The translations under genes and the position numbers were made by a program. A DNA stretch of 64,000 nt from Oryzomicrobium sp. (GTDB lineage Bacteria > Pseudomonadota > Gammaproteobacteria > Burkholderiales > Rhodocyclaceae), in assembly GCF_021287045.1 (NCBI RefSeq), contig NZ_JAJTBG010000001.1:248001-312000 (forward strand). Reading direction: 5' to 3'. Within the stretch, counting starts at the first letter, position 1; each line of letters starts with the position of its first letter. The notes below the pieces were generated by a model. The model was not told where the DNA came from, did not search any database, and worked only from the letters and a program-made list of their open reading frames with translations. Of the stretch, positions 1 through 64,000 are shown piece after piece.

Positions 1-383
1 TTGACCAGTCCGGCTTCCCGGGCGGCGCCCATCACCTCGGCGACGCGCTGGTAGCGGGTCTCCCGGTCGGCGGACAGGTGCAGCTCGGGCTGGGGGGTCT
101 GGGTGGCGGCCGAGGCCATGCGCGAACGCATCTCGGCGTCGTCCACCGGCTGGTCGTTCCAGTACAGCTTGCCGGCGCCGTCCAGGGCGACCCGCACCGT
201 TTCCGGCTTGGCGTCGGTGGGCTGGGCGGCCACGTTGGGCAGGTCTACCTTGATCGCCTGGGTCATCAGCGGCGCGGTGACGATGAAGATGATCAGCAGC
301 ACCAGCATCACGTCCACCAGCGGCGTGGTGTTGATTTCCGCCATGGGGGCCTTGCTGCCCCCGGAAAACGAGCCGAAGGCCAT
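1..383 (-). CDS. exbD: ExbD/TolR biopolymer transport protein (partial, C-terminus outside window)
   Basis: Inner-membrane partner of ExbB that couples the proton-motive force to TonB. The start ATG (383-381) follows the exbB TAA directly, giving a TAAATG junction and probable translational coupling. The visible 127 residues show the short cytoplasmic N-terminus ending in EINTTPLVDVMLVLLIIF, the single TM helix with the family's conserved Asp (V-D-V-M), and the start of the periplasmic domain. The reading frame runs off the left edge of the window, so the C-terminus cannot be seen. The order tonB-exbB-exbD identifies it as the iron-uptake ExbD and not TolR of the tol-pal system. Confidence 0.93.
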   Translation of the reverse strand, partial: MAFGSFSGGSKAPMAEINTTPLVDVMLVLLIIFIVTAPLMTQAIKVDLPNVAAQPTDAKPETVRVALDGAGKLYWNDQPVDDAEMRSRMASAATQTPQPELHLSADRETRYQRVAEVMGAAREAGLV

Positions 384-1148
384 TTACGCGGCCTCCGCCA
401 GGGGACGGCCGGCGGCGTTGGCCGGGGCGCTGTGGCTGGCACCGGTGTGCGGTTCGCCGCCGGAGAGGGGCTTGCCGGTGGTGAAGAAAGCGTGCAGATC
501 GTGGGCGAAGGCGTCCAGGTCGGCCTCGATGACGCGCACGGCGCGGGTCAGGGCGTTGTAGGCGAGCACCGCGGGAATGGCCACGAACAGGCCGGCGGCG
601 GTCATGATCAAGGCCTCGCCCACCGGGCCGGCGACTTTGTCCAGGCTGGCCTGGCCGGTGGCGCCGATCATCGCCAGGGCGTGGTAGATGCCCCACACGG
701 TGCCGAACAGGCCGATGAAGGGGGCGGTGGAGCCCACCGAGGCCAGCAGGGTCAGGCCGTTTTCGAGGCGGGCGCTGGTCTGGGTCAGGCCGGAGCGCAG
801 GGCCTGGGTGATGAACTCGGCGCCGGACAGGCTGGCGGCCAGGGAGCCCGTGCCGTGGTGGCGCTGGTAGTGGTTGGCGGCCTGGTCGGCGCGGCGGGCC
901 AGCAGGGCGAAGGCCCGGGCGTTGCCGGCTTCCAGTTCGGCGATGGCGGCGGGCACGCTGCGCGCCTGCCAGAAGGCGGCCAGGGCCGGCGTGGTGGCGC
1001 GGCGCAGGTTCCAGACGCGCCAGCCCTTGGCCAGGATGACGGTCCAACTGCCCACCGAGAGCAGCACCAGCAGCACGGCCACGGCGTGAGAGACGAAATC
1101 GCCGGCCGCCCAGAAGCTGGCCAGGTTCATGTGGGTTTCAGGCTGCAT
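384..1148 (-). CDS. exbB: ExbB/TolQ/MotA-family proton channel protein
   Basis: Inner-membrane protein of the TonB-ExbB-ExbD energy-transducing complex. The 254-residue product has a TM helix near residues 20-40 (HAVAVLLVLLSVGSWTVILA), a cytoplasmic segment, and two more TM helices in the C-terminal half around the family signature GLFGTVWGIYHA and the stretch ALIMTAAGLFVAIPAVLAYN. The start at 1148 lies 1 nt beyond the tonB TGA, and a GGAG within the tonB tail serves as ribosome binding site. It is co-transcribed with tonB upstream and exbD downstream. Length and motifs are normal for ExbB. Confidence 0.94.
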   Translation of the reverse strand: MQPETHMNLASFWAAGDFVSHAVAVLLVLLSVGSWTVILAKGWRVWNLRRATTPALAAFWQARSVPAAIAELEAGNARAFALLARRADQAANHYQRHHGTGSLAASLSGAEFITQALRSGLTQTSARLENGLTLLASVGSTAPFIGLFGTVWGIYHALAMIGATGQASLDKVAGPVGEALIMTAAGLFVAIPAVLAYNALTRAVRVIEADLDAFAHDLHAFFTTGKPLSGGEPHTGASHSAPANAAGRPLAEAA

Positions 1149-1149
1149 C

Positions 1150-1863
1150 TCAATTCTCCAAACTGAAAGTGATCGGTATTTGCACCCAGGCGGCGACCAG
1201 CTCGCCGCCCTGGCGGGCAGGAACGAATTTCCACTTGCGCACCGCGTCGAGGGCGGCGTTGTCCAGGCGGGTACTGCCGGAAGAGGTTTTCACCACGACG
1301 TCGTCGGCGCTGCCGCTGGGCAGCACGTGGGCGCGCAGCATCACCTTGCCCTGCTCGCCCATACGCCGCGACAGGGGCGGGTAGGCGGGGGCCGGGTTGC
1401 TCAGGTAGTCGGCGTCGAAGCGCGGCGCGGTCACCGGCGCGGGTGTGCCGGAGGGGGCGCTGTGGGTGGCCGGCGCCGCGGCCGACGGGGCGGCGGGGGT
1501 AGCCGGGGCCGAGGGCTGCGGCGCGGCGGCGATGGGGGAAGGGGCGGGCACCACCGGCGCCGGGGCCGGCGTGGGCTTGGCCGGGGTCGGCTTGACCACC
1601 GGCTTGGGCTCGGGCTTGGCGGCGGGCAGGGGTGCCGGCGGCGTGGGGGCCGTTGGGGCGGGCGGCAGGATCGACACCATCAGCGGCGCTGGCGGTTCGA
1701 TAGGGGCCGGCGCCGGGGCCAGCAGGATGGCGGCGGCGATTGCACCGTGGGCCGCCAGGGCGGCGGCGATCCAGCCCAGATTGGTGCCGCGCCACAGCCT
1801 GTCGCCGTCGATGACGGAATACGGCAGGGGGGCGGAAGCGGGCAGTGCGGCGGTAGCGGTCAT
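1150..1863 (-). CDS. tonB: TonB energy-transducing protein
   Basis: Periplasm-spanning protein that carries energy from ExbBD to outer-membrane receptors. The 237 residues comprise an N-terminal TM anchor (LGWIAAALAAHGAIAAAILL), a long Pro/Ala/Lys-rich linker (PAPAPIEPPAP, PKPEPKPVVKP), and a C-terminal TonB fold with the YPPLSRRMGEQGKVMLRAHV motif. I place the start at the ATG of 1863-1861. An in-frame TTG at 1923 would add 20 residues, but the Fur-like site at 1887-1905 lies in that stretch, which argues that it is promoter and not coding. It is the first gene of tonB-exbB-exbD and is probably iron-repressed. Confidence 0.92.
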   Translation of the reverse strand: MTATAALPASAPLPYSVIDGDRLWRGTNLGWIAAALAAHGAIAAAILLAPAPAPIEPPAPLMVSILPPAPTAPTPPAPLPAAKPEPKPVVKPTPAKPTPAPAPVVPAPSPIAAAPQPSAPATPAAPSAAAPATHSAPSGTPAPVTAPRFDADYLSNPAPAYPPLSRRMGEQGKVMLRAHVLPSGSADDVVVKTSSGSTRLDNAALDAVRKWKFVPARQGGELVAAWVQIPITFSLEN

Positions 1864-1886
1864 GGCAACCCGGCTGGGGTGGAATA

Positions 1887-1905
1887 AATAAGAACGGTTC
1901 GCATT
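1887..1905 (-). promoter_or_regulatory. Fur-box-like operator in front of tonB-exbB-exbD
   Basis: Read on the minus strand the 19-mer is AATGCGAACCGTTCTTATT. By eye it matches about 15 of 19 positions of the palindromic pattern AATGAGAACGATTCTCATT seen at Fur sites. It lies 24 bp upstream of the chosen tonB start. A second, better copy precedes the receptor gene at 4524-4542. Confidence 0.6.
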
Positions 1906-2010
1906 ATCGAATTCACCTGACAAGTTGTCAAGAAATGTTACGACCTGCCTACGCTAAGGGGCGCGGGCGATTTCGGCCTTGATACAGGTGGCCTTTTACT
2001 CTCCCCCGGG

Positions 2011-2047
2011 GCCCTTGCCCTGCGACCTGTTGTCGCAGGGCAAGGGC
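2011..2047. repeat. Perfect 16-bp inverted repeat, 5-nt loop
   Basis: Arms GCCCTTGCCCTGCGAC (2011-2026) and GTCGCAGGGCAAGGGC (2032-2047) are exact reverse complements around CTGTT. There is no T-run on either side, so it is not a classical intrinsic terminator. It lies between the receptor gene's terminator and the tonB promoter. Confidence 0.8.
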
Positions 2048-2073
2048 GGGGCGGCGCAGGGGCGCTTCAAGCG

Positions 2074-2105
2074 AAAAAAAGCCCCGCCGGAACGGGGGCG
2101 GGGCA
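2074..2105 (-). terminator. Rho-independent terminator after the TonB-dependent receptor gene
   Basis: On the minus strand, GCCCCGCC pairs with GGCGGGGC around a short loop and is followed by seven T residues. It lies about 50 bp beyond the receptor stop codon, so tonB-exbB-exbD is probably a separate transcription unit. Confidence 0.85.
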
Positions 2106-2153
2106 AAGGACGATACCGGCGTGCCGGCATCGCGAGGCAGGCCGGTCGGAGGC

Positions 2154-4442
2154 TCAGAAGTCCAGGGCCAGGGACACCATGGCGTTGCGTCCGGGTTGGG
2201 TATAGAACTCGGGAGCCTGGTCGCTGGCGAGCAGGCCGCTGCGGCGCACGTCGTTCCACAGCCAGTACTTCTTGTCGAACAGGTTGTTCACTGCCACGTT
2301 GATGCGGGCCGTCTTGTGGAACTGCCAGTAGGCCGACAGGTCGGTGACACCGTAGCCCGGGGTGCGGAAGTAGGCCTGGCCGGTGCCGGCGCTGCTGTCG
2401 TCCACCCGGTCCTTGCGCCAGGCGGCACGGAAGCGGGCTTCCAGGCCGACGGTGGCGGTGGGGGTCCACTGGGCGCTCAGGGTCAGGCGGCGCGGTTCGA
2501 TCGAGTTGATGGGCCGGTCGGTGTCCTGGTCGGTGCCGCTGGCATAGGCGAAGGCCCCGTTCAGGCGCACTTCCTTGAGAGGTTGCCAGTAGCCGCGCAG
2601 CTCGAAGCCGCGGATGGTGACCTGGCTCAGGTTCTGGTACTGGTAGGTGGCGGCGCTGCCCGGGATGTAGGCCGGGTTGCTGGCACTGATCTTGATGTTG
2701 TCGATGAAGTTGCGGTAGCGGTTGTGGAACACCGCCACCTGGCCGCCGGCGGTGGCACCCGCCACCTTCAGGCCCAGTTCCACGCTCTTGCTGGTTTCCG
2801 GCTCCAGGTTCGGGTTGCCCACCGAGCCGTAGTTCTGGGAGCCGTTGTAGAAGAAGCGGTTCACCTCCTGGTAGTTGGGCGGGCGGAAGCCCTCGGCGTA
2901 CTGGCCGTAGACGTTCCAGCCCTGCATCACTTCGAAGCTGGCGGCGAACTTGGACGAGACTTTCGAGCCACTCTTGTCCACCGCCCGGTAGCCGGGCTTG
3001 GTGACGTAGAGCGGATCGCTTTCGGGCGTCAGGCTGTAGTGGTCGTAGCGGATGCCCGGGGTGAGGCGCAGGCGGTTGTCCAGGAAACGCAACTCGTCCT
3101 GGGCGAACAGGCCCAGGCTGTCGGCGTGGCCCTTGGGATAGTCGGTGCTCGGGTAGCTGTCGCCGAGCAGCGTTTTGTTTTGCACGCCGGTGGCCAGGTT
3201 GGTCCAGGTGGCGTCCTTCTTCTCGGCGGTACGGGCGCGCATCCAGTCGGCGCCCCAGGTGATCGACTGGGGCGTCAGCCAGGTGGCTTCCTTTTCCATT
3301 ACCAGGCTGGCGCCGCTGCGGGTCTGCTCGAAGTCGAAGCGCTGGTCGAGCAGGCAGTTGGCGGCGCCGGGGGTAGAGGCCGAGCAACTGGCGCTGGTGT
3401 TGGTGCGCCACACCTTGTTGCGGTTGGTGGTTTCCTGGGTCTGGGTGTACAGCTTGAGGCCGAGCCGGTCGAACAGGGCGGTGTTGGTGGGCAGCCAGTC
3501 GTAGTCGAGGGCAACCCGGTTGCGCGCGATGCTGTCGTCCCCCAGGTTGCGGGTAATGCGGCTCAGGTTGTTGGGGCTGCCCGGGCTGACGTTGCTGACC
3601 CGGCGCACGTCGGTCTTGACCTCGGTTTCGCGGTTTTCCAGGGTCAGCTTGAAGCGGTGGTTGGCGTTGAGCCGGTAGGCGAGCTTGGCCAGGATGTCGG
3701 TGGTGTCGTAGTCCTGGGGGTTGGCGCTGCTGCGCAGCAGGCCCGAGCCGTTGAGGTAGGGCTTGTCCGGGCTGTCGCTCTTGTTCTCGATCTCGTGGCC
3801 GCTGCGGTGGGACACCATCAGCAGGCCCTTCAGGTCGCCGCCGTCGATGGCGCCGTAGCCAAGCTGGCTGGTACTGCGGTCGGCGCTGAAGTAGGCTGCC
3901 TTGCCGCCCACGGCGTAGGGCCGGCCCTTGAGCAGGTCGTCCGGATCGAGGGTGAGGAAGCCCACCACGCCGCCCAGGGCGTCGGAGCCGTAGAGGCTGG
4001 AGCCGGGGCCGCGCACGATCTCGATGCGCTTGAGGAAATCCGGGTCGGGCACGTCCCGGTTGCTGGCGTCGTAGTTGGTGGTGCCGGGGGAGCGGAAATC
4101 GGCGGAACGGACGCCGTCGATCAGCATCAGCACCCGGTTGTCCTCGATGCCGCGGATGTTGATGTTGCCGCTGCCGAAGCGGCGGGCGTCGGCGGGCATG
4201 GCCACGTCCGGCTCGTCGGCCAGGGCGTCGGCGATGGTGCGGGTGCCGCGTCGGTCCAGATCGTCCCGGTCCACCGTGGTGACGGTACCGGGAATGAGGT
4301 CGGTGGCCTGTTGGGAACGGGTGGCGGTGACCACCACTTCCTTGAGGGGCGCGGCTCCGTCCGCCAGGGCAGGGGCTGCGGGCAGGGCGAACGCGGCGAG
4401 CGCCAGGGCCAGCCGGCGCGGTCGGAAAGGCAGGGGGGGCAT
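2154..4442 (-). CDS. TonB-dependent outer-membrane receptor, haem/haemoglobin-receptor type
   Basis: Outer-membrane 22-strand gated barrel for uptake of an iron source. The 762 residues begin with a signal peptide ([17 protein letters not shown]) and a TonB-box-like [10 protein letters not shown] (33-42). The plug domain follows, with [19 protein letters not shown] and [18 protein letters not shown]. The barrel ends in a terminal Phe (MVSLALDF). Overall similarity is to the haemin/haemoglobin receptors. The FRAP-NPNL region characteristic of that family is present as FRPP (about residue 517) and NPNL (about 540), but the His usually found between them is missing. The ligand is therefore uncertain. 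A Fur-like site lies upstream, and tonB-exbBD is the next unit on the same strand. Confidence 0.88.
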
Positions 4443-4523
4443 GCGAGGCTCCGGTGAAAAGGGCTCGCTACCTTTCGCCGCGGGGTTGGCGCGGATGTGG
4501 TGGGTGGCTGGCGTTGTTGTTTA

Positions 4524-4542
4524 TATGAGAACGATTCTTATT
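4524..4542 (-). promoter_or_regulatory. Fur-box-like operator in front of the receptor gene
   Basis: The plus-strand sequence TATGAGAACGATTCTTATT closely matches the Fur palindrome (GAGAACGATTCT core). It lies about 80 bp upstream of the receptor start and 127 bp upstream of ppa. Its position favours control of the receptor gene. Confidence 0.75.
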
Positions 4543-4608
4543 ATAAGGATTGCCGCAGCCGGGTCAATCCGCCGCGAGATCGCTCCAACGCGCCGCAGGC
4601 GGCGACGT

Positions 4609-4614
4609 TATAAT
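4609..4614 (+). promoter_or_regulatory. Candidate -10 element for ppa
   Basis: A perfect TATAAT lies 55 bp upstream of the ppa start in otherwise GC-rich DNA. No good -35 hexamer is visible at 17 bp. Confidence 0.35.
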
Positions 4615-4668
4615 TACGGGCTGTCCAAAATTCAACGACCACTTTCAACGCAATCGGGAGCTTCACGC

Positions 4669-5199
4669 ATGAACGTCAACGCCCTGTCCGCCGGCAAGGA
4701 CCTGCCCAACGATATCAACGTGGTGATCGAAATCCCCGCCAACCAGCCCGGCATCAAGTTCGAGCTGGACAAGGATTCCGGCGCCATCGTGGTGGACCGG
4801 TTCATGGCCACCCCCATGCACTACCCCTGCAACTACGGCTTCGTGCCCAACACCCTGTCCGACGACGGCGATCCCACCGACGTGCTGGTGGTGGCCCCGG
4901 TGGCCCTGCCGGCCGGCTCCGTGATCCGCTGCCGCCCCGTCGGCGTGCTGCAGATGGAAGACGAAGCGGGCATGGACGCCAAGGTAGTGGCGGTTCCCCA
5001 CTCCAAGCTGACCCCGCTGTACGACAACGTGAAGAGCATCAACGACCTGCCCGAGCTGCTGATCAAGCAGATCACCCACTTCTTCGAGCACTACAAGGAT
5101 CTGGAACCGGGCAAGTGGGTCAAGGTCTCCGGCTGGGGCGACGTGGACGCCGCCCGCGCCGAGATCGTTGCCAGCGCCGCCCGCGCCCAGGCCAAGTAA
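4669..5199 (+). CDS. ppa: Inorganic pyrophosphatase (family I)
   Basis: Cytosolic Mg-dependent enzyme that hydrolyses pyrophosphate to two phosphates and so pulls biosynthetic reactions forward. The 176-residue product has the usual family I length. It carries the substrate-site segments [13 protein letters not shown] and the signature [10 protein letters not shown] with its metal-binding aspartates, plus [13 protein letters not shown]. The start is the ATG at 4669, giving [23 protein letters not shown] as expected for the family. The longer open frame upstream is spurious. It is a single gene followed by nadE. Confidence 0.96.
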
Positions 5200-5353
5200 G
5201 CCGATCCTGGCACCGTAGCCGGCCAGCGGCCGGCGATTCGGCATACAATCGGCGGGGCCGCCGGAGTCGCAAGACCCGGTGGCCCTTTTCATTGCCGGCG
5301 CCGTGCGCGCCGGCCCGCTCCCGCATCCTTCGCCTTCGTTTCCGCACTCCGCC

Positions 5354-7350
<1,997 letters not shown>

Positions 7351-7403
7351 GCGTCTGATTGCCGACCATCCGATGCATCCGCCGGCACAGCCCGGCGTGC
7401 CAC

Positions 7404-7440
7404 GACGCCCCGCTTGCCGGGGCGTCGGCGTTTTGGCTTT
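7404..7440 (+). terminator. Rho-independent terminator after glnB
   Basis: GACGCCCCG (7404-7412) pairs with CGGGGCGTC (7418-7426) around a 5-nt loop. It is followed by a T-rich stretch (GGCGTTTTGGCTTT). It lies between the convergent glnB and the DUF4124-type gene. Confidence 0.75.
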
Positions 7441-7457
7441 GCGCGTTTTCCCGGCGT

Positions 7458-8045
7458 CTAGCAGCCGAGGGAAAAACGGGCATCGCTCAATTCCTTCCGC
7501 CGCGTCGTCCAATGATCCCCTTCCGTCGCCGAGTGGGGCTGGCGCAGGATGGCATCGACCCGGGTGATGTCCTGGGCCAGGGCCTCGCACTGGGCCGCTT
7601 TTCCGTCCACGGCCGCGGTCCGCATGGCTGTCGGTTCCGGGTAGGCATGGCGGGCTTCCCGCTCCGCCGCCATGGCGGCCACCCGCTGCCGGAGCCGTTC
7701 CACCTCGGCCTGGGCGGCTGCCGGATCGGCGGCGCCGGTGTGGCGCTCCACCGCGACCAGCTGCTCCCCCGCCCGGCAGCCCTGGTCCCGGTAGGCATTC
7801 CCCTGGGGGCCACGGCACTTGTACAGTTGAGGGACGGTCGGGGCGGCGGCTTGCGGTGCAGGCGCCGCTGGACGGGCCGTTGGCGTCGCAGCAGCCGATG
7901 CGGGCTGGGGAACGGGGCTCGGCCCCGGCCCCGGTACCTGGCCCTGTTCCCCGTGGACCACCAGCAGGACTGCGCCGCCCATGACGGCGGCAGCGAGCAA
8001 AAACGACAGGGCGAGGGTGCGCGGCGATTCCATGGGATTAGGCAT
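7458..8045 (-). CDS. DUF4124-like protein with N-terminal membrane anchor
   Basis: Function unknown. The 195 residues begin with a TM or uncleaved signal segment (LALSFLLAAAVMGGAVLLVV) and a Pro/Ala-rich linker. A short cysteine-containing motif then follows, LYKCRGPQGNAYRDQGC, which resembles the DUF4124 pattern YxCxxxxGxxxYxDxPC. A predicted coiled coil (AAAQAEVERLRQRVAAMAAERE) and a C-terminal Cys-containing tail complete it. It is probably a periplasmic-facing envelope protein. The start at 8045 (MPNPMESP) could instead be the ATG four codons later. It is convergent with glnB and divergent from sodC. Confidence 0.7.
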   Translation of the reverse strand: MPNPMESPRTLALSFLLAAAVMGGAVLLVVHGEQGQVPGPGPSPVPQPASAAATPTARPAAPAPQAAAPTVPQLYKCRGPQGNAYRDQGCRAGEQLVAVERHTGAADPAAAQAEVERLRQRVAAMAAEREARHAYPEPTAMRTAAVDGKAAQCEALAQDITRVDAILRQPHSATEGDHWTTRRKELSDARFSLGC

Positions 8046-8174
8046 CGTGGTTATGCTCGGAGTATAAAACGTACCCGATTTGGAACGGCCGTGCCCGGCC
8101 GGGGTCTGTCCTAGTCCGATGTTTTTCGCAGCCTTTGCCGCCGGAGCCGGCGGCCCACGTTCAAGGAGTGTGTC

Positions 8175-8684
8175 ATGAAGCGATCCACCCTCATTGCCTG
8201 TTCCCTGGTTGCCGCCATTACTGCGGCCTGCGCCTCCACCCCCCCGGACGGCGGCGCCCGGGCTGCCCTGGAGGCCCGGTCCGGCAGCAACGTGGCCGGC
8301 GAGGTGCTGTTCTCCCCGATCCCCGGCGGCCTGCGGGTCGAAGTGCGGGCCACCGGCCTGACCCCGGGCGAGCACGGCTTCCACGTCCACGAGGTGGGCG
8401 ACTGCTCGACCCCGGACGCCATGAGCGCCAAGGGCCACTTCAACCCGACCGGCAAGCCCCACGGCCACTACGGCATGGGCGAGTACCATGTCGGGGATAT
8501 CCCCAACCTGGTGGCCGACGGCAACGGCGTGGTCCGCCAGCGCATGGACATCATGGGCATCGCCCTGGACGGCCCCAACAGCGTCCTCGGCCGGGCCGTG
8601 ATCATCCACGCCGACGCGGACGACTACAAAACCCAGCCCGCCGGCAACTCCGGCAAGCGGGTGGCCTGCGGCGTGATCCGCTGA
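8175..8684 (+). CDS. sodC: Cu/Zn superoxide dismutase, periplasmic, probable lipoprotein
   Basis: Dismutates superoxide to oxygen and peroxide in the periplasm. The 169-residue product has an N-terminal secretion signal ending in ITAAC, a plausible lipobox with Cys19. Copper ligands are visible as His70 and His72 (HGFHVHE), the bridging His88 (GHFNP) and His145 (VIIHAD). Zinc ligands are probably His96 or His98, His105 and Asp108 (EYHVGDIPN). Cys77 and Cys165 can form the conserved disulfide. An AGGAGTG ribosome binding site precedes the ATG. It reads in the same direction as the BCCT transporter gene 40 nt downstream. Confidence 0.94.
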   Translation: MKRSTLIACSLVAAITAACASTPPDGGARAALEARSGSNVAGEVLFSPIPGGLRVEVRATGLTPGEHGFHVHEVGDCSTPDAMSAKGHFNPTGKPHGHYGMGEYHVGDIPNLVADGNGVVRQRMDIMGIALDGPNSVLGRAVIIHADADDYKTQPAGNSGKRVACGVIR

Positions 8685-8724
8685 CCGTCCGCGCCGCCCC
8701 GCCCGCCACCGACCAGGAGACCCG

Positions 8725-10713
8725 ATGAATCGACCCGTGTTCGCCGTATCCGCCGCCCTCGCCAGCCTGTTCATCGTCTTGTCCGCCCTGTTTCCCAGGC
8801 GCGCGGCCCGGGCGGTGGCCTGGGTCCAGGACGGGATACTGAGCGACTTCGGGTGGTTCTACATACTGGCGGTGGCGCTCCTGCTGCTATTCGTCGTCGT
8901 CCTGCTCTTTTCGCCTTACGGCCGCATCCGCCTGGGCCACGACGGCGACGAGCCGGAGTACAGCTACCCGACCTGGTTCGCCATGCTGTTCTCCGCCGGC
9001 ATGGGCATCGGCCTGCTCTTCTACGGCGTGGCCGAGCCGGTGCAGCATTTCGTCGCGCCCCTGGGGGCGGCCGGCGGCACGGTGGAGGCGGCCAAGGCCG
9101 CCTTCGTCACCACGCTTTTCCACTGGGGGCTGCACGCCTGGGGCATCTACGTGGTGGTGGGGTTGGCTCTGGCCTATTTCGCCTACCGCCACGACCTGCC
9201 GCTCACCATCCGCTCGACCCTGCTGCCCCTGCTCGGCGACCGCATCCACGGCCCCCTGGGCCATGCCGCCGACACCCTGGCGGTGCTCGGCACCCTGTTC
9301 GGCCTGGCCACCTCCCTGGGCTTCGGCGCCCTCCAGGCCAATGCCGGCCTGGCCTACCTGGGGGTGGCGGACAACGGCCTGCCCCAGCAGCTGGCGCTGA
9401 TCGGCCTGATCACCCTGGCCGCCACCGCCTCGGTGGCCAGCGGCCTGGACCGGGGCGTGCGCCGCCTGTCGGAACTCAACCTGCTGCTCGCCCTGTTGCT
9501 GCTGCTCTTCGTCTTCATTGTCGGCCCCAGCGTCTTCCTGTTGTCCACCTTCGTCGAGGGAGTGGGCAACTACCTGTCCCAGATCGTCGGCCTGAGCTTC
9601 CGCACTACCGCCTTCCGCGGCGTCGAGTGGCAGAAGAGCTGGACCATGTTCTACTGGGGCTGGTGGGTGTCCTGGGCGCCCTTCGTCGGCATGTTCATCG
9701 CCCGCATTTCCCGGGGGCGCACCCTGCGCGAATTCGTCGCCGGGGTGCTGTTCGTCCCGGCCCTGTTCAACGCCCTGTGGTTCACCGTGTTCGGCAACAC
9801 CGCCCTGCACAGCGAACTGTTCGGCCCCGGCGGCATCGCCGAGGTGGTGGCCCGGGACATGCCGGCGGCCCTGTTTACCCTGCTCGACCAACTCCCCTGG
9901 GCGGGGCTGACCACGGCCCTGGCCACCGTTCTGGTCGTCACCTTCTTCATCACCTCGGCCGATTCCGGCGCCCTGGTGATCGACATCCTGGCCCATGGCG
10001 GCGACCCCACGCCGCCCCTGTGGAGCCGCATCTTCTGGGCCCTGTCCGCCGGCGGGGTGGCGGCGGTGCTGTTGGTGACGGGCGGACTCCAGGCCTTGCA
10101 GACGGCGGCCATCGTCATGGCCTTGCCCTTTTTGCTGATCATGATCGCCATGGCCGCCTCGCTGCTGCGCGCCCTGCGCGCCGATCCGGGCCAGGACCAG
10201 GCCGAATCCGGCCCAGCCCTGGCCCCGGCGGCGGATTTCGCCCTGCCGGTGAGCGAGGACGCCGGCCCCGGCGACGACTGGCGCGCCCGTTTGGCCGAAG
10301 TGGTGGGCCGCCCCGGCCGGGCCAGGGAAGGCGCCGCCTCCCCTCGGGAGCGCACCCGGCGCGAACTGCGCGACTTCATCGCTGCCACGGCGGTGCCCGC
10401 CTTCGCCCAGATCCAGGGCGAACTGGCGCGCCACGGCCGCCGCGTGGCGGTGGACCGGCATCCCTACCACGTGCGGGTGGCGGTGCTGTCCGGCGACGGA
10501 CGGGAATTCGTCTATACCCTGCGCGCCCGGGCGGACGCCTATGGCGCCTTCCGCATGGCCGACGCTGCCGACGGCGCGGGCCGCCAGGAACCGTCCCGGG
10601 CCGAGGTGGTGCTGGTGGGCGGCGTGCGCAAGTCCCTTCCCCTGTCCGACTGCACCCGGGAGCGGCTGATCGGCGACTTCATCGCCGAATACGCCAAGTG
10701 GCTGGGGTGGTAG
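8725..10713 (+). CDS. BCCT-family transporter (choline/glycine betaine/carnitine type), BetT-like
   Basis: Inner-membrane secondary transporter for a quaternary ammonium compound, probably Na+- or H+-coupled. The 662 residues contain about 12 hydrophobic helices. Family signatures include FSAGMGIGLLFYGVAEPV, the Trp-rich substrate-box region MFYWGWWVSWAPFVGMFIARISRG, and FFITSADSGALV. A cytoplasmic C-terminal extension of about 150 residues follows the last helix, as in BetT-type choline transporters, where it serves osmoregulation. The AGGAGA ribosome binding site fits the ATG at 8725. The exact substrate cannot be read from sequence. Confidence 0.9.
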   Translation: MNRPVFAVSAALASLFIVLSALFPRRAARAVAWVQDGILSDFGWFYILAVALLLLFVVVLLFSPYGRIRLGHDGDEPEYSYPTWFAMLFSAGMGIGLLFYGVAEPVQHFVAPLGAAGGTVEAAKAAFVTTLFHWGLHAWGIYVVVGLALAYFAYRHDLPLTIRSTLLPLLGDRIHGPLGHAADTLAVLGTLFGLATSLGFGALQANAGLAYLGVADNGLPQQLALIGLITLAATASVASGLDRGVRRLSELNLLLALLLLLFVFIVGPSVFLLSTFVEGVGNYLSQIVGLSFRTTAFRGVEWQKSWTMFYWGWWVSWAPFVGMFIARISRGRTLREFVAGVLFVPALFNALWFTVFGNTALHSELFGPGGIAEVVARDMPAALFTLLDQLPWAGLTTALATVLVVTFFITSADSGALVIDILAHGGDPTPPLWSRIFWALSAGGVAAVLLVTGGLQALQTAAIVMALPFLLIMIAMAASLLRALRADPGQDQAESGPALAPAADFALPVSEDAGPGDDWRARLAEVVGRPGRAREGAASPRERTRRELRDFIAATAVPAFAQIQGELARHGRRVAVDRHPYHVRVAVLSGDGREFVYTLRARADAYGAFRMADAADGAGRQEPSRAEVVLVGGVRKSLPLSDCTRERLIGDFIAEYAKWLGW

Positions 10714-10731
10714 GCCGGCGCGTGCTGGAAT

Positions 10732-10763
10732 GGGGAGAAATAGGGAGAAATGGGGGAGAGGGG
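10732..10763 (+). other. G-quadruplex-type motif
   Basis: Four G-tracts (GGGG, GGG, GGGGG, GGGG) are separated by loops of 7, 6 and 3 nt, just downstream of the BCCT stop codon. The motif also contains the short direct repeat GGGAGAAAT. Confidence 0.45.
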
Positions 10764-10868
10764 CCTTGTTGCATGTGGCGCTCATCACAACATGGCCGCC
10801 GACAACTCGGTGCAGTCCGGGGGTGGGGGAAGGAAGCGGGGTGAGTCTGGCGTGTAGGAATGCAGGTG

Positions 10869-12464
10869 CTAACCGTCAGTCGGGAAGACGATTCGTGCAT
10901 TTACGCCGACCTCTTTGAGCAGATACAAAAGTCCGCCTCCATCGATAAGCTCAATCGGTTTGTCCTTCGAGAACTCGAAGGCGTCCTGCCCATAACCACT
11001 GGTTGCCACCAGGATTCCCTTGTTGGCGCCTTCGTTCAGCATCGTGCCGTAAAGGTCCCGGACGGCCGATACACCCACCGTATTCCGATAGCGCTTGCAC
11101 TGGATGACGACTTTGCCGCCGAGGACCGGGCGCGCATCGAACGCCACCGCATCTACGCCACCGTCTCGCGATGATCTGGTTTGCTTGGTTTCAAGGCCCA
11201 TGCGATCAAATAAATTGCTCACCAGGTTTTCGAACTCAAACGGCGACAAGTCCATGAGGTTGGGACGCGCTTCGAGGTCGGCCAGTACATCGCTCTGCTC
11301 GACGAACCGCTTGTCAATCCTGTTGAAGTCGACAATCGGCTTTACCGCTTGCAGTTCATCGGGGCGGGGCGACACGTTGGCGCCAAGATTCCGCAAGCAG
11401 GCCTTCTTGTCGATTCGGGCCAAGTCGATGCCTAGAAAAGTCTCCTTGGTCGCCCGAACCGAAATCAGGTGGGAGGTCATATCCTTGCCGGTAGCCGGAT
11501 TCACGCCGTGTACGAATCCGTTGAATACCGCTACCTGAACACAATCCATTTGATCCGCTTCGAAAATTTCGTGGATGGTTCGTAAGGCAACCGACGCGAC
11601 GACGTCCTGATACAAATCTTTGATGTCCGCCTTTTTTCTGGGTTTGCCATTAATCGAGTCAGATGACTTCACATACTTGTAGGAATCTGCCTCAGGGACA
11701 ATGGCGACCGGCGGCAATTCATACTCAACCACAAGCTCCTTCGATTCTGGGACATAAGCCAGGCGAAATTCTTGGGGGAAATTCTCTGGATAGCGCGACT
11801 TTTCCAAGACCATAGTGTTGTAGGTCACGATGGCATCCGCTTCTGCGTTGCGGTAGGCATTCTCCAGTTCATCCACTTCCTGGTTTCGCTGCCTTACCTT
11901 GGCGAGGAAGAGATCATGGCTGGTCTTGTGTTTCTTCCGCTCGTTGTTTATCGCCGAGGTATGTTTGATGGCAGCATTTTCGTACGCGCTTATTGCCTCG
12001 CTGAAGCGCTGCTCTTCGATGAGAAGGGCTTGCTGGTGGCGCTTAGACGCTCCTGGCACCATGCGAGCTACGAACCCGGGTGGTCGAATCGTATTCCGGA
12101 CGGGCGCTGTAGGCGCCTGAGCGAGGGCGGTGGGTATCGTGAATGCTGGAAAATCGTCTTCCAGCCGTAGATCGTCAAACTGAATTGTGTCGTTGATCGA
12201 CAGAGTGTGCGCGAGTAAGGCGTTGAGTTCCGAGACCTCGGATGCCAGATCGGCATTCATGTCATCGGTCTCTTCCAGGCGAGCTTCCAGATATCGCTGC
12301 TTTGCTTCTCGGGCGTTTGCCGCAGCCTGCCGTGCATTCGCCCTGACCTGGGCAATTTGGGCTCGGTGTGCCCGCCGCGAGGCTGCGTCTGCTTGTCGTT
12401 GTGCTCTAGCCGCCTCACGTGCAATCGCGTTGAGTAGACTCACAACACCCGTTCGCCGTCCCAT
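10869..12464 (-). CDS. Mrr-type restriction endonuclease domain protein with coiled-coil N-terminus
   Basis: Probable DNA nuclease. The C-terminal domain is a Mrr-like PD-(D/E)xK fold: PFEFENLVSNLFDRMG (about 408-423), then Asp438 in DGGVDAVAF and Gln455-Cys-Lys457 in VVIQCKRY. That is the D...QxK catalytic pattern of type IV restriction enzymes such as Mrr. The N-terminal third (about residues 10-85) is Ala/Arg/Glu-rich and predicted coiled coil. The middle 300 residues have no domain I recognise. I place the start at 12464, because the upstream in-frame extension would run through a terminator hairpin. No methylase or other restriction subunit is adjacent. Base composition is somewhat less GC-rich than its neighbours, which suggests acquisition. 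Confidence 0.82.
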   Translation of the reverse strand: MGRRTGVVSLLNAIAREAARAQRQADAASRRAHRAQIAQVRANARQAAANAREAKQRYLEARLEETDDMNADLASEVSELNALLAHTLSINDTIQFDDLRLEDDFPAFTIPTALAQAPTAPVRNTIRPPGFVARMVPGASKRHQQALLIEEQRFSEAISAYENAAIKHTSAINNERKKHKTSHDLFLAKVRQRNQEVDELENAYRNAEADAIVTYNTMVLEKSRYPENFPQEFRLAYVPESKELVVEYELPPVAIVPEADSYKYVKSSDSINGKPRKKADIKDLYQDVVASVALRTIHEIFEADQMDCVQVAVFNGFVHGVNPATGKDMTSHLISVRATKETFLGIDLARIDKKACLRNLGANVSPRPDELQAVKPIVDFNRIDKRFVEQSDVLADLEARPNLMDLSPFEFENLVSNLFDRMGLETKQTRSSRDGGVDAVAFDARPVLGGKVVIQCKRYRNTVGVSAVRDLYGTMLNEGANKGILVATSGYGQDAFEFSKDKPIELIDGGGLLYLLKEVGVNARIVFPTDG

Positions 12465-12507
12465 AATCGCTTTTCCATGTGATCTCAATATGCGATTGGG
12501 AATATAC

Positions 12508-12543
12508 GGAAAAAAAGCCCCGGAGCGAAAACCCCGGGGCTTG
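12508..12543 (-). terminator. Rho-independent terminator after the Smr-domain gene
   Basis: On the minus strand, GCCCCGG and CCGGGGC form a stem followed by a run of T residues. It ends the trxB-smr transcription unit and separates it from the Mrr-type gene. Confidence 0.8.
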
Positions 12544-12692
12544 CGAATCAACAACTGAGGTGGAGTTCCAGGCCTGGCGGGCCTAAAGAACGGTTCGCAG
12601 TGTATGCGGGCGGCAGCGGCGGCGGGAGTGACCGGTTGCCGCAGGGCAGGATGCCGCAGGCGGTAGAGGAATGAAGGCTGTGGTGGTCGCCT

Positions 12693-13829
12693 TCAGCCCC
12701 GGGGTGCCCGCAGCAGGATCAGCAGGGCGCCTTCGCCGCCGTCCTGGGGCTTGGCCTGACAGTAGGCGAGGATTTCCTCGCGCTGGGCCAGCCAGCTGCG
12801 CGACAGGTGCTTCAACACCGGCTCCCGGTTGGGGGAGCCCAGGCCCTTGCCGTGGATCAGGCGCAGGCAGCGCCGGCCGGCCTCCAGGCTGTCGGCGAGG
12901 AAGCGGCGCAGGGCTTCCCGGGCCTCGTCCCGGGTCAGGCCGTGCAGGTCCAGCTCGGCTTGCACCACCCAGCGGCCGCGGCGCAGGTCGGTGAGCACCT
13001 TGCGCGCCAGGCCGTCGCGCAGGAAGGCCGGCTCGATGCCCATGTCCAGTCGGTCCTCGAAGGACAGGGGGGAGTCCAGGGCTTCGGCCAGCACCGCCCG
13101 CTCGTCCTCCTCGCGCTTGATCGGCCGGGGCGGCGGCAGGGGCTTCTGCACGTCGGCCAACCCCTTGTCCTTGAGCGGGGCCACGGCGCCCACGGCGTGG
13201 GCGAAGAGGGCGCCCGGATCGTTGCCGACGCTGGCGGCCAGGTGATCGTAGATGGCCGCTTCCCCAGATGGGGCGCCATTCTCCAGGGGGGCGTCGCCAA
13301 ACTCGAGGCCTGGCGCGGTTTTCCGCCCGTCCCGGTCGAAGATCAAGGCGTGGCGCGGGGCTTTGTGGTGGCCGATGTCGGCCTGCCCGGTGTCCTTGAG
13401 GGGCGTGACTTCCCCGACCAGGGCGCGGAACAGGTCCGGCGAGTCGTCTGCCGGCAGGGGGCGGGACGGGGCCGGAGTAGGGGAATCCGTTTCCTTGAAG
13501 GTCGGCTGGACGATGGGCCGGGGGGCGGGCTTGGCCCGTTCCAGCGCCGCCCGGTTGCGCGCCCGGGCCAGGGCCGGGCTGGCGTCGGTGGCGCCCACGG
13601 CGGCGCGGAACAGGGCGGCCGCATCCTCGTCTCCGCCGGAGGCAATGGTTGGGGCCGGACGCGCCGCCGAGGCGGGCTTGGCGGCGGGCGCCTTGGCCGG
13701 CGCCGGCTTGCCGCCGCCAGGCTCCTGCGGCGTGGCGGGCAGGCGGCTCTTGAGCTTTTCCAGGGCGGAAAAACCAACGCCCGTCGCAAGACGGGCGTGG
13801 TCCTTCGCCGGGTGGCGGTGTTTCGCCAT
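12693..13829 (-). CDS. Smr (MutS2-like) domain protein with three N-terminal LFRxxVG motifs
   Basis: Probable RNA or DNA endonuclease of the Smr family. The C-terminal Smr domain contains LDLHG (293-297), HGKG (326-329) and the final GGEGALLILL strand. At 378 residues it is long for the SmrB class. The extra length is a Pro/Ala-rich N-terminal region with three related segments: DAAALFRAAVGATD (69-82), DSPDLFRALVGEVTPLKD (129-146) and DPGALFAHAVGAVAPLKD (204-221). Typical relatives carry this type of segment once. E. coli SmrB cleaves mRNA at collided ribosomes and uses its N-terminal extension to bind the ribosome. Whether this protein does so is inference. It starts 7 nt after trxB. Confidence 0.85.
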   Translation of the reverse strand: MAKHRHPAKDHARLATGVGFSALEKLKSRLPATPQEPGGGKPAPAKAPAAKPASAARPAPTIASGGDEDAAALFRAAVGATDASPALARARNRAALERAKPAPRPIVQPTFKETDSPTPAPSRPLPADDSPDLFRALVGEVTPLKDTGQADIGHHKAPRHALIFDRDGRKTAPGLEFGDAPLENGAPSGEAAIYDHLAASVGNDPGALFAHAVGAVAPLKDKGLADVQKPLPPPRPIKREEDERAVLAEALDSPLSFEDRLDMGIEPAFLRDGLARKVLTDLRRGRWVVQAELDLHGLTRDEAREALRRFLADSLEAGRRCLRLIHGKGLGSPNREPVLKHLSRSWLAQREEILAYCQAKPQDGGEGALLILLRAPRG

Positions 13830-13836
13830 GGCGTCC

Positions 13837-14883
<1,047 letters not shown>

Positions 14884-15015
14884 CTATCGATTGGTTGGGC
14901 ATGAATTGGTCATGAGCGGGGCTGGTGCGGGTTTGCCGAAGCGGTTTTCCAGACCCGCAATCGGCGTCCGGGGCCATGGATGGCGGTGTGGCACGGTTTT
15001 TCCGGCGAGTTCCTC

Positions 15016-15021
15016 TATAAT
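15016..15021 (+). promoter_or_regulatory. Candidate -10 element for the Crp-family regulator
   Basis: A TATAAT lies 65 bp upstream of the regulator's ATG in the trxB divergent region. The -35 hexamer at 17 bp is poor. Confidence 0.35.
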
Positions 15022-15085
15022 CTGGGAATATTTCACGTTTTTGCTACTTTCATTCCGTTCATCCAGCTGGGGGAGTGAGCACACG

Positions 15086-15760
15086 ATGGAAACTCGCAGC
15101 GCGGCCCACGCCGCATCCCTGAGCCCTTTCGTTCTACGTCGGGTCAGCCTGTTTTCGCGCCTGACCGACGAGGAACTGTCCCGCATCGCCCGCAATTCCC
15201 AACGCCGTTCCGTCACCCGCGGCACCGCCGTGGTGCGTTCCGGCGATCCCACCGATTCCCTGTACATCCTGCTCACCGGCTCGGCCAAGGTCACCAACAC
15301 CGACGACGAGGGGCGGGAAGTGATCCTGTCCCTGCTGGCTCCCGGCGATTTCTTCGGCGAAATGGGCCTGATCGACGGCAGCCCCCGCTCCGCCGACGTG
15401 GTGGCCCTGGAAGCCTGTGAGTTGTTGCAGATTTCCCCGGCCGAATTCCAGCGCTGCATCGTGGACCACTTCGACGTGGCCCTGTCCCTGATGCGCGGCC
15501 TGGTGCAGCGCCTGCGCGTGGCCGACCGCAAGATCGAGAGCCTGGCGCTGCTCGACGTTTATGGCCGGGTCGCCCGGCTGCTGATCGATTTTTCCGAGGA
15601 AGAGGACGGCCGGCGGATCATCACCCGCAAGCTCTCCAAGCAGGACATCGCCAAGATGATCGGCGCCTCCCGGGAAATGGTCAGCCGCGTCATGAAAGAT
15701 CTGGAAACCACCGGCTACATCCGCTGCGAGCCGGGCCGCATCATCCTCAACGCCGCCTGA
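15086..15760 (+). CDS. Crp/Fnr-family transcriptional regulator
   Basis: DNA-binding regulator with an N-terminal cyclic-nucleotide-binding-type beta barrel (about 20-130) and a C-terminal winged helix. The phosphate-binding-cassette-like segment FGEMGLIDGSPRSA (90-103) keeps the Glu and the Arg-Ser/Ala that bind cAMP in CRP. The recognition helix region is KLSKQDIAKMIGASREMVSR (182-201). There is no N-terminal cysteine cluster, so it is not an FNR-type iron-sulfur sensor. The ligand and targets are unknown. The start at 15086 has a GGGGGAGTGAG ribosome binding site. It lies between trxB and ftsK. Confidence 0.88.
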   Translation: METRSAAHAASLSPFVLRRVSLFSRLTDEELSRIARNSQRRSVTRGTAVVRSGDPTDSLYILLTGSAKVTNTDDEGREVILSLLAPGDFFGEMGLIDGSPRSADVVALEACELLQISPAEFQRCIVDHFDVALSLMRGLVQRLRVADRKIESLALLDVYGRVARLLIDFSEEEDGRRIITRKLSKQDIAKMIGASREMVSRVMKDLETTGYIRCEPGRIILNAA

Positions 15761-15908
15761 CCGGGGCGCCTGCCCAATTGTCGCAGCCGGCCGGCGTCCC
15801 TCCGGGGCGTTCCGGCGTGGCGGCGGAACGGCGCGGCCGGGTGGCGCGCCGGCGGCCGTATAATGGACCGCCAGTCCATCCTGAACGAGAGATCCCCGTT
15901 CCCGCCCC

Positions 15909-18242
15909 ATGGCCCTAGCTTCAAAGTCCGCCGCCCTCGCCGCCGACCGGGAGGCCCCCCTGCCCGACAAGGTGGGCGGGCTGCTCCAGGAATTTCGCTG
16001 GCTGCTGCTGGTTCCCCTCTGCGCCTTCCTCGCCATCGCCCTGTGGGGCTTCGACGCCAACGACCCGGGCTGGTCCCACGCCACCGGCAGCGCCGTGGTG
16101 CGCAACCCGGCCGGCCGCTTCGGCGCCTGGCTGTCCGACTTGCTCCTCTACCTGTTCGGCGTTTCCGCCTGGTGGTGGGTCGGCCTGATGGTCTATTTCA
16201 TGATCCGCGGCTACCGCCGCCTGGGGGATGTCGCTACCGACGACGAGCCGGCGGCGCGCCGCCCCCTGGTGCTGGCCACCGTCGGCTTCCTGGTGTTGCT
16301 GCTCGCCAGTTGCGCCATCGAATCCCTGCGCTTCCATTCCCTCAGCCATCCCTTGCCCCTGGTGGCCGGCGGCATGCTCGGCGTCGAGCTGTCCGCCTGG
16401 TCCGAGCGGGTCCTGGGCTTCACCGGCGCCACCCTGCTGCTGATGGCCACCCTGGTGCTGGGCTGGAGCCTGTTTTCCGGCATGAGCTGGCTCAACTTCT
16501 TCGAACGCTTCGGCGCCTTCCTCGAAGGCGCCTGGTTCGGCGGTCGGGGTTTGGTGGAACGCTGGCAGGACCGGCGCATCGGCCGCGAAGTGGCCCGGGA
16601 GCGGGAAGCGGTGGTGGAAGTGGAGCGGGAGAAGTTCGAGGACCACGAGCCGATCCTGATCGAGCTGCCCCCTGAGCCGGAGGAAAAGCCCTCGCCCCGC
16701 CTGGCCAAGCGCAAGGAGAAGGAACGCCAGCCGGCCCTCTTCCCCGAGGCCGTGGTGGGCGGGCGCCTGCCGCCCCTGCACCTGCTCGACGCCCCGGCGG
16801 CCAACAACGATCTGCCCGCCGCCGACACCCTGGAATTCACCTCCCGCCTGATCGAGCGCAAGCTGGCCGACTTCGGCGTGCAGGTGAAGGTGCTGGCCGC
16901 CTACCCGGGGCCGGTCATCACCCGCTATGAGATCGAGCCGGCGGTGGGGGTCAAGGGCAGCCAGATCGTCAATTTGGCCCGGGATCTGGCCCGAGCCCTG
17001 GCCCTGGTGTCGATCCGGGTAGTGGAAACCGTGCCCGGCAAGTCCTGCATGGCCCTTGAGCTGCCCAACCCCAAGCGCCAGGCGGTGCGCATCTCCGAAA
17101 TCTTCTCATCCAGGGTCTACAACGAGATGGCTTCGGCCCTCACCGTGGCCCTGGGCAAGGACATCGGCGGCCAGCCGGTGGTGGCCGACCTGGCCAAGAT
17201 GCCCCACCTGCTGGTGGCCGGCACCACCGGCTCGGGCAAGTCGGTGGGCATCAACGCCATGATCCTCTCGCTGCTCTACAAGAGCGAGCCGGAAGAGGTG
17301 CGCCTGATCCTGGTGGACCCGAAGATGCTCGAACTGTCGGTCTACGAGGGCATTCCCCACCTGCTTGCACCGGTGGTCACCGACATGCGCCAGGCCGCCA
17401 ACGCGCTGCACTGGTGCGTCGGCGAGATGGAAAAGCGCTACAAGCTGATGAGCTCCCTGGGCGTGCGCAACCTGGCCGGCTTCAATGCCCGCATCAAGGA
17501 GGCGGAAAAGGACGGCGGCAGCATTCCCAACCCGCTGTCCCTGACTCCTGAGGCCCCCGAACCCCTGCGCCAGCTGCCCTTCATCGTGGTGGTGATCGAC
17601 GAGCTGGCCGACCTGATGATGGTGGTGGGCAAGAAGGTCGAAGAGCTGATCGCCCGCCTGGCGCAAAAGGCCCGGGCCGCTGGCATCCACCTCATCCTCG
17701 CCACCCAGCGCCCGAGCGTGGACGTCATCACCGGCCTGATCAAGGCCAACATCCCCACCCGCATGTCGTTCCAGGTGTCGTCCAAGATCGATTCCCGCAC
17801 CATTCTCGACCAGATGGGTGCCGAGGCCCTGCTCGGCCAGGGCGACATGCTCTACCTGCCCCCGGGCACCGGCTACCCGCTGCGGGTGCACGGCGCCTTC
17901 GTCGCCGACGACGAGGTGCACCGGGTCGTCCAGCACCTCAAGAGCCTGGGCGCCCCCGAATATGAAGAAGGCGTGCTCACCGGCGCCGGGGCCGACGGCG
18001 ACGACGGCATGGGCGGCGACGGCGGCGAGGACGACGATCCCGAGAACGACGGCCTCTACGACCAGGCCGTGGAAGTGGTGCTCAAGACCCGCCGCGCCTC
18101 CATCTCCCTGGTCCAGCGCAACCTGCGCATCGGCTACAACCGGGCCTCGCGCCTCATCGAGGCCATGGAAAAGGCCGGCCTGGTCTCGGCCATGGACGGC
18201 CGGGGCGGCCGCGAGGTGCTGGCGCCCAAGCGCGAGGAATGA
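15909..18242 (+). CDS. ftsK: DNA translocase FtsK
   Basis: Septum-anchored ATPase that pumps chromosome termini and activates XerCD at dif. The 777 residues have about four N-terminal TM helices (within 25-195), a short linker, an alpha-beta motor and a C-terminal gamma winged helix. The Walker [12 protein letters not shown] lies near residue 436 and Walker [12 protein letters not shown] near 558. The FtsK signature [19 protein letters not shown] follows. The gamma domain (about 708-760, including [19 protein letters not shown]) reads KOPS sites. The linker is short, as in many betaproteobacteria. lolA lies 200 nt downstream. Confidence 0.96.
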
Positions 18243-18443
18243 GTTGGCTGGGATGCCGGGGCAGTCGGCCCCGGCCCCACGGCCTTTCCTGTTCGGCGTT
18301 CATCGTCGCCTTCCGCCCCCGATTCCTTACCGTACCCTAGCGCCGACTGCCCCGTCTCCCCGCTTTTCAGACCGCCCGCCGTGCAGCGGACGGACGGCCC
18401 CAGCCCTACCGTCCTTTCTGCTTCCTAAATTTCCGGACTCGCC

Positions 18444-19097
18444 ATGACTACCCCCGCCATCGCTTCCCGCCGCCCCTTTCTGCGTACTCTGTGCGCCGCC
18501 CTGGCGCTGCCTGGGCTACTCGCTGTGTCACCGGCCTTCGCCGGCGGGGTGGAAAAGCTCAAGAGCTTCCTCGAAACCACCCACACCCTGCGGGCCGATT
18601 TCAGCCAGACCGTCACCACCCGCTCCGGGCGCAAGCCCCAGGTGACCACCGGCCAGCTGCTGCTGTCCCGCCCCGGCAAGTTCCGCTGGGAACAGCAGAA
18701 GCCCTATCCCCAGCTGCTGGTCGGCGACGGCGAAAAGATCTGGCTGTACGACCCGGAGCTGAAGCAGGTGACGGTGAAGAAATTCACCCAGGCCCTGTCC
18801 GGCACCCCGGCGGCCTTGTTGGCCGGCGACAACAACGTGGAAAAGCGCTTCACCCTCACCGAACAGGGCGAGCGGGACGGCCTGGCCTGGGTCGAGGCCG
18901 TGCCCAAGCAGACCGACGGCGGCTTCGAGCGCATCCGCCTCGGCTTTGGCGGCGACACCCTGCGCGCCATGGAACTGACCGACAGCTTTGGCCAGACCAC
19001 CAGCCTCACCTTCCCCAAGCTGGAGCGTAATCCCAGCCTGCCCCCCGCCACCTTCCGCTTCACCCCGCCCGCCGGGGCGGACGTGACCGGCGAGTAA
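18444..19097 (+). CDS. lolA: Outer-membrane lipoprotein carrier protein LolA
   Basis: Periplasmic chaperone that carries lipoproteins from LolCDE to LolB. The 217 residues have a signal peptide and the LolA fold, recognisable by LRADFSQTVTTRSG, GQLLLSRPGKFRWEQ, WLYDPELKQVTVKKF and the FTPPAGADV C-terminus. The signal peptide begins ASRRPFLRTL, a match to the Tat motif (S/T-R-R-x-F-L), although LolA is normally Sec-exported. It follows ftsK as in many proteobacteria, but rarA, its usual downstream neighbour, is displaced by 8.7 kb. Confidence 0.94.
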   Translation: MTTPAIASRRPFLRTLCAALALPGLLAVSPAFAGGVEKLKSFLETTHTLRADFSQTVTTRSGRKPQVTTGQLLLSRPGKFRWEQQKPYPQLLVGDGEKIWLYDPELKQVTVKKFTQALSGTPAALLAGDNNVEKRFTLTEQGERDGLAWVEAVPKQTDGGFERIRLGFGGDTLRAMELTDSFGQTTSLTFPKLERNPSLPPATFRFTPPAGADVTGE

Positions 19098-19242
19098 GGC
19101 CCCGCTGCCGGCGCTGGCTATTCCCATACTCAGGCCAATCCGGGCCCGCTGCGCAGCCGGCACCGTTGCCGTTCCCCCGCCCGGCTGCCTGTAGGTCAGC
19201 CCGCGCGGGGGATGTTTTTTCAAACCACAAGACCCACCCCCC

Positions 19243-19539
19243 ATGAAACAACACCGCTACCGCGTTACCGTCGAACATCTGGCCGACGCCCAGGGCAACC
19301 CGGTCGATGCGTCGCCGCTGCGCTTCGAAGTCGGCAACCACGACGACATCATGGCCGTGGTCGCCTACCTGCGTGGCCGGGGCGACCTGCCTGAAGAGAC
19401 GGCCACCGCCTTCGGCGTCGGCCTCAAGCTGTTCGGCGAGACCCTGCTGGAAAACCGCGACCACCCCCTGTTTGCCGAGTTCTTCCCCCAGTTCGTCGCC
19501 TTCATGAAGCACCTCAAGAAAGGTCCGGCCCAGGGCTGA
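19243..19539 (+). CDS. DUF3861 domain protein
   Basis: Small cytosolic protein of unknown function, 98 residues. The sequence MKQHRYRVTVEHLADAQGNP and the C-terminal HPLFAEFFPQFVAFMKHLKK match my recollection of DUF3861. That family has a solved structure but no assigned role. It has no signal or TM segment. It begins 145 nt after lolA and is closed by a strong terminator, so it may be its own unit. It is the first gene of the stretch separating lolA from rarA. Confidence 0.8.
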   Translation: MKQHRYRVTVEHLADAQGNPVDASPLRFEVGNHDDIMAVVAYLRGRGDLPEETATAFGVGLKLFGETLLENRDHPLFAEFFPQFVAFMKHLKKGPAQG

Positions 19540-19622
19540 CCGCCCCCGTGCAAGCTGTCGGACGGGCGTGCGGCCCGGTATCCATGGCCTGCAATTGAAT
19601 TGCCACATTCGCCCGCTACACT

Positions 19623-19653
19623 GGCGCCCGCCTGGGGCGCCTTTTTCTTTTTT
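19623..19653 (+). terminator. Rho-independent terminator after the DUF3861 gene
   Basis: GGCGCCC (19623-19629) pairs with GGGCGCC (19635-19641). Twelve bases follow of which eleven are T, CTTTTT then TTTTTT around one C. Confidence 0.85.
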
Positions 19654-19753
19654 GGCCCGGCCCCGGATGTGCAGGCGTTTTGCGCCAATGCTATTGCCCA
19701 CGCTGCCGCAGAGCCCGCTTCAGGCCGGCGCGGCGCGCCATGAGGATGTTGCC

Positions 19754-20839
19754 GTGCCCCTGACCCTTACGCCCCGCTGGGCCTTTGTCTCCCGCCTTGC
19801 CGCTGCGGCCGCCCTGGCCGGGCTGCTGCTCGCCCCGGCGATCGCCCGGGCGGTCGAGCCCATGAACGGCGCCGGCTCCTCCGCCGCCCACCCGGTCTAT
19901 CGCATCTGGGCCGAGCAGTACAAGAAGGCCGGCGGCGCCGATCTGGCCTACGACCCGGCAGGCTCGTCGGCGGGGCTGCAACGGATTCGTTCCCGGCAGG
20001 TGGATTTTGGCGCCACCGACGTGGCCCCGAAAAGCGAGGACCTGGCCCGGGACGGCCTGGTGCTCTTTCCCACGGTGATCACCGGCGTGGTGCCGGTGGT
20101 GAACCTGCCCAAGGTGGACGGCGGCCGGCTGGTGCTCACCGGGGAAGTGCTGGCGCGCATCTTCGCCGGCGAGGTCACCCACTGGGACGCCCCGGAAATC
20201 CGTGCCCTCAACCCCGGGCTGGCCCTGCCGGCCAAACCCATCGCCGTGGTGGTGCGCTCCGACGGCTCCGGCACCACCTACAACTTCAGCGACTACCTGG
20301 CCAAGGTCAGCCCGGCCTGGAAGCAGAAGCTGGGCGTGGGCACCGCCATCAAGTGGCCCGCCGGCGTGGTGCCGGCCAAGGGCAGCAAGGGCGTGGTGGA
20401 GGCGGTCCAGGCCACCCCGGCCAGCATCGGCTACGTGGATTACAACTACGTGGTGGAAAACAAGCTCAAGCCCGTGGCCCTCAAGAACGCCGAGGGCGCC
20501 GTGGTCGAGGCCGGCCCCCAGACCTTCCATAACGCCCTGTTGCAAAGCGCCTGGATGCAGGGCGGCGACTTCACCCAGACCCTCACCAACCTGCCCGGCC
20601 GCGACAGCTGGCCGATCACCATGGGCACCTTCGTGGTCATGCCCCGGGTGGCGGACAAGCCGGCCAGCGCCATGCCGGTGATCCGCTTCTTCACCTGGGC
20701 CTTCCTCCACGGCGACGACCTGGCCAAGCAGGTCAATTTCGTCCGCCTGCCCACCACCATCCAGGCCAAGTCCTACCGCGCCATTGCCAGCATCGTGGAC
20801 CGCAACGGCGCTCCCATCGGCGTGGGAGCGTTGCGCTGA
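19754..20839 (+). CDS. PstS-like phosphate ABC-transporter substrate-binding protein (orphan)
   Basis: Periplasmic phosphate-binding protein type. The 361 residues start with a signal peptide (LAAAAALAGLLLAPAIARA). Phosphate-loop signatures follow: NGAGSSAAHPVYRIWAEQYK, YDPAGSSAGLQRI, VDFGATDVAPKSEDL and RSDGSGTTYNFSDYL. I prefer the GTG at 19754, preceded by TGAGGA at 7 nt, because it gives a normal signal peptide. The in-frame ATG at 19688 would add a non-signal leader. No pstC, pstA, pstB or phoU is adjacent, so it must work with a transporter encoded elsewhere or have another role. Confidence 0.85.
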   Translation: MPLTLTPRWAFVSRLAAAAALAGLLLAPAIARAVEPMNGAGSSAAHPVYRIWAEQYKKAGGADLAYDPAGSSAGLQRIRSRQVDFGATDVAPKSEDLARDGLVLFPTVITGVVPVVNLPKVDGGRLVLTGEVLARIFAGEVTHWDAPEIRALNPGLALPAKPIAVVVRSDGSGTTYNFSDYLAKVSPAWKQKLGVGTAIKWPAGVVPAKGSKGVVEAVQATPASIGYVDYNYVVENKLKPVALKNAEGAVVEAGPQTFHNALLQSAWMQGGDFTQTLTNLPGRDSWPITMGTFVVMPRVADKPASAMPVIRFFTWAFLHGDDLAKQVNFVRLPTTIQAKSYRAIASIVDRNGAPIGVGALR

Positions 20840-20915
20840 CGCCGGACCCGGGCCGGCCTTCCGCCCATTCCAAGGCGGGGCGCGGCGCGGGTCTGCGGCG
20901 GGCGGCCGGGGAGTC

Positions 20916-22247
20916 TCAGCGCGGTGTGGTCATCAGGTAGCGGGCCAGGGCGTCGAAGGCCGGCAGGGTGGTCGGATCGTTGGCGGCGTTGCCCGCCTGG
21001 GGGTGGGACGCATAGCGGGCGATCACCACCTCGGCCTTGGGGTCGATGTAGAGGCGCTGGCCGTGCACGCCCCGGGCCATGAAGGCGCCGTGGTCGTTGT
21101 GGGTCACCCACCACATGTTGCGGTAGCTCCAGCCTTGCAGCAGCGGGTAGCCCCCCTGGGCGAAGGCGGCCTTGTCGCCCCCCCGGCGGATGTCGTCCAC
21201 CACCGCCTTCGGCACGATCTGCCGGCCGTGGAAGCGGCCGTCGGTGCGCAGCATCTCGCCGAAGCGCGCCAGGTCGCGCAGGCCCGTGTTCAACCCGCCG
21301 CCGGCGAAGGGCGTGCCGATCGAATCCACCGTCATGTAGGCGTCCTGCTCGGCGCCAAGGGGGCGCCAGATGCGCTCCGAAAGATAGTCCGCCACGTTGC
21401 GGCCCGTGACCCGGGCGATCAGCCAGCCCAGCACGTCGGCGTTCACCGTCTTGTAGCCGAAGGCCGCGCCGTGGCTGCCCTGGGGCTGCACGCCCTGCAA
21501 ATACTCGTAATAGCTGCGCGGGCCGGTGTAGTCCCGGGGCTTGGGCAGCGGGCTGCCTGCCTGGGCATGGGCCCAGACCTCGGCGTTCGGGTCGTCGTAA
21601 TCCTCGCTGAATTTGAGGCCGGTAGTCATGTCCAGCACCTGGCGCACGGTGGCCGTACCGAAGGCCGAGCGGGCCAGTTCGGGGATGTAGTGGGCCACGG
21701 GCTTGTCGGCGTCGAGCAGCCCTTCGGCCACCAGTAGCGCGCCGAGGGTGCCGACCACGGACTTGGTCACCGACATGGCGCCATGCTGGCCGTCGTCCTT
21801 GAGCACGCCGAAGTAGCGCTCATAGACGATGCGCCCCCGGTGCAGCACGACGATGCCGTCGGTGTAGTTGGCGGCCAGGGACTGCTCCCAGGTCATGGGT
21901 TCGCTGCCACCGAGGGGAACGAAGCGGACCGCGTCCAGGTCCTTGCGCAGCGCCCGGGGCAGGGGATCGATGGCGCCCAGCCCCCGGGAGACGTTGATGG
22001 TGGGCATCAGTTGGCGAAAGTTGGCGACGCTCCAGCGCAGTGCCGGAAAGCGGAAGTAGCTGCCGTCGTCGAAACGCAGGATGCGCTCGGGGGGCGGCGG
22101 CGACCCCACCATCCAGCCCAGGGCTGCCGGGTCGCTGGCCGCGGCGTCGGGCACCGGAGAAGCGGCGTGGGCGGTGGCGGCCAGCGCCAGGCAGGCCGCC
22201 AGGGCAGCGGCGCGAGGAAAGGGGCGAAGGGGGCGAAATCGGTTCAT
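20916..22247 (-). CDS. Serine hydrolase, class C beta-lactamase / 6-aminohexanoate-dimer hydrolase-like
   Basis: Exported serine hydrolase of the beta-lactamase/DD-peptidase/esterase fold. The 443 residues have a signal peptide (AAALAACLALAATAHA). The nucleophile motif is Ser159-Val-Thr-Lys162 (SVTKS), the second motif Tyr265 (GYKTVN), and the third His395-Gly396. Flanking sequences such as VRQVLDMTTGLKFSEDYDDP and PDVLGWLIARVTG-like NADVLGWLIARVTG resemble NylB-type hydrolases and esterases more than AmpC. The substrate is not predictable. The start at 22247 gives the normal signal peptide; the upstream in-frame extension does not. It is divergent from the NERD helicase gene. Confidence 0.85.
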   Translation of the reverse strand: MNRFRPLRPFPRAAALAACLALAATAHAASPVPDAAASDPAALGWMVGSPPPPERILRFDDGSYFRFPALRWSVANFRQLMPTINVSRGLGAIDPLPRALRKDLDAVRFVPLGGSEPMTWEQSLAANYTDGIVVLHRGRIVYERYFGVLKDDGQHGAMSVTKSVVGTLGALLVAEGLLDADKPVAHYIPELARSAFGTATVRQVLDMTTGLKFSEDYDDPNAEVWAHAQAGSPLPKPRDYTGPRSYYEYLQGVQPQGSHGAAFGYKTVNADVLGWLIARVTGRNVADYLSERIWRPLGAEQDAYMTVDSIGTPFAGGGLNTGLRDLARFGEMLRTDGRFHGRQIVPKAVVDDIRRGGDKAAFAQGGYPLLQGWSYRNMWWVTHNDHGAFMARGVHGQRLYIDPKAEVVIARYASHPQAGNAANDPTTLPAFDALARYLMTTPR

Positions 22248-22549
22248 GGCGGCATCTCCCGGCAATGGGCCCTGGCCCGCAACTGCACCTGGGGCGCGGG
22301 CGGCGGCAGGGTAGGACGAAGGCATCGTGCCCAGAAACTATAGCGAACCCGGGCGCCCCCATCGGTTCGACTCTGTAACGACAGGACCGGCGGTGGGCCG
22401 CGCTGTCGGAGCATCCCCGGTCATGGGAGGCGCTGTGCGCTTTCGCACGGCATATCGCGCAAACCCGAGGGCATAATGTCAGGTGACTGACAACCATTGG
22501 CCGGCAATGCTCCGGCCTGCCCGGGAGGCGCAGCGACGCGTATGGCACC
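22248..22549. other. Divergent intergenic region with an operator-like palindrome
   Basis: A 302-bp non-coding stretch between the serine hydrolase and the NERD helicase. It contains a CATAAT hexamer (22472-22477) that runs into a perfect inverted repeat TGTCAG-GTGA-CTGACA (22477-22492), about 60 bp upstream of the helicase start. I see no small gene or RNA in it. Confidence 0.5.
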
Positions 22550-24358
22550 ATGGCAACCCTGATTCCCGCAATCTCCACTTGCGCCGGGCGCATGACCGCC
22601 GGCGAAAACCGCTTCGCCCGGCGGCTCGAAGCCAAGCTCGAAGACGACTACCTGCTCTGGTACGACGTGCCCGTGGGCCCGGCCAACCTGCATCCGGACT
22701 TCATCGTCTTCAACCCGCGCCGGGGCATCCTGGTGCTGGAGGTCAAGGACTGGAAGCTGGACACCCTCCAGGCCATGGACCGGGACCACACCACCCTGGT
22801 CACCGCCGATGGGGTTAAGCAGGTGCCCAATCCCCTGGAGCAGGCCCGCCACTACGCCCACGCCGTGGCCGACCTGCTCAAGCGCGATCCCCAACTGACG
22901 TTTTCGTCCGGGCGCGAGCAAGGGAAGCTCTACTTCCCCTGGGGCTACGGCGTGGTGCTCACCAACATCACCCGCAAGCAGTTCGACGACACCGACCTGG
23001 GCGAGGTGATCGCCCCCCACCGGGTGATCTGCCGCGACGAGATGGAAGAGGGCGTCGATGCCGAAGCCTTCCAGCAGCGCCTGTGGGGCATGTTCCCCTT
23101 CAGTCGCAGCACCGCCCTGTCCCTGCCCCAGATCGACCGCATCCGCTGGCACCTCTTCCCCGAAATCCGCATCAACGCCCCGCTCCAGGGCAAGCTCTTC
23201 GCCGACCCGGAGGTGGCCGACATCCCGGACATCGTGCGGGTCATGGACTTGCAGCAGGAACAGCTCGCCCGCAGCCTGGGCGAAGGCCACCGGGTCATCC
23301 ACGGCGTCGCTGGCAGCGGCAAGACCCTCATCCTCGGCTACCGGGCCGAACACCTCGCCCAGGTCTGCCAAAAGCCCATCCTGGTGCTCTGCTACAACCG
23401 CACCCTGGCCAACCGCCTCGCCCAATCCATGGCCGCCAAGGGCCTGGCCGGCAAGGTGCTGGTGCACACCTTTCACCAGTGGTGCCGCGCCCAGTTGGTG
23501 GCCTACAACGCCGGCCTGCCGGAAAAGGGCAACGAGAAAGACGGTGACCAGAGCGCCTACTTCGCCGCCATGGTCGAGCGGGTCATCGGCGGCGTGGACC
23601 GGGGCCTCATCCCCGGCGGCCAGTACGACGCCGTGCTCATCGACGAAGGCCACGACTTCGAGCCCGCCTGGCTCAAGCTCGTCACCCAGATGGTCAACCC
23701 GGACACCAACTCGCTCTTGGTGCTCTACGACGACGCTCAGGACATCTATGCCCGGGGCAAGAAGCAGAAATTCAGCTTCAAGAGCGTCGGCATCCAGGCC
23801 CAGGGCCGCACCACCATCCTCAAGATCAACTACCGCAACACCCACGAAATCCTGCAACTGGCCGCCAGCTTCGCCAAGGACCTGCTCCAGCCCGCTGGCG
23901 CCACGGTCAATGGTGCGGCCGACGAGGACGGCGTGCCCCGCCTCGCCCCCATCAGCGGTGGCCGCCACGGCCCCGAACCCCTGGTGATCCGCCTGCCCAC
24001 CATCAAGGACGAGGCCGAGCACATCGCCAACCGCCTAAAAGCCGCCCACCAGACCGGCATCCCCTGGAACGACATGGCGGTGATCTACCACGACTACGCC
24101 AAGGTGGGAAAAGCGGTGATGGACGTGCTGGCCGCCAAACGCATCCCCTACACCTTCCACAAGAAAGCCACCTTCGCCCCGGACGAACACACGGTAAAGG
24201 TGCTCACCATGCACAGTTGCAAGGGCCTGGAATTCCCCCTGGTGGCCATCCCCGGCGTGGGGGTCATGGAGCAGGAGGAGGAAAAGCGGGATGAATACGC
24301 CCGGCTGCTCTATGTGGCGATGACCCGGGCGACGCAGGAATTGGTGGTGGTGGGGTGA
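22550..24358 (+). CDS. NERD nuclease-domain / UvrD-like SF1 helicase
   Basis: Fusion of a nuclease-related domain with a superfamily 1 helicase. The NERD domain (about 15-130) carries the nuclease pattern Asp50 (HPDFIVF) and Glu64-x-Lys66 (LVLEVKDWKL). The helicase has Walker A GVAGSGKT (252-259), Walker B IDEGHD (about 363-368), INYRNTHEI, the motif V region TMHSCKGLEFP and motif VI YVAMTRA (588-594). It would act on DNA in the cytosol, and such proteins are known from phage-defence neighbourhoods. The protein ends only eight residues after motif VI, exactly where the AT-rich cassette begins, so it may be C-terminally shortened. Confidence 0.88.
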   Translation: MATLIPAISTCAGRMTAGENRFARRLEAKLEDDYLLWYDVPVGPANLHPDFIVFNPRRGILVLEVKDWKLDTLQAMDRDHTTLVTADGVKQVPNPLEQARHYAHAVADLLKRDPQLTFSSGREQGKLYFPWGYGVVLTNITRKQFDDTDLGEVIAPHRVICRDEMEEGVDAEAFQQRLWGMFPFSRSTALSLPQIDRIRWHLFPEIRINAPLQGKLFADPEVADIPDIVRVMDLQQEQLARSLGEGHRVIHGVAGSGKTLILGYRAEHLAQVCQKPILVLCYNRTLANRLAQSMAAKGLAGKVLVHTFHQWCRAQLVAYNAGLPEKGNEKDGDQSAYFAAMVERVIGGVDRGLIPGGQYDAVLIDEGHDFEPAWLKLVTQMVNPDTNSLLVLYDDAQDIYARGKKQKFSFKSVGIQAQGRTTILKINYRNTHEILQLAASFAKDLLQPAGATVNGAADEDGVPRLAPISGGRHGPEPLVIRLPTIKDEAEHIANRLKAAHQTGIPWNDMAVIYHDYAKVGKAVMDVLAAKRIPYTFHKKATFAPDEHTVKVLTMHSCKGLEFPLVAIPGVGVMEQEEEKRDEYARLLYVAMTRATQELVVVG

Positions 24359-24599
24359 GTCATATTTGAAAAGTAACGATGGCAATCGGCCAGAAGCCGC
24401 AATTGAGGATTGCTTCCGATAATGGGCCTCCGAGCTCCTTATTTCTTTTTGCGTTATTAAAGTTGTTGTACATACTCGGCTAAACATATTTGTTGCCTGG
24501 GAATGAATATTCTGTGCGTAATTATCCCAGGGGGTTGATTCGCGTGGGAGCCCAAGGGGCTGTTTAAAAGCTCTCGGTTGTATTTGAGGAAAAGGCGGA
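24359..24599. other. AT-rich boundary region upstream of the three-gene cassette
   Basis: Composition changes abruptly just after the helicase stop codon. The region holds an inverted repeat CCTGGGA (24496-24502) / TCCCAGG (24525-24531) and the 9-mer GATTGCTTC (24408-24416), which recurs at 27726-27734 near the other edge of the AT-rich DNA. I see no gene here. Confidence 0.5.
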
Positions 24600-25127
24600 A
24601 TGAGCGTCGAAGTCTTTGTGCTAAATTTTTTATACAGCCTGCTGGCTACTCTTATAGGTGGTGGAATTCTTGCGTTGCTCTTATTTTGGCTAAAGGAGAA
24701 TGTTTTTCCACTTCCGAATATCGCTGGTCGCTGGTATTTTCAAGTGCGAACTGTCAATACTACCTATAATCCCTATAAGGGGATGGTTTTGGGCTATGTG
24801 GCGATACTTTTGCGTGTAGGTAATCGTATAGAAGGAACTGTTGAAAAGGTTTATGAGAACTCATCTACAGGGGAAAGATATTATGAAGAAAAAAACCGTA
24901 CCAGGGCAGTGATTAAGGGGTTCGTAGAAAAGAGGTATTTTTCAAAAGACTTTGTTTCTCTACATGTTGTCGAAAACGGGTTCGGTCGAGAGTCAACGCA
25001 TTTCTATGAGCTCGTGGCGAGGTCCGATGAAGAGATGGCTGGGAGTTTTACTTCCATGGTTGCCAACCAAGATGGAGAGGTTAAATGGCAAAGAGAAAAG
25101 CCTTGGGCGAAATGCGATATGAGTTGA
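24600..25127 (+). CDS. Small membrane-anchored protein, one TM helix plus beta-rich domain
   Basis: Not assigned to a family. The 175 residues have an N-terminal TM helix (about 8-30, FLYSLLATLIGGGILALLLFW) followed by a soluble domain. That domain is rich in alternating hydrophobic residues typical of beta strands (IAGRWYFQVRTV, YVAILLRVGNRIEGTVEKV, DFVSLHVVENGF, HFYELVAR). The architecture recalls the membrane-anchored beta-barrel effector Cap15 of CBASS systems, but Cap15 has two TM helices and no cyclase gene is present here. A GAGGAAAAGG ribosome binding site precedes the ATG. It is AT-rich, unlike the flanking chromosome, and is the first gene of a three-gene cassette. Confidence 0.72.
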   Translation: MSVEVFVLNFLYSLLATLIGGGILALLLFWLKENVFPLPNIAGRWYFQVRTVNTTYNPYKGMVLGYVAILLRVGNRIEGTVEKVYENSSTGERYYEEKNRTRAVIKGFVEKRYFSKDFVSLHVVENGFGRESTHFYELVARSDEEMAGSFTSMVANQDGEVKWQREKPWAKCDMS

Positions 25128-25293
25128 TGTGATATGTTTTTAGATTTATTTTAAAGTAATTAAATCCGGCCTGGTGACGGCGAGTGAGATAAAGTTACCT
25201 GCTGGGTAATAATTTTATTTTGATAATTTTGAGGCTATTTAAGTGAATAATTTTTTTGTTCACTTTCACTAAGCGCAGATAAGAAGCCGTGGA

Positions 25294-26964
25294 ATGAATG
25301 CAATCGGTACTATTCGGCAGTTGTCAGATATTTTTAAGACGATTGAGCGAGGAGATTTTCTTCCCCTGCATACTTACCATGTGCGAGGAAGAAAAGGAAA
25401 GCTGTTGGGGATTGTTGGGAATGGCCTATGCTACCCGTTACAGCCTTCCCGAAACTCCGAGCTGCTAAAAAAGTGGCTATTAGAGGTAGAGGATAAAAGG
25501 TTCTATCAGCACGGCGCTATCGATTTCAAAGGAGTTGCCCGCGCATTTTTCAAGAATTTGATTGCTGGTAAGCTTGTTCAGGGTGGGAGCACGATTACGC
25601 AACAATTGGCTCGAACCCTTTTCCTTGATCCTTCACGCACATGGGTAAGGAAGCTATCTGAGGCCGTCATTGCCTTAAAACTTGAGCGGCACTTGACTAA
25701 AGACCAGATACTTAATGCCTATTGCGATTTTTCATATATGGGTCGTGGCAGTAGAGGTTTTGAAGCGGCGGCGAGAATCGTATATAGGAAGTCATTCAAA
25801 AAACTAGAGCCAGACCAAATTCCTGCATTGATAGGATTGCTTGGGGCCCCCGAGAGATTTCATCCTGAAAACAACGAAGATCGGTTTTGGATGAGGGCCA
25901 AGCAAAAAGCCAGGACACTAGGGGTTGAAATTGTAAACGCCTCGGTTAATCCAATTCGCATATTGCGTACGCCTAACAAGCGAATCGAAAGTGCGGTGAA
26001 AGATGAACTGGTACGGGCTGGTTTTACTGAGCGAGACATTAAGGCTGTTGAGCTCACCTTGGATGAATCGCTTCAGAGATCGATTGACCAATTGCTAATG
26101 GAGGTATCAAGGCGGCAGGAAGTCGCTCAAGTCGCTGCTATTGTTATTTGCAATAAAACTGGAGATATTCTCGCTGAGTCGTCTTGGAGTAAAGGTCAGA
26201 TAACTCAATTTAGTCCTAGCTTTTCAGGATGCATACAACCTGGATCGACATTCAAGACTTTTGCGCTTCTAACCGCGATTGAATACGGGCTGTCGACTGA
26301 AACAACTTTCGAATCAGCTCCCTACCATTCAGAAAACAAGGCTGGGGCGAAGTGGCAGGTCAGAAACTATGGGCATGCCTATCATGGATGCTTGACATTA
26401 GAAGAGGCTCTTAAAAGGAGTGATAATTCGGTTTTTGCACGTTTAGCCGACTGCCTTGATCAGGATCTGTTGGCGTCCACATATGAGCGGTTTTCCTTAA
26501 TCAATAGGAGCTCCTTTACGACTGCAGCAACTCTAGGTGGGGTTCGAGATGGAGTTTCGCTGTTAAAGCTTGCGAGCGCGTACGCCTCCATTGCCCGTAA
26601 TGGGGTGACGATAGAGCCTCGTCTAGTACGGTTTGTTGAATATGAGGATGGCCAGACAGCATTCGTAAGGCCAAGTTGCAGTCGAGTGGTGGCTGATTAT
26701 GCAGCGATCCAGACTCTTAAGCAGGTACTTGCCTATTCAGGCATTAGAACTATCTCACAGAATATTTCTGGGAAAAGTGGCACTACTAAGAAAAGTAGCC
26801 TGTTTGCAGGATATAACGACGATGTTTCAATAAGCCTATGGCTCAACTTCAATCACGAGCAACCTGAGCATGGTCCAAAGGATTTAACAGCTATTCAGAT
26901 TGTAAAAAATATCGGAAAGAGCTTGCTGGAATGGTCTGAGAATCGCGCATTTTCGATTGTTTGA
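25294..26964 (+). CDS. Leaderless class A penicillin-binding protein (GT51 glycosyltransferase plus transpeptidase)
   Basis: Bifunctional peptidoglycan synthase by domain content. The GT51 domain has Glu66 in EDKRFYQHGAIDFKG, then GGSTITQQLARTLFL (97-111), and the second Glu123 in RKLSEAVIALKLERHLTKDQIL. The transpeptidase domain has Ser318-x-x-Lys321 (PGSTFKTF), Ser376-Asp-Asn378 (KRSDNSVF) and Lys494-Ser-Gly-Thr497, so all three motifs are intact. At 556 residues it is compact. The first 60 residues contain neither a TM helix nor a signal peptide, which is abnormal for an enzyme whose lipid II substrate is used on the periplasmic side. It is AT-rich, lies 166 nt after the small membrane gene, and is followed after 1 nt by another membrane gene. 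Confidence 0.9.
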   Translation: MNAIGTIRQLSDIFKTIERGDFLPLHTYHVRGRKGKLLGIVGNGLCYPLQPSRNSELLKKWLLEVEDKRFYQHGAIDFKGVARAFFKNLIAGKLVQGGSTITQQLARTLFLDPSRTWVRKLSEAVIALKLERHLTKDQILNAYCDFSYMGRGSRGFEAAARIVYRKSFKKLEPDQIPALIGLLGAPERFHPENNEDRFWMRAKQKARTLGVEIVNASVNPIRILRTPNKRIESAVKDELVRAGFTERDIKAVELTLDESLQRSIDQLLMEVSRRQEVAQVAAIVICNKTGDILAESSWSKGQITQFSPSFSGCIQPGSTFKTFALLTAIEYGLSTETTFESAPYHSENKAGAKWQVRNYGHAYHGCLTLEEALKRSDNSVFARLADCLDQDLLASTYERFSLINRSSFTTAATLGGVRDGVSLLKLASAYASIARNGVTIEPRLVRFVEYEDGQTAFVRPSCSRVVADYAAIQTLKQVLAYSGIRTISQNISGKSGTTKKSSLFAGYNDDVSISLWLNFNHEQPEHGPKDLTAIQIVKNIGKSLLEWSENRAFSIV

Positions 26965-26965
26965 G

Positions 26966-27688
26966 ATGATGGAAATCCTAAAAGTCTTAGTGGCACCTAT
27001 CCTTGTGGCACTCGTTAGTTGGCTTGTTAAGGACTACATGTTTGCCCAGCAAAAGGCTAAGCAAGATTTGCTTCGAAATGAGTGGCTTAGGCGCTTGACA
27101 ACATTCTGGTCGCCTTTGTTTCTTTGGTCTGGAATGGTCTTGTTTCCTAAGCATGGGGATGGTCATAACATTGAGAAAGCAGTTTCCGAATTGACTACAG
27201 CCTTGGCAGGAAATGCTCACCTGCTTCCAATTAAGCATTACTACGTAATCATGTCGCTTATTGAAAAAGCAACTGTATTGCCTGAAAAGGATCTTGATTT
27301 AAGCGTTGTTAACGATACTCGAGCTTATGTTTATAGGCAAATAGAAATACTTAACTATCTGTTGTATAAACGCGATAACAGCTTTGATCCGCTGACTAAT
27401 GCAGAATTTATTGGTTCCCCCTTGGCGCTGGTTAGGGCTGCAGCAAACACAACGCTACATCTATTAACCTGGGGGCTATTGGCTGGGTTTTTATATCTTG
27501 GGTATTTCTTTTTGAGTGAAGGTAATTTATTTGGAAGTATTTTGTATTCGTTTATATTAATTCTGCCATTGTGGGCTGATGCTGAAAAAAGAATCGAGAT
27601 GCGTCGTGAAACAGTCAATCACCGAGCTGGAAGGAATAAATATGGGCTGCTCGCAATGCTTCGTTGGGGCAAGAAAAAATTGGCGTGA
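26966..27688 (+). CDS. Membrane protein with N-terminal and paired C-terminal TM helices, coupled to the PBP gene
   Basis: Family not recognised. The 240 residues have an N-terminal TM helix (ILKVLVAPILVALVSWLV), a central soluble helical region beginning QQKAKQDLLRNEWLRRLTTF, and two C-terminal TM helices (about TLHLLTWGLLAGFLYLGYFF and LFGSILYSFILILPLW), followed by a basic tail ending GKKKLA. The ATG at 26966 lies 1 nt after the PBP stop codon, which indicates translational coupling and joint stoichiometry. A TTG at 26957 would overlap the PBP by 8 nt and is an alternative start. Its AT-rich composition matches the other cassette genes. It could be the membrane tether the PBP itself lacks. 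Confidence 0.72.
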   Translation: MMEILKVLVAPILVALVSWLVKDYMFAQQKAKQDLLRNEWLRRLTTFWSPLFLWSGMVLFPKHGDGHNIEKAVSELTTALAGNAHLLPIKHYYVIMSLIEKATVLPEKDLDLSVVNDTRAYVYRQIEILNYLLYKRDNSFDPLTNAEFIGSPLALVRAAANTTLHLLTWGLLAGFLYLGYFFLSEGNLFGSILYSFILILPLWADAEKRIEMRRETVNHRAGRNKYGLLAMLRWGKKKLA

Positions 27689-27845
27689 TGCACTAGTCTT
27701 TAACCTTCCGCGACATCACTTGAACGATTGCTTCTGTATGTAACGTATGTCAGCTAAGGGGTGATTGCTGATGACGTGCTAGTCCTCCAGTCCTTGGGAG
27801 CTTTGAACCGAGAGTACTGTTCTCCTACGCGCTATCATTCGCTCC

Positions 27846-29339
27846 ATGAGCGACCTGTTTTCTTCCCTGGAGCCGCCCGTCCCTGAGGGCGGCTCCGCGC
27901 CTTCCGGGGTGGATGCCCCGCCGCCGCCCCTGGCGGAGCAGTTGCGGCCCAAGACCGTGGCCGAGGTGATCGGCCAGCAGCACCTGCTCGGGCCGGGCAA
28001 GCCCCTGGCTCTGGCGTTTGCCTCGGGCGAGCCCCATTCGATGATCTTCTGGGGGCCGCCGGGGGTGGGCAAGACCACCCTGGCGCGGCTGATGGCAGAC
28101 GCCTTCGACGCCGACTTCATCGCCCTCTCGGCGGTGTTCTCCGGCATCAAGGACATCCGCGAGGCCATGGCCCGGGCCGAGGCGGCGCGGGCCCGGGGGC
28201 GGCGCACCATCCTGTTCGTCGACGAGGTGCACCGCTTCAACAAGGGTCAGCAGGACGCCTTCTTGCCCTACGTGGAATCGGGCACTGTCACCTTCGTCGG
28301 CGCCACCACCGAGAACCCGTCCTTCGAGGTCAATTCGGCCCTGCTCTCCCGGGCCTCGGTGTATGTGCTGCAATCCCTCACCGCCGAGGAAATGGGCCAG
28401 TTGTTCGCCCGGGCCCGGGAAAAAGCCTTCCCCGAGCTGACCTTCGACGAGCAAGCCCAGGAGCGGCTGATCGGCGTGGCCGACGGCGACGCCCGCAAGC
28501 TGCTCAACCTGCTGGAACAGATCCGTACCGCCGCCCGTACGGCCAAGACCACCACGGTGGACGGCGACTTCATCAACGCCGCCCTGGCCCAGCAGCTGCG
28601 CCGCTTCGACAAGGGCGGCGAGGCCTTCTACGACCAGATTTCGGCCCTGCACAAGTCGGTGCGTGGCTCCAACCCGGACGCCGCCTTGTACTGGCTGGTG
28701 CGCATGCTCGACGGCGGCGCCGACCCGCGCTACCTGTCGCGCCGGCTGATCCGCATGGCCTGGGAAGACATCGGCCTGGCCGACCCCCGCGCCGCCGAGA
28801 TCGCCACCACCGCCGCCGACACCTATGAGCGCCTCGGTTCCCCCGAGGGCGAGCTGGCCCTGGCCCAGGCGGTGATCTACCTGGCGGTGGCGGCCAAGAG
28901 CAACGCCGGCTACATGGCCTACAACCAGGCTCGGGCCTTCGTGCAGCGCGACGTGTCGCGGCCGGTGCCGATCCACCTGCGCAACGCCCCGACCAAGCTG
29001 ATGAAGGAACTGGGCTACGGCAAGGAATACCGCTACGCCCACGACGAGCCCAACGCCTACGCCGCCGGCGAAACCTACCTGCCCGACGGCATGGCCGACC
29101 CCGGCTGGTACCAGCCCGTGCCCCGGGGCATGGAAGCCAAGATCGGCGAAAAGCTGGCCTGGCTGCGGGGCCTGGACGAAGAAGCGCGGCAGGAGGCCCG
29201 GGCCGCCGAACGCGCCCGGCGCGGCGCTGGGGCGAACCCTGCCAACGCCGCCAATGCCAATGCCGCCAACCCCGGCGTGGCCCCGGCGGCCAAGCCCGTG
29301 GCGCCCGCCAAACCGCCCAAGCCGCAAAGCGAGGATTGA
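27846..29339 (+). CDS. rarA: Replication-associated recombination protein A (MgsA/RarA AAA+ ATPase)
   Basis: Cytosolic AAA+ ATPase acting at stalled replication forks and related to clamp loaders. The 497 residues contain Walker A GPPGVGKT (70-77), Walker B TILFVDEVHRFNK, sensor 1 VGATTENPSFEVNSALLSR and the C-terminal tetramerisation region IRMAWEDIGLADPRA. The last 40 residues are a low-complexity Ala/Asn/Pro tail. The return to high GC here marks the end of the AT-rich cassette. serS follows on the same strand, the usual order. Confidence 0.95.
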   Translation: MSDLFSSLEPPVPEGGSAPSGVDAPPPPLAEQLRPKTVAEVIGQQHLLGPGKPLALAFASGEPHSMIFWGPPGVGKTTLARLMADAFDADFIALSAVFSGIKDIREAMARAEAARARGRRTILFVDEVHRFNKGQQDAFLPYVESGTVTFVGATTENPSFEVNSALLSRASVYVLQSLTAEEMGQLFARAREKAFPELTFDEQAQERLIGVADGDARKLLNLLEQIRTAARTAKTTTVDGDFINAALAQQLRRFDKGGEAFYDQISALHKSVRGSNPDAALYWLVRMLDGGADPRYLSRRLIRMAWEDIGLADPRAAEIATTAADTYERLGSPEGELALAQAVIYLAVAAKSNAGYMAYNQARAFVQRDVSRPVPIHLRNAPTKLMKELGYGKEYRYAHDEPNAYAAGETYLPDGMADPGWYQPVPRGMEAKIGEKLAWLRGLDEEARQEARAAERARRGAGANPANAANANAANPGVAPAAKPVAPAKPPKPQSED

Positions 29340-29349
29340 GGCTGGCGGG

Positions 29350-29468
29350 CCGGTGATACATGAATTTTTTTAATGTTTCCCGTGGGTAGGATCGCCAAGG
29401 TCTAATAATGGCGCGGACCTTGGGTTTTGGCTGCGCCTGAAACATTAATTTTCTTCATGTATCACCGG
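29350..29468. repeat. 119-bp palindromic element, MITE- or structured-RNA-like
   Basis: The left arm (29350-29379) begins CCGGTGATACATGAA and ends AATGTTTC. The right arm (29439-29468) is its reverse complement except for a 7-nt AT block in the middle. Inside lies a second perfect inverted repeat, CCAAGGTC (29395-29402) / GACCTTGG (29416-29423). The element is much more AT-rich than its surroundings and encodes no protein. Confidence 0.8.
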
Positions 29469-29595
29469 GCGGGCGCTTGATTGCGTGGCCGATGATCGAT
29501 GCCCTAGATGGCTCCCCAGCGGCAATCCAGCGGCAGGGGGCGCTCGGCGTGGCAGTGGTTGCCGCAATGCCACGATGCCTGAGCACCGGAGCACC

Positions 29596-29676
29596 GGCGG
29601 GCCGGGCCAGCGTAGCGCGCTCGCAGCGCAGCTCCCATGTGCGTGGCAGGGCGCTTTACCTACGGCCCGGCCCGCC
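29596..29676. repeat. GC-rich long inverted repeat
   Basis: GGCGGGCCGGGCC (29596-29608) is a perfect reverse complement of GGCCCGGCCCGCC (29664-29676). The stem can extend inward with CGTAG (29611-29615) and CTACG (29660-29664). Confidence 0.65.
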
Positions 29677-29682
29677 ACGTAG

Positions 29683-31206
<1,524 letters not shown>

Positions 31207-31266
31207 GTCTGAGTTGGTGGCGCCGCGGCGCCTGCATCGGCGATGCGGGTGTCCGCCGCCTCCCCC

Positions 31267-31295
31267 GAAAAACCCGCCGCGAGGCGGGTTTTTTG
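31267..31295 (+). terminator. Rho-independent terminator after serS
   Basis: AACCCGCC pairs with GGCGGGTT around GCGA and is followed by a T-run (31289-31294), 60 bp beyond the serS stop codon. Confidence 0.88.
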
Positions 31296-31494
31296 TGGCC
31301 TGCGACTTGGTGGCAGCGGGGTAGGGCAGGGGGCTTGGGAGGCGGGAGGCTGGCGTTGCTTGTGGGACGTGGTGCGGACCAGGGGCGGAGCCGGAATCGG
31401 GCCGGTTGTCGCGCCGCCGTTCCCCGGGCCGAAATGGCGACGTCTCGGGACGATGATTGGAGGTGACGACTGGAGGCGACGTCTGGGCCCGTGC

Positions 31495-32316
31495 CTAGCG
31501 TTGCAGCACCCAGGCGGTCCAGCGGGCCACCGGGCCTTCCACCACCCGGGCCACGCCGCTGGGCAGGTCCAGGGGCTTGAGCAGCATGCGGGCGGCCATG
31601 GTCACCGGGTATTGCTGCTTCATCTGCCGCACCAGCCGGGCGCGCAGGGCGTGGAGGCGGGCCGGGTCGGCGCTGCCGTTGCGCACCGCGAAAACGTGGC
31701 GCAGGGCGCATTCCGCATCGTCCTGGCGGGCTTCCACCAGGCGCCGCCGCAGGGCGCCCAGCACCGCCAGGCGGCCGGTCGGCTGGCGAGCGCTGAATTT
31801 GCGGAAGTAACGGTAAAAGTGCTTGTAGTGGCCGATCTCCTCGGCCCGGATGCGGGCGGCGATGCCCGCCAGTACCGGCTCGTCGGTCTGGGCGGCGAGG
31901 GCCTGGTAGTAGGTGGAGGTGCCGGTTTCTACCACGCAGCGGGCCACCATCTCCAGGCCGTGGGTGGGTTCGAATTCCTCCACCGTGCAGTGTTGCGAAT
32001 AGTCGGCGTAAAAGGCGGCGTAGGCCCGGGGCCAGTCGAAGTCGGGCCACACGTGGTTCACATAGGCGCGCAGGGCGCGGCCGTGGCGCACCTCTTCGAC
32101 CTGCCAGTGGGCTTCCAGCCAGCCGCGCACCTCCGCATCGTCGGCGAAAGTCTGGACCAGGTTGGCGGTGTACAGCTCGGCGGCGATCTCGATGAACGAG
32201 GCGGCGGCCACCAGGTAGAACAAATCCTCCCGGTCCCGCACCCGGGCCAGGTCCACGTCCTGCAAGGGGATGTTGTCCAGGGTCCAGCCGTCCCCGTCCG
32301 TTCTGTGCGCCTGCAT
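31495..32316 (-). CDS. Ferritin-like diiron-domain protein
   Basis: Probable non-haem diiron protein of unknown reaction. In the 273 residues, four helices supply a plausible diiron set: Glu43 or Glu47 (FIEIAAELYT), Glu74/75 with His78 (QVEEVRHGR), Glu130 (CVVETGTSTYY), and Glu159/160 with His163 (RAEEIGHYKHF). The ExxH pairs are those of the ferritin/acyl-ACP-desaturase superfamily. It has no signal peptide or TM helix. It starts 30 nt after mltF on the same strand, so the two are probably co-transcribed. The functional link is not obvious. Confidence 0.75.
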   Translation of the reverse strand: MQAHRTDGDGWTLDNIPLQDVDLARVRDREDLFYLVAAASFIEIAAELYTANLVQTFADDAEVRGWLEAHWQVEEVRHGRALRAYVNHVWPDFDWPRAYAAFYADYSQHCTVEEFEPTHGLEMVARCVVETGTSTYYQALAAQTDEPVLAGIAARIRAEEIGHYKHFYRYFRKFSARQPTGRLAVLGALRRRLVEARQDDAECALRHVFAVRNGSADPARLHALRARLVRQMKQQYPVTMAARMLLKPLDLPSGVARVVEGPVARWTAWVLQR

Positions 32317-32346
32317 GGCCCGCTCTCCTGCCGCCGTTCCTTCATT

Positions 32347-33894
32347 TCACGATAGATTCGTTTCGGTCCGGCGGCCAGGGTGGGGCGGGCGTGCCCCGGG
32401 GGGGCAGGCCCGGCCGGTCTTGCCGCCCCGGCCGCCCTTCTTGGGCGGGGCCAGGGGGACGTAGGCGGGGGCGTGGCGTTGCAGGATGTCGTAGAACATG
32501 CGCACGTTTTCCACCAGGATCACCGCCTCGCCGCCCCGGGCGCGGCCGGACTTGAGGCGGCTGTAGTACTGGGGCCGGGAGAGCAGGGGCAGCACCTTCT
32601 TCATCTCGAACCACTGGTCCGGGTCGGCCCCGGTGGAGGGGGCGATGGCCCGGGCGCCGTTCATGTGGCCCAGGCCCAGGTTGTAGGCGGCCAGGGCCAT
32701 CCAGGTGCGGTCCGGCTCCTTCACTTCGGGGGGCAACTGGTCGCGCAGGTCGGCCAGGTAGCGGCTGCCGGCGCGGATGCTCTCGCTGGCGTCGAGGCGG
32801 TTCTTCACCCCCAGATGGTCGGCGGTGTCCTCGGTGAGCATCATCATGCCGCGCACCCCGGTGGGGCTGGTGGCGAGGGGGTTCCACTTCGATTCCTGGT
32901 AGGCCAGGGCCGCCAGCAGGCGCCAGTCGATACCGGTGATGATCTGGCCGCGCTTAAATTCCTGCTCGTAGTCCGGCAGCAGGCTGTGGACCGCTTCCAG
33001 GTAGCTGATCACGTCGTTGCGGTCCAGCCGGCGGATGTGGCCGAAGTAGCGGTCGATCAGCCGGGCCAGGGTGCCGTCGCGCAGGCTCTCGTCGAGAAAG
33101 GCGTTGGCCCGGGCCAGCAGGTCCGGGTCGCCGTCGGCGGGGAACAGCCAGGAGACGGGCTTTTCGCCCCCCACCTCCAGGGTGGTCTGCAAGGTGGGGT
33201 AGAAGTTGCTCGCCACCTCCATCACCCGGGAGTCGGTCAGGGCGTACTCGATGCGCTGGTCGGACACCGCCTCCACCAGGTCGAATTCGTCCCAGGACTT
33301 GTGTTCGATGATGGTGGGGGGCGGCTCGACGCCGGTGAGGGCCTTGAGCCGGTCGGCGTGCTTGGAGCCTTCGACCACGTGGATGGTCTTGCCCGCTAGG
33401 TCGGACAGCTCGGCGAGGGGCAGGGAGGCGTCGTTCTGCACGATCACCTGCCGGTTCTTGCCGTAGGGCGTGGCCTGGACGAAGGAATCGGCATCCAGGT
33501 CGGGCAGGGGCAGCCAGCCGGCGCCGAAATGGGCCTCGCCGCTCTTGAGCTTTTCGTAGAGCTCCTGGTCGCTCTGGGCGATGACCAGGCGCAGGGGCTT
33601 GCCGATGCTGGCGGCGAACTGCTCCACCAGGTCGGATTCGAAGCCCCGGCTGCCGATCCGTTCCGCCTGCTGATCCCGCTCGTGGGTGGTCAGCCGGTCC
33701 CGGATCACCACCACCAGCGCGTCGCTTTCCGTGAGCCGTGGCGGCGCGTGGTCGCCACAGGACACCACCCCTGCCGCCAGGGCAGCCGCGAGCAGCGCAC
33801 GCGCAAGGCGGGCGAGGCGCGACAGCCAGGTGGGGCGGACGGCGGGGCAGACCCCGAGGGGCATACCCCCAGTCCGGTAGAGGTGGCTCGGCAT
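32347..33894 (-). CDS. mltF: Membrane-bound lytic murein transglycosylase F
   Basis: Outer-membrane-associated enzyme cleaving peptidoglycan glycan strands. The 515 residues have an N-terminal export signal ending in a lipobox-like VVSC (Cys46), an extracytoplasmic solute-binding-type domain (about 60-290), and a C-terminal SLT lysozyme-like domain. The catalytic Glu is in LAYQESKWNP, followed by PTGVRGMMMLT and the AAYNLGLGH motif. I start at 33894, where GGAGGAGA lies about 11 nt upstream; ATGs at 33945 and 33864 are alternatives. The C-terminus is Lys/Arg/Pro-rich. Confidence 0.92.
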   Translation of the reverse strand: MPSHLYRTGGMPLGVCPAVRPTWLSRLARLARALLAAALAAGVVSCGDHAPPRLTESDALVVVIRDRLTTHERDQQAERIGSRGFESDLVEQFAASIGKPLRLVIAQSDQELYEKLKSGEAHFGAGWLPLPDLDADSFVQATPYGKNRQVIVQNDASLPLAELSDLAGKTIHVVEGSKHADRLKALTGVEPPPTIIEHKSWDEFDLVEAVSDQRIEYALTDSRVMEVASNFYPTLQTTLEVGGEKPVSWLFPADGDPDLLARANAFLDESLRDGTLARLIDRYFGHIRRLDRNDVISYLEAVHSLLPDYEQEFKRGQIITGIDWRLLAALAYQESKWNPLATSPTGVRGMMMLTEDTADHLGVKNRLDASESIRAGSRYLADLRDQLPPEVKEPDRTWMALAAYNLGLGHMNGARAIAPSTGADPDQWFEMKKVLPLLSRPQYYSRLKSGRARGGEAVILVENVRMFYDILQRHAPAYVPLAPPKKGGRGGKTGRACPPGARPPHPGRRTETNLS

Positions 33895-34012
33895 GGAGCG
33901 GCGTCTCCTCCGGGAGGGAAGTACGGGGGGCAGGGAAGGCGCCATGATACCAGCCCCGTTTTTTTCACCCGCCGGACCCCCGCCGGGGGATGCGCGCCGG
34001 GGGCGCTTAGGC

Positions 34013-34018
34013 TATACT
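34013..34018 (+). promoter_or_regulatory. Candidate -10 element for tRNA-Ser
   Basis: TATACT lies about 70 bp upstream of the tRNA in GC-rich DNA. No clear -35 is visible. Confidence 0.3.
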
Positions 34019-34088
34019 GCGCAGCCTTCCGGTACGCCGCAGCGCGGCCGGGAACACTGCCCCCGGGGTCCCCCGGGTTCGGCAGCGC

Positions 34089-34181
34089 GGAGAGGTACCG
34101 AAGTGGTCATAACGGCGCCGACTCGAAATCGGATGGTCAGGGAAACCTGGCACAAGGGTTCGAATCCCTTCCTCTCCGCCA
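34089..34181 (+). tRNA. tRNA-Ser (anticodon CGA)
   Basis: The acceptor arms GGAGAGG and CCTCTCC close a class II tRNA with a long variable arm (TGGTCAGGGAAACCTGGCA region). The anticodon loop is CTCGAAA with anticodon CGA, reading codon UCG. The T-arm is GGGTTCGAATCCC. The 3' CCA (34179-34181) is encoded. Length is 93 nt. Confidence 0.95.
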
Positions 34182-34348
34182 CTCCCTGCTTCCCATTCCC
34201 CTGTTTTTCTTCTTCCCGGCTTTTTCAGCCCGGGCTGCTGCGCGCATTCGCGACGCCAGTGTCACTGCCTTTTCTTGCGGCGCGATGACCGCCGCTTTCC
34301 CGCGTGCGTCCCGCCTCACGGGCCCCCGGGGCGGAGGCGGGAGGGGGC

Positions 34349-35062
34349 TCAGTCCTGGCCCAGCCCCGCCGCCAGGGTGGCGGCGATGCGCGAGGCGTAG
34401 TCGCGGCGGTAAAGCACGATCACCACTATCACCGTCGAGAACAGGAACAGCCAAGGGCTGACCACCCAGGTGAGGGCCGTCAGGCCGAAGTAATAGGCGC
34501 GGATGCCCCGGTTGAATTCGTCGCCGGCCAGGGAATTGACCTCCGCCAGGCGGCGGGCGTCCTGTTCGCGCTTGGTCGGGTCGCCGGAGCCGGAAGGGGA
34601 GGGGGCGGCGCCGAGCAGGATCGACAGCAGGTTGAACTGGCGCAGGGACCAGGTGAACTTGAAGTAGGCCACCACGAACACGCCGAAGAGCAGCAGCAGC
34701 TTGAATTCGAGCAGGTCCCGGGAGGTGTGGGCGGCGAAGGGCAGGTCGGCGGTGAAGGTGATCAGCTTGTCCAGGGTGCCGAGCACGGCGAACAGGCCGG
34801 CGATGATGTAGATGGTGGTGTTGGCGTAGAACGAGACGCTGGTCTGCAGGTTGCCGATCAGGCTGGCGTCCATGATGCGCACTTCGCGGGTGAGCAGCTG
34901 GCGCGCCCAGAGCAGGCGGTACTGGTGGCCCAGGCCGACCAGCCCTTCCCGGGCGCGGCGGCCGTATTCGGAATAGAAGGTGTAGCCGAACCAGGCGGTG
35001 ACGAAGGCGAGCAGGGCGAGCCAGTCGGGCCAGCCGATCTCGGCAAGCAGGCTTTTGAGCAT
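34349..35062 (-). CDS. DUF599 family membrane protein
   Basis: Inner-membrane protein of unknown function. The 237 residues have about four TM helices: WLALLAFVTAWFGYTFY, NTTIYIIAGLFAVLGTL, LLLLFGVFVVAYFKFTW and LFLFSTVIVVIVLYRR. The DUF599-type stretch EVNSLAGDEFNRGIRAYYFG lies before the last helix. I start at the ATG at 35062 (MLKSLLAEIGWPDWLALLAF); the in-frame upstream extension of 37 codons is Pro-rich and improbable. It is a single gene between tRNA-Ser and the HNH endonuclease gene. Confidence 0.85.
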   Translation of the reverse strand: MLKSLLAEIGWPDWLALLAFVTAWFGYTFYSEYGRRAREGLVGLGHQYRLLWARQLLTREVRIMDASLIGNLQTSVSFYANTTIYIIAGLFAVLGTLDKLITFTADLPFAAHTSRDLLEFKLLLLFGVFVVAYFKFTWSLRQFNLLSILLGAAPSPSGSGDPTKREQDARRLAEVNSLAGDEFNRGIRAYYFGLTALTWVVSPWLFLFSTVIVVIVLYRRDYASRIAATLAAGLGQD

Positions 35063-35135
35063 GGCCCCTCCAGGGCGGAAACGGCCGGCGATTCTGCCAC
35101 ATTTCGCCGGCGGGCCGGGGCGGGAGGCCGAGGGT

Positions 35136-35801
35136 TCAGGCGGCCAACTGGGGATGACCGGGGACGGGGCCACCGCTCAGAAGCGGGTCGGCGTGCAGGC
35201 GGCTGCGGGCCGAGACGTGGCGGGCGAGAAAATCCATCTGGTCGGCCAGGATGTGGCGGTTGCACAGGATCAGGAATTCGGCCCGATTGGGCACGTAGGG
35301 GGCGTAGAGCAGCTGCATGCGGGCCTGTTCCGGGGTCCGCCCGCCCTTCTTCTGGTTGCAGGGGCGGCAGGCGGTGACCACGTTCATCCACACGTCGCGG
35401 CCCCCCTGGGACACGGGGGTGATGTGATCCCGGGTGAGGCGGAAGGCCGAGCCCTGGTGGCCGCAGTAGGCGCAGATGTGGCGGTCGCGGCGGAATAACT
35501 CCCGGTTGTTCAACGGGGGCACCTGGGAAAAGTCCAGGTGGCCCCGGGCCTGGCCGCGCACGGCGATGATACTGTTGGCGGTGATGTGGGAGCGTTCCCC
35601 GGTGCGCCGGCAGATGCCGCCGTGAAAGGTGAAGTCGTTATCGCCGGCCACCCAGGCCACCAGGTTGCGGGCATAGTAGAAGCAGGCGGTCTGCCAGTGC
35701 AGCCAGCGCTGGGGCACGCCGTTCTGGTCGAGGGCCAGTATCAGGGGGAGGCTGCCCGCCGGGTCGCTGTCGGCGGGAGGGGCGGGGAGGAAGGGGTCCA
35801 T
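35136..35801 (-). CDS. HNH endonuclease
   Basis: Putative nuclease with a zinc-stabilised HNH fold. The 221 residues contain Cys110 and Cys113 (HICAYCG), the catalytic Asp125-His126 (RDHITPVSQGG), Asn140 and the second Cys pair Cys145/Cys148 followed by NQKKGG. No methylase or toxin partner is adjacent. The N-terminal 100 residues have no motif I recognise. The start at 35801 is divergent from the tonB-like gene 60 nt away, so the two share a promoter region. Related stand-alone HNH proteins are common and mostly uncharacterised. Confidence 0.85.
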   Translation of the reverse strand: MDPFLPAPPADSDPAGSLPLILALDQNGVPQRWLHWQTACFYYARNLVAWVAGDNDFTFHGGICRRTGERSHITANSIIAVRGQARGHLDFSQVPPLNNRELFRRDRHICAYCGHQGSAFRLTRDHITPVSQGGRDVWMNVVTACRPCNQKKGGRTPEQARMQLLYAPYVPNRAEFLILCNRHILADQMDFLARHVSARSRLHADPLLSGGPVPGHPQLAA

Positions 35802-35861
35802 GATGGCAGTCGTCGCGGTTTGGAATGCGGTGCCTGGCCGGTCGAAAAGGCCGGGTGGCCC

Positions 35862-36731
35862 ATGTTGACGTTTGTTAGACCGATAAACGGCCCCGCCGTT
35901 TCCAAAAATCCCATTGGCAAGCGTCTGGCCCTGGCCTTGAGCGCTTCCCTGATCCTCCACGCCTGGGTACTGCTGGCCCCGGCGCAACTGCCGACGGCAA
36001 CTGCCACCGCGCCCCTCCAGGCCCGCCTGGAGCGCACAGGGGCGGCGTCCGGCGGCGACGGGAAGGCGGCGGAAGCACCCATGCCGGCGGCCATGCCCGA
36101 AAAGCCGCGCCATGCGCAACCGGTGCCGCCGGCCCATGCTTCTTCTACGCCGCCAAGCCCCAGGCGGGATGCGCTCCCCGTTCCCACGCCGCTGGCGCAA
36201 GCGGTCGCGCCAGCCGTTGCATCGGCACCATCTGCGCTGGCCGCTGCCGTGCCCAAGTCCGGTGAATCGGTAGGCCGGGCGGACGAGGCGGCGGGGCATC
36301 CCTCCGCTGTCGGTGGCCCGACGGCAAGGGGGGAGCCGAATCCTGGTGGAAATTCCGGTGGAACTTCTGCTGCGAATGCCGCTGTAAATGCCGCGCTAAA
36401 TGCCGGCGGGGGAGGCGGCGAGGCGCCGCCGCCGGATGCGCTGCGAGCCTACACCATCGCCCTTGGGGGGTCGGCCAGCCGCCTGCGCCGCTATCCGCCC
36501 CTGGCCCGGGAGCGGGGCTGGGAGGGGCGGGTGGAGGTGGCGGTCACCCTGCTGCCGGGCCTGGCCGTGCCCCGGGTCGGCCTGCGTCGGGGTTGCGGCC
36601 ACGAACTGCTCGACGAGCAGGCCCTGGAGATCGTGCGCGGGGCGGTGGCGGCGGTGCCGCTGCCCGAGGCCCTGCGCGGGCGCAGCGCCTCGGTGCGGCT
36701 GCCGATCGAGTTTTCCCTGGCCGGGGAGTGA
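35862..36731 (+). CDS. TonB-family energy-transducer-like protein
   Basis: Second TonB-like protein in the window. The 289 residues have an N-terminal TM anchor (about 20-40, RLALALSASLILHAWVLLAP), a long Pro/Ala/Gly-rich linker, and a C-terminal domain with RRYPPLARERGWEGRVEVAV and a final VRLPIEFSL strand, as in TonB. The linker contains AANAAVNAALNAGGGGG, built from near-identical AATGCCGC-type DNA repeats. There is no exbB or exbD next to it and no Fur-like site that I can see, so its partners are unknown. Confidence 0.8.
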   Translation: MLTFVRPINGPAVSKNPIGKRLALALSASLILHAWVLLAPAQLPTATATAPLQARLERTGAASGGDGKAAEAPMPAAMPEKPRHAQPVPPAHASSTPPSPRRDALPVPTPLAQAVAPAVASAPSALAAAVPKSGESVGRADEAAGHPSAVGGPTARGEPNPGGNSGGTSAANAAVNAALNAGGGGGEAPPPDALRAYTIALGGSASRLRRYPPLARERGWEGRVEVAVTLLPGLAVPRVGLRRGCGHELLDEQALEIVRGAVAAVPLPEALRGRSASVRLPIEFSLAGE

Positions 36732-36815
36732 GCGGGGCGGCCTTGCCATTCGGCCGCGCCGTGCCGGGCCGGGCGTGGTGCCCGGTTGTCCGGCGCTATG
36801 CAATCCGGTATGCGG

Positions 36816-37409
36816 TTAAAGGAATTCCGGCGGCGGGGGCGGCAGGTCGCAGGAGTGCAGGCCGAAGGCGCCGCGCTTGCGGTCGGCCAGGTAGGCTTCG
36901 AGGCAGAAGCGCACGCTGCGGAAGGCCAGTTCGGCCCAGGGAATCTCGTCCTCGGCGAACAGGGCCGTCTCCAGGCTTTCCTCGCCGGGGGCGAAGCGGC
37001 CATCGCGCAGGTGGCCCCGGTAGAAGAGGTGCACCTGGTGGATGTGGGGCACGTTTACCAGGGCGAACAGGGACAGGTCGGCGCCCTGCGCTTCGGTGGC
37101 GGCCGCCGCCGCGCCGGGAGCGCCCACCACCACGGCACAGGCTTCCTCCCAGGTTTCCCGGGCGGCGGCCTGGGCGGTGGTTTCGCCGTTCTCCATGAAG
37201 CCGGCGGGCAGGGTCCATTTGCCGTGGCGCGGTTCGATGGCGCGGCGGCAGAGCAGAATGCGCCCTTCCCATTCGGCCACGCAGCCGGCCACGATCTTGG
37301 GATTCTGGTAGTGGATGGCGCCGCAGTTGTCGCAGACGTGGCGGGGCAGCCGGTCGCCCTCGGGAATGCGCAGGGAAACGGGGGCGCCGCAGTGGGAACA
37401 GAAATTCAT
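36816..37409 (-). CDS. NUDIX hydrolase with N-terminal zinc ribbon
   Basis: Hydrolase of a nucleoside diphosphate linked to another moiety. The 197 residues start with a four-Cys zinc ribbon (Cys4, Cys7, Cys26, Cys29) followed by the Nudix box G70-x5-E76-x7-R84-E-x-x-E88-E89 (GFMENGETTAQAAARETWEE). The arrangement resembles NudC-like or ADP-ribose pyrophosphatases, but the substrate cannot be fixed from sequence. It is a single gene ahead of the motility locus. Confidence 0.88.
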   Translation of the reverse strand: MNFCSHCGAPVSLRIPEGDRLPRHVCDNCGAIHYQNPKIVAGCVAEWEGRILLCRRAIEPRHGKWTLPAGFMENGETTAQAAARETWEEACAVVVGAPGAAAAATEAQGADLSLFALVNVPHIHQVHLFYRGHLRDGRFAPGEESLETALFAEDEIPWAELAFRSVRFCLEAYLADRKRGAFGLHSCDLPPPPPEFL

Positions 37410-37699
37410 GGCGGAAAGGCGGGGGAGTGGAATGCCCGGCGCCGGGGCCGGGGTTCCAGTGTAGCGGAGTTCGCTGCCGCTTTGCCGGCGGTCCGGGGGG
37501 CGGATTCAGCGGATTTCGTCACGTTTTTGCCACATTGGCGCGGCCATTCTTGCCGCCGCCGTGAAATATATGATGGCCGGTTTTGCCGCCCGCCCCGGGC
37601 TCCAGATAGAATGTTGCCATTCATTGCAGCCCGTCCGTGGCCGCCCGCTCGAACTTCACTCCGGCACCCACCGAGATCGGGGCCGCGTCAGGGGATTCC

Positions 37700-38560
37700 A
37701 TGTTTTTGATCATCGGCTATGTTGTCGTCCTTGGCTCCGTGCTGGGCGGGTTCATGCTCGCCGGCGGTCACCTGGGCGCACTGGTCCAACCCACCGAGCT
37801 GATCATCATTGCCGGCGCCGCCGGCGGCGCCTTCTTCGTCGCCAACCCGCCCAAGTCGATCAAGGCGGTGTTCAAGGCCCTGCCGTCCGCCTTCAAGGGC
37901 TCCCGCTACACCAAGGCCCTGTACATGGACCTGCTGGCGCTGCTGTTCGAACTGCTCGCCAAGGTGCGCAAGGAAGGCCTGATGTCCATCGAGGCCGACG
38001 TGGAGAACCCGGAGCAGAGCCCGATCTTCACCAAGTACCCGAGCATCAGCGGCGACCACCATGCGGTGGAGTTCCTGACCGACTACCTGCGCATGATGGT
38101 GGGGGGCAACCTGAACGCCTTCGAGATCGAAAACCTGATGGACAACGAGATCGAAACCCACCACCACGAGGCCGAGGTGCCCGTGGCCGCCATCAACCGC
38201 CTGGCCGACGGCATGCCGGCCTTCGGTATCGTGGCCTGCGTGATGGGCGTGGTGCACACCATGGAGTCGGTGGGCATCCCCCCCGCCGAGCTGGGCAAGC
38301 TGATCGCCGCGGCGCTGGTGGGTACCTTCCTCGGTATTCTGCTGGCCTACGGCTTCATCGGCCCGGTGGCCAGCCTGCTCGAACAGAAGGCCAGCGAAGA
38401 GACCAAGATGTACCAGTGCATGAAGGTGGTGCTGCTGGCCTCCATGTCGGGCTATGCCCCTCAGGTGGCGATCGAGTTTGGCCGCAAGGTGCTGTTCTCC
38501 AGCGAACGTCCGACCTTCCGCGAGCTGGAAGACGAGATCAAGGCCCGCAAGGGCAAGTAA
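37700..38560 (+). CDS. motA: Flagellar motor stator protein MotA
   Basis: Inner-membrane stator subunit that couples ion flow to flagellar rotation. The 286 residues have four TM helices: two N-terminal (LIIGYVVVLGSVLGGFMLAGG, IIIAGAAGGAFFVANPP) and two C-terminal (GIVACVMGVVHTMESVG, AALVGTFLGILLAYGFIGPVA). A cytoplasmic loop with charged residues that contact FliG separates the pairs. Length is normal for the proton-type MotA. The start at 37700 gives the canonical MFLIIGYVVVLGSV. motB follows after 21 nt. A second stator set, motC-motD, lies 18 kb downstream. Confidence 0.96.
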   Translation: MFLIIGYVVVLGSVLGGFMLAGGHLGALVQPTELIIIAGAAGGAFFVANPPKSIKAVFKALPSAFKGSRYTKALYMDLLALLFELLAKVRKEGLMSIEADVENPEQSPIFTKYPSISGDHHAVEFLTDYLRMMVGGNLNAFEIENLMDNEIETHHHEAEVPVAAINRLADGMPAFGIVACVMGVVHTMESVGIPPAELGKLIAAALVGTFLGILLAYGFIGPVASLLEQKASEETKMYQCMKVVLLASMSGYAPQVAIEFGRKVLFSSERPTFRELEDEIKARKGK

Positions 38561-38581
38561 GGCGGGCCGAGGACTATCACG

Positions 38582-39517
38582 GTGAGCGACGACTCCCAGC
38601 GCCCGATTATCGTCAAGCGCATCAAGAAGGGTGGCCACGGCCACCACGGTGGTGCGTGGAAGATCGCCTATGCCGACTTCGTGACGGCGATGATGGCCTT
38701 CTTTCTTTTGATGTGGCTGCTCGGCTCCACCGCCAAGGGGGATTTCGAGGGCATTTCCGAATACTTCAAGACGCCTCTCAAGGTGGCCCTCTACGGCGGC
38801 GACAACGGCACCGGCGATTCGTCGTCGGTGGTCAAGGGCGGCGGCAAGGATCTGACCCGTTCCGCCGGCCAGGTGAAGAAGGGCGAGATCGAGGCCAAGA
38901 GCAAGTCCTTCACTACCAAGGAGGCCGCCCTGGAGTTCGAGCGCAAGGAAAGGGCCATCCTGGGTGAATTGAAGAACCGCATCGAGGAGGTGATCGACAA
39001 GACGCCGACCCTCAAGCAGTTCAAGAGCCAGTTGCTGCTCGACATCACCAGCGAGGGCCTGCGCATCCAGATCGTGGACGAGCAGAACCGGCCGATGTTC
39101 GACCTCTCCAGCGCGGACCTGAAACCCTACACCCGGGACCTGCTGCGCGAGATCGCCAAGATTCTGGAGCAGGTGCCGAACAAGGTGAGCATTTCCGGAC
39201 ACACCGACGCGGCCCAGTATTCCGGCGGCGCCCGGGGCTTTTCCAACTGGGAGCTATCGTCGATGCGCGCCAATGCCTGCCGTCGCGAACTGGTGAACGG
39301 CGGCATGAACGACAGCAAGGTGCTGCGGGTAGTGGGCATGTCGTCTACCGTCATGTTCGACAAGAACGATCCCCTCAACCCGGTGAACCGCCGTATCAGC
39401 ATCGTTGTCCTGAACAAGAAGACCGAAGAAGCCTTCCTGCGCGAGGGCGATCCCGAGGCCGACGCGCCGGCCGTGCCGGCCGAAAGCCTGGTCGGCGGCG
39501 CCCAGGAAGGGCGCTGA
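38582..39517 (+). CDS. motB: Flagellar motor stator protein MotB
   Basis: Stator subunit with a single N-terminal TM helix and a peptidoglycan-binding OmpA-like C-terminus. The 311 residues carry the proton-binding Asp32 in AYADFVTAMMAFFLLMWLL. The OmpA-type region has VSISGHTDAAQY and NRRISIVVL. The start is a GTG at 38582. It forms a pair with motA and is separated from cheR by 102 nt containing a strong hairpin. Confidence 0.96.
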   Translation: MSDDSQRPIIVKRIKKGGHGHHGGAWKIAYADFVTAMMAFFLLMWLLGSTAKGDFEGISEYFKTPLKVALYGGDNGTGDSSSVVKGGGKDLTRSAGQVKKGEIEAKSKSFTTKEAALEFERKERAILGELKNRIEEVIDKTPTLKQFKSQLLLDITSEGLRIQIVDEQNRPMFDLSSADLKPYTRDLLREIAKILEQVPNKVSISGHTDAAQYSGGARGFSNWELSSMRANACRRELVNGGMNDSKVLRVVGMSSTVMFDKNDPLNPVNRRISIVVLNKKTEEAFLREGDPEADAPAVPAESLVGGAQEGR

Positions 39518-39526
39518 CTTTCGCGG

Positions 39527-39546
39527 CGGGGCGCCTCGGCGCCCCG
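39527..39546 (+). repeat. Perfect 9-bp hairpin between motB and cheR
   Basis: CGGGGCGCC (39527-39535) and GGCGCCCCG (39538-39546) form a perfect GC stem separated by only two bases, so the terminal pairs open in practice. There is no T-run, so it is more likely an mRNA processing or attenuation structure than a terminator. Confidence 0.45.
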
Positions 39547-39619
39547 GGAGCTTCGGCAGCAACCACGGCGTCCTGCCAGGTCAGGGGAGGGGCGCCTGTC
39601 ATGAGGTATTGTCCCGGCC

Positions 39620-40723
39620 ATGTCCGATAGCAAAAAGCCGCCGCCCGGCGGCATCCATCCCCCGGGGAGCCTCGCTCGCCCCCTGTCGTCCCCGTCGCCG
39701 ACTCCGCTTCGGCCTTCTCCTACGGGCACCGTGCCACGCCCGGTGTCGGGCGGCGCCCCGGCGGCACCGGCACGTCCGGCCGCGCCCCCGGGGCGCTCTG
39801 GTCTGGCACCAACGGTTCCGGCGACGCCCGCCCGCCCGTTGAGCGGCGCAGCCGGTACGCTTTCCTCCCTTCTGCCGTCCCGGACCGAGGGAGCCTCGCC
39901 GGTGCGGGAGTTCGAATTCACCCCGGCGGATTTTGAGCGCATCCGCAAGCTCATCCACCAGTACGCCGGCATCTCCCTGTCGCCGATCAAGCAGGACATG
40001 GTCTATTCGCGCCTGGCGCGGCGCCTGCGCGCCACCGGCAAGCGCACCTTCGCCGATTACCTGGCGATCCTGGAGAGCGGCGACCGGGCGGAGTGGGAGC
40101 GTTTCGTCAATTCGCTCACCACCAACCTCACCTCGTTCTTCCGCGAGCCGCACCATTTCCCGATCCTGGCCGACCACCTGCGCAAGATCGGTACCGGCCG
40201 GCCGATCAAGATTTGGTGCAGCGCCGCTTCCACCGGTGAGGAGCCGTACTCCATCGCCATGACGGTGATGGAAACCTTCGGCACTGCCGACGTGCCGGTG
40301 TCGATCCTGGCCACCGACCTCGATACCAACGTGCTGGCCACGGCCCAGAAGGGGGTGTATCCGGCCGACCGGGTGGACAAGATGTCGCCCGAGCGCATCA
40401 AGCGCTTCTTCCTCAAGGGCACCGGCAGCCAGGAAGGGCAACTGTGCGTGCGTCCGGAGCTGCGCAAGCTGGTCAGCTTCCAGCGCATCAACCTGCTCGA
40501 GCCCAACTGGCCGGTGAAGGGCCCTCTGGATGCCCTGTTCTGCCGCAACGTGATGATCTATTTCGACAAGCCGACCCAGTACCAGATCCTGTCCCGCTTC
40601 GCCCCCCTGATGCATCCGGACGGCCTGCTCTTCGCCGGCCATTCTGAAAGCTTCCTGCACGCCGCCGACCTGTTCCGCTCCCTGGGCAAGACGGTCTACG
40701 AACTGGCGCGGCGTCCGGCGTGA
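39620..40723 (+). CDS. cheR: Chemotaxis protein methyltransferase CheR with Pro-rich N-terminal extension
   Basis: Methylates glutamates on chemoreceptors with S-adenosylmethionine for adaptation. The CheR core (about residues 98-365) shows the N-terminal helical domain (FERIRKLIHQYAGISLSPIKQDMVYSRL), NLTSFFREPHHFP, the SAM-site WCSAASTGEEPYSIAMT, ILATDLDTNVLATA and LDALFCRNVMIYFDK. The first ~95 residues are a low-complexity Pro/Ala/Ser-rich segment not found in typical CheR, which is about 270-290 residues long. The start at 39620 is the only ATG before the core with good context. cheB follows after 58 nt. Confidence 0.94.
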   Translation: MSDSKKPPPGGIHPPGSLARPLSSPSPTPLRPSPTGTVPRPVSGGAPAAPARPAAPPGRSGLAPTVPATPARPLSGAAGTLSSLLPSRTEGASPVREFEFTPADFERIRKLIHQYAGISLSPIKQDMVYSRLARRLRATGKRTFADYLAILESGDRAEWERFVNSLTTNLTSFFREPHHFPILADHLRKIGTGRPIKIWCSAASTGEEPYSIAMTVMETFGTADVPVSILATDLDTNVLATAQKGVYPADRVDKMSPERIKRFFLKGTGSQEGQLCVRPELRKLVSFQRINLLEPNWPVKGPLDALFCRNVMIYFDKPTQYQILSRFAPLMHPDGLLFAGHSESFLHAADLFRSLGKTVYELARRPA

Positions 40724-40781
40724 TGCCCATGGGGGGCCAGTTTCCCGCCCGTGCCGCGCCGGCTTCCGGGGCTGACCGGCC

Positions 40782-41831
40782 ATGGTGATGACTCGCGTCC
40801 TGGTGGTCGACGATTCCCTGGTCATGCGGCGCCTGCTCTCTGACCTGATCGCCGCGCCAGATTTGGAGGTAGTGGGCAGCGCCGCCGATGCCCAGTCCGC
40901 CCAGGGGCGCATCAAGCTCCTGGCCCCTGACGTGGTGACCCTGGACGTGGCCATGCCCGGTACCGACGGCCTGGTCTTTCTCGAACGCCTGATGCGCCTC
41001 TCCCCGCTGCCGGTGGTGGTGGTCTCGTCCCTGGCCGGCGAGGGGTCGGATGTCCAACTGAAGGCTCTGGAGCTGGGGGCGGTGGACGTCATTGGCAAGC
41101 CCCACCAGGAAGGCGGAAGCTTTGCCGCCTACGCTGCCGAGTTGCAGGACAAGATCCGCGCCGCCAAGGGCGCCCGGCCGAAGCGTCCGGCCGGGGCGGG
41201 AGGGGCTGCGGTGGGGGCGTCCGCGCCGGCGCCGGTACGCCCCGTCCTCGGCGCGGGCAGCGGCAAGGTGCTGTTCGTCGGCGCCTCCACCGGCGGCACC
41301 GAAGCGATCAAGGCTTTTCTTTCCGGCATGCCGGCGGATTGCCCGCCGACCCTGGTGGTGCAGCACATGCCCGAAACCTTCACCGGCTCCTTCGCCCGCC
41401 GGCTGGACAGCCTGTGCGCCCCCCGGGTGGTGGAATCCCAGGGCGACGAGCGACTCGAACCCGGCATTGTCTTCATCGCCCCGGGGCACTCCCACCTGCT
41501 GGTCAAGCGCACCCCGGCCGGGCTGGTCACCGAACTGTCCAAGGCGCCGCCCATGAACCGGCACCGTCCTTCGGTAGACGTGCTGTTTTCTTCCGCCGCC
41601 GAGGTGGTGGGGCGCAACGCCGTCGGCGTGATCCTTACCGGCATGGGCAAGGACGGCGCCCAGGGGCTGCTCGCCATGCGCCGCGCCGGCGCCCACACCT
41701 ATGGCCAGGACGAAGCGTCCTGCGTGGTCTATGGCATGCCCCGGGAAGCGGCGGTCCTGGGGGCGGTGGAGGAGGTTGCCAGCCTGGGCGAGCTGTCCCG
41801 GCGGGTGCTGGCCGGGCTACATCGTGTGTGA
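40782..41831 (+). CDS. cheB: Chemotaxis response regulator and protein-glutamate methylesterase CheB
   Basis: Removes methyl groups from chemoreceptors and deamidates glutamines. The receiver domain has the acidic pair Asp10-Asp11 and the phospho-acceptor Asp55 (VVTLDVAMPGTDG). A Pro/Ala linker (about 130-160) follows. The esterase domain carries the triad Ser169 (GASTGGTEAI), His195 (VQHMPETF) and Asp291 (GMGKDGAQG). The 349 residues are normal. Two in-frame ATGs (40782, 40788) are possible. No cheD lies between cheR and cheB, unlike in many related clusters. Confidence 0.95.
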   Translation: MVMTRVLVVDDSLVMRRLLSDLIAAPDLEVVGSAADAQSAQGRIKLLAPDVVTLDVAMPGTDGLVFLERLMRLSPLPVVVVSSLAGEGSDVQLKALELGAVDVIGKPHQEGGSFAAYAAELQDKIRAAKGARPKRPAGAGGAAVGASAPAPVRPVLGAGSGKVLFVGASTGGTEAIKAFLSGMPADCPPTLVVQHMPETFTGSFARRLDSLCAPRVVESQGDERLEPGIVFIAPGHSHLLVKRTPAGLVTELSKAPPMNRHRPSVDVLFSSAAEVVGRNAVGVILTGMGKDGAQGLLAMRRAGAHTYGQDEASCVVYGMPREAAVLGAVEEVASLGELSRRVLAGLHRV

Positions 41832-42020
41832 TTTCGTGTGATTTGGCACGGTCGGCAGCGGCCTGACGCGATGCCGGACAGCATTCCCGGTTCCACCGAA
41901 GGCGCCGCCGCAAGTATCATGGAATAACCCATAAGCGTGGCCGCCCTGCCCGATGCCGGGCGGTCCGGATAAGCGATGATCGGCCGGCTTGCCGGCGCCG
42001 ACTGGCGGAGGAGTGATTCG

Positions 42021-43712
42021 ATGAAAATTGGGGCGAAGATTTCCCTGGCGCTCGTGTTCGCGGTTCTCCTGGCGCTTGGCGGAGGCTATGCACTGGGGCA
42101 GGCGGGCGCCGCCCAGGCGCTCTGGCTGGGGGCGGCGGCCGTGCTGGCGGTGCTGGCCTGGGGCGGCGGGGCCGTGCTGGCCCGGTCCCTGCTGGCGCCG
42201 GTGCGTGCCTTGCAACAGACCCTGGAAAAAACCTATGCCGATGGGGACTTGACCCGCCGTGCCCCCACCGACGGCCCTGCCGACCTGGCCGCCGCCGCCC
42301 AGGCCTACAACCGCTTGGTGGGCAGCATCCAGACCATCATCGGCAAGGTCTTCTTCAATTCCCGGGAAGTGGGGCGGGCGGCGCGCCAGCTGGTGGGCGA
42401 GGCCAACCAGGTGGCCGGCGGCTCGGCCCGTCAGCACGATGCCGCCCAGGCTTCCGCTGCCTCGATGAATGTGCTGTCGGAGCGCTTGGGCGAGGTCAGC
42501 GCCAAGGCCGGCGAAACGGCTGAGATCGCCGAGACCGCCACCGCCCTGTCGGCCGAAGGGGAGGGGATCGTGGCCGAGGCGGCCCAAGAGATGGGGCGGA
42601 TCGCCGCCTCGGTGGACCAGTCGGCACAGGTGCTCCAGGCCCTGGGTGAGCGCTCCGAGGCCATTTCCGGCATCGTCCGCACCATCCGCGAGATCGCTGA
42701 TCAGACCAACCTGCTGGCGCTCAATGCCGCCATCGAGGCTGCCCGGGCCGGCGAGGCGGGCCGCGGCTTCGCCGTGGTGGCCGACGAGGTGCGCAAGCTG
42801 GCCGAGCGCACGTCCCTGGCCACCGGCGAGATCACTGGGGTGATCGGCGCGATCCAGACCGAGACCCGTTCGGCCATCGGCAGCATCGGCGCGGGGTCGG
42901 CCCAGGCCGTGCAGGGCGCGGCCCTGGCCCGGCAGGCGGCGGAAGCCCTGGCCCGGATCAACGCCGGCGCCCGGGATACCCAGGACAAGGTGCGCGCCAT
43001 TGCCGCCACCATCGACGACCAGAGCCGCAGCGGGCAGGAGATCGCCGCCCATGTCAGCGAGATCATGTCCATGGTCGAGGCCAACAGCGCCTCGTCCGAC
43101 GCGGCGCTGCGCGAAGCCCGCCATCTGGAATACCTGTCCGCCAACCTGAACGAGATCGGCGACGTGTTCCGCCTGGGCGAGGCCGGCGACCGGGCCCTGT
43201 CCATCCATTCCGGCATGCCCGGTGTGGTGGAGCAGGCGGCGCGGGCCGTTTCCGAAGTCTTTTCCCAGGCCGTGGCCCGGGGCAAGGTCGGGGCGGACGA
43301 TCTGTTCGACGGACAGTACCAGCCGATTTCCGGCACCAAGCCGCAAAAATTCTTGACCCGCTTCGACGCCTTCGCCGACGGCGTGCTGCCCGCCGTCCAG
43401 GAGCCCCTGCTCCAGCGGCACCCGGAAATCGTCTATGCCATCGCCTGCGACGCCCGGGGTTACGTACCGACCCATAACCAGCGTTTTTCCCAGCCGCTCA
43501 CCGGGGACGAAAAGAAGGATTTCGTCGGCAACCGCACCAAGCGCATCTTCGACGACCCCGTGGGCAAGCGCTGCGGCGCCCATACCCAGCCTTTCCTGCT
43601 ACAGACCTACAGGCGCGACACGGGGGAGATCATGCATGACATTTCGGCCCCGGTTTACGTCGATGGCCGGCACTGGGGAGGGTTCCGCATCGGCTACAGA
43701 ACGGAAGGATGA
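42021..43712 (+). CDS. Methyl-accepting chemotaxis protein with C-terminal sensor-like domain
   Basis: Chemoreceptor with an unusual layout. In the 563 residues, two TM helices (about 7-25 and 33-53) are separated by only a few residues, so there is no periplasmic ligand domain. A HAMP-like region follows (about 55-110). The signalling hairpin ([40 protein letters not shown]) comes next. After it is a further ~150-residue cytosolic domain (about 410-563) with [52 protein letters not shown] and HWGGFRIGY, which resembles a Cache/PAS-like sensor. GGCGGAGGAG precedes the chosen ATG. It probably senses an internal or metabolic cue. Confidence 0.9.
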
Positions 43713-43730
43713 GGCCGTTCATACAGAATG

Positions 43731-43757
43731 ACAAAAATTACGTGTATGCTCCGATTG
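43731..43757 (+). promoter_or_regulatory. Possible sigma-28 promoter for cheV-cheV-cheY-cheZ-cheA
   Basis: ACAAAAAT (43731-43738) and TCCGATTG (43750-43757) are separated by 11 nt, a partial match to TAAAGTTT-N11-GCCGATAA. It lies 88 bp upstream of the first cheV, where a promoter is expected. Confidence 0.35.
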
Positions 43758-43845
43758 AGCGGCATTTCGTCCGAATCCGTTAAAATTCGCCGCCCGCGCA
43801 CCACTGAATTTCCGATTCAGAAGATCCCGCGGCCTGGGAGAAACA

Positions 43846-44811
43846 ATGTCTGAACTGCTGAAGAGCATCGACGCCCGGACCAAACTGGCCGGCACCAACA
43901 AACTGGAAATCCTCCTGTTCACCTTGGGACAGGATGCCCGCAACGGCCGCAAGGAAACGTTCGGCATCAACGTCTTCAAGGTGCGGGAAGTGATGCGCAC
44001 GCCGCCGATCACCTCGGCACCGGAAATGCCGGCGTCGGTCGAGGGCATGGTCAGCCTGCGCGGCGCCCTGGTGCCGGTGGTGGACCTGGCCAAGTACGCC
44101 GGCGTCCAGACCGAGTCGCCCCGGGACATCATGATCGTCACCGAGTACAACGGCCACACCCAGGGCTTCCTGGTCGAAGCCGTCGATACCATCCTGCGCC
44201 TGGACTGGAGCCAGATGCGGGTGCCGCCGGAAATGCTGGTGGCCGAGATGGGCGGCCTGGTCACCGCCGTGACCGAGCTGCGCGACAACCGGCTGGTGAT
44301 GATGATGGACGTGGAGAAGGTGCTTTCCGAGACCTCCCGCTACGACGACGAATTCCAGTTCCGCACGATCCGCCCGATCGACCGGCCCGACTGTACCGTG
44401 CTCTTCGCCGACGATTCCATCGTCGCCCGCAAGCAGATTCAGCGCACCCTCGACGCCATGGGCGTGCGCTACGTGGCGGCCATCAACGGCCGCCAAGCTC
44501 TCTCCGAACTGGAGAAGCTGGCCACCTACGCCCAGGGCCAGGGCAAGCCGACCAGCGATGTGGTGAGCCTGGTGCTCACCGATATCGAGATGCCTGAACT
44601 GGACGGCTACATGCTGACCAAGCAGATCAAGACCGATCCGCGCTTCGCCAACATTCCAGTGATCATGCATTCGTCCCTGTCCGGCATGTCCAACCAGAAG
44701 CTCGGCCTGTCGGTCGGCGTTGACGAATACGTGGCCAAGTTCGAACCGCAGCGTCTGGCCGAAACCCTGGCCCGGCGCCTGGGGGCATCTCTGCCCGTCG
44801 AGGCGGAATAA
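43846..44811 (+). CDS. cheV: Chemotaxis coupling protein CheV (first copy)
   Basis: CheW-like coupling domain fused to a receiver domain. It links receptors to CheA and can be tuned by phosphorylation. The 321 residues comprise a CheW fold (about 1-165: TFGINVFKVREVMRTPPIT, VEGMVSLRGALVPVVDLAKY) and a receiver (about 180-310) with ADDS and the phospho-acceptor in LVLTDIEMPELDGYML. It is followed after 15 nt by a second cheV. No cheW is present in this locus, so these two proteins may carry the coupling function. Confidence 0.94.
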   Translation: MSELLKSIDARTKLAGTNKLEILLFTLGQDARNGRKETFGINVFKVREVMRTPPITSAPEMPASVEGMVSLRGALVPVVDLAKYAGVQTESPRDIMIVTEYNGHTQGFLVEAVDTILRLDWSQMRVPPEMLVAEMGGLVTAVTELRDNRLVMMMDVEKVLSETSRYDDEFQFRTIRPIDRPDCTVLFADDSIVARKQIQRTLDAMGVRYVAAINGRQALSELEKLATYAQGQGKPTSDVVSLVLTDIEMPELDGYMLTKQIKTDPRFANIPVIMHSSLSGMSNQKLGLSVGVDEYVAKFEPQRLAETLARRLGASLPVEAE

Positions 44812-44826
44812 GGTTCGCAGGGGACG

Positions 44827-45771
44827 ATGACGATGAATCTTGCTGACAAGAAAAACCTGCTGGAAAGCGTGGATGCCCGCACCAAGCTGGCCGGCTCCAA
44901 TCAGATGGAAATCCTGCTGTTTTCCCTGGGCACCCGGGAAACCTTCGGGATCAACGTGTTCAAGGTGCGCGAAGTGGGGCGAACCCCCCACATCACCAGG
45001 ACCCCCAACATGCCCCGCGGCGTGGAAGGCCTGATCTCCCTGCGCGGCAATGTCATTCCCGTGCTGTCCCTGTCCTCCTTCCTGCAACTGGACGGCGAGG
45101 CGCCGGCCATCGGCAAGTCGATGATGGTGGCCGAATACAGCCGCCGCACCCTGGGCTTCCTGGTGGACGAGGTGGATCGCATCATCCGGGTGGACTGGGA
45201 AAAGGTGAAGGCGCCCGAATCGGTGCTGGTCGCCAACCAGGGCCTCATTTCCGCCGTCATCGAGCTCGAAGGCGGCCACCTGGTGTCGATCCTCGACGTG
45301 GAGCAGATACTGGCCAACGCCTTCGGCGAGGCCGTGGTGGTGGACATCGCCCCGGCCAGCGTCGAGGAGGACACTACCGTCTTCTTCGCCGACGATTCCA
45401 TCGTCGCCCGCAAGAAGATCGCCGAGGTGCTCGACAAGCTCGGCGTCAAGCACAAGCATGCCACCAACGGCGCCGAGGCCCTGTCCCGGCTCCAGGCCAT
45501 CGCCGCCCACTGCCAGCAGATTCACAAGTCGGTGCGCGACGAGATTCGCTTGATCCTGGTGGATGCCGAAATGCCGGAAATGGACGGCTACGTCCTGACC
45601 AAGAACATCAAGGCCGACCCCCGCTTCGACGGGGTGCCGGTGGTGATGCACTCCTCCCTGTCGTCCGAAGCCAACCGCGCCATGGGCAAGGCGGTGGGTG
45701 TCGATGCCTACGTGGGGAAATTCGACGCCGAAATCCTGGCCGATACCCTGCGCCCCCTCGTGGAACGTTGA
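44827..45771 (+). CDS. cheV: Chemotaxis coupling protein CheV (second copy)
   Basis: Paralogue of the preceding gene with the same CheW-receiver layout in 314 residues. The two share the N-terminal block VDARTKLAGxNxMEILLF and the TFGINVFKVREV motif but diverge elsewhere, so the duplication is old and not recent. The receiver has the ADDS acidic pair and an acceptor in LILVDAEMPEMDGYVL. The start is ATG at 44827, with a second in-frame ATG at 44833. Diversification suggests that each serves different receptors or roles. Confidence 0.93.
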   Translation: MTMNLADKKNLLESVDARTKLAGSNQMEILLFSLGTRETFGINVFKVREVGRTPHITRTPNMPRGVEGLISLRGNVIPVLSLSSFLQLDGEAPAIGKSMMVAEYSRRTLGFLVDEVDRIIRVDWEKVKAPESVLVANQGLISAVIELEGGHLVSILDVEQILANAFGEAVVVDIAPASVEEDTTVFFADDSIVARKKIAEVLDKLGVKHKHATNGAEALSRLQAIAAHCQQIHKSVRDEIRLILVDAEMPEMDGYVLTKNIKADPRFDGVPVVMHSSLSSEANRAMGKAVGVDAYVGKFDAEILADTLRPLVER

Positions 45772-45821
45772 TTCCTTCCCCCTCAGAGACACCCGCTAAG
45801 AATTAGAACCGGAGTCACGCC

Positions 45822-46211
45822 ATGCCCGATCCCAAGATGAAATTCCTGGTGGTGGACGACTTTTCGACCATGCGTCGAATCGTCCGCAACCTGCTCAAGG
45901 AGCTAGGCTTCACCAACGTCGACGAAGCCGAGGACGGCGCGATCGCACTGCAAAAACTCCAGGCTGGCGGCATCGATTTCGTCGTCACCGACTGGAACAT
46001 GCCGAACATGGATGGCCTTACCCTGCTGCAGACCATCCGCGCCACACCGACGCTGAAACACCTGCCGGTGCTGATGATCACCGCCGAGGCCAAGCGCGAG
46101 AACATCATCGCAGCGGCTCAGGCCGGCGCGAGCGGTTATATCGTCAAACCGTTCACGTCGGCGGTGTTGAGCGAAAAGCTGCAGAAGATTTTTGAAAAGA
46201 TGGGGGTCTGA
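45822..46211 (+). CDS. cheY: Chemotaxis response regulator CheY
   Basis: Single-domain response regulator whose phosphorylated form binds FliM and switches flagellar rotation. The 129 residues have the acidic pair Asp12-Asp13, the phospho-acceptor Asp57 ([12 protein letters not shown]), the switch Thr/Ser region [11 protein letters not shown] and the conserved Lys in YIVKPFT. The family-typical start [19 protein letters not shown] supports the ATG at 45822. cheZ follows with the ATG 3 nt past the stop. Confidence 0.97.
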
Positions 46212-46214
46212 TTG

Positions 46215-47129
46215 ATGAGCAATCCGGCCAATTTTGGGGAGGCGGGCGACAGCGCAGAGCTGGAGGCCCTGTTCGACAGCATCTCCTCGACCCTCCCGCA
46301 GGAAGCGCCCGCCGCACCTGCCCCGGCGCCTGCGCCAGCACCCGCCGCGCCTGCCAGCGCGGGAGCGGCCGGGGATTCCGACGAGCTTCAAGCCCTGTTC
46401 GACTCGGTGGCCGGCACCAGCGTGCCGGCTGCCGAGCCGGAAGTCGCCAGCACCGTGGAGGCCCTGCGCGAAGTGCCCCGCGCCCTGATCGTGGCGGCCG
46501 GTGCCGGCGAATCCTGGCCTGGCCAGGATCGGGTGTTCAACCGCATCGGCCAGATGGCCCGGCAGTTGCACGACACCCTGCGCGAACTGGGTTACGACAA
46601 GCTGCTCGAAAACACCATGTCGGCGCTGCCCGATGCCAAGGACCGGCTGGCATACGTGGCCAACCTGACCGAGCAGGCCGCCTGCCGCGTGCTTAACGCC
46701 ACCGACATCGCCAAGCCGATCCAGGACGAGCTCCAGACCAGCGCCGAAACGCTGGGCGGGCGCTGGGACAAGGTCTACGCCAACCAGATGTCGGTCGAGG
46801 AGTTCAAGGCCCTGGCGGCGGAAACCCGGGACTTCCTCAAGACCCAGGTGCCCCAGAAGGCCAGCGCCACCAACGACCAGTTGATGGAAATCATGATGGC
46901 CCAGGATTTCCAGGATCTCACCGGCCAGGTCATCAAGAAGATCGTCAGCCTCTCCCAGGATCTGGAAGAGGGGCTGATGAAGGTGCTGGTGGAGGCGATG
47001 CCCGAGGCGCGGCGCAGCGACGCGGTGGATTCGCTGCTCAACGGCCCGGTGATCAATCCCGAAGGGCGTACCGACGTGGTCGGCAGCCAGCAGCAGGTGG
47101 ACGACCTGCTGGAAAGCCTTGGTTTCTAG
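46215..47129 (+). CDS. cheZ: CheY phosphatase CheZ
   Basis: Dephosphorylates CheY-P. The 304 residues contain the helical-bundle core with the catalytic pair Asp234 and Gln238 in MAQDFQDLTGQVIKKIV, and the C-terminal CheY-binding peptide VDDLLESLGF. At about 90 residues longer than E. coli CheZ, the difference is an N-terminal extension holding a duplicated motif, DSAELEALFDS (12-22) and DSDELQALFDS (54-64), separated by an Ala/Pro linker. The ATG at 46215 is preferred over the TTG at 46212. cheA follows and overlaps nothing. Confidence 0.94.
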   Translation: MSNPANFGEAGDSAELEALFDSISSTLPQEAPAAPAPAPAPAPAAPASAGAAGDSDELQALFDSVAGTSVPAAEPEVASTVEALREVPRALIVAAGAGESWPGQDRVFNRIGQMARQLHDTLRELGYDKLLENTMSALPDAKDRLAYVANLTEQAACRVLNATDIAKPIQDELQTSAETLGGRWDKVYANQMSVEEFKALAAETRDFLKTQVPQKASATNDQLMEIMMAQDFQDLTGQVIKKIVSLSQDLEEGLMKVLVEAMPEARRSDAVDSLLNGPVINPEGRTDVVGSQQQVDDLLESLGF

Positions 47130-47139
47130 GAGCAAGACG

Positions 47140-49044
47140 ATGAGCGATTTCGCCGGGATGGAGGATCTTCTGCAGGATTTCCTGCAGGAAGCCCACGACC
47201 TCCTGTCCGATGTGGACAACAAGCTGGTGGACCTGGAAAAGAACCCGGAAGACCGGGGACTGCTGAACGACATCTTCCGCGGCTTCCACACCATCAAGGG
47301 CGGCGCCGGGTTCCTCAACGCCACCGAGCTGGTCACCCTGTGCCATCTCACCGAGAACCTGTTCGACCGGCTGCGCAACTCCGAGATGCACCTCACGCCG
47401 GAGTTGATGGACCTGATCATGGCGGCCACCAAGGGTGTGCGCGACATGTTCGGCGAGCTCTCCGGCGGCGTCCAGCCCCGGCCCGCCGACGATGCCCTGA
47501 TCGCCGCCCTGCGCCACACCCTTGAGGCGGGCGCAGTTCCGGGTGCGGCTGCCGCACCGACGGCCGCGCCCGTGGCCGCCTCTGCTCCCGCTGCCGCTGG
47601 TACGATCCCCGCGGCCGCCGATGGCGGGCCCGATTGGGCGGTGCTCCATGCTGCGATCACCGGCGTGCCCGCCGTGATCCCGCACCAGACGCCGGCCGCT
47701 GCGGCCGCAACCGCGCCCGCGGCCCCCGCCGGTGCCACGGTGACTCCGGTGCCGCCGCCCTACGGCCGCCGCGCTGTCGACAAGCCCGGTGCCGCCGTGC
47801 CGGCCGGCCGCCGCGTCGAGGAGCGGGTGCGTGAGAACACCATCCGCGTCGATACGGCCCGCCTCGACCAGGTGCTCAACCTGTCCGGCGAGATCGGCCT
47901 GACCAAGAACCGCCTGACCAGCCTGCGGGTGGACATCCTGGCCGGCAAGAACGATGCCGACACCCTGCATGCCCTGGACCAGGCCGTCTCCCAGCTCGAC
48001 CTGCTGGTGTCCGACCTGCAGAACGCGGTGATGAAGACCCGCATGCAGCCCATCGGCCGCCTCTTCCAGAAGTACCCGCGCATTGCCCGGGACCTGGCCC
48101 GCCAACTGGGTAAGGACGTGGAGCTGGTGCTGGCCGGCGAGGAAACCGAGGTGGACAAGACCATGATCGAGGATCTGGCCGACCCCCTCATCCACCTCAT
48201 CCGCAACGCCGTGGACCACGGCGTGGAAGGCCCGGAAGAGCGGGCCGCCGCCGGCAAGCCGGCCAAGAGCCTGGTGCGCCTGGAAGCGCGCCAGGAGGGC
48301 GACCACATCCTGCTGATCATCGCCGACGACGGCCGCGGCATGAGCGCCGAGCGCATCCGCGCCAAGGCGGTGGAAAAGGGCCTGATCTCCGAGGAAGAGG
48401 CCAACACCCTGGACGAGCGCCAGAGCCTCAACCTGATCTTCCTGCCCGGCTTCTCGACCAAGACCCAGGCCTCCGATGTGTCCGGCCGGGGCGTGGGCAT
48501 GGACGTGGTCAAGACCAACATCCAGAAGCTCAACGGTTCGGTCGAAATCCGCTCCGAGCCGAGCAAGGGGTCGGTGTTCATCATCTCCCTGCCGCTCACC
48601 CTGGCGATCCTGCCGGTGCTGCTGGTACTGCTCGGCGACCAGCCGTTCGCCCTGCCGCTCTCGCTGGTCCGCGAAATCCTGCCGGTGGATCGTAGCAAGA
48701 TCCAGGAGGTGGGCGGCAAGGAAACCCTGGTGGTCCGCGGCGAGATCCTGCCCGTGGTATCCCTGGCCAAGCTGCTGGGCTGGCCCCAGGAGCGTCCGGC
48801 CGATTACGGCGTGCTGATGCAGACCGCGGAAAAGAGCTTCATCCTCGGCGTGGACAACTTCGCCGGCCGCGACGATGCGGTGATCAAGTCCCTCGAGGAT
48901 TTCCGCCCCCGCGGCGTGGCCGGGGTCACCACCCTGTCCAACGGCCAGATCGTGCTGATCCTGGACATGAAGGAACTGCTGGCGGACATGGGGCAGCACC
49001 TCGATTCCGACAGCCGCAGCCTGCGCGCCCTGGAAGTGCACTGA
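47140..49044 (+). CDS. cheA: Chemotaxis histidine kinase CheA
   Basis: Central kinase that phosphorylates CheY and CheB in response to receptors. The 634 residues contain the P1 Hpt domain with phospho-acceptor His50 (FRGFHTIKGGAGFL), an Ala/Pro linker (about 130-220), dimerisation helices, the HATPase domain with N box HLIRNAVDHGVE, G1 ADDGRGMS and G2 GRGVGMDVVKTN, and a C-terminal CheW-like domain. I start at MSDFAGMEDLL (47140), preceded by TAGGAG. It ends the che operon, as a strong terminator follows. Confidence 0.96.
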   Translation: MSDFAGMEDLLQDFLQEAHDLLSDVDNKLVDLEKNPEDRGLLNDIFRGFHTIKGGAGFLNATELVTLCHLTENLFDRLRNSEMHLTPELMDLIMAATKGVRDMFGELSGGVQPRPADDALIAALRHTLEAGAVPGAAAAPTAAPVAASAPAAAGTIPAAADGGPDWAVLHAAITGVPAVIPHQTPAAAAATAPAAPAGATVTPVPPPYGRRAVDKPGAAVPAGRRVEERVRENTIRVDTARLDQVLNLSGEIGLTKNRLTSLRVDILAGKNDADTLHALDQAVSQLDLLVSDLQNAVMKTRMQPIGRLFQKYPRIARDLARQLGKDVELVLAGEETEVDKTMIEDLADPLIHLIRNAVDHGVEGPEERAAAGKPAKSLVRLEARQEGDHILLIIADDGRGMSAERIRAKAVEKGLISEEEANTLDERQSLNLIFLPGFSTKTQASDVSGRGVGMDVVKTNIQKLNGSVEIRSEPSKGSVFIISLPLTLAILPVLLVLLGDQPFALPLSLVREILPVDRSKIQEVGGKETLVVRGEILPVVSLAKLLGWPQERPADYGVLMQTAEKSFILGVDNFAGRDDAVIKSLEDFRPRGVAGVTTLSNGQIVLILDMKELLADMGQHLDSDSRSLRALEVH

Positions 49045-49065
49045 CCGGGCTCACCACTGCCGGAT

Positions 49066-49094
49066 GAAAAAGCGGGGCTCACGCCCCGCTTTTT
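49066..49094 (+). terminator. Rho-independent terminator after cheA
   Basis: GCGGGGC (49072-49078) pairs with GCCCCGC (49083-49089) around TCAC, followed by TTTTT. The flanking A-run and T-run make it potentially bidirectional. Confidence 0.88.
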
Positions 49095-49203
49095 CATTTC
49101 TACGGTATCGCGTCGGGATTGAGTTGCAGGCTTGACAGGCTGGAAAACTTTAAAAACGACATGAAAATGAATTGGTTAGCTATTTAATTTTTCTGGATTT
49201 TTC

Positions 49204-49209
49204 TATAAT
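49204..49209 (+). promoter_or_regulatory. Candidate -10 element for flhB
   Basis: TATAAT lies 26 bp upstream of the flhB ATG in an unusually AT-rich leader (49130-49215). No strong -35 hexamer is visible. Confidence 0.4.
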
Positions 49210-49234
49210 ACGGCCAACGTAAAGCGCACCCGGT

Positions 49235-50401
49235 ATGGCTGAAGACAGCGATCTCGAACGAACAGAGCAGCCAACAGGCAGACGGCTCGAAAAGGCCCGG
49301 GAAGAGGGCCAGGTTCCCCAGTCTCGCGAACTGGGCGCTTTTCTCGTCCTTATCGCCGGCGCCGCCGTGATGTGGACCCTGGGCGGCTATTTCGTGGATC
49401 GCATGCTCCGGGTGTTCAAGAAGGGTTTCGCCTGGGACCGCCAGCTCGCCACCGATTCCAACGTCCTGGTGATGCGTCTGGCCGATGTGGCCACCGATGC
49501 GGTGTTCGCCCTGTGGCCCCTGTTCCTGGTGCTGATCGTTGCCGCCCTTGCCTCCCCGGTTTTCCTCAACGCTTGGCATTTCTCGGCCCAGGCCTTCTCG
49601 CCCCGGTTCAATCGCCTCAACCCGATGAACGGAATCGGGCGCATCTTTTCCTGGAACGGCCTGGTGGAACTGCTCAAGGCCGTGGTCAAGGCGGGCCTGG
49701 TGGGCGGTGTGGCGATCTGGGTGATCTGGCGCGAGATCGACCAGTTGCTCGGCCTGGCGTCCCAGCCCCTGGAATCCGGCCTGGCCGACGCCGGCCACCT
49801 GATGGCCTGGAGCTTCCTGGTGATTGCCTCGGCCATGGTCCTGATCGTGGCGGCGGACGTGCCCTTCCAGCTGTGGCAGTACTACGACAAGCTGAAGATG
49901 ACCAAGGAAGAGGTCAAGCAGGAAATGAAGGAGATGGAGGGTAGCCCCGAGGTCAAGGGCCGCATCCGCCAGCTGATGCGTGAAGCCGCGCGCAAACGGA
50001 TGATGTCCGCAATTCCCAAGGCCGACGTGATCGTCACCAACCCCACCCACTTCGCCGTGGCCCTGGCCTACCAGGCCGGCATGAAGGCCCCCAAGGTAGT
50101 GGCCAAGGGTCTGGGCGTGCTGGCCCTGAAGATCCGCGAGATCGGCGCCGAGAACGGCGTGCCGTTCCTCGAAGCCCCGCCCCTGGCCCGGGCCCTGTAC
50201 AAGCATGTGGAGCTGGAGGCGGAAATCCCCGGCGACCTGTATACCGCCGTGGCCGAGGTGCTGGCCTACGTCTACCAGCTGCGCCGCTACCGCAGCGAGG
50301 GGGGCGACTATCCGGTGCCGCCCCGGGATCTGCCGGTGCCGCCCGAACTGGTGCCGCCGGCGCCTGAAGAGCCGGCCCTGGCGGGAGCGTTGAATGGCTG
50401 A
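49235..50401 (+). CDS. flhB: Flagellar export-gate protein FlhB
   Basis: Substrate-specificity switch of the flagellar type III export apparatus. The 388 residues have four TM helices in the first 220 residues (for example FLVLIAGAAVMWTLGGYFV) and a cytoplasmic domain with the self-cleavage motif NPTH (269-272, VTNPTHFAVALAYQ). The signature MAEDSDLERTEQPTGRRLEKAREEGQVPQSREL at the start confirms the ATG at 49235. The C-terminus is Pro-rich. It overlaps flhA by 8 nt. Confidence 0.96.
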   Translation: MAEDSDLERTEQPTGRRLEKAREEGQVPQSRELGAFLVLIAGAAVMWTLGGYFVDRMLRVFKKGFAWDRQLATDSNVLVMRLADVATDAVFALWPLFLVLIVAALASPVFLNAWHFSAQAFSPRFNRLNPMNGIGRIFSWNGLVELLKAVVKAGLVGGVAIWVIWREIDQLLGLASQPLESGLADAGHLMAWSFLVIASAMVLIVAADVPFQLWQYYDKLKMTKEEVKQEMKEMEGSPEVKGRIRQLMREAARKRMMSAIPKADVIVTNPTHFAVALAYQAGMKAPKVVAKGLGVLALKIREIGAENGVPFLEAPPLARALYKHVELEAEIPGDLYTAVAEVLAYVYQLRRYRSEGGDYPVPPRDLPVPPELVPPAPEEPALAGALNG

Positions 50402-52481
50402 AGCCAGCGCCGTCCTGCGCGGCTTGTTCAGCCGCCTCTCGCCCCAGCAGCTGGCGGGGCCGATCCTCATCCTGATGATCCTGGCGATGATGGTGCTGCC
50501 GCTGCCCGCCTTCGCCCTGGACGTGTTGTTCACCTTCAACATTGCTCTGTCGATCATTGTCCTGCTGGCCGCCATCAACACCCAGAAGCCTCTGGATTTC
50601 TCGGTCTTCCCGACCCTGCTGCTGGTCACCACCCTGCTGCGCCTGTCGCTCAACGTGGCCTCCACCCGGGTGGTGCTGCTGCACGGCCACGAGGGGCCGG
50701 ATGCCGCCGGCAAGGTGATCGAGGCCTTCGGCCACTTCCTGGTGGGCGGCAACTACGCCATCGGCCTGATCGTCTTCCTCATCCTGGTGGTGATCAACTT
50801 CGTGGTGATCACCAAGGGCGCCGGCCGGGTGGCCGAAGTGTCGGCCCGCTTCACCCTCGACGCCATGCCCGGCAAGCAGATGGCCATCGACGCCGACCTC
50901 AACGCCGGCCTGATCGGCGAGGACGAGGCGCGCAAGCGCCGTACCGAGATCGCCACCGAGGCCGACTTCTACGGCTCCATGGACGGCTCGTCCAAGTTCG
51001 TGCGCGGCGACGCGGTGGCCGGCATCGTCATCATGCTCATCAACGTGGTCGGCGGCCTGGTCATCGGCGTGCTCCAGCACAACATGGATGCCGGCACCGC
51101 CGCCAAGCAGTACGTGCTGCTGACCATCGGCGACGGCCTGGTGGCCCAGATTCCCGCCCTGATGATCTCGATCGCCGCCGGCATGGTGGTGACCCGGGTC
51201 GGCGACAACGAGCCGATCGCCCAGCAGTTCCTCACCCAGCTCCTCTCCAACAGCCGGGTGATGGGCGTGACGGCGGTGATCGTCGGCGGCCTGGGGATCA
51301 TCCCGGGCATGCCCAACCTGGTCTTCCTGCTCTTTGCCGGCACCCTGGGCTACTACTCATGGCGCTTGTCGAAGCAAACCGCCGAGGTGGCCAAGGCCAA
51401 GCCGGTGCCGGTCCAGGCTAAACCGCCCCAGGAAGCCCAGGAGGCCACTTGGAGCGACGTGCTGCCGGTGGATGTGCTCGGCCTGGAGGTGGGTTACCGC
51501 CTGATCCCGCTGGTGGACAAGAACCAGGACGGCGAGCTGCTCAAGCGCATCCGCGGCATCCGCAAGAAATTCGCCCAGGAAATCGGCTTCCTGGTCCCCT
51601 CGGTGCATATCCGCGACAACCTGGAGCTCAAGCCCAACGCCTACCGCATCCAGCTCAAGGGGGTGGAAATCGGCGGTGGGGACGCCTATCCGGGCCAGTT
51701 TCTGGCCATCAACCCGGGCCGGGTGGCCGCCGAGATCAGCGGCAACAAGACCATCGACCCGGCCTTCGGCCTGCCGGCGGTGTGGGTCGAGGCCGCCCTC
51801 AAGGACCAGGCCCAGGCCTTCGGCTACACCGTCGTCGATTCCAGCACCGTGGTGGCCACCCACCTCAACCACCTGATCATGTCCCATGCCGCAGAGTTGC
51901 TCGGCCGCCAGGAGACCCAGGCCCTGGTGGATTACGTCGGCAAGGAAGCCCCCAAGCTCACCGAAGACCTGGTGCCCAAACTCATCCCCTTGGGAACCCT
52001 GCAAAAGGTGCTGCAGAACCTGCTCGAAGAAGGCATCGCCATCCGCGACATGCGCACCATCCTCGAGACCCTGGCCGAGCATGCGCCGCGCAACGCCGAT
52101 GCCGAGGCCCTCACCGCCCAGGTGCGCCAATCCATGGGCCGTGCCATCATCCAGCAGCTCTATCCGGGCAACGCCGACATGCAGGTCATGGCCCTGGACC
52201 CCCAGCTGGAGCGCATTCTGGTCCAGGCCGTGTCCGGCTCCGGCGACGGCGCCACCATCGAGCCGGGCCTGGCCGACACCCTGGTGCGCGAAACCGCTGC
52301 AGCGGCGCAGCGCCAGGAAGAGCTCGGTCTGCCGGCGGTGCTGCTGGTTCCCGGCAGCATCCGCGCCCTGTTGTCCCGCTTCCTCCGTCGTTCGGTGCCC
52401 CAGCTCAAGGTGATTGCCCACGCGGAAGTACCCGAAACGAAGATCATCAAAGTGACCTCGATCATCGGAGGTAGGTCATGA
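50394..52481 (+). CDS. flhA: Flagellar export-gate protein FlhA
   Basis: Large inner-membrane component of the flagellar export gate, forming a nonameric ring. The 695 residues have about eight TM helices in the N-terminal half, including the FHIPEP-like loop segment FTLDAMPGKQMAIDADLNAG and KGAGRVAEVSARF, and a cytoplasmic domain from about residue 330. The C-terminal region contains the docking surface for export chaperones. The start overlaps the flhB end by 8 nt, and the stop overlaps the flhF start by 4 nt. Confidence 0.97.
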   Translation: MAEASAVLRGLFSRLSPQQLAGPILILMILAMMVLPLPAFALDVLFTFNIALSIIVLLAAINTQKPLDFSVFPTLLLVTTLLRLSLNVASTRVVLLHGHEGPDAAGKVIEAFGHFLVGGNYAIGLIVFLILVVINFVVITKGAGRVAEVSARFTLDAMPGKQMAIDADLNAGLIGEDEARKRRTEIATEADFYGSMDGSSKFVRGDAVAGIVIMLINVVGGLVIGVLQHNMDAGTAAKQYVLLTIGDGLVAQIPALMISIAAGMVVTRVGDNEPIAQQFLTQLLSNSRVMGVTAVIVGGLGIIPGMPNLVFLLFAGTLGYYSWRLSKQTAEVAKAKPVPVQAKPPQEAQEATWSDVLPVDVLGLEVGYRLIPLVDKNQDGELLKRIRGIRKKFAQEIGFLVPSVHIRDNLELKPNAYRIQLKGVEIGGGDAYPGQFLAINPGRVAAEISGNKTIDPAFGLPAVWVEAALKDQAQAFGYTVVDSSTVVATHLNHLIMSHAAELLGRQETQALVDYVGKEAPKLTEDLVPKLIPLGTLQKVLQNLLEEGIAIRDMRTILETLAEHAPRNADAEALTAQVRQSMGRAIIQQLYPGNADMQVMALDPQLERILVQAVSGSGDGATIEPGLADTLVRETAAAAQRQEELGLPAVLLVPGSIRALLSRFLRRSVPQLKVIAHAEVPETKIIKVTSIIGGRS

Positions 52482-53995
52482 ACGTCAAGAAATTCATCGC
52501 CGTCAACGCCCGGGAGGCGCTGCGCAAGGTCAAGGAGACCCTGGGCGCCGACGCCATCATCCTGTCCAACCGGGGCGTGGCCGGCGGTGTCGAGATCATG
52601 GCGGTCGCCGCCCGGGACATGGCGGCCATCGCCCCCGGCCCGTCCCGCGACGAGCAGGGGCCGGTGCCGGTCGCTCCCCGGCTGCCTGCCGCCCGCAGCG
52701 ACGACGGCGACGATTATTCCGTCAGTCTGAGCGCGGCGCGCGCTGCCGCTGCCCAGGCGCCGGTCCGTCCGACGCCGATGCCCCTGGCCGACCTGGCCGG
52801 CGGCATGGCTCCGCCGCCGGAACAGCGTCCCGCCCCCTTGCCGCGCCCCGCTGCCGAGGCCGGCTATGCCCCGTTTCGCCAGGTGCGGCAGGAGGTGGCC
52901 GCGCCCCGTGGCATTGTTCCGCCGCCTGCGCCTCCGATGGCGCCGCCGGCCATGGAGCGGCCTGCGGCCATCGCCGCGGAACCCCGCCGTTCCCTTCGCC
53001 CCGAGCCCCTACCACGCGCCGAGGAGCCAGGCGTTTCCCAGGCGGTGATGGACGAACTGCGAGCCCTGCGCAAGGTGGTGGAACAGCACCTGGCTGGCTT
53101 CAGCTGGGCCGAGACGGGGCGCCACGAGCCGGGCAAGACCCAGGTCCTGGCCCAGTTGCTCGATGCCGGGTTTTCGCCCGGATTCGCCCGGGAGCTGCTC
53201 TCCGGCCTGCCCGAAGGGCTGGATGCGGCCCAGGCCATGATCTGGGTGAAAGGGGCGGCGGACCGTTCCCTGATGACCCTGGCTTCGGACGCCGACATCA
53301 TCGAGCAGGGCGGCGTCTATGCCCTGGTCGGCCCTACCGGTGTGGGGAAGACCACCACCACCGCTAAGCTGGCGGCCCGCTGCGTGGTGCGCCACGGCGC
53401 CGCCAAGGTAGCCCTGGTGACCACCGACGGCTACCGGATCGGCGCCCACGAGCAACTGCGCATCTACGGCCGCATCCTGGGGGTGTCGGTGCACCTGGTG
53501 CGCGACGCTTCCGATCTGCGCCAGACCCTGGCCGAGCTGTCCCACAAGCACATGGTGCTGATCGACACCATGGGTATGAGCCAAAAGGACAAGCACGTCC
53601 AGGAGCAGATCGCCATGCTGGTTTCCGGCGGTAGCGTGCGCCGCCTGCTGTTGCTGTCCGCCACCAGCAAGGGCGACACCCTGGACGACGTGATCCGTGC
53701 CTACCGGGGCGACCAGCCCGGCGACGGTCTGGCCGGGTGCATCCTGACCAAGGTGGATGAGGCGGCCAGCCTGGCCTCGGCCCTGGACACGGTGATCCGC
53801 CATGGCCTGTCGCTGCACTACGTTTCCAACGGCCAGCGGGTGCCGGAAGACCTGCACCTGCCCAACCGCACCTACCTGCTGCACCGCGCCTTCCGCGACG
53901 TGCCCGGCGATTCGCCCCACCGTTACGCAGGGCTCGAACCGACCCTGGTAATGGCCAATGCCGGCCTGCCCAGTTCCGGAGGCAGCCATGGCTGA
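52478..53995 (+). CDS. flhF: Flagellar SRP-type GTPase FlhF
   Basis: GTPase that places the flagellum at the pole and, with FlhG, sets flagellar number. The 505 residues start with the conserved MNVKKFIAVNAREALRKVKETLG block, followed by a Pro/Ala-rich linker (about 50-190). The NG GTPase domain then has G1 GPTGVGKTTTTAKLA (about 285-299) and the later motifs VTTDGYRIGAHEQL, LIDTMGMSQ and LTKVDEAASL. It begins 4 nt inside flhA and its stop overlaps flhG by 8 nt. Confidence 0.95.
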   Translation: MNVKKFIAVNAREALRKVKETLGADAIILSNRGVAGGVEIMAVAARDMAAIAPGPSRDEQGPVPVAPRLPAARSDDGDDYSVSLSAARAAAAQAPVRPTPMPLADLAGGMAPPPEQRPAPLPRPAAEAGYAPFRQVRQEVAAPRGIVPPPAPPMAPPAMERPAAIAAEPRRSLRPEPLPRAEEPGVSQAVMDELRALRKVVEQHLAGFSWAETGRHEPGKTQVLAQLLDAGFSPGFARELLSGLPEGLDAAQAMIWVKGAADRSLMTLASDADIIEQGGVYALVGPTGVGKTTTTAKLAARCVVRHGAAKVALVTTDGYRIGAHEQLRIYGRILGVSVHLVRDASDLRQTLAELSHKHMVLIDTMGMSQKDKHVQEQIAMLVSGGSVRRLLLLSATSKGDTLDDVIRAYRGDQPGDGLAGCILTKVDEAASLASALDTVIRHGLSLHYVSNGQRVPEDLHLPNRTYLLHRAFRDVPGDSPHRYAGLEPTLVMANAGLPSSGGSHG

Positions 53996-54875
53996 GTTCT
54001 ATGCCGACCAGGCGGCGGGGCTGCGCCGCATCTTCGGCCAGGAAACGGTGCGGGTGGTCAATTGCATCGCCGGCCGCACCGGCGTTGGCCGCAGCGTCGT
54101 CCTAGCCCAGTTGGCCGCCACCCTGGGGCGCCAGGGCCAGGAGGTGCTGATCCTCGACGAGAACGGCGAAAAATCGGTAGCCGCCTTGTTCGGCGCCATG
54201 CCCCGGGCCGATCTGCTCGATGTGCTGCGCGGCCGCTGTACCCTGGCCGAGGCGTTGCTGCCGGTGGCGCCGGGGGTGACCCTGCTGCCGGTGGCCCAGG
54301 CGATGCGCGCCATGGCCGCCGCCACGCCGGCCCAACAGCGGGCCCTGGCCGACACCCTGGCGGGGATCGACCGGCCGGTGGACGTGATCCTGGTGGACGG
54401 CGCCCCAACCCCGTCCGGCGTTTCCCCCCTGGGGCTGGCGGCGGGCGAGACCCTGGTGGTGGTGTCGGGCGATACCGCGGCCATCACCGAGGCCTATGCC
54501 CTGATCAAGCGCCTCAGCCAGTCCTACGGCCGGCGCCACTTCCGGGTGCTGCTCAACAACATCCGCCTGCCCGAGGAAGCTGCCGCCATTTTCGACAACA
54601 TGGCCCAGGTGGCGGCCAGCCGGCTCGGTGTGCGGGTGGACCTGGCCGCGACCCTGCCCCACGACGAGGCCCTGCGCCGGGCGGTGCGGTTGGCCCAGCC
54701 GGTGATCGCCGCCTATCCGGATAGCCCGGTGTCCTATGCTCTCAGGATGCTGGCGGCCGACCTGATGTCCTGGCCAGTGGCCGATTCTCAGGGGCCGGGG
54801 GGACTCGGACAGTTCACCCAACAGCTGTTACACTTGAGCCAACAAATAACGCTAACCGCTGTCCTTGCCGGATAG
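53988..54875 (+). CDS. flhG: FlhG/FleN MinD-like flagellar number regulator with degenerate P-loop
   Basis: MinD/ParA-like partner of FlhF that limits flagellar number. The 295 residues begin MAEFYADQAAGLRRIF, a helix characteristic of FlhG. The deviant Walker A, usually KGGxGKT/S, reads AGRTGVGRS (28-36), so both the signature Lys and the P-loop Lys are replaced by Arg. The other ATPase elements remain (VLILDENGEKSVAALFG, VDVILVDGAP). The C-terminus ends in a hydrophobic helix similar to the membrane-targeting helix of FlhG. The start (53988) overlaps flhF by 8 nt. fliA follows after 15 nt. Confidence 0.88.
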   Translation: MAEFYADQAAGLRRIFGQETVRVVNCIAGRTGVGRSVVLAQLAATLGRQGQEVLILDENGEKSVAALFGAMPRADLLDVLRGRCTLAEALLPVAPGVTLLPVAQAMRAMAAATPAQQRALADTLAGIDRPVDVILVDGAPTPSGVSPLGLAAGETLVVVSGDTAAITEAYALIKRLSQSYGRRHFRVLLNNIRLPEEAAAIFDNMAQVAASRLGVRVDLAATLPHDEALRRAVRLAQPVIAAYPDSPVSYALRMLAADLMSWPVADSQGPGGLGQFTQQLLHLSQQITLTAVLAG

Positions 54876-54890
54876 CCAGTACCAGAGCCG

Positions 54891-55640
54891 ATGTATACCC
54901 CTGCCGGACAGCTTGATAGGGAGCAGCTGATCCAGCATTACGCCCCGCTCGTCAAACGCATCGCCCATCACCTGATGGCGCGCTTGCCGGCCAGCGTGTT
55001 GGTGGATGACCTGGTCCAGAATGGCATGATCGGTCTGCTGGACGCCATGACCCGCTTCGAAAGCGGCATGGGCGCCCAGTTCGAGACCTACGCCACCCAG
55101 CGCATCCGCGGTGCAATGCTGGACGGCTTGCGCGAAAACGACTGGTTGCCCCGGGGGCTGCGGCGCGAGCTGCGGCGCGTGGAGCAGGCGGTGCATCGGC
55201 TCGAGCATGCCAATGGCCGCCCGCCTACCGAGCAGGAACTGGCCGATTCCCTGGAAATGCCTCTGGCGGACTACCAACGGCTACTGCTCGACGCCCGGGG
55301 TCACCAGATTCTCTATTTCGAGGATTTCTCCGACGAAGAGGGCGAATCGTTTCTCGACCGCCATGCCGGCAGCGAAGACGATGATCCCTTGCGCCGGCTG
55401 GAGGATCAGGGGCTGCGCCAGACGCTGGTGGCAGGGATCGATGCCCTGCCCGAGCGCGAAAAACTGGTGATGGCCCTGTACTACGAAGAAGAGCTCAACC
55501 TGCGCGAGATCGGCGAAGTCCTCGGCGTGACCGAATCCCGGGTCTGCCAGCTGCACAGCCAGGCCATCGCCCGGCTGCGCGCCCGGGTGCTGGGCGAGGA
55601 GGGAAAAGTGAAGAAGACCAAGAAGGGGCGTCATGGATAA
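54891..55640 (+). CDS. fliA: Sigma-28 factor FliA
   Basis: RNA polymerase sigma factor for late flagellar and chemotaxis genes. The 249 residues show region 2 (LVKRIAHHLMARLPASVLVDDLVQNGMIGLLDA, FETYATQRIRGAMLDGLRENDW), region 3 (RRELRRVEQAVHRLE) and region 4 with the helix-turn-helix NLREIGEVLGVTESRVCQLHSQA. The length is normal. Its activity should be held by FlgM, encoded 2.3 kb downstream on the opposite strand. It overlaps motC by 8 nt. Confidence 0.97.
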   Translation: MYTPAGQLDREQLIQHYAPLVKRIAHHLMARLPASVLVDDLVQNGMIGLLDAMTRFESGMGAQFETYATQRIRGAMLDGLRENDWLPRGLRRELRRVEQAVHRLEHANGRPPTEQELADSLEMPLADYQRLLLDARGHQILYFEDFSDEEGESFLDRHAGSEDDDPLRRLEDQGLRQTLVAGIDALPEREKLVMALYYEEELNLREIGEVLGVTESRVCQLHSQAIARLRARVLGEEGKVKKTKKGRHG

Positions 55641-56373
55641 GATCAGCCTGATCGGCCTGGTGGTGGGCCTCACTGCCATCGTCGGAGGACAGATTTTCGA
55701 AGGGGGGCACATCGGCTCCCTGTTGCAGCCCACCGCCTTTGTCATCGTGATCGGCGGCACGCTCGGGGCCATCCTGCTGCAAAGCCCGTCGGCCACCTTC
55801 ACCCGCGCCCTGCGCATGCTCAAGTGGGTGGTCCTGCCGCCCCAGGTGGAAACCAAGCGACTGATCGACCAGGTGGCCAATTGGAGCCAGATTTCCCGCC
55901 GCGAGGGCCTGCTGGCGCTGGAAGGTTTCATTGCCGCCCAGACCGATCCCTTTTACCGCAAGGGTCTGCAATTGCTGGTGGATGGCGCGGAGCCGGAACG
56001 CCTGCGGGAAGTGCTCGAGGTGGAGATCGGCGCCTACGAGAGCGATCTCAAGCAGGCCGCCAAGGTGTGGGAATCCGCCGGCGGTTATTCGCCCACCATC
56101 GGCATCCTTGGCGCGGTTATGGGCCTCATCCACGTCATGGAAAACCTGACCGATCCCTCCAAGCTGGGGGCGGGCATCGCCGTGGCATTCGTCGCCACCA
56201 TCTACGGCGTGGGGCTGGCCAACCTGGTGCTGATCCCCATGTCCAAGAAGCTGCTGGCCTACGCGGGCCGCCTGGTCACCGCCCGGGAAATGTTCGTGGA
56301 CGGCCTGGTGGGCATCGCCAACGGCGACAACCCGCGCATCATCGAAGGCCGCATGCGCGGCTACCTGGGCTGA
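55633..56373 (+). CDS. motC: Second stator protein MotC (MotA-like)
   Basis: MotA-family stator subunit distinct from MotA at 37700. The 246 residues have TM helices at IGLVVGLTAIVGGQIFEGG and FVIVIGGTLGAILLQSP, and in the C-terminal half SPTIGILGAVMGLIHVMENL and GIAVAFVATIYGVGLANLVL. It starts 8 nt inside fliA, which places its expression with the flhB-fliA unit. motD follows after 4 nt. Position next to fliA matches the MotCD pair of Pseudomonas and related bacteria. Ion specificity cannot be read from the sequence. Confidence 0.93.
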   Translation: MDKISLIGLVVGLTAIVGGQIFEGGHIGSLLQPTAFVIVIGGTLGAILLQSPSATFTRALRMLKWVVLPPQVETKRLIDQVANWSQISRREGLLALEGFIAAQTDPFYRKGLQLLVDGAEPERLREVLEVEIGAYESDLKQAAKVWESAGGYSPTIGILGAVMGLIHVMENLTDPSKLGAGIAVAFVATIYGVGLANLVLIPMSKKLLAYAGRLVTAREMFVDGLVGIANGDNPRIIEGRMRGYLG

Positions 56374-56377
56374 TTTC

Positions 56378-57271
56378 ATGGCGAAGCGTCGGCGCGGCCA
56401 CGAGGACGAGCACGAGAACCTGGAGCGCTGGCTCGTCTCCTACGCCGACTTCATCACCCTGCTGTTCGCCTTCTTCGTGGTGATGTACGCCATTTCCTCG
56501 GTGAACGAAGGCAAGTACCGGGTGTTGTCCGATTCCCTGGTGTCGGCCTTCCGCAACGTGCAGATCGTCGGGGCCGGGCAGATGCAGGTGGTTACCACGC
56601 CCAATGCGGCGGTCAAGCAGATCGTGGTGCAGCAGGACCCCAAGAGCGAGGCGCGTCGCCAGGCCCAGCGCGAGAAGATGCGCAATGTGGCCCAGGACAT
56701 CTTTCGCGTGTTGGCCCCCCTGGTGCGCCAGGGCAAGGTGCGCCTGGTGGAAACCGACAAGGGCGTGACCATCGAGATCGCCGACAGCGTCCTCTTCTCG
56801 CCCGGCCAGGCCCAGCTGGAAACGACCTCGGTCCAGGCCCTGCGCATGGTCGGCGAGGTGCTGGCGCCCACCGAATTCCCCATCGTGATCGAGGGGCATA
56901 CCGACAACGTGCCCATCCGCACCTCCCAGTACCCCTCCAACTGGGAACTGTCGGCGGTGCGGGCCACCACGGTGCTGCGCCTGTTCGTCGATGCCGGAGT
57001 GTCGCCGCAGCGCCTCACCGCCATCGGCTACGGCGAGCACCGGCCGGTGGAAAGCAATGACAGCCTGGAAGGCCGGGCGCGCAACCGACGCGTCTCGATC
57101 CTGATCGAGTCGGCCATCCCGCTCGAACCGGAGGCGCCTCCCCTGGCTCCGCCACCGGAGCAGCCCCAGGCCGCTGCCGTGGCCGGCCGTGGCGGTGTGG
57201 CCACTTCGCCTGCCGCCGCTTCGGCGGTGGGGGCCGCCCTGGGCGGAGGAGGGGGGCAACCGGGGCGCTGA
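56378..57271 (+). CDS. motD: Second stator protein MotD (MotB-like)
   Basis: MotB-family stator subunit. The 297 residues have the single TM helix with the ion-binding Asp24 (VSYADFITLLFAFFVVMYAIS), a periplasmic linker, and an OmpA-like peptidoglycan-binding domain (VIEGHTDNVPIRTSQYPSNWELSAVRA, GRARNRRVSILI). The C-terminal 50 residues are Pro/Ala/Gly-rich. It is the last gene of the flhB-flhA-flhF-flhG-fliA-motC-motD unit. Confidence 0.94.
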   Translation: MAKRRRGHEDEHENLERWLVSYADFITLLFAFFVVMYAISSVNEGKYRVLSDSLVSAFRNVQIVGAGQMQVVTTPNAAVKQIVVQQDPKSEARRQAQREKMRNVAQDIFRVLAPLVRQGKVRLVETDKGVTIEIADSVLFSPGQAQLETTSVQALRMVGEVLAPTEFPIVIEGHTDNVPIRTSQYPSNWELSAVRATTVLRLFVDAGVSPQRLTAIGYGEHRPVESNDSLEGRARNRRVSILIESAIPLEPEAPPLAPPPEQPQAAAVAGRGGVATSPAAASAVGAALGGGGGQPGR

Positions 57272-57320
57272 AATCGAGAGAATCCGGGGCGGTCGGAGGC
57301 CCCGGGGAGCAGCGCAAATG

Positions 57321-57345
57321 ACAACGCCCTCGCAAGAGGGCGTTT
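57321..57345. terminator. Terminator hairpin between convergent motD and flgN
   Basis: AACGCCCT (57323-57330) pairs with AGGGCGTT (57336-57343), with a short T-run beyond. Because motD and flgN converge it can serve both. Confidence 0.65.
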
Positions 57346-57403
57346 CCGTTGGGGCATCTAGTATCGCCGCCGGTCGCTTGCGCTGCCGCCGTTCAGATCG
57401 AAT

Positions 57404-57901
57404 TCAGACCGAATCGATCAGGCGGCTGCCGGTGCCGGCCTGCTTCTGGCCGTCGGGACCATAGACACCGCTACCGGCCTGGTGCCGCTGGAGGAGCACC
57501 TGGAGGGCGCCGCTGGCCCCCTGCAGACGTTGGGAGATCAACTGGCCGTTGAGCCCATTCAATTCCTGGGCCTGGTGGGCGAGGGATTGCAGGCGTTCCC
57601 AGGCGGCGCGCATCTCCGCGGTACCGTGAGCTTCCAGGTAACCGTGGAAACCGGCGCGGTCATTGGTGAAGCCGGCGACCTGGAGCAGGTAGCGGCGTTC
57701 ATCGGCGATGCGGTTGAGTTGCTGGACCAGGGGGTTCTTGGCGGCCACCAGGGCGTCCAGACTGTCGACCTGGCCGGCGGTGAGGGCGGCCTGCTCCTGT
57801 TGCAGCAAGGTGACGAACTGGCCGATGGCCGACTCCTCCTGACTCAGCAGGGCAGCGAATTCACCTGGTGTGGCGGCTGCGGGAGGCGTGGCAGTAGCCA
57901 T
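57404..57901 (-). CDS. flgN: Flagellar chaperone FlgN
   Basis: Cytosolic export chaperone for the hook-filament junction proteins FlgK and FlgL. The 165 residues are almost entirely helical, with the FlgN pattern FAALLSQEESAIGQFVTLLQQEQAALTAG and the central segment LVAAKNPLVQQLNRIADERR. The conserved aromatic and basic residues of the family are limited, so the assignment leans on its place after flgM. It begins 9 nt after the flgM stop codon in the flgA-flgM-flgN order. Confidence 0.88.
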   Translation of the reverse strand: MATATPPAAATPGEFAALLSQEESAIGQFVTLLQQEQAALTAGQVDSLDALVAAKNPLVQQLNRIADERRYLLQVAGFTNDRAGFHGYLEAHGTAEMRAAWERLQSLAHQAQELNGLNGQLISQRLQGASGALQVLLQRHQAGSGVYGPDGQKQAGTGSRLIDSV

Positions 57902-57910
57902 TCGGACTGA

Positions 57911-58222
57911 TCAGGCCTGACGGCCGGCCCGTTCCGGGCTGCCCTGGACCAGTTCCCGCGCGGTGGCGAGCAGGCGGTCGGCAATGGCGCCGGAATTGAT
58001 GGAGAAGCGGCCTTCGCTGATGGCCTGGCGGATAGCGGCCACCCGGCCGGCGTCGAAGGGGCTGTCGCTGCTGGCGGCCTCTTCACTGCGGGACAGGCTG
58101 ACGCGCACATCCTCGCCGGACGGCGCTTCCTCGGTACGGGTTTGCTGCCGGACGCGCGCGTCGCCGGCTGCGTAGCTGCCGGTGGTACTGGCCGGTGGGG
58201 TGGCAGAGGGTGAGATTTTCAC
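57911..58222 (-). CDS. flgM: Anti-sigma-28 factor FlgM
   Basis: Binds and inhibits FliA until the hook is complete, then is exported. The 103 residues start with the family-typical MKISPSATPP and end with the FliA-binding helices (FDAGRVAAIRQAISEGRFSINSGAIADRLLATARELV). The start is a GTG at 58222, preceded by AGAGG. The longer in-frame extension upstream covers the promoter region. A near-consensus sigma-28 promoter lies 36-62 bp upstream. Confidence 0.93.
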   Translation of the reverse strand: MKISPSATPPASTTGSYAAGDARVRQQTRTEEAPSGEDVRVSLSRSEEAASSDSPFDAGRVAAIRQAISEGRFSINSGAIADRLLATARELVQGSPERAGRQA

Positions 58223-58257
58223 GATGGGCCTCTGAAATAGTTTCCTAGCAAATCCTT

Positions 58258-58284
58258 CTATCGGCACAACGGCGAGAAACTTGA
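58258..58284 (-). promoter_or_regulatory. Sigma-28 (FliA) promoter for flgM-flgN
   Basis: On the minus strand TCAAGTTT, 11 nt, then GCCGATAG. This differs from TAAAGTTT-N11-GCCGATAA at only two positions. It sits between flgA and flgM, so flgM can be expressed under FliA independently of flgA. Confidence 0.85.
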
Positions 58285-58393
58285 GGCCCTTTGTTATGCC
58301 GTTTTGCAAATCGCATTGCCGGGCCCGGGCATCAAGCAGATGCATCCGCTTGAATTGTAGCCGATTTCACCCACAGCGGGCGGGAACGGGGCG

Positions 58394-59089
58394 TTAAAAG
58401 CTGACTTCGACGATCCCGCCGGCACGGGCGGTGCCGCTGACGGTCTGGCCATTGGCTGTGCGCACCTGGGCGGGTTGGCCTTCTGCTGCGTTCGACAGGG
58501 CGGTGCCCTCGGCGCTCACCGAGAAGCCGGCCCCCTGGGACACCAGCTTGACTGGTTGGCCCTGGCGCACCACCAGCGGTGCGATCAACTGGTCGGCCCG
58601 GATCGGCTGGCCGGCGGCGATGGCGTTGCGCAGGCTTTTGCCCACTAGTTGCCCGGTATCGGTGACTACCCCGGCCGGCAGGGTGGCCAGGTCGCCGCTG
58701 GCCAGGGCCACGTCGGCGGCCTGGAGGGGCTGGTTGGGGGCCAGGGGGCGGGCCGATACCAGGTAATTGCCCATCACGCTGACGGTGACCGGCACGAACA
58801 CGGTCCAGCCGGCCGGCGCGTTGCAGCGCACGCCCACGGTGGAGCGCCCCCACAGCCGGGCGCCGTTGGGCAGGAAAGCCTCGACGGCAGGGCAGGGGGT
58901 GAGTTGGGTACGCGGGTCCAGGGTGCCGATGCTGCTGCTGACCCGGCCGGGCAACCCCTGGGTCTGGGTTGCCAGGAAGCGGTCCACCGCGTTGTACACC
59001 ACGGCCTCCACCCCGTTGCCCTGGGCATGTCCCGGCAGGGATGCCAGGGTTAACAGGAAGACGAGCAGCGGGGCGAGCAGACGAGGCAT
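58394..59089 (-). CDS. flgA: Flagellar P-ring assembly chaperone FlgA
   Basis: Periplasmic chaperone required for assembly of the P ring by FlgI. The 231 residues have a signal peptide (LLAPLLVFLLTLASLPGHA) and an SAF domain in the C-terminal half (NYLVSARPLAPNQPLQAADVALASGDLATLPAG), with Cys residues at CPAVEAF and VRCNAPAG that may form a disulfide. The start at 59089 gives the signal peptide, and the upstream in-frame extension does not. It diverges from flgB. Confidence 0.93.
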   Translation of the reverse strand: MPRLLAPLLVFLLTLASLPGHAQGNGVEAVVYNAVDRFLATQTQGLPGRVSSSIGTLDPRTQLTPCPAVEAFLPNGARLWGRSTVGVRCNAPAGWTVFVPVTVSVMGNYLVSARPLAPNQPLQAADVALASGDLATLPAGVVTDTGQLVGKSLRNAIAAGQPIRADQLIAPLVVRQGQPVKLVSQGAGFSVSAEGTALSNAAEGQPAQVRTANGQTVSGTARAGGIVEVSF

Positions 59090-59252
59090 GGGATCGGCAT
59101 CGGAGTGGCGGGGCAGGGCTATTGTGCCCCAGGGGCGGGCCCCCGGCAAAACTTGCCGGATGGCATGGGTAGGAGCGGTGCCGGCGGCATCGCCCGGGCC
59201 GTGACCCCGGCCCTGCACGGCGTTTCCCGGGGCTGGCGGAGCAAGAAGGGAG

Positions 59253-59268
59253 TTGGCATGAAATCCGC
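59253..59268 (+). promoter_or_regulatory. Possible sigma-54 promoter for flgB
   Basis: TTGGCATGAAATCCGC has the GG-N10-GC spacing of sigma-54 promoters, but the -12 element (CCGCT) is only a partial match to TTGCA. It lies about 35 bp upstream of the flgB start. Confidence 0.25.
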
Positions 59269-59303
59269 TAAGGAAAAGCCAGTCTTCTCCAGCGAGGTTT
59301 CCC

Positions 59304-59720
59304 GTGGTGGCCAGCAAACTCGATCAGCTCATCAACGTCCAGCGCCAGGCGCTCGGCGTGCGCTCCCAGCGCCAGCAGATCCTGGCGGCCAACATCGCCA
59401 ACGCGGACACCCCCAACTACAAGGCCCGGGACATCGATTTCCAGTCGGTGTTCGCCGATGCGGTGGCCGGCAAGAGCCAGGATAGCGGCGTCGATCTGGC
59501 CCGCACCAACACTCGCCACTTGTCCGGCACCGGCAGCCCGTCGCCCTTCCCGGTGCTCTACCGCCGCGACGTGCAGTCGAGCGTGGACGGCAACACGGTG
59601 GACATGGACACCGAACGGGCCTCCTTCACCGACAACGCCCTGCACTACGAAGCCGCCGTGACCTTCATCTCCGGCCAGTTCCGCACCATGCAGTCGGCGA
59701 TCCAGAGCAACAACGGCTGA
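59304..59720 (+). CDS. flgB: Flagellar proximal rod protein FlgB
   Basis: Rod subunit of the flagellar basal body, exported without a cleaved signal. The 138 residues show the rod-protein N-terminal motif [23 protein letters not shown] and the C-terminal helix [19 protein letters not shown]. The start is the GTG at 59304, preceded by GCGAGG. It opens the flgBCDEFGH unit. The promoter region is shared with the divergent flgA. Confidence 0.95.
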
Positions 59721-59755
59721 CCTTCGGCGCCCGCCAACGAACAGGAATAATCACC

Positions 59756-60163
59756 ATGAGCATGTTGAGCGTCTTCAATATCGCCGGCAGCGCCCTGACC
59801 GCCCAGTCCATGCGCCTGAACACCGTGGCCAGCAACCTGGCCAACGCCGACTCCATGGTCTCGGCCAACGGCCAGCCCTACCGGGCCAAGCAGGTGGTGT
59901 TCGAAGCGGTGCCGATGGGCTCCACTCAGGCCTCCATGGGGGTCAAGGTGCAGCAGGTGGTGGAAAGCGCCGCCCCGGGCCGCCTGATCTACGACCCCCG
60001 CAGCCCGGCGGCCAACGCCGACGGCTACGTGACCATGCCCAACGTGGACGTGGTCGAGGAAATGACCAACATGATTTCCGCCTCCCGGTCCTACCAGACC
60101 AACGCGGAAGTCATGAATACCGCCAAGACTCTGCTGATGCGCACTCTCAATCTCGGCCAGTAA
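59756..60163 (+). CDS. flgC: Flagellar proximal rod protein FlgC
   Basis: Rod subunit, 135 residues. The N-terminal motif is [20 protein letters not shown] with LANADSMV, and the C-terminal helix is [20 protein letters not shown], both typical of FlgC. An AGGAAT ribosome binding site precedes the ATG. It lies 35 nt after flgB and 36 nt before flgD. Confidence 0.96.
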
Positions 60164-60199
60164 GCCGCGCATCCATACCCTGTTACGTAGGAGACCACC

Positions 60200-60877
60200 A
60201 TGTCCACCGTCCAGTCCTCCACCGATCCCCTGGCTGCGTACAAAAGCGGCTCGTCGAGTTCGTCCGGATCGTCCGGGTCCAGCACGACCGCTTCCGACAT
60301 GCAGACCACGTTCCTCAAGCTGCTCACCACCCAGCTGCAGAACCAGGATCCGCTCAACCCCATGGATAACGCCCAGATGACGTCCCAGTTGGCCCAGATC
60401 AACACCGTCAGCGGCATCGAGAAGCTCAACACCACCATGGCGCAGATGATGTCGTCCTTCGCGGACGCCCAGGGGGTGCAGAGCGCGGCCCTGCTCGGCA
60501 AGAACGTGCTGACCAGCGGCAACACCCTGGCGCTGGGCGAAAAGGGTGGGCTGGCCGGGATCGAGCTGGGCAGCGCCGCCGACAAGGTGATGGTCAATAT
60601 CAAGGACTCTACCGGTCAGGTCGTGGCGACCGAGGAATTGGGCGCCAACGCCGCCGGCAGCTTCGCCTTCATCTGGGACGGCAAGGGGGCCGACGGCACG
60701 GCGATGCCCCAGGGCAACTACACCTTCGACGTGACGGCTTCCAAGAACGGCACCGCCGTGAAGGCCACTGCGCTGCAGCTTGGCACGGTAACTGCATTGG
60801 TTCGCACCAGTACCGGCTTCAATCTGGATCTGGGCAGCCAGCAGGTGGCGTTCTCCGACGTCCGCCAGATTCTCTAA
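60200..60877 (+). CDS. flgD: Flagellar hook-capping protein FlgD
   Basis: Scaffold cap that directs polymerisation of FlgE into the hook and is discarded afterwards. The 225 residues have a Ser-rich N-terminus (SGSSSSSGSSGSS), the FlgD signature TFLKLLTTQLQNQDPLNPMD (about 35-54), and an Ig/tudor-like C-terminal half with FAFIWDGKGADGTAMPQGNY. A TAGGAGA ribosome binding site precedes the ATG. Confidence 0.96.
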   Translation: MSTVQSSTDPLAAYKSGSSSSSGSSGSSTTASDMQTTFLKLLTTQLQNQDPLNPMDNAQMTSQLAQINTVSGIEKLNTTMAQMMSSFADAQGVQSAALLGKNVLTSGNTLALGEKGGLAGIELGSAADKVMVNIKDSTGQVVATEELGANAAGSFAFIWDGKGADGTAMPQGNYTFDVTASKNGTAVKATALQLGTVTALVRTSTGFNLDLGSQQVAFSDVRQIL

Positions 60878-60947
60878 GCCCCGAGCCCGTCCAGACCGGC
60901 AAAAAACGCCGGCAGCCCGGTAAAAACGATCAGTCAGGAGTTAGAAC

Positions 60948-62285
60948 ATGGCATTCCAACAAGGCTTGAGTGGACTCGCCGCCTCGTCCAAGGCGCTGGA
61001 TGTGATCGGCAACAACGTTGCCAACGCGAGCACGGTCGGCTTCAAGGCGGCAAATGCCCACTTCGCCGATGTCTATGCCAACGCCCTCAACGGGGGCGGT
61101 GCGATGCAGGTGGGGATCGGCACCTCGCTGGCGGCGGTGGTCCAGCAGTTCACCCAAGGCAACATCACCACCACCAACAACCCGCTCGATATCTCGATCA
61201 ACGGCAACGGCTTCTTCCGCATGAGCCAGAACGGGGCCATCACCTACACCCGCAACGGCCAGTTCCACCTCGACAACAGCAACTTCATCGTCAACGACCA
61301 GAACTACAAGCTGACCGGTTACCTGGCCGACGCTTCAGGCAACATCGCCGCCACCACGCCCCAGGAAATCCAGATCAGCGCCACCGACCTAGCGCCGGTG
61401 GCCACCGGCGCCAGTACCGGTACCGGCTTCAAGGGCGTCCAGGCGGTGGTCAACCTGGACTCCCGCTCCCTCGTGCCGAGCACCGCCTGGGCACCTACCG
61501 TGTCTCCGGGGCCTGCCGGGCTGGCGACCGTCAACGCCACGTCCTACACCTACTCGACCCCGGCCCAGATCTACGATTCCCTGGGCAATGCCCACACCAT
61601 GACCTACTACTTCCTGCAGACGGCGACGCCCGGGCAGTGGCAGGTCTATGCCAACGTGGACGGTACCCAGTTCTCCAACGTGAACCTGGGGGCCGGTGCC
61701 GGCAACCCCATCACCCTCAACTTCGATACCAACGGCAAGCTCACCACCGCCATGCCGATCACCGGAGTGAGCGTGAACCTGGCGGGCATTACCGCTGACT
61801 TGACCGCTGCCGGGGTGAATAAGCCCAACGGCGCCACCACCCCCCTGGTGTTTGGCCTCGACTTCACCGGTACGACCCAGTTCGGGAGCACCAGTGGTAC
61901 CAATACCGTCACTTCCGACGGTTACAGTTCGGGTCGCCTGGTGGGGCTGTCGGTGGGTTCCGACGGCATCGTCCAGGGACGCTACAGCAACGGCCAGGCC
62001 CGCAACCTGGCCCAGGTGGTGATGGCCAACTTCCAGAACCCCAACGGTTTGACCAGCCTGGGCAACAACCAGTGGGCCCAGACGTCCGCCTCCGGCCAGC
62101 CGGCCATTGGTACGCCTAATACCGGCAGCATGGGGGTGCTCCAGTCCAACTCGATCGAAGAGTCGAACGTGGACCTGACCGGCGAACTGGTGGCGATGAT
62201 CACCCAGCAGCGCAACTACCAGGCCAACGCCCAGACCATCAAGACCCAGGATTCGATCATGAACACCCTGGTCAACCTGCGCTGA
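60948..62285 (+). CDS. flgE: Flagellar hook protein FlgE
   Basis: Structural subunit of the hook. The 445 residues show the rod/hook motif ALDVIGNNVANASTVGFKAA near the N-terminus, the hook signature NNPLDISINGNGFFRMSQNG, and the C-terminal SNVDLTGELVAMITQQRNYQANAQTIKTQD. Middle domains form the variable hook surface. A CAGGAGTTAG ribosome binding site precedes the ATG. Confidence 0.96.
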   Translation: MAFQQGLSGLAASSKALDVIGNNVANASTVGFKAANAHFADVYANALNGGGAMQVGIGTSLAAVVQQFTQGNITTTNNPLDISINGNGFFRMSQNGAITYTRNGQFHLDNSNFIVNDQNYKLTGYLADASGNIAATTPQEIQISATDLAPVATGASTGTGFKGVQAVVNLDSRSLVPSTAWAPTVSPGPAGLATVNATSYTYSTPAQIYDSLGNAHTMTYYFLQTATPGQWQVYANVDGTQFSNVNLGAGAGNPITLNFDTNGKLTTAMPITGVSVNLAGITADLTAAGVNKPNGATTPLVFGLDFTGTTQFGSTSGTNTVTSDGYSSGRLVGLSVGSDGIVQGRYSNGQARNLAQVVMANFQNPNGLTSLGNNQWAQTSASGQPAIGTPNTGSMGVLQSNSIEESNVDLTGELVAMITQQRNYQANAQTIKTQDSIMNTLVNLR

Positions 62286-62338
62286 TCGCCGTCCTGACCT
62301 GTAACCCGTAGCCAACCTCACCGACCTGACCGGATTCC

Positions 62339-63082
62339 ATGGATCGCCTCATCTACACGGCCATGAGCGGCGCCAAGCATGCCTTCCTGCGGCAGGCCGG
62401 CGTGGCCAACAACCTGGCGAACGCATCCACCGTGGGCTACCGCAGCCAGGATCACCAGTTCCGCGCCGTACCGGTGCAGGGCGAAGGTGTGCCCACCCGG
62501 GCCTTCGTAGTGGATGCCTCGGTCAAGGATGTGTTCGACCAGGGCACCCTCAGCTACACCGGCCGCGCCCTCGACGTGGCCGTGCAGGGCCAGGGCTGGA
62601 TCGCCGTCCAGGCACCCAACGGCCAGGAGGTCTATACCCGGGCTGGCAACCTGCAAGTCAGCGCCAACGGCCAGTTGCAGACGCCGGACGGCTATCCGGT
62701 GCTCTCGCCCAGCGGCCCGATCGCGGTGCCGCCGGACAACCGGGTGACCGTCGCTCCGGACGGCACGGTTTCGGTGGTACCCCAGTTCGGCACGCCCAAC
62801 GTGACCGACTCGGTCAGCCAGATCAAGCTGGTGAACCCGGACCCCTCGACCCTGGAACGGGGCGCCGACGGCTTCTTCCGCCTGAAGAACGGCCAGCCGG
62901 CCGATGCCGACCCGAACGTGCGCCTGGCCCCGGAAACCCTGGAGGGGAGCAACGTGAACGTGGTGGACAGCATGGTCACCCTGATCTCCCTGTCCCGGCA
63001 GTTCGAGATGCAAGTGCAGATGCTGCAAAAAGCCGATACCAATGCCCGCAGCGCCGACCAGTTGCTCAGCCTGACCAGCTGA
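62339..63082 (+). CDS. flgF: Flagellar rod protein FlgF
   Basis: Proximal rod protein, 247 residues. The N-terminus has MDRLIYTAMSGAKHAFLRQA and NLANASTVGYRSQD, the middle contains LDVAVQGQGWIAVQAPNGQE, and the C-terminus has the helix VNVVDSMVTLISLSRQFEMQ. It follows flgE by 53 nt and precedes flgG by 33 nt. Confidence 0.95.
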   Translation: MDRLIYTAMSGAKHAFLRQAGVANNLANASTVGYRSQDHQFRAVPVQGEGVPTRAFVVDASVKDVFDQGTLSYTGRALDVAVQGQGWIAVQAPNGQEVYTRAGNLQVSANGQLQTPDGYPVLSPSGPIAVPPDNRVTVAPDGTVSVVPQFGTPNVTDSVSQIKLVNPDPSTLERGADGFFRLKNGQPADADPNVRLAPETLEGSNVNVVDSMVTLISLSRQFEMQVQMLQKADTNARSADQLLSLTS

Positions 63083-63115
63083 CCGGCGCGATGAACAACT
63101 AGGAAGAATGCCCCG

Positions 63116-63898
63116 ATGATCCGCTCACTCTGGATTGCACGGACCGGCCTGGATGCCCAGCAGACCCAGCTGGACGTGATTTCCAACAACTTGGCCAACG
63201 TCAGCACCAACGGCTTCAAGCGTTCCCGCGCGGTGTTCGAGGATCTGCTCTACCAGACCGTCCGCCAGCCCGGCGCCCAGTCGTCCCAGCAGACCCAGAT
63301 TCCCTCAGGTTTGCAGATCGGCACCGGCGTGCGCCCCGTGTCCACCGCCCGCATCTTCACCCAGGGCAACCTGCAGCAGACCGGTAATTCGATGGACGTG
63401 GCCATCAACGGCAACGGTTTCTTCCAGATTCTGATGCCGGACGGCACCATCGCCTACACCCGGGACGGCTCGTTCCAGCAGGACAACCAGGGCCAGCTGG
63501 TCACCTCCAGCGGCTATCCGCTGCAACCCAACATCACCATCCCCTCCAACGCCCTGACCCTGACCGTCGGCAAGGACGGGGTGGTCAGTGTGACCCTGCC
63601 GGGCCAGACCAACGCCCAGCAGCTGGGGCAGATTCAGCTGGCCAGCTTCATCAACCCGGGCGGCTTGCAGAGCGTCGGCGAGAACCTGTTCCAGGAAACC
63701 GCCGCCAGCGGCGCCCCCCAGCCCAACATCCCGGGTACCAACGGCCTGGGCAGCCTCAACCAGAACTACGTCGAGACCTCCAACGTGAACGTGGCCGAGG
63801 AACTGGTGACCATGATCCAGACCCAGCGCGCCTACGAGATGAACACCAAGGTCGTCTCCACCTCCGATGCGATGCTGGGCCGCCTGACCCAGCTGTAA
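63116..63898 (+). CDS. flgG: Flagellar distal rod protein FlgG
   Basis: Distal rod subunit, 260 residues, the standard length. The N-terminal motif is [21 protein letters not shown], the middle has [20 protein letters not shown], and the C-terminus has the helix [21 protein letters not shown]. It starts at the ATG 63116, preceded by a weak AGGAAG element. flgH begins 30 nt downstream. Confidence 0.97.
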
Positions 63899-63928
63899 GG
63901 CTGAATCGCCACGACAAGGAAGAACGCC

Positions 63929-64000
63929 ATGAACCTGCCCACCCTGCGCCGCGGCCTGCTGCTTGCCGCCGCCGGCGTCGCGGCCCTCCTGGCCGGCTGC
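63929..64000 (+). CDS. flgH: Flagellar L-ring protein FlgH (partial, N-terminus only)
   Basis: Outer-membrane lipoprotein ring of the basal body. Only 24 codons are visible, MNLPTLRRGLLLAAAGVAAL followed by LAGC, a lipoprotein signal with lipobox LAGC that ends at the window edge. The identity rests on the signal peptide and on the position after flgG, where flgH is always found. Confidence 0.8.
   Translation, partial: MNLPTLRRGLLLAAAGVAALLAGC

What the first reader, a model, noticed from the sequence alone, without database searches (positions are those of the whole stretch)
24359..27845. AT-rich three-gene cassette of membrane protein, leaderless PBP and coupled membrane protein
Seen: three same-strand genes in visibly AT-rich DNA between GC-rich flanks, a 1-nt gap between the last two, and TM helices in the first and third but none in the enzyme. 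Known: cassettes with membrane-anchored effectors and enzymes next to NERD helicases and nucleases occur in defence islands. Inferred: the three form one functional unit, perhaps a phage-response or cell-envelope-targeting system in which an ordinary peptidoglycan enzyme domain has been recruited. I know of no named system with this combination.
Basis: partly seen in the sequence, partly recalled or inferred. Interest (0 to 1): 0.85.

Follow-up and report, generated by a model that had tools for sequence, protein, structure and literature searches.

The report
Membrane beta-barrel paired with peptidoglycan polymerase
A small membrane-anchored barrel protein in this genome belongs to a widespread, apparently undescribed family that in the cases found sits beside an enzyme that polymerises cell-wall precursors, and that enzyme often looks as if it stays inside the cell, which suggests a new kind of cell-envelope weapon or defence switch.

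Summary
In detail: three same-strand genes in 42-48% GC DNA between about 68% GC flanks. Gene 3 has no detected relatives, so the trio is not conserved. Gene 1 is one membrane helix plus an 8-stranded barrel. Where relatives turned up with gene 1 as bait (3 in genomes, 5 viral contigs, 1 plasmid), each has a short solo peptidoglycan glycosyltransferase (GT51) directly downstream. Of 80 solo-GT51 loci, 41 have a gene-1 relative, 34 a putative nucleotidyltransferase, 1 both, 4 neither. Pairs mostly overlap, two are fused, and the GT51 catalytic glutamates are invariant. In the window a leaderless class A PBP of ordinary lineage takes the GT51's place; the NERD-UvrD helicase upstream recurs beside gene 1 in three other loci. 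Best reading: a mobile module, probably defence- or toxin-like, in which a cytosol-facing barrel gates a lipid II polymerase at the inner membrane face. Pairing: strongly supported. Mechanism: inferred. Cap15 membership was tested and not met. Seven literature searches showed no description.

The parts
22550..24358 (+). NERD-UvrD helicase (PADLOC model C3a187); recurrent upstream neighbour of gene 1
   Evidence: Pfam NERD E 1e-12 and UvrD_C E 4.4e-21; PDLC01087 E 6.3e-183; relatives at 57-60% identity directly beside gene-1 relatives in L079, L080, L085
24600..25127 (+). gene 1: single membrane helix plus 8-stranded beta-barrel, barrel predicted cytosolic
   Evidence: AlphaFold model pLDDT 94.7; family of 41 aligned rows; more K/R after than before the helix in 40 of 41 rows; no Pfam, PADLOC or NCBIfam match at E up to 1
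25294..26964 (+). gene 2: leaderless class A penicillin-binding protein (GT51 + transpeptidase), catalytic motifs present
   Evidence: Pfam Transgly and Transpeptidase; GT51 catalytic Glu positions kept; groups with ordinary GT51s, 40% mean identity over the GT51 core, against 29% to solo GT51s
26966..27688 (+). gene 3: membrane protein of unknown family, 1 nt after gene 2; orphan in the searches run
   Evidence: ORF; no relatives; no Pfam, PADLOC or NCBIfam family
24360..27840 (.). AT-rich insert between the GC-rich helicase gene and the GC-rich ORF starting at 27846
   Evidence: GC profile; limits approximate

Best explanation
Genes 1 and 2 are a variant of a mobile module: a membrane-anchored beta-barrel plus a peptidoglycan glycosyltransferase (lipid II polymerase). 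Shown by sequence: the pairing, the tight coupling elsewhere, two natural fusions, conserved catalytic residues, and an alternative partner (putative nucleotidyltransferase) for the sister group of leaderless GT51s. Inferred: the barrel lies in the cytosol and binds a signal; it tethers or gates the GT51 at the inner leaflet, where lipid II is made before it is flipped; when released, the GT51 polymerises or traps lipid II on the wrong side, which starves wall synthesis and ties up the lipid carrier, arresting or killing the cell, most plausibly as abortive infection or a toxin-antitoxin-like switch. In this window an ordinary-lineage PBP without a membrane anchor fills the enzyme slot, and the NERD-UvrD helicase upstream is a recurrent but not obligatory extra component.
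For: 41 of 80 solo-GT51 loci carry a gene-1 relative. In 37 same-strand pairs the median gap is -22 nt, 18 with exactly a 22-nt overlap and 9 with a 4-nt overlap. One-ORF fusions in L070 and L117, with one strong membrane helix, before the barrel, and none called before the GT51. Gene-1 bait: 3 of 3 matches in genomes other than the window's have GT51 next door, 5 of 5 viral contigs, 1 of 1 plasmid. The two catalytic Glu positions are invariant in 46 of 46 gene-1-linked and 37 of 37 nucleotidyltransferase-linked GT51s and kept in gene 2. 34 of 36 nucleotidyltransferase-linked GT51s lack a strong N-terminal hydrophobic segment. E. coli copies lie in prophages and on a plasmid. Helicase beside gene 1 in L079, L080, L085.
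Against: No function has been tested. 36 of 43 gene-1-linked solo GT51s do have a hydrophobic N-terminal segment whose charge bias does not settle its orientation (of 42 rows, 21 against 15, 6 equal), so those GT51s could be periplasmic. The window's PBP comes from another GT51 lineage and is 166 nt from gene 1, so its partnership rests on adjacency and analogy. Flanks of gene-1 loci show few known defence genes: in the 25 of 133 PADLOC families printed, the only ones with 3 of 150 neighbours are helicase models (C3a187, GajB and RTasNERD-Hel), the rest have 1-2, and ordinary metabolic genes are common; no random-gene control was run. Two gene-1 relatives of 41 match PADLOC AbiQ weakly (best E 2.1e-4) and one matches Pfam ToxN_toxin (E 0.0043), which the barrel model does not explain. 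The phage-record collection held no gene-1 relative at E 0.01, and the class sample gave none besides the window's own (1 of 369 genomes).
Confidence: 0.42

Rival explanations
1. Protective envelope module: the GT51 is exported by its N-terminal segment, works in the periplasm, and thickens or repairs peptidoglycan, for example to exclude a second phage or to delay lysis, with gene 1 as a regulator.
For: Hydrophobic N-terminal segment in 36 of 43 gene-1-linked GT51s; prophage position between antiterminator Q and holin genes in L023 and L024.
Against: Fusions L070 and L117 have a single strong helix, before the barrel; 34 of 36 nucleotidyltransferase-linked GT51s and gene 2 have no strong N-terminal hydrophobic segment.
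Confidence: 0.22
2. Gene 2 is a decayed, stray PBP copy that merely landed beside gene 1 together with an unrelated gene 3.
For: It belongs to the ordinary PBP lineage, lacks an anchor, is 166 nt from gene 1, and no second case of gene 1 with a full PBP was found.
Against: The ORF is intact, with both Pfam domains and GT51 catalytic residues; it is not a recent copy of the host's other GT51 proteins (at most 42% identity in aligned pieces); an unrelated GT51 in the slot that GT51s fill elsewhere is unlikely by chance (inference, not computed).
Confidence: 0.15
3. Nucleotide-signalled effector: gene 1 is a remote Cap15/2TM-beta-like receptor, and GT51 or PBP is its client or ancillary enzyme, with the nucleotidyltransferase of the sister modules as signal maker.
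For: Helix plus 8-stranded barrel architecture; 1 of 41 members weakly matches PADLOC 'Effector 2TM' (E 0.0026); in L085 GT51, putative nucleotidyltransferase, gene 1 and the helicase lie together.
Against: Profile-profile comparison with 12 Cap15-type proteins gives probability 4.4 (E 0.0028) over the full length and 0.07 for the barrels alone; PF18153 is not among the 14 Pfam families matched at E up to 1 by any of 41 members; the putative nucleotidyltransferase has no significant fold match in the PDB (0 at E 0.001) and is present in 1 of 42 gene-1 loci.
Confidence: 0.13
4. All three window genes form one dedicated unit, with gene 3 as a third component.
For: Same strand, shared AT-rich composition, 1-nt gap between genes 2 and 3.
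Against: No relatives of gene 3 in the searches run.
Confidence: 0.2

Closest known systems
Class A penicillin-binding proteins (PBP1a family, TIGR02074)
   Same: Gene 2 has GT51 and transpeptidase domains with catalytic motifs and is nearest to ordinary GT51s in the tree.
   Different: No hydrophobic segment in its first 60 residues; below the PBP_1a curated cut-off (304.5 against 508.75 bits); sits beside gene 1 in an AT-rich insert.
Monofunctional peptidoglycan glycosyltransferases (MtgA type)
   Same: The solo GT51s of the related loci have one GT51 domain in about 180-260 aa.
   Different: They form a group apart from the eight ordinary sequences used, one of which is a 291-aa frame of the window's genome (support 0.87), and are paired with gene 1 or a putative nucleotidyltransferase.
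CBASS effector Cap15 / Panoptes 2TM-beta (S-2TM-beta family)
   Same: N-terminal membrane segment followed by a beta-barrel (Panoptes passages of PMC12657218 and PMC12657230; eight strands in Cap15 is recalled).
   Different: One helix instead of two; no convincing profile relation; partner is GT51, not a cyclase.
PADLOC model C3a187 (NERD+UvrD helicase)
   Same: The upstream helicase is a near full-length match.
   Different: The model covers that protein only; the window's genes 1-3 match no PADLOC model. Near full-length relatives also occur without a gene-1 hit within about 1.5 kb (4 of 4, tblastn with the window's gene 1).

Membership tests
Cap15 / S-2TM-beta effector | Two N-terminal transmembrane helices | tested here: not met
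   One helix, 3-34, in the model
Cap15 / S-2TM-beta effector | C-terminal 8-stranded beta-barrel | tested here: met
   Eight long strands between 43 and 164 in the model, plus one short strand 91-94; best PDB matches are designed barrels and lipocalin- or avidin-like proteins; no Cap15 entry among the 50 rows shown of 679
Cap15 / S-2TM-beta effector | Sequence-profile homology (PF18153 or profile-profile) | tested here: not met
   PF18153 not among the families matched by 41 members; hhalign probability 4.4 (E 0.0028) full length, 0.07 barrel only
Cap15 / S-2TM-beta effector | Operon with a CD-NTase or mCpol cyclase | tested here: not met
   Partner is GT51 or PBP; 1 of 42 gene-1 loci also has a putative nucleotidyltransferase of unproven type; mCpol was not searched for
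Cap15 / S-2TM-beta effector | Binds a cyclic nucleotide | not testable with these tools
   Needs biochemistry
Class A PBP | GT51 and transpeptidase domains with catalytic residues | tested here: met
   Pfam hits; GT51 Glu positions; SxxK, SxN and KxG-type motifs read by eye, motif names recalled
Class A PBP | N-terminal membrane anchor with periplasmic catalytic domains | tested here: not met
   No hydrophobic segment in the first 60 residues; no earlier start codon in frame; location itself not testable here
Gene-1 plus GT51 module defined here | Gene-1 relative next to a GT51 enzyme | tested here: met
   Window genes 1 and 2; 41 of 80 loci elsewhere plus 1 with both partners
Gene-1 plus GT51 module defined here | GT51 belongs to the solo group and overlaps or abuts gene 1 | tested here: not met
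   Window GT51 groups with ordinary PBPs and is 166 nt away
Anti-phage defence system | Protects cells from phage | not testable with these tools
   Only circumstantial: prophage and plasmid carriage and the helicase neighbour

The most novel reading that the evidence does not exclude
Bacteria and their prophages carry a categorically new conflict module that weaponises or repurposes lipid II polymerisation on the cytosolic face of the membrane: a leaderless GT51 controlled either by a membrane-anchored beta-barrel or by a nucleotidyltransferase, with a NERD-UvrD helicase as sensor in some lineages. This window shows the enzyme slot refilled independently by a full PBP stripped of its anchor.
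Probability: 0.35. Interest if true: 0.95.

Novelty: categorically new. Interest (0 to 1): 0.8.

Why it matters
Peptidoglycan polymerases are thought to work outside the inner membrane. A widespread, horizontally mobile module that pairs such an enzyme with a cytosol-facing barrel, or with a putative nucleotidyltransferase, and often without an export signal, would mean either a new way to poison or pause cell-wall synthesis from the inside or a new defence logic aimed at lipid II. It gives two hypothetical-protein families a testable role, and E. coli prophage copies exist, so it can be tested in laboratory strains.

Tried and rejected
Three-gene unit: rejected as a conserved unit because gene 3 has no relatives in the searches run. 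Cap15 membership: tested and not met; an eye-level similarity of the barrel's first and last strands was not borne out by hhalign, although its full-length E-value of 0.0028 is not nothing. Weak matches of gene-1 relatives to AbiQ (2 of 41, best E 2.1e-4) and ToxN_toxin (1 of 41, E 0.0043) were not resolved. Known fold or family for the putative nucleotidyltransferase: the PDB profile search (best E 0.076, to a transcriptional regulator) and Foldseek (0 matches at E 0.001) gave nothing; its name rests on a GSxxxG...SDxD motif, one weak Pfam hit (E 0.012) and one weak PADLOC 'Cyclase' hit (E 0.0054). Close relatives of gene 2: none in viral contigs by single-sequence patterns, about 30% identity in the plasmid rows listed. 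Phage collection with the E. coli gene-1 relative: none. A Priestia solo transglycosylase looked by eye like an ordinary one with a lipoprotein-like leader and was not pursued. Literature: seven searches showed no paper describing the pair; I saw listings and abstract starts, term passages of PMC12657218 and PMC12657230, and zero occurrences of six terms in the main text of PMC13092281. Subscription papers and most preprints are not in that library.

Dropped rows and biases: the 80 loci are the best of 378 by similarity to the first sequence of the query, which is a gene-1-linked GT51, so the 41:34 split favours gene-1 loci and is not a census; some loci are near relatives of each other (for example L079/L080, L057/L060). 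A6 uses 40 of 45 gene-1 references plus P0001 (left out: L043 long start, L052 and L097 truncated, L070 and L117 fusions). A7 uses 28 of 37 nucleotidyltransferase references (L074, L077, L092, L093, L101, L102, L111, L113, L115 left out as truncated, odd-start or near-duplicate). Flank scans used 150 of 158 and 115 of 118 selected neighbours (proteins over 900 aa and overflow left out, one by oversight). Nine ordinary GT51 loci were offered to the tree and eight aligned. E. coli hit H5 was not opened. Cap15 profile: 12 sequences; L128 and L135 were fetched but not used.
Full report
What is there. The window holds a GC-rich chromosome stretch (about 68% GC) with an AT-rich insert at about 24360-27840. 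Inside it lie gene 1 (24600-25127+, 175 aa), gene 2 (25294-26964+, 556 aa) and gene 3 (26966-27688+, 240 aa); 241 nt before gene 1 ends a NERD-UvrD helicase gene (22550-24358+). The flanking genes read by eye as ftsK, lolA, a PstS-like protein, a serine hydrolase, rarA and serS; those names are recalled from the translations and come from no call. The genome held is 3.9 Mb in 26 contigs and is unnamed.

Gene 2 is a class A PBP without an anchor. Pfam finds the transglycosylase (E 5.5e-48) and transpeptidase (E 7.5e-24) domains. The GT51 catalytic glutamates are in place (their role is recalled), and the ORF has no hydrophobic segment in its first 60 residues. The host has other GT51 proteins, in frames of 772, 291, 841 and 880 aa, at most 42% identical in the aligned pieces. 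In the GT51 tree gene 2 sits with the eight ordinary sequences used, at 40% mean identity, against 29% to the solo GT51s described below. In plasmids its listed best matches are about 30% identical.

Gene 1 is the key. The window's protein matches nothing in Pfam, PADLOC or NCBIfam at E up to 1. tblastn against 72,556 plasmid records gave one hit, on an E. coli plasmid, whose next gene is annotated 'transglycosylase domain-containing protein'. In 300 genomes of its order the only other match, G297 at 62% identity, also has a short GT51 next to it. A four-row profile in 369 genomes of the class found only the window's own copy. The 41-row profile in 398 genomes of the phylum and 399 of the order found two copies in G861 and again G297; 3 of 3 matches outside the window's own genome have a solo GT51 directly beside them. 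With gene 1 as bait in viral contigs, 5 of 5 loci lie on contigs that a separate GT51 scan also found, with gene 1 running into the GT51; these are few lineages. A more diverged gene-1 relative (L037, L038) was missed by that bait and found only through its GT51. In E. coli, 5 of 5,426 genomes hold the pair (the query spanned both genes, so the pairing there is by construction). Of the four opened, one copy lies in a prophage among tail genes, two lie between antiterminator Q and holin genes in prophages, and one lies in an element with two integrases.

Scale of the module. A scan of genome contigs with solo GT51s found 378 relatives, of which the best 80 loci were kept. By profile, 41 of 80 have a gene-1 relative in the locus, 34 of 80 a putative nucleotidyltransferase, 1 both (L085) and 4 neither, one of these four (L120) being by eye a partial gene-1/GT51 fusion. 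The ranking follows similarity to a gene-1-linked GT51, so the split is not a census. Record titles name Gammaproteobacteria, Comamonas, Herminiimonas, Geobacter, Desulfobacterales, Acidobacteria, Fibrobacteres, Aliarcobacter, Ignavibacteriae, Bacteroidales and Poribacteria among others. In 37 same-strand gene-1/GT51 pairs the median gap is -22 nt, with 18 exact 22-nt overlaps and 9 4-nt overlaps; 30 of 35 GT51/nucleotidyltransferase pairs overlap (ORFs taken at their longest, so some overlaps are overestimated). Not every gene-1 partner follows this layout: in L106 gene 1 is downstream, in L085 it is on the other strand, and in L097 only an opposite-strand fragment is seen. In L070 and L117 gene 1 and GT51 are one ORF of 403 and 400 aa. 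The two catalytic glutamates are invariant in 46 of 46 gene-1-linked and 37 of 37 nucleotidyltransferase-linked sequences. The STI..Q motif was part of the search pattern, so its conservation is not independent evidence. The 89 solo sequences form one group against the ordinary ones (support 0.87), split mostly into a gene-1 group (43 of 44 members) and a nucleotidyltransferase group (34 of 39) (only eight ordinary sequences from two genomes served as outgroup).

The helicase. Among 150 flanking proteins of gene-1-type loci (of 158 selected), the top recurrent PADLOC and Pfam families are those of a NERD+UvrD helicase like the window's, 3 of 150 (25 of 133 and 25 of 139 families printed). The three lie directly beside gene 1 on its strand: two Comamonas loci (L079 and L080; at L079 a 17-nt gap, then gene 1, then GT51 with no gap) and Herminiimonas (L085, where GT51 and nucleotidyltransferase on the other strand converge on gene 1), at 57-60% identity to the window's helicase. 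The two Comamonas loci are near relatives, so this is about two independent cases plus the window. A remoter helicase (E 3.5e-16) also follows one nucleotidyltransferase-type locus, L103. The helicase is not obligatory: four near full-length relatives in 40 other genomes of the family gave no tblastn hit to the window's gene 1 within about 1.5 kb, a test that could miss diverged copies. Otherwise the neighbourhoods are not dominated by known defence genes: gene-1 flanks show single hits to type I restriction parts and PDC candidates among many metabolic genes, and nucleotidyltransferase-type flanks show a few methyltransferases and single hits to AbiEii, a type I specificity subunit, IetA and PDC candidates among 115 of 118 neighbours (25 of 209 families printed). 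No random-gene control was run, so I claim no enrichment of defence genes in general.

Structure and side of the membrane. Gene 1 is modelled with pLDDT 94.7 as one helix (3-34) and eight long strands. Foldseek finds designed, lipocalin-like and avidin-like barrels; no Cap15 entry is among the 50 rows shown of 679. Positive charges outnumber those before the helix in 40 of 41 relatives, which puts the barrel in the cytosol (a simple count, not a topology program). In the two fusions no second strong helix is called before GT51, which would put GT51 on the same side. Against this, 36 of 43 solo GT51s linked to gene 1 carry a hydrophobic N-terminal stretch whose charge bias is ambiguous, while 34 of 36 nucleotidyltransferase-linked ones and gene 2 have no strong one. 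The side of action is therefore the main open question.

Mechanism. Shown: conserved pairing, overlap, fusion, intact catalytic residues, mobile carriage. Established knowledge (recalled): GT51 enzymes polymerise lipid II, which is made on the cytosolic leaflet and flipped outward. Inferred: a cytosol-facing GT51 held by gene 1 could polymerise or trap lipid II on the wrong side, a strong way to stop wall synthesis. Control by gene 1, or by a nucleotidyltransferase in sister modules, fits a toxin-antitoxin or abortive-infection switch, and phage or plasmid carriage fits a conflict role. In the window a PBP without its anchor fills the enzyme slot. That a GT51 of a different lineage sits there suggests that the GT51 activity matters, not that particular protein; but this is a single case, and a stray PBP is not excluded.

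Known systems. Panoptes and CBASS use a two-helix beta-barrel effector with a cyclase (passages of PMC12657218 and PMC12657230). Gene 1 resembles it in layout but fails the helix-number, profile and partner tests. The main texts of the two Panoptes papers contain no occurrence of 'transglycosylase'. The seven literature searches named in Tried and rejected showed no description of the pair. I therefore rate the module as categorically new in composition, with function unproven.

Noticed in passing
L026 3860-5114, L039, L040 and 34 of 80 genome loci (for example L071, L078, L103): A sister module: a solo GT51, mostly without a hydrophobic N-terminus, next to a gene for a putative nucleotidyltransferase of about 225 aa (GSxxxG...SDxD) with no known family or significant fold match.
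   Followed up: partly
L085 6046-9877: Herminiimonas locus with GT51 and nucleotidyltransferase on one strand converging on gene 1, with the NERD-UvrD helicase upstream of gene 1: all components in one place.
   Followed up: partly
L070 3348-4559 and L117 268-1470: Natural fusions of gene 1 and GT51 in one ORF.
   Followed up: partly
L023 and L024, about 8950-10100: The gene 1/GT51 pair sits between antiterminator Q and holin genes of E. coli prophages, a place known for accessory cargo (recalled).
   Followed up: no
alignment A6 (gene-1 relatives): Two of 41 gene-1 relatives match PADLOC AbiQ weakly (best E 2.1e-4) and one matches Pfam ToxN_toxin (E 0.0043); which rows and why was not worked out.
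   Followed up: no
L041 5857-7068: A solo GT51 in a viral contig facing a membrane/coiled protein unlike gene 1; neither usual partner was found.
   Followed up: no
window 10501-12500: A second local GC dip (about 0.54) outside the finding.
   Followed up: no
window 34089-34181: tRNA-Ser (cga) gene, the only tRNA found in the window.
   Followed up: no
G861 contig 2, 1154143-1154637 and 3646942-3647448 (L125, L124): One genome carries two diverged copies of the gene 1/GT51 pair.
   Followed up: partly
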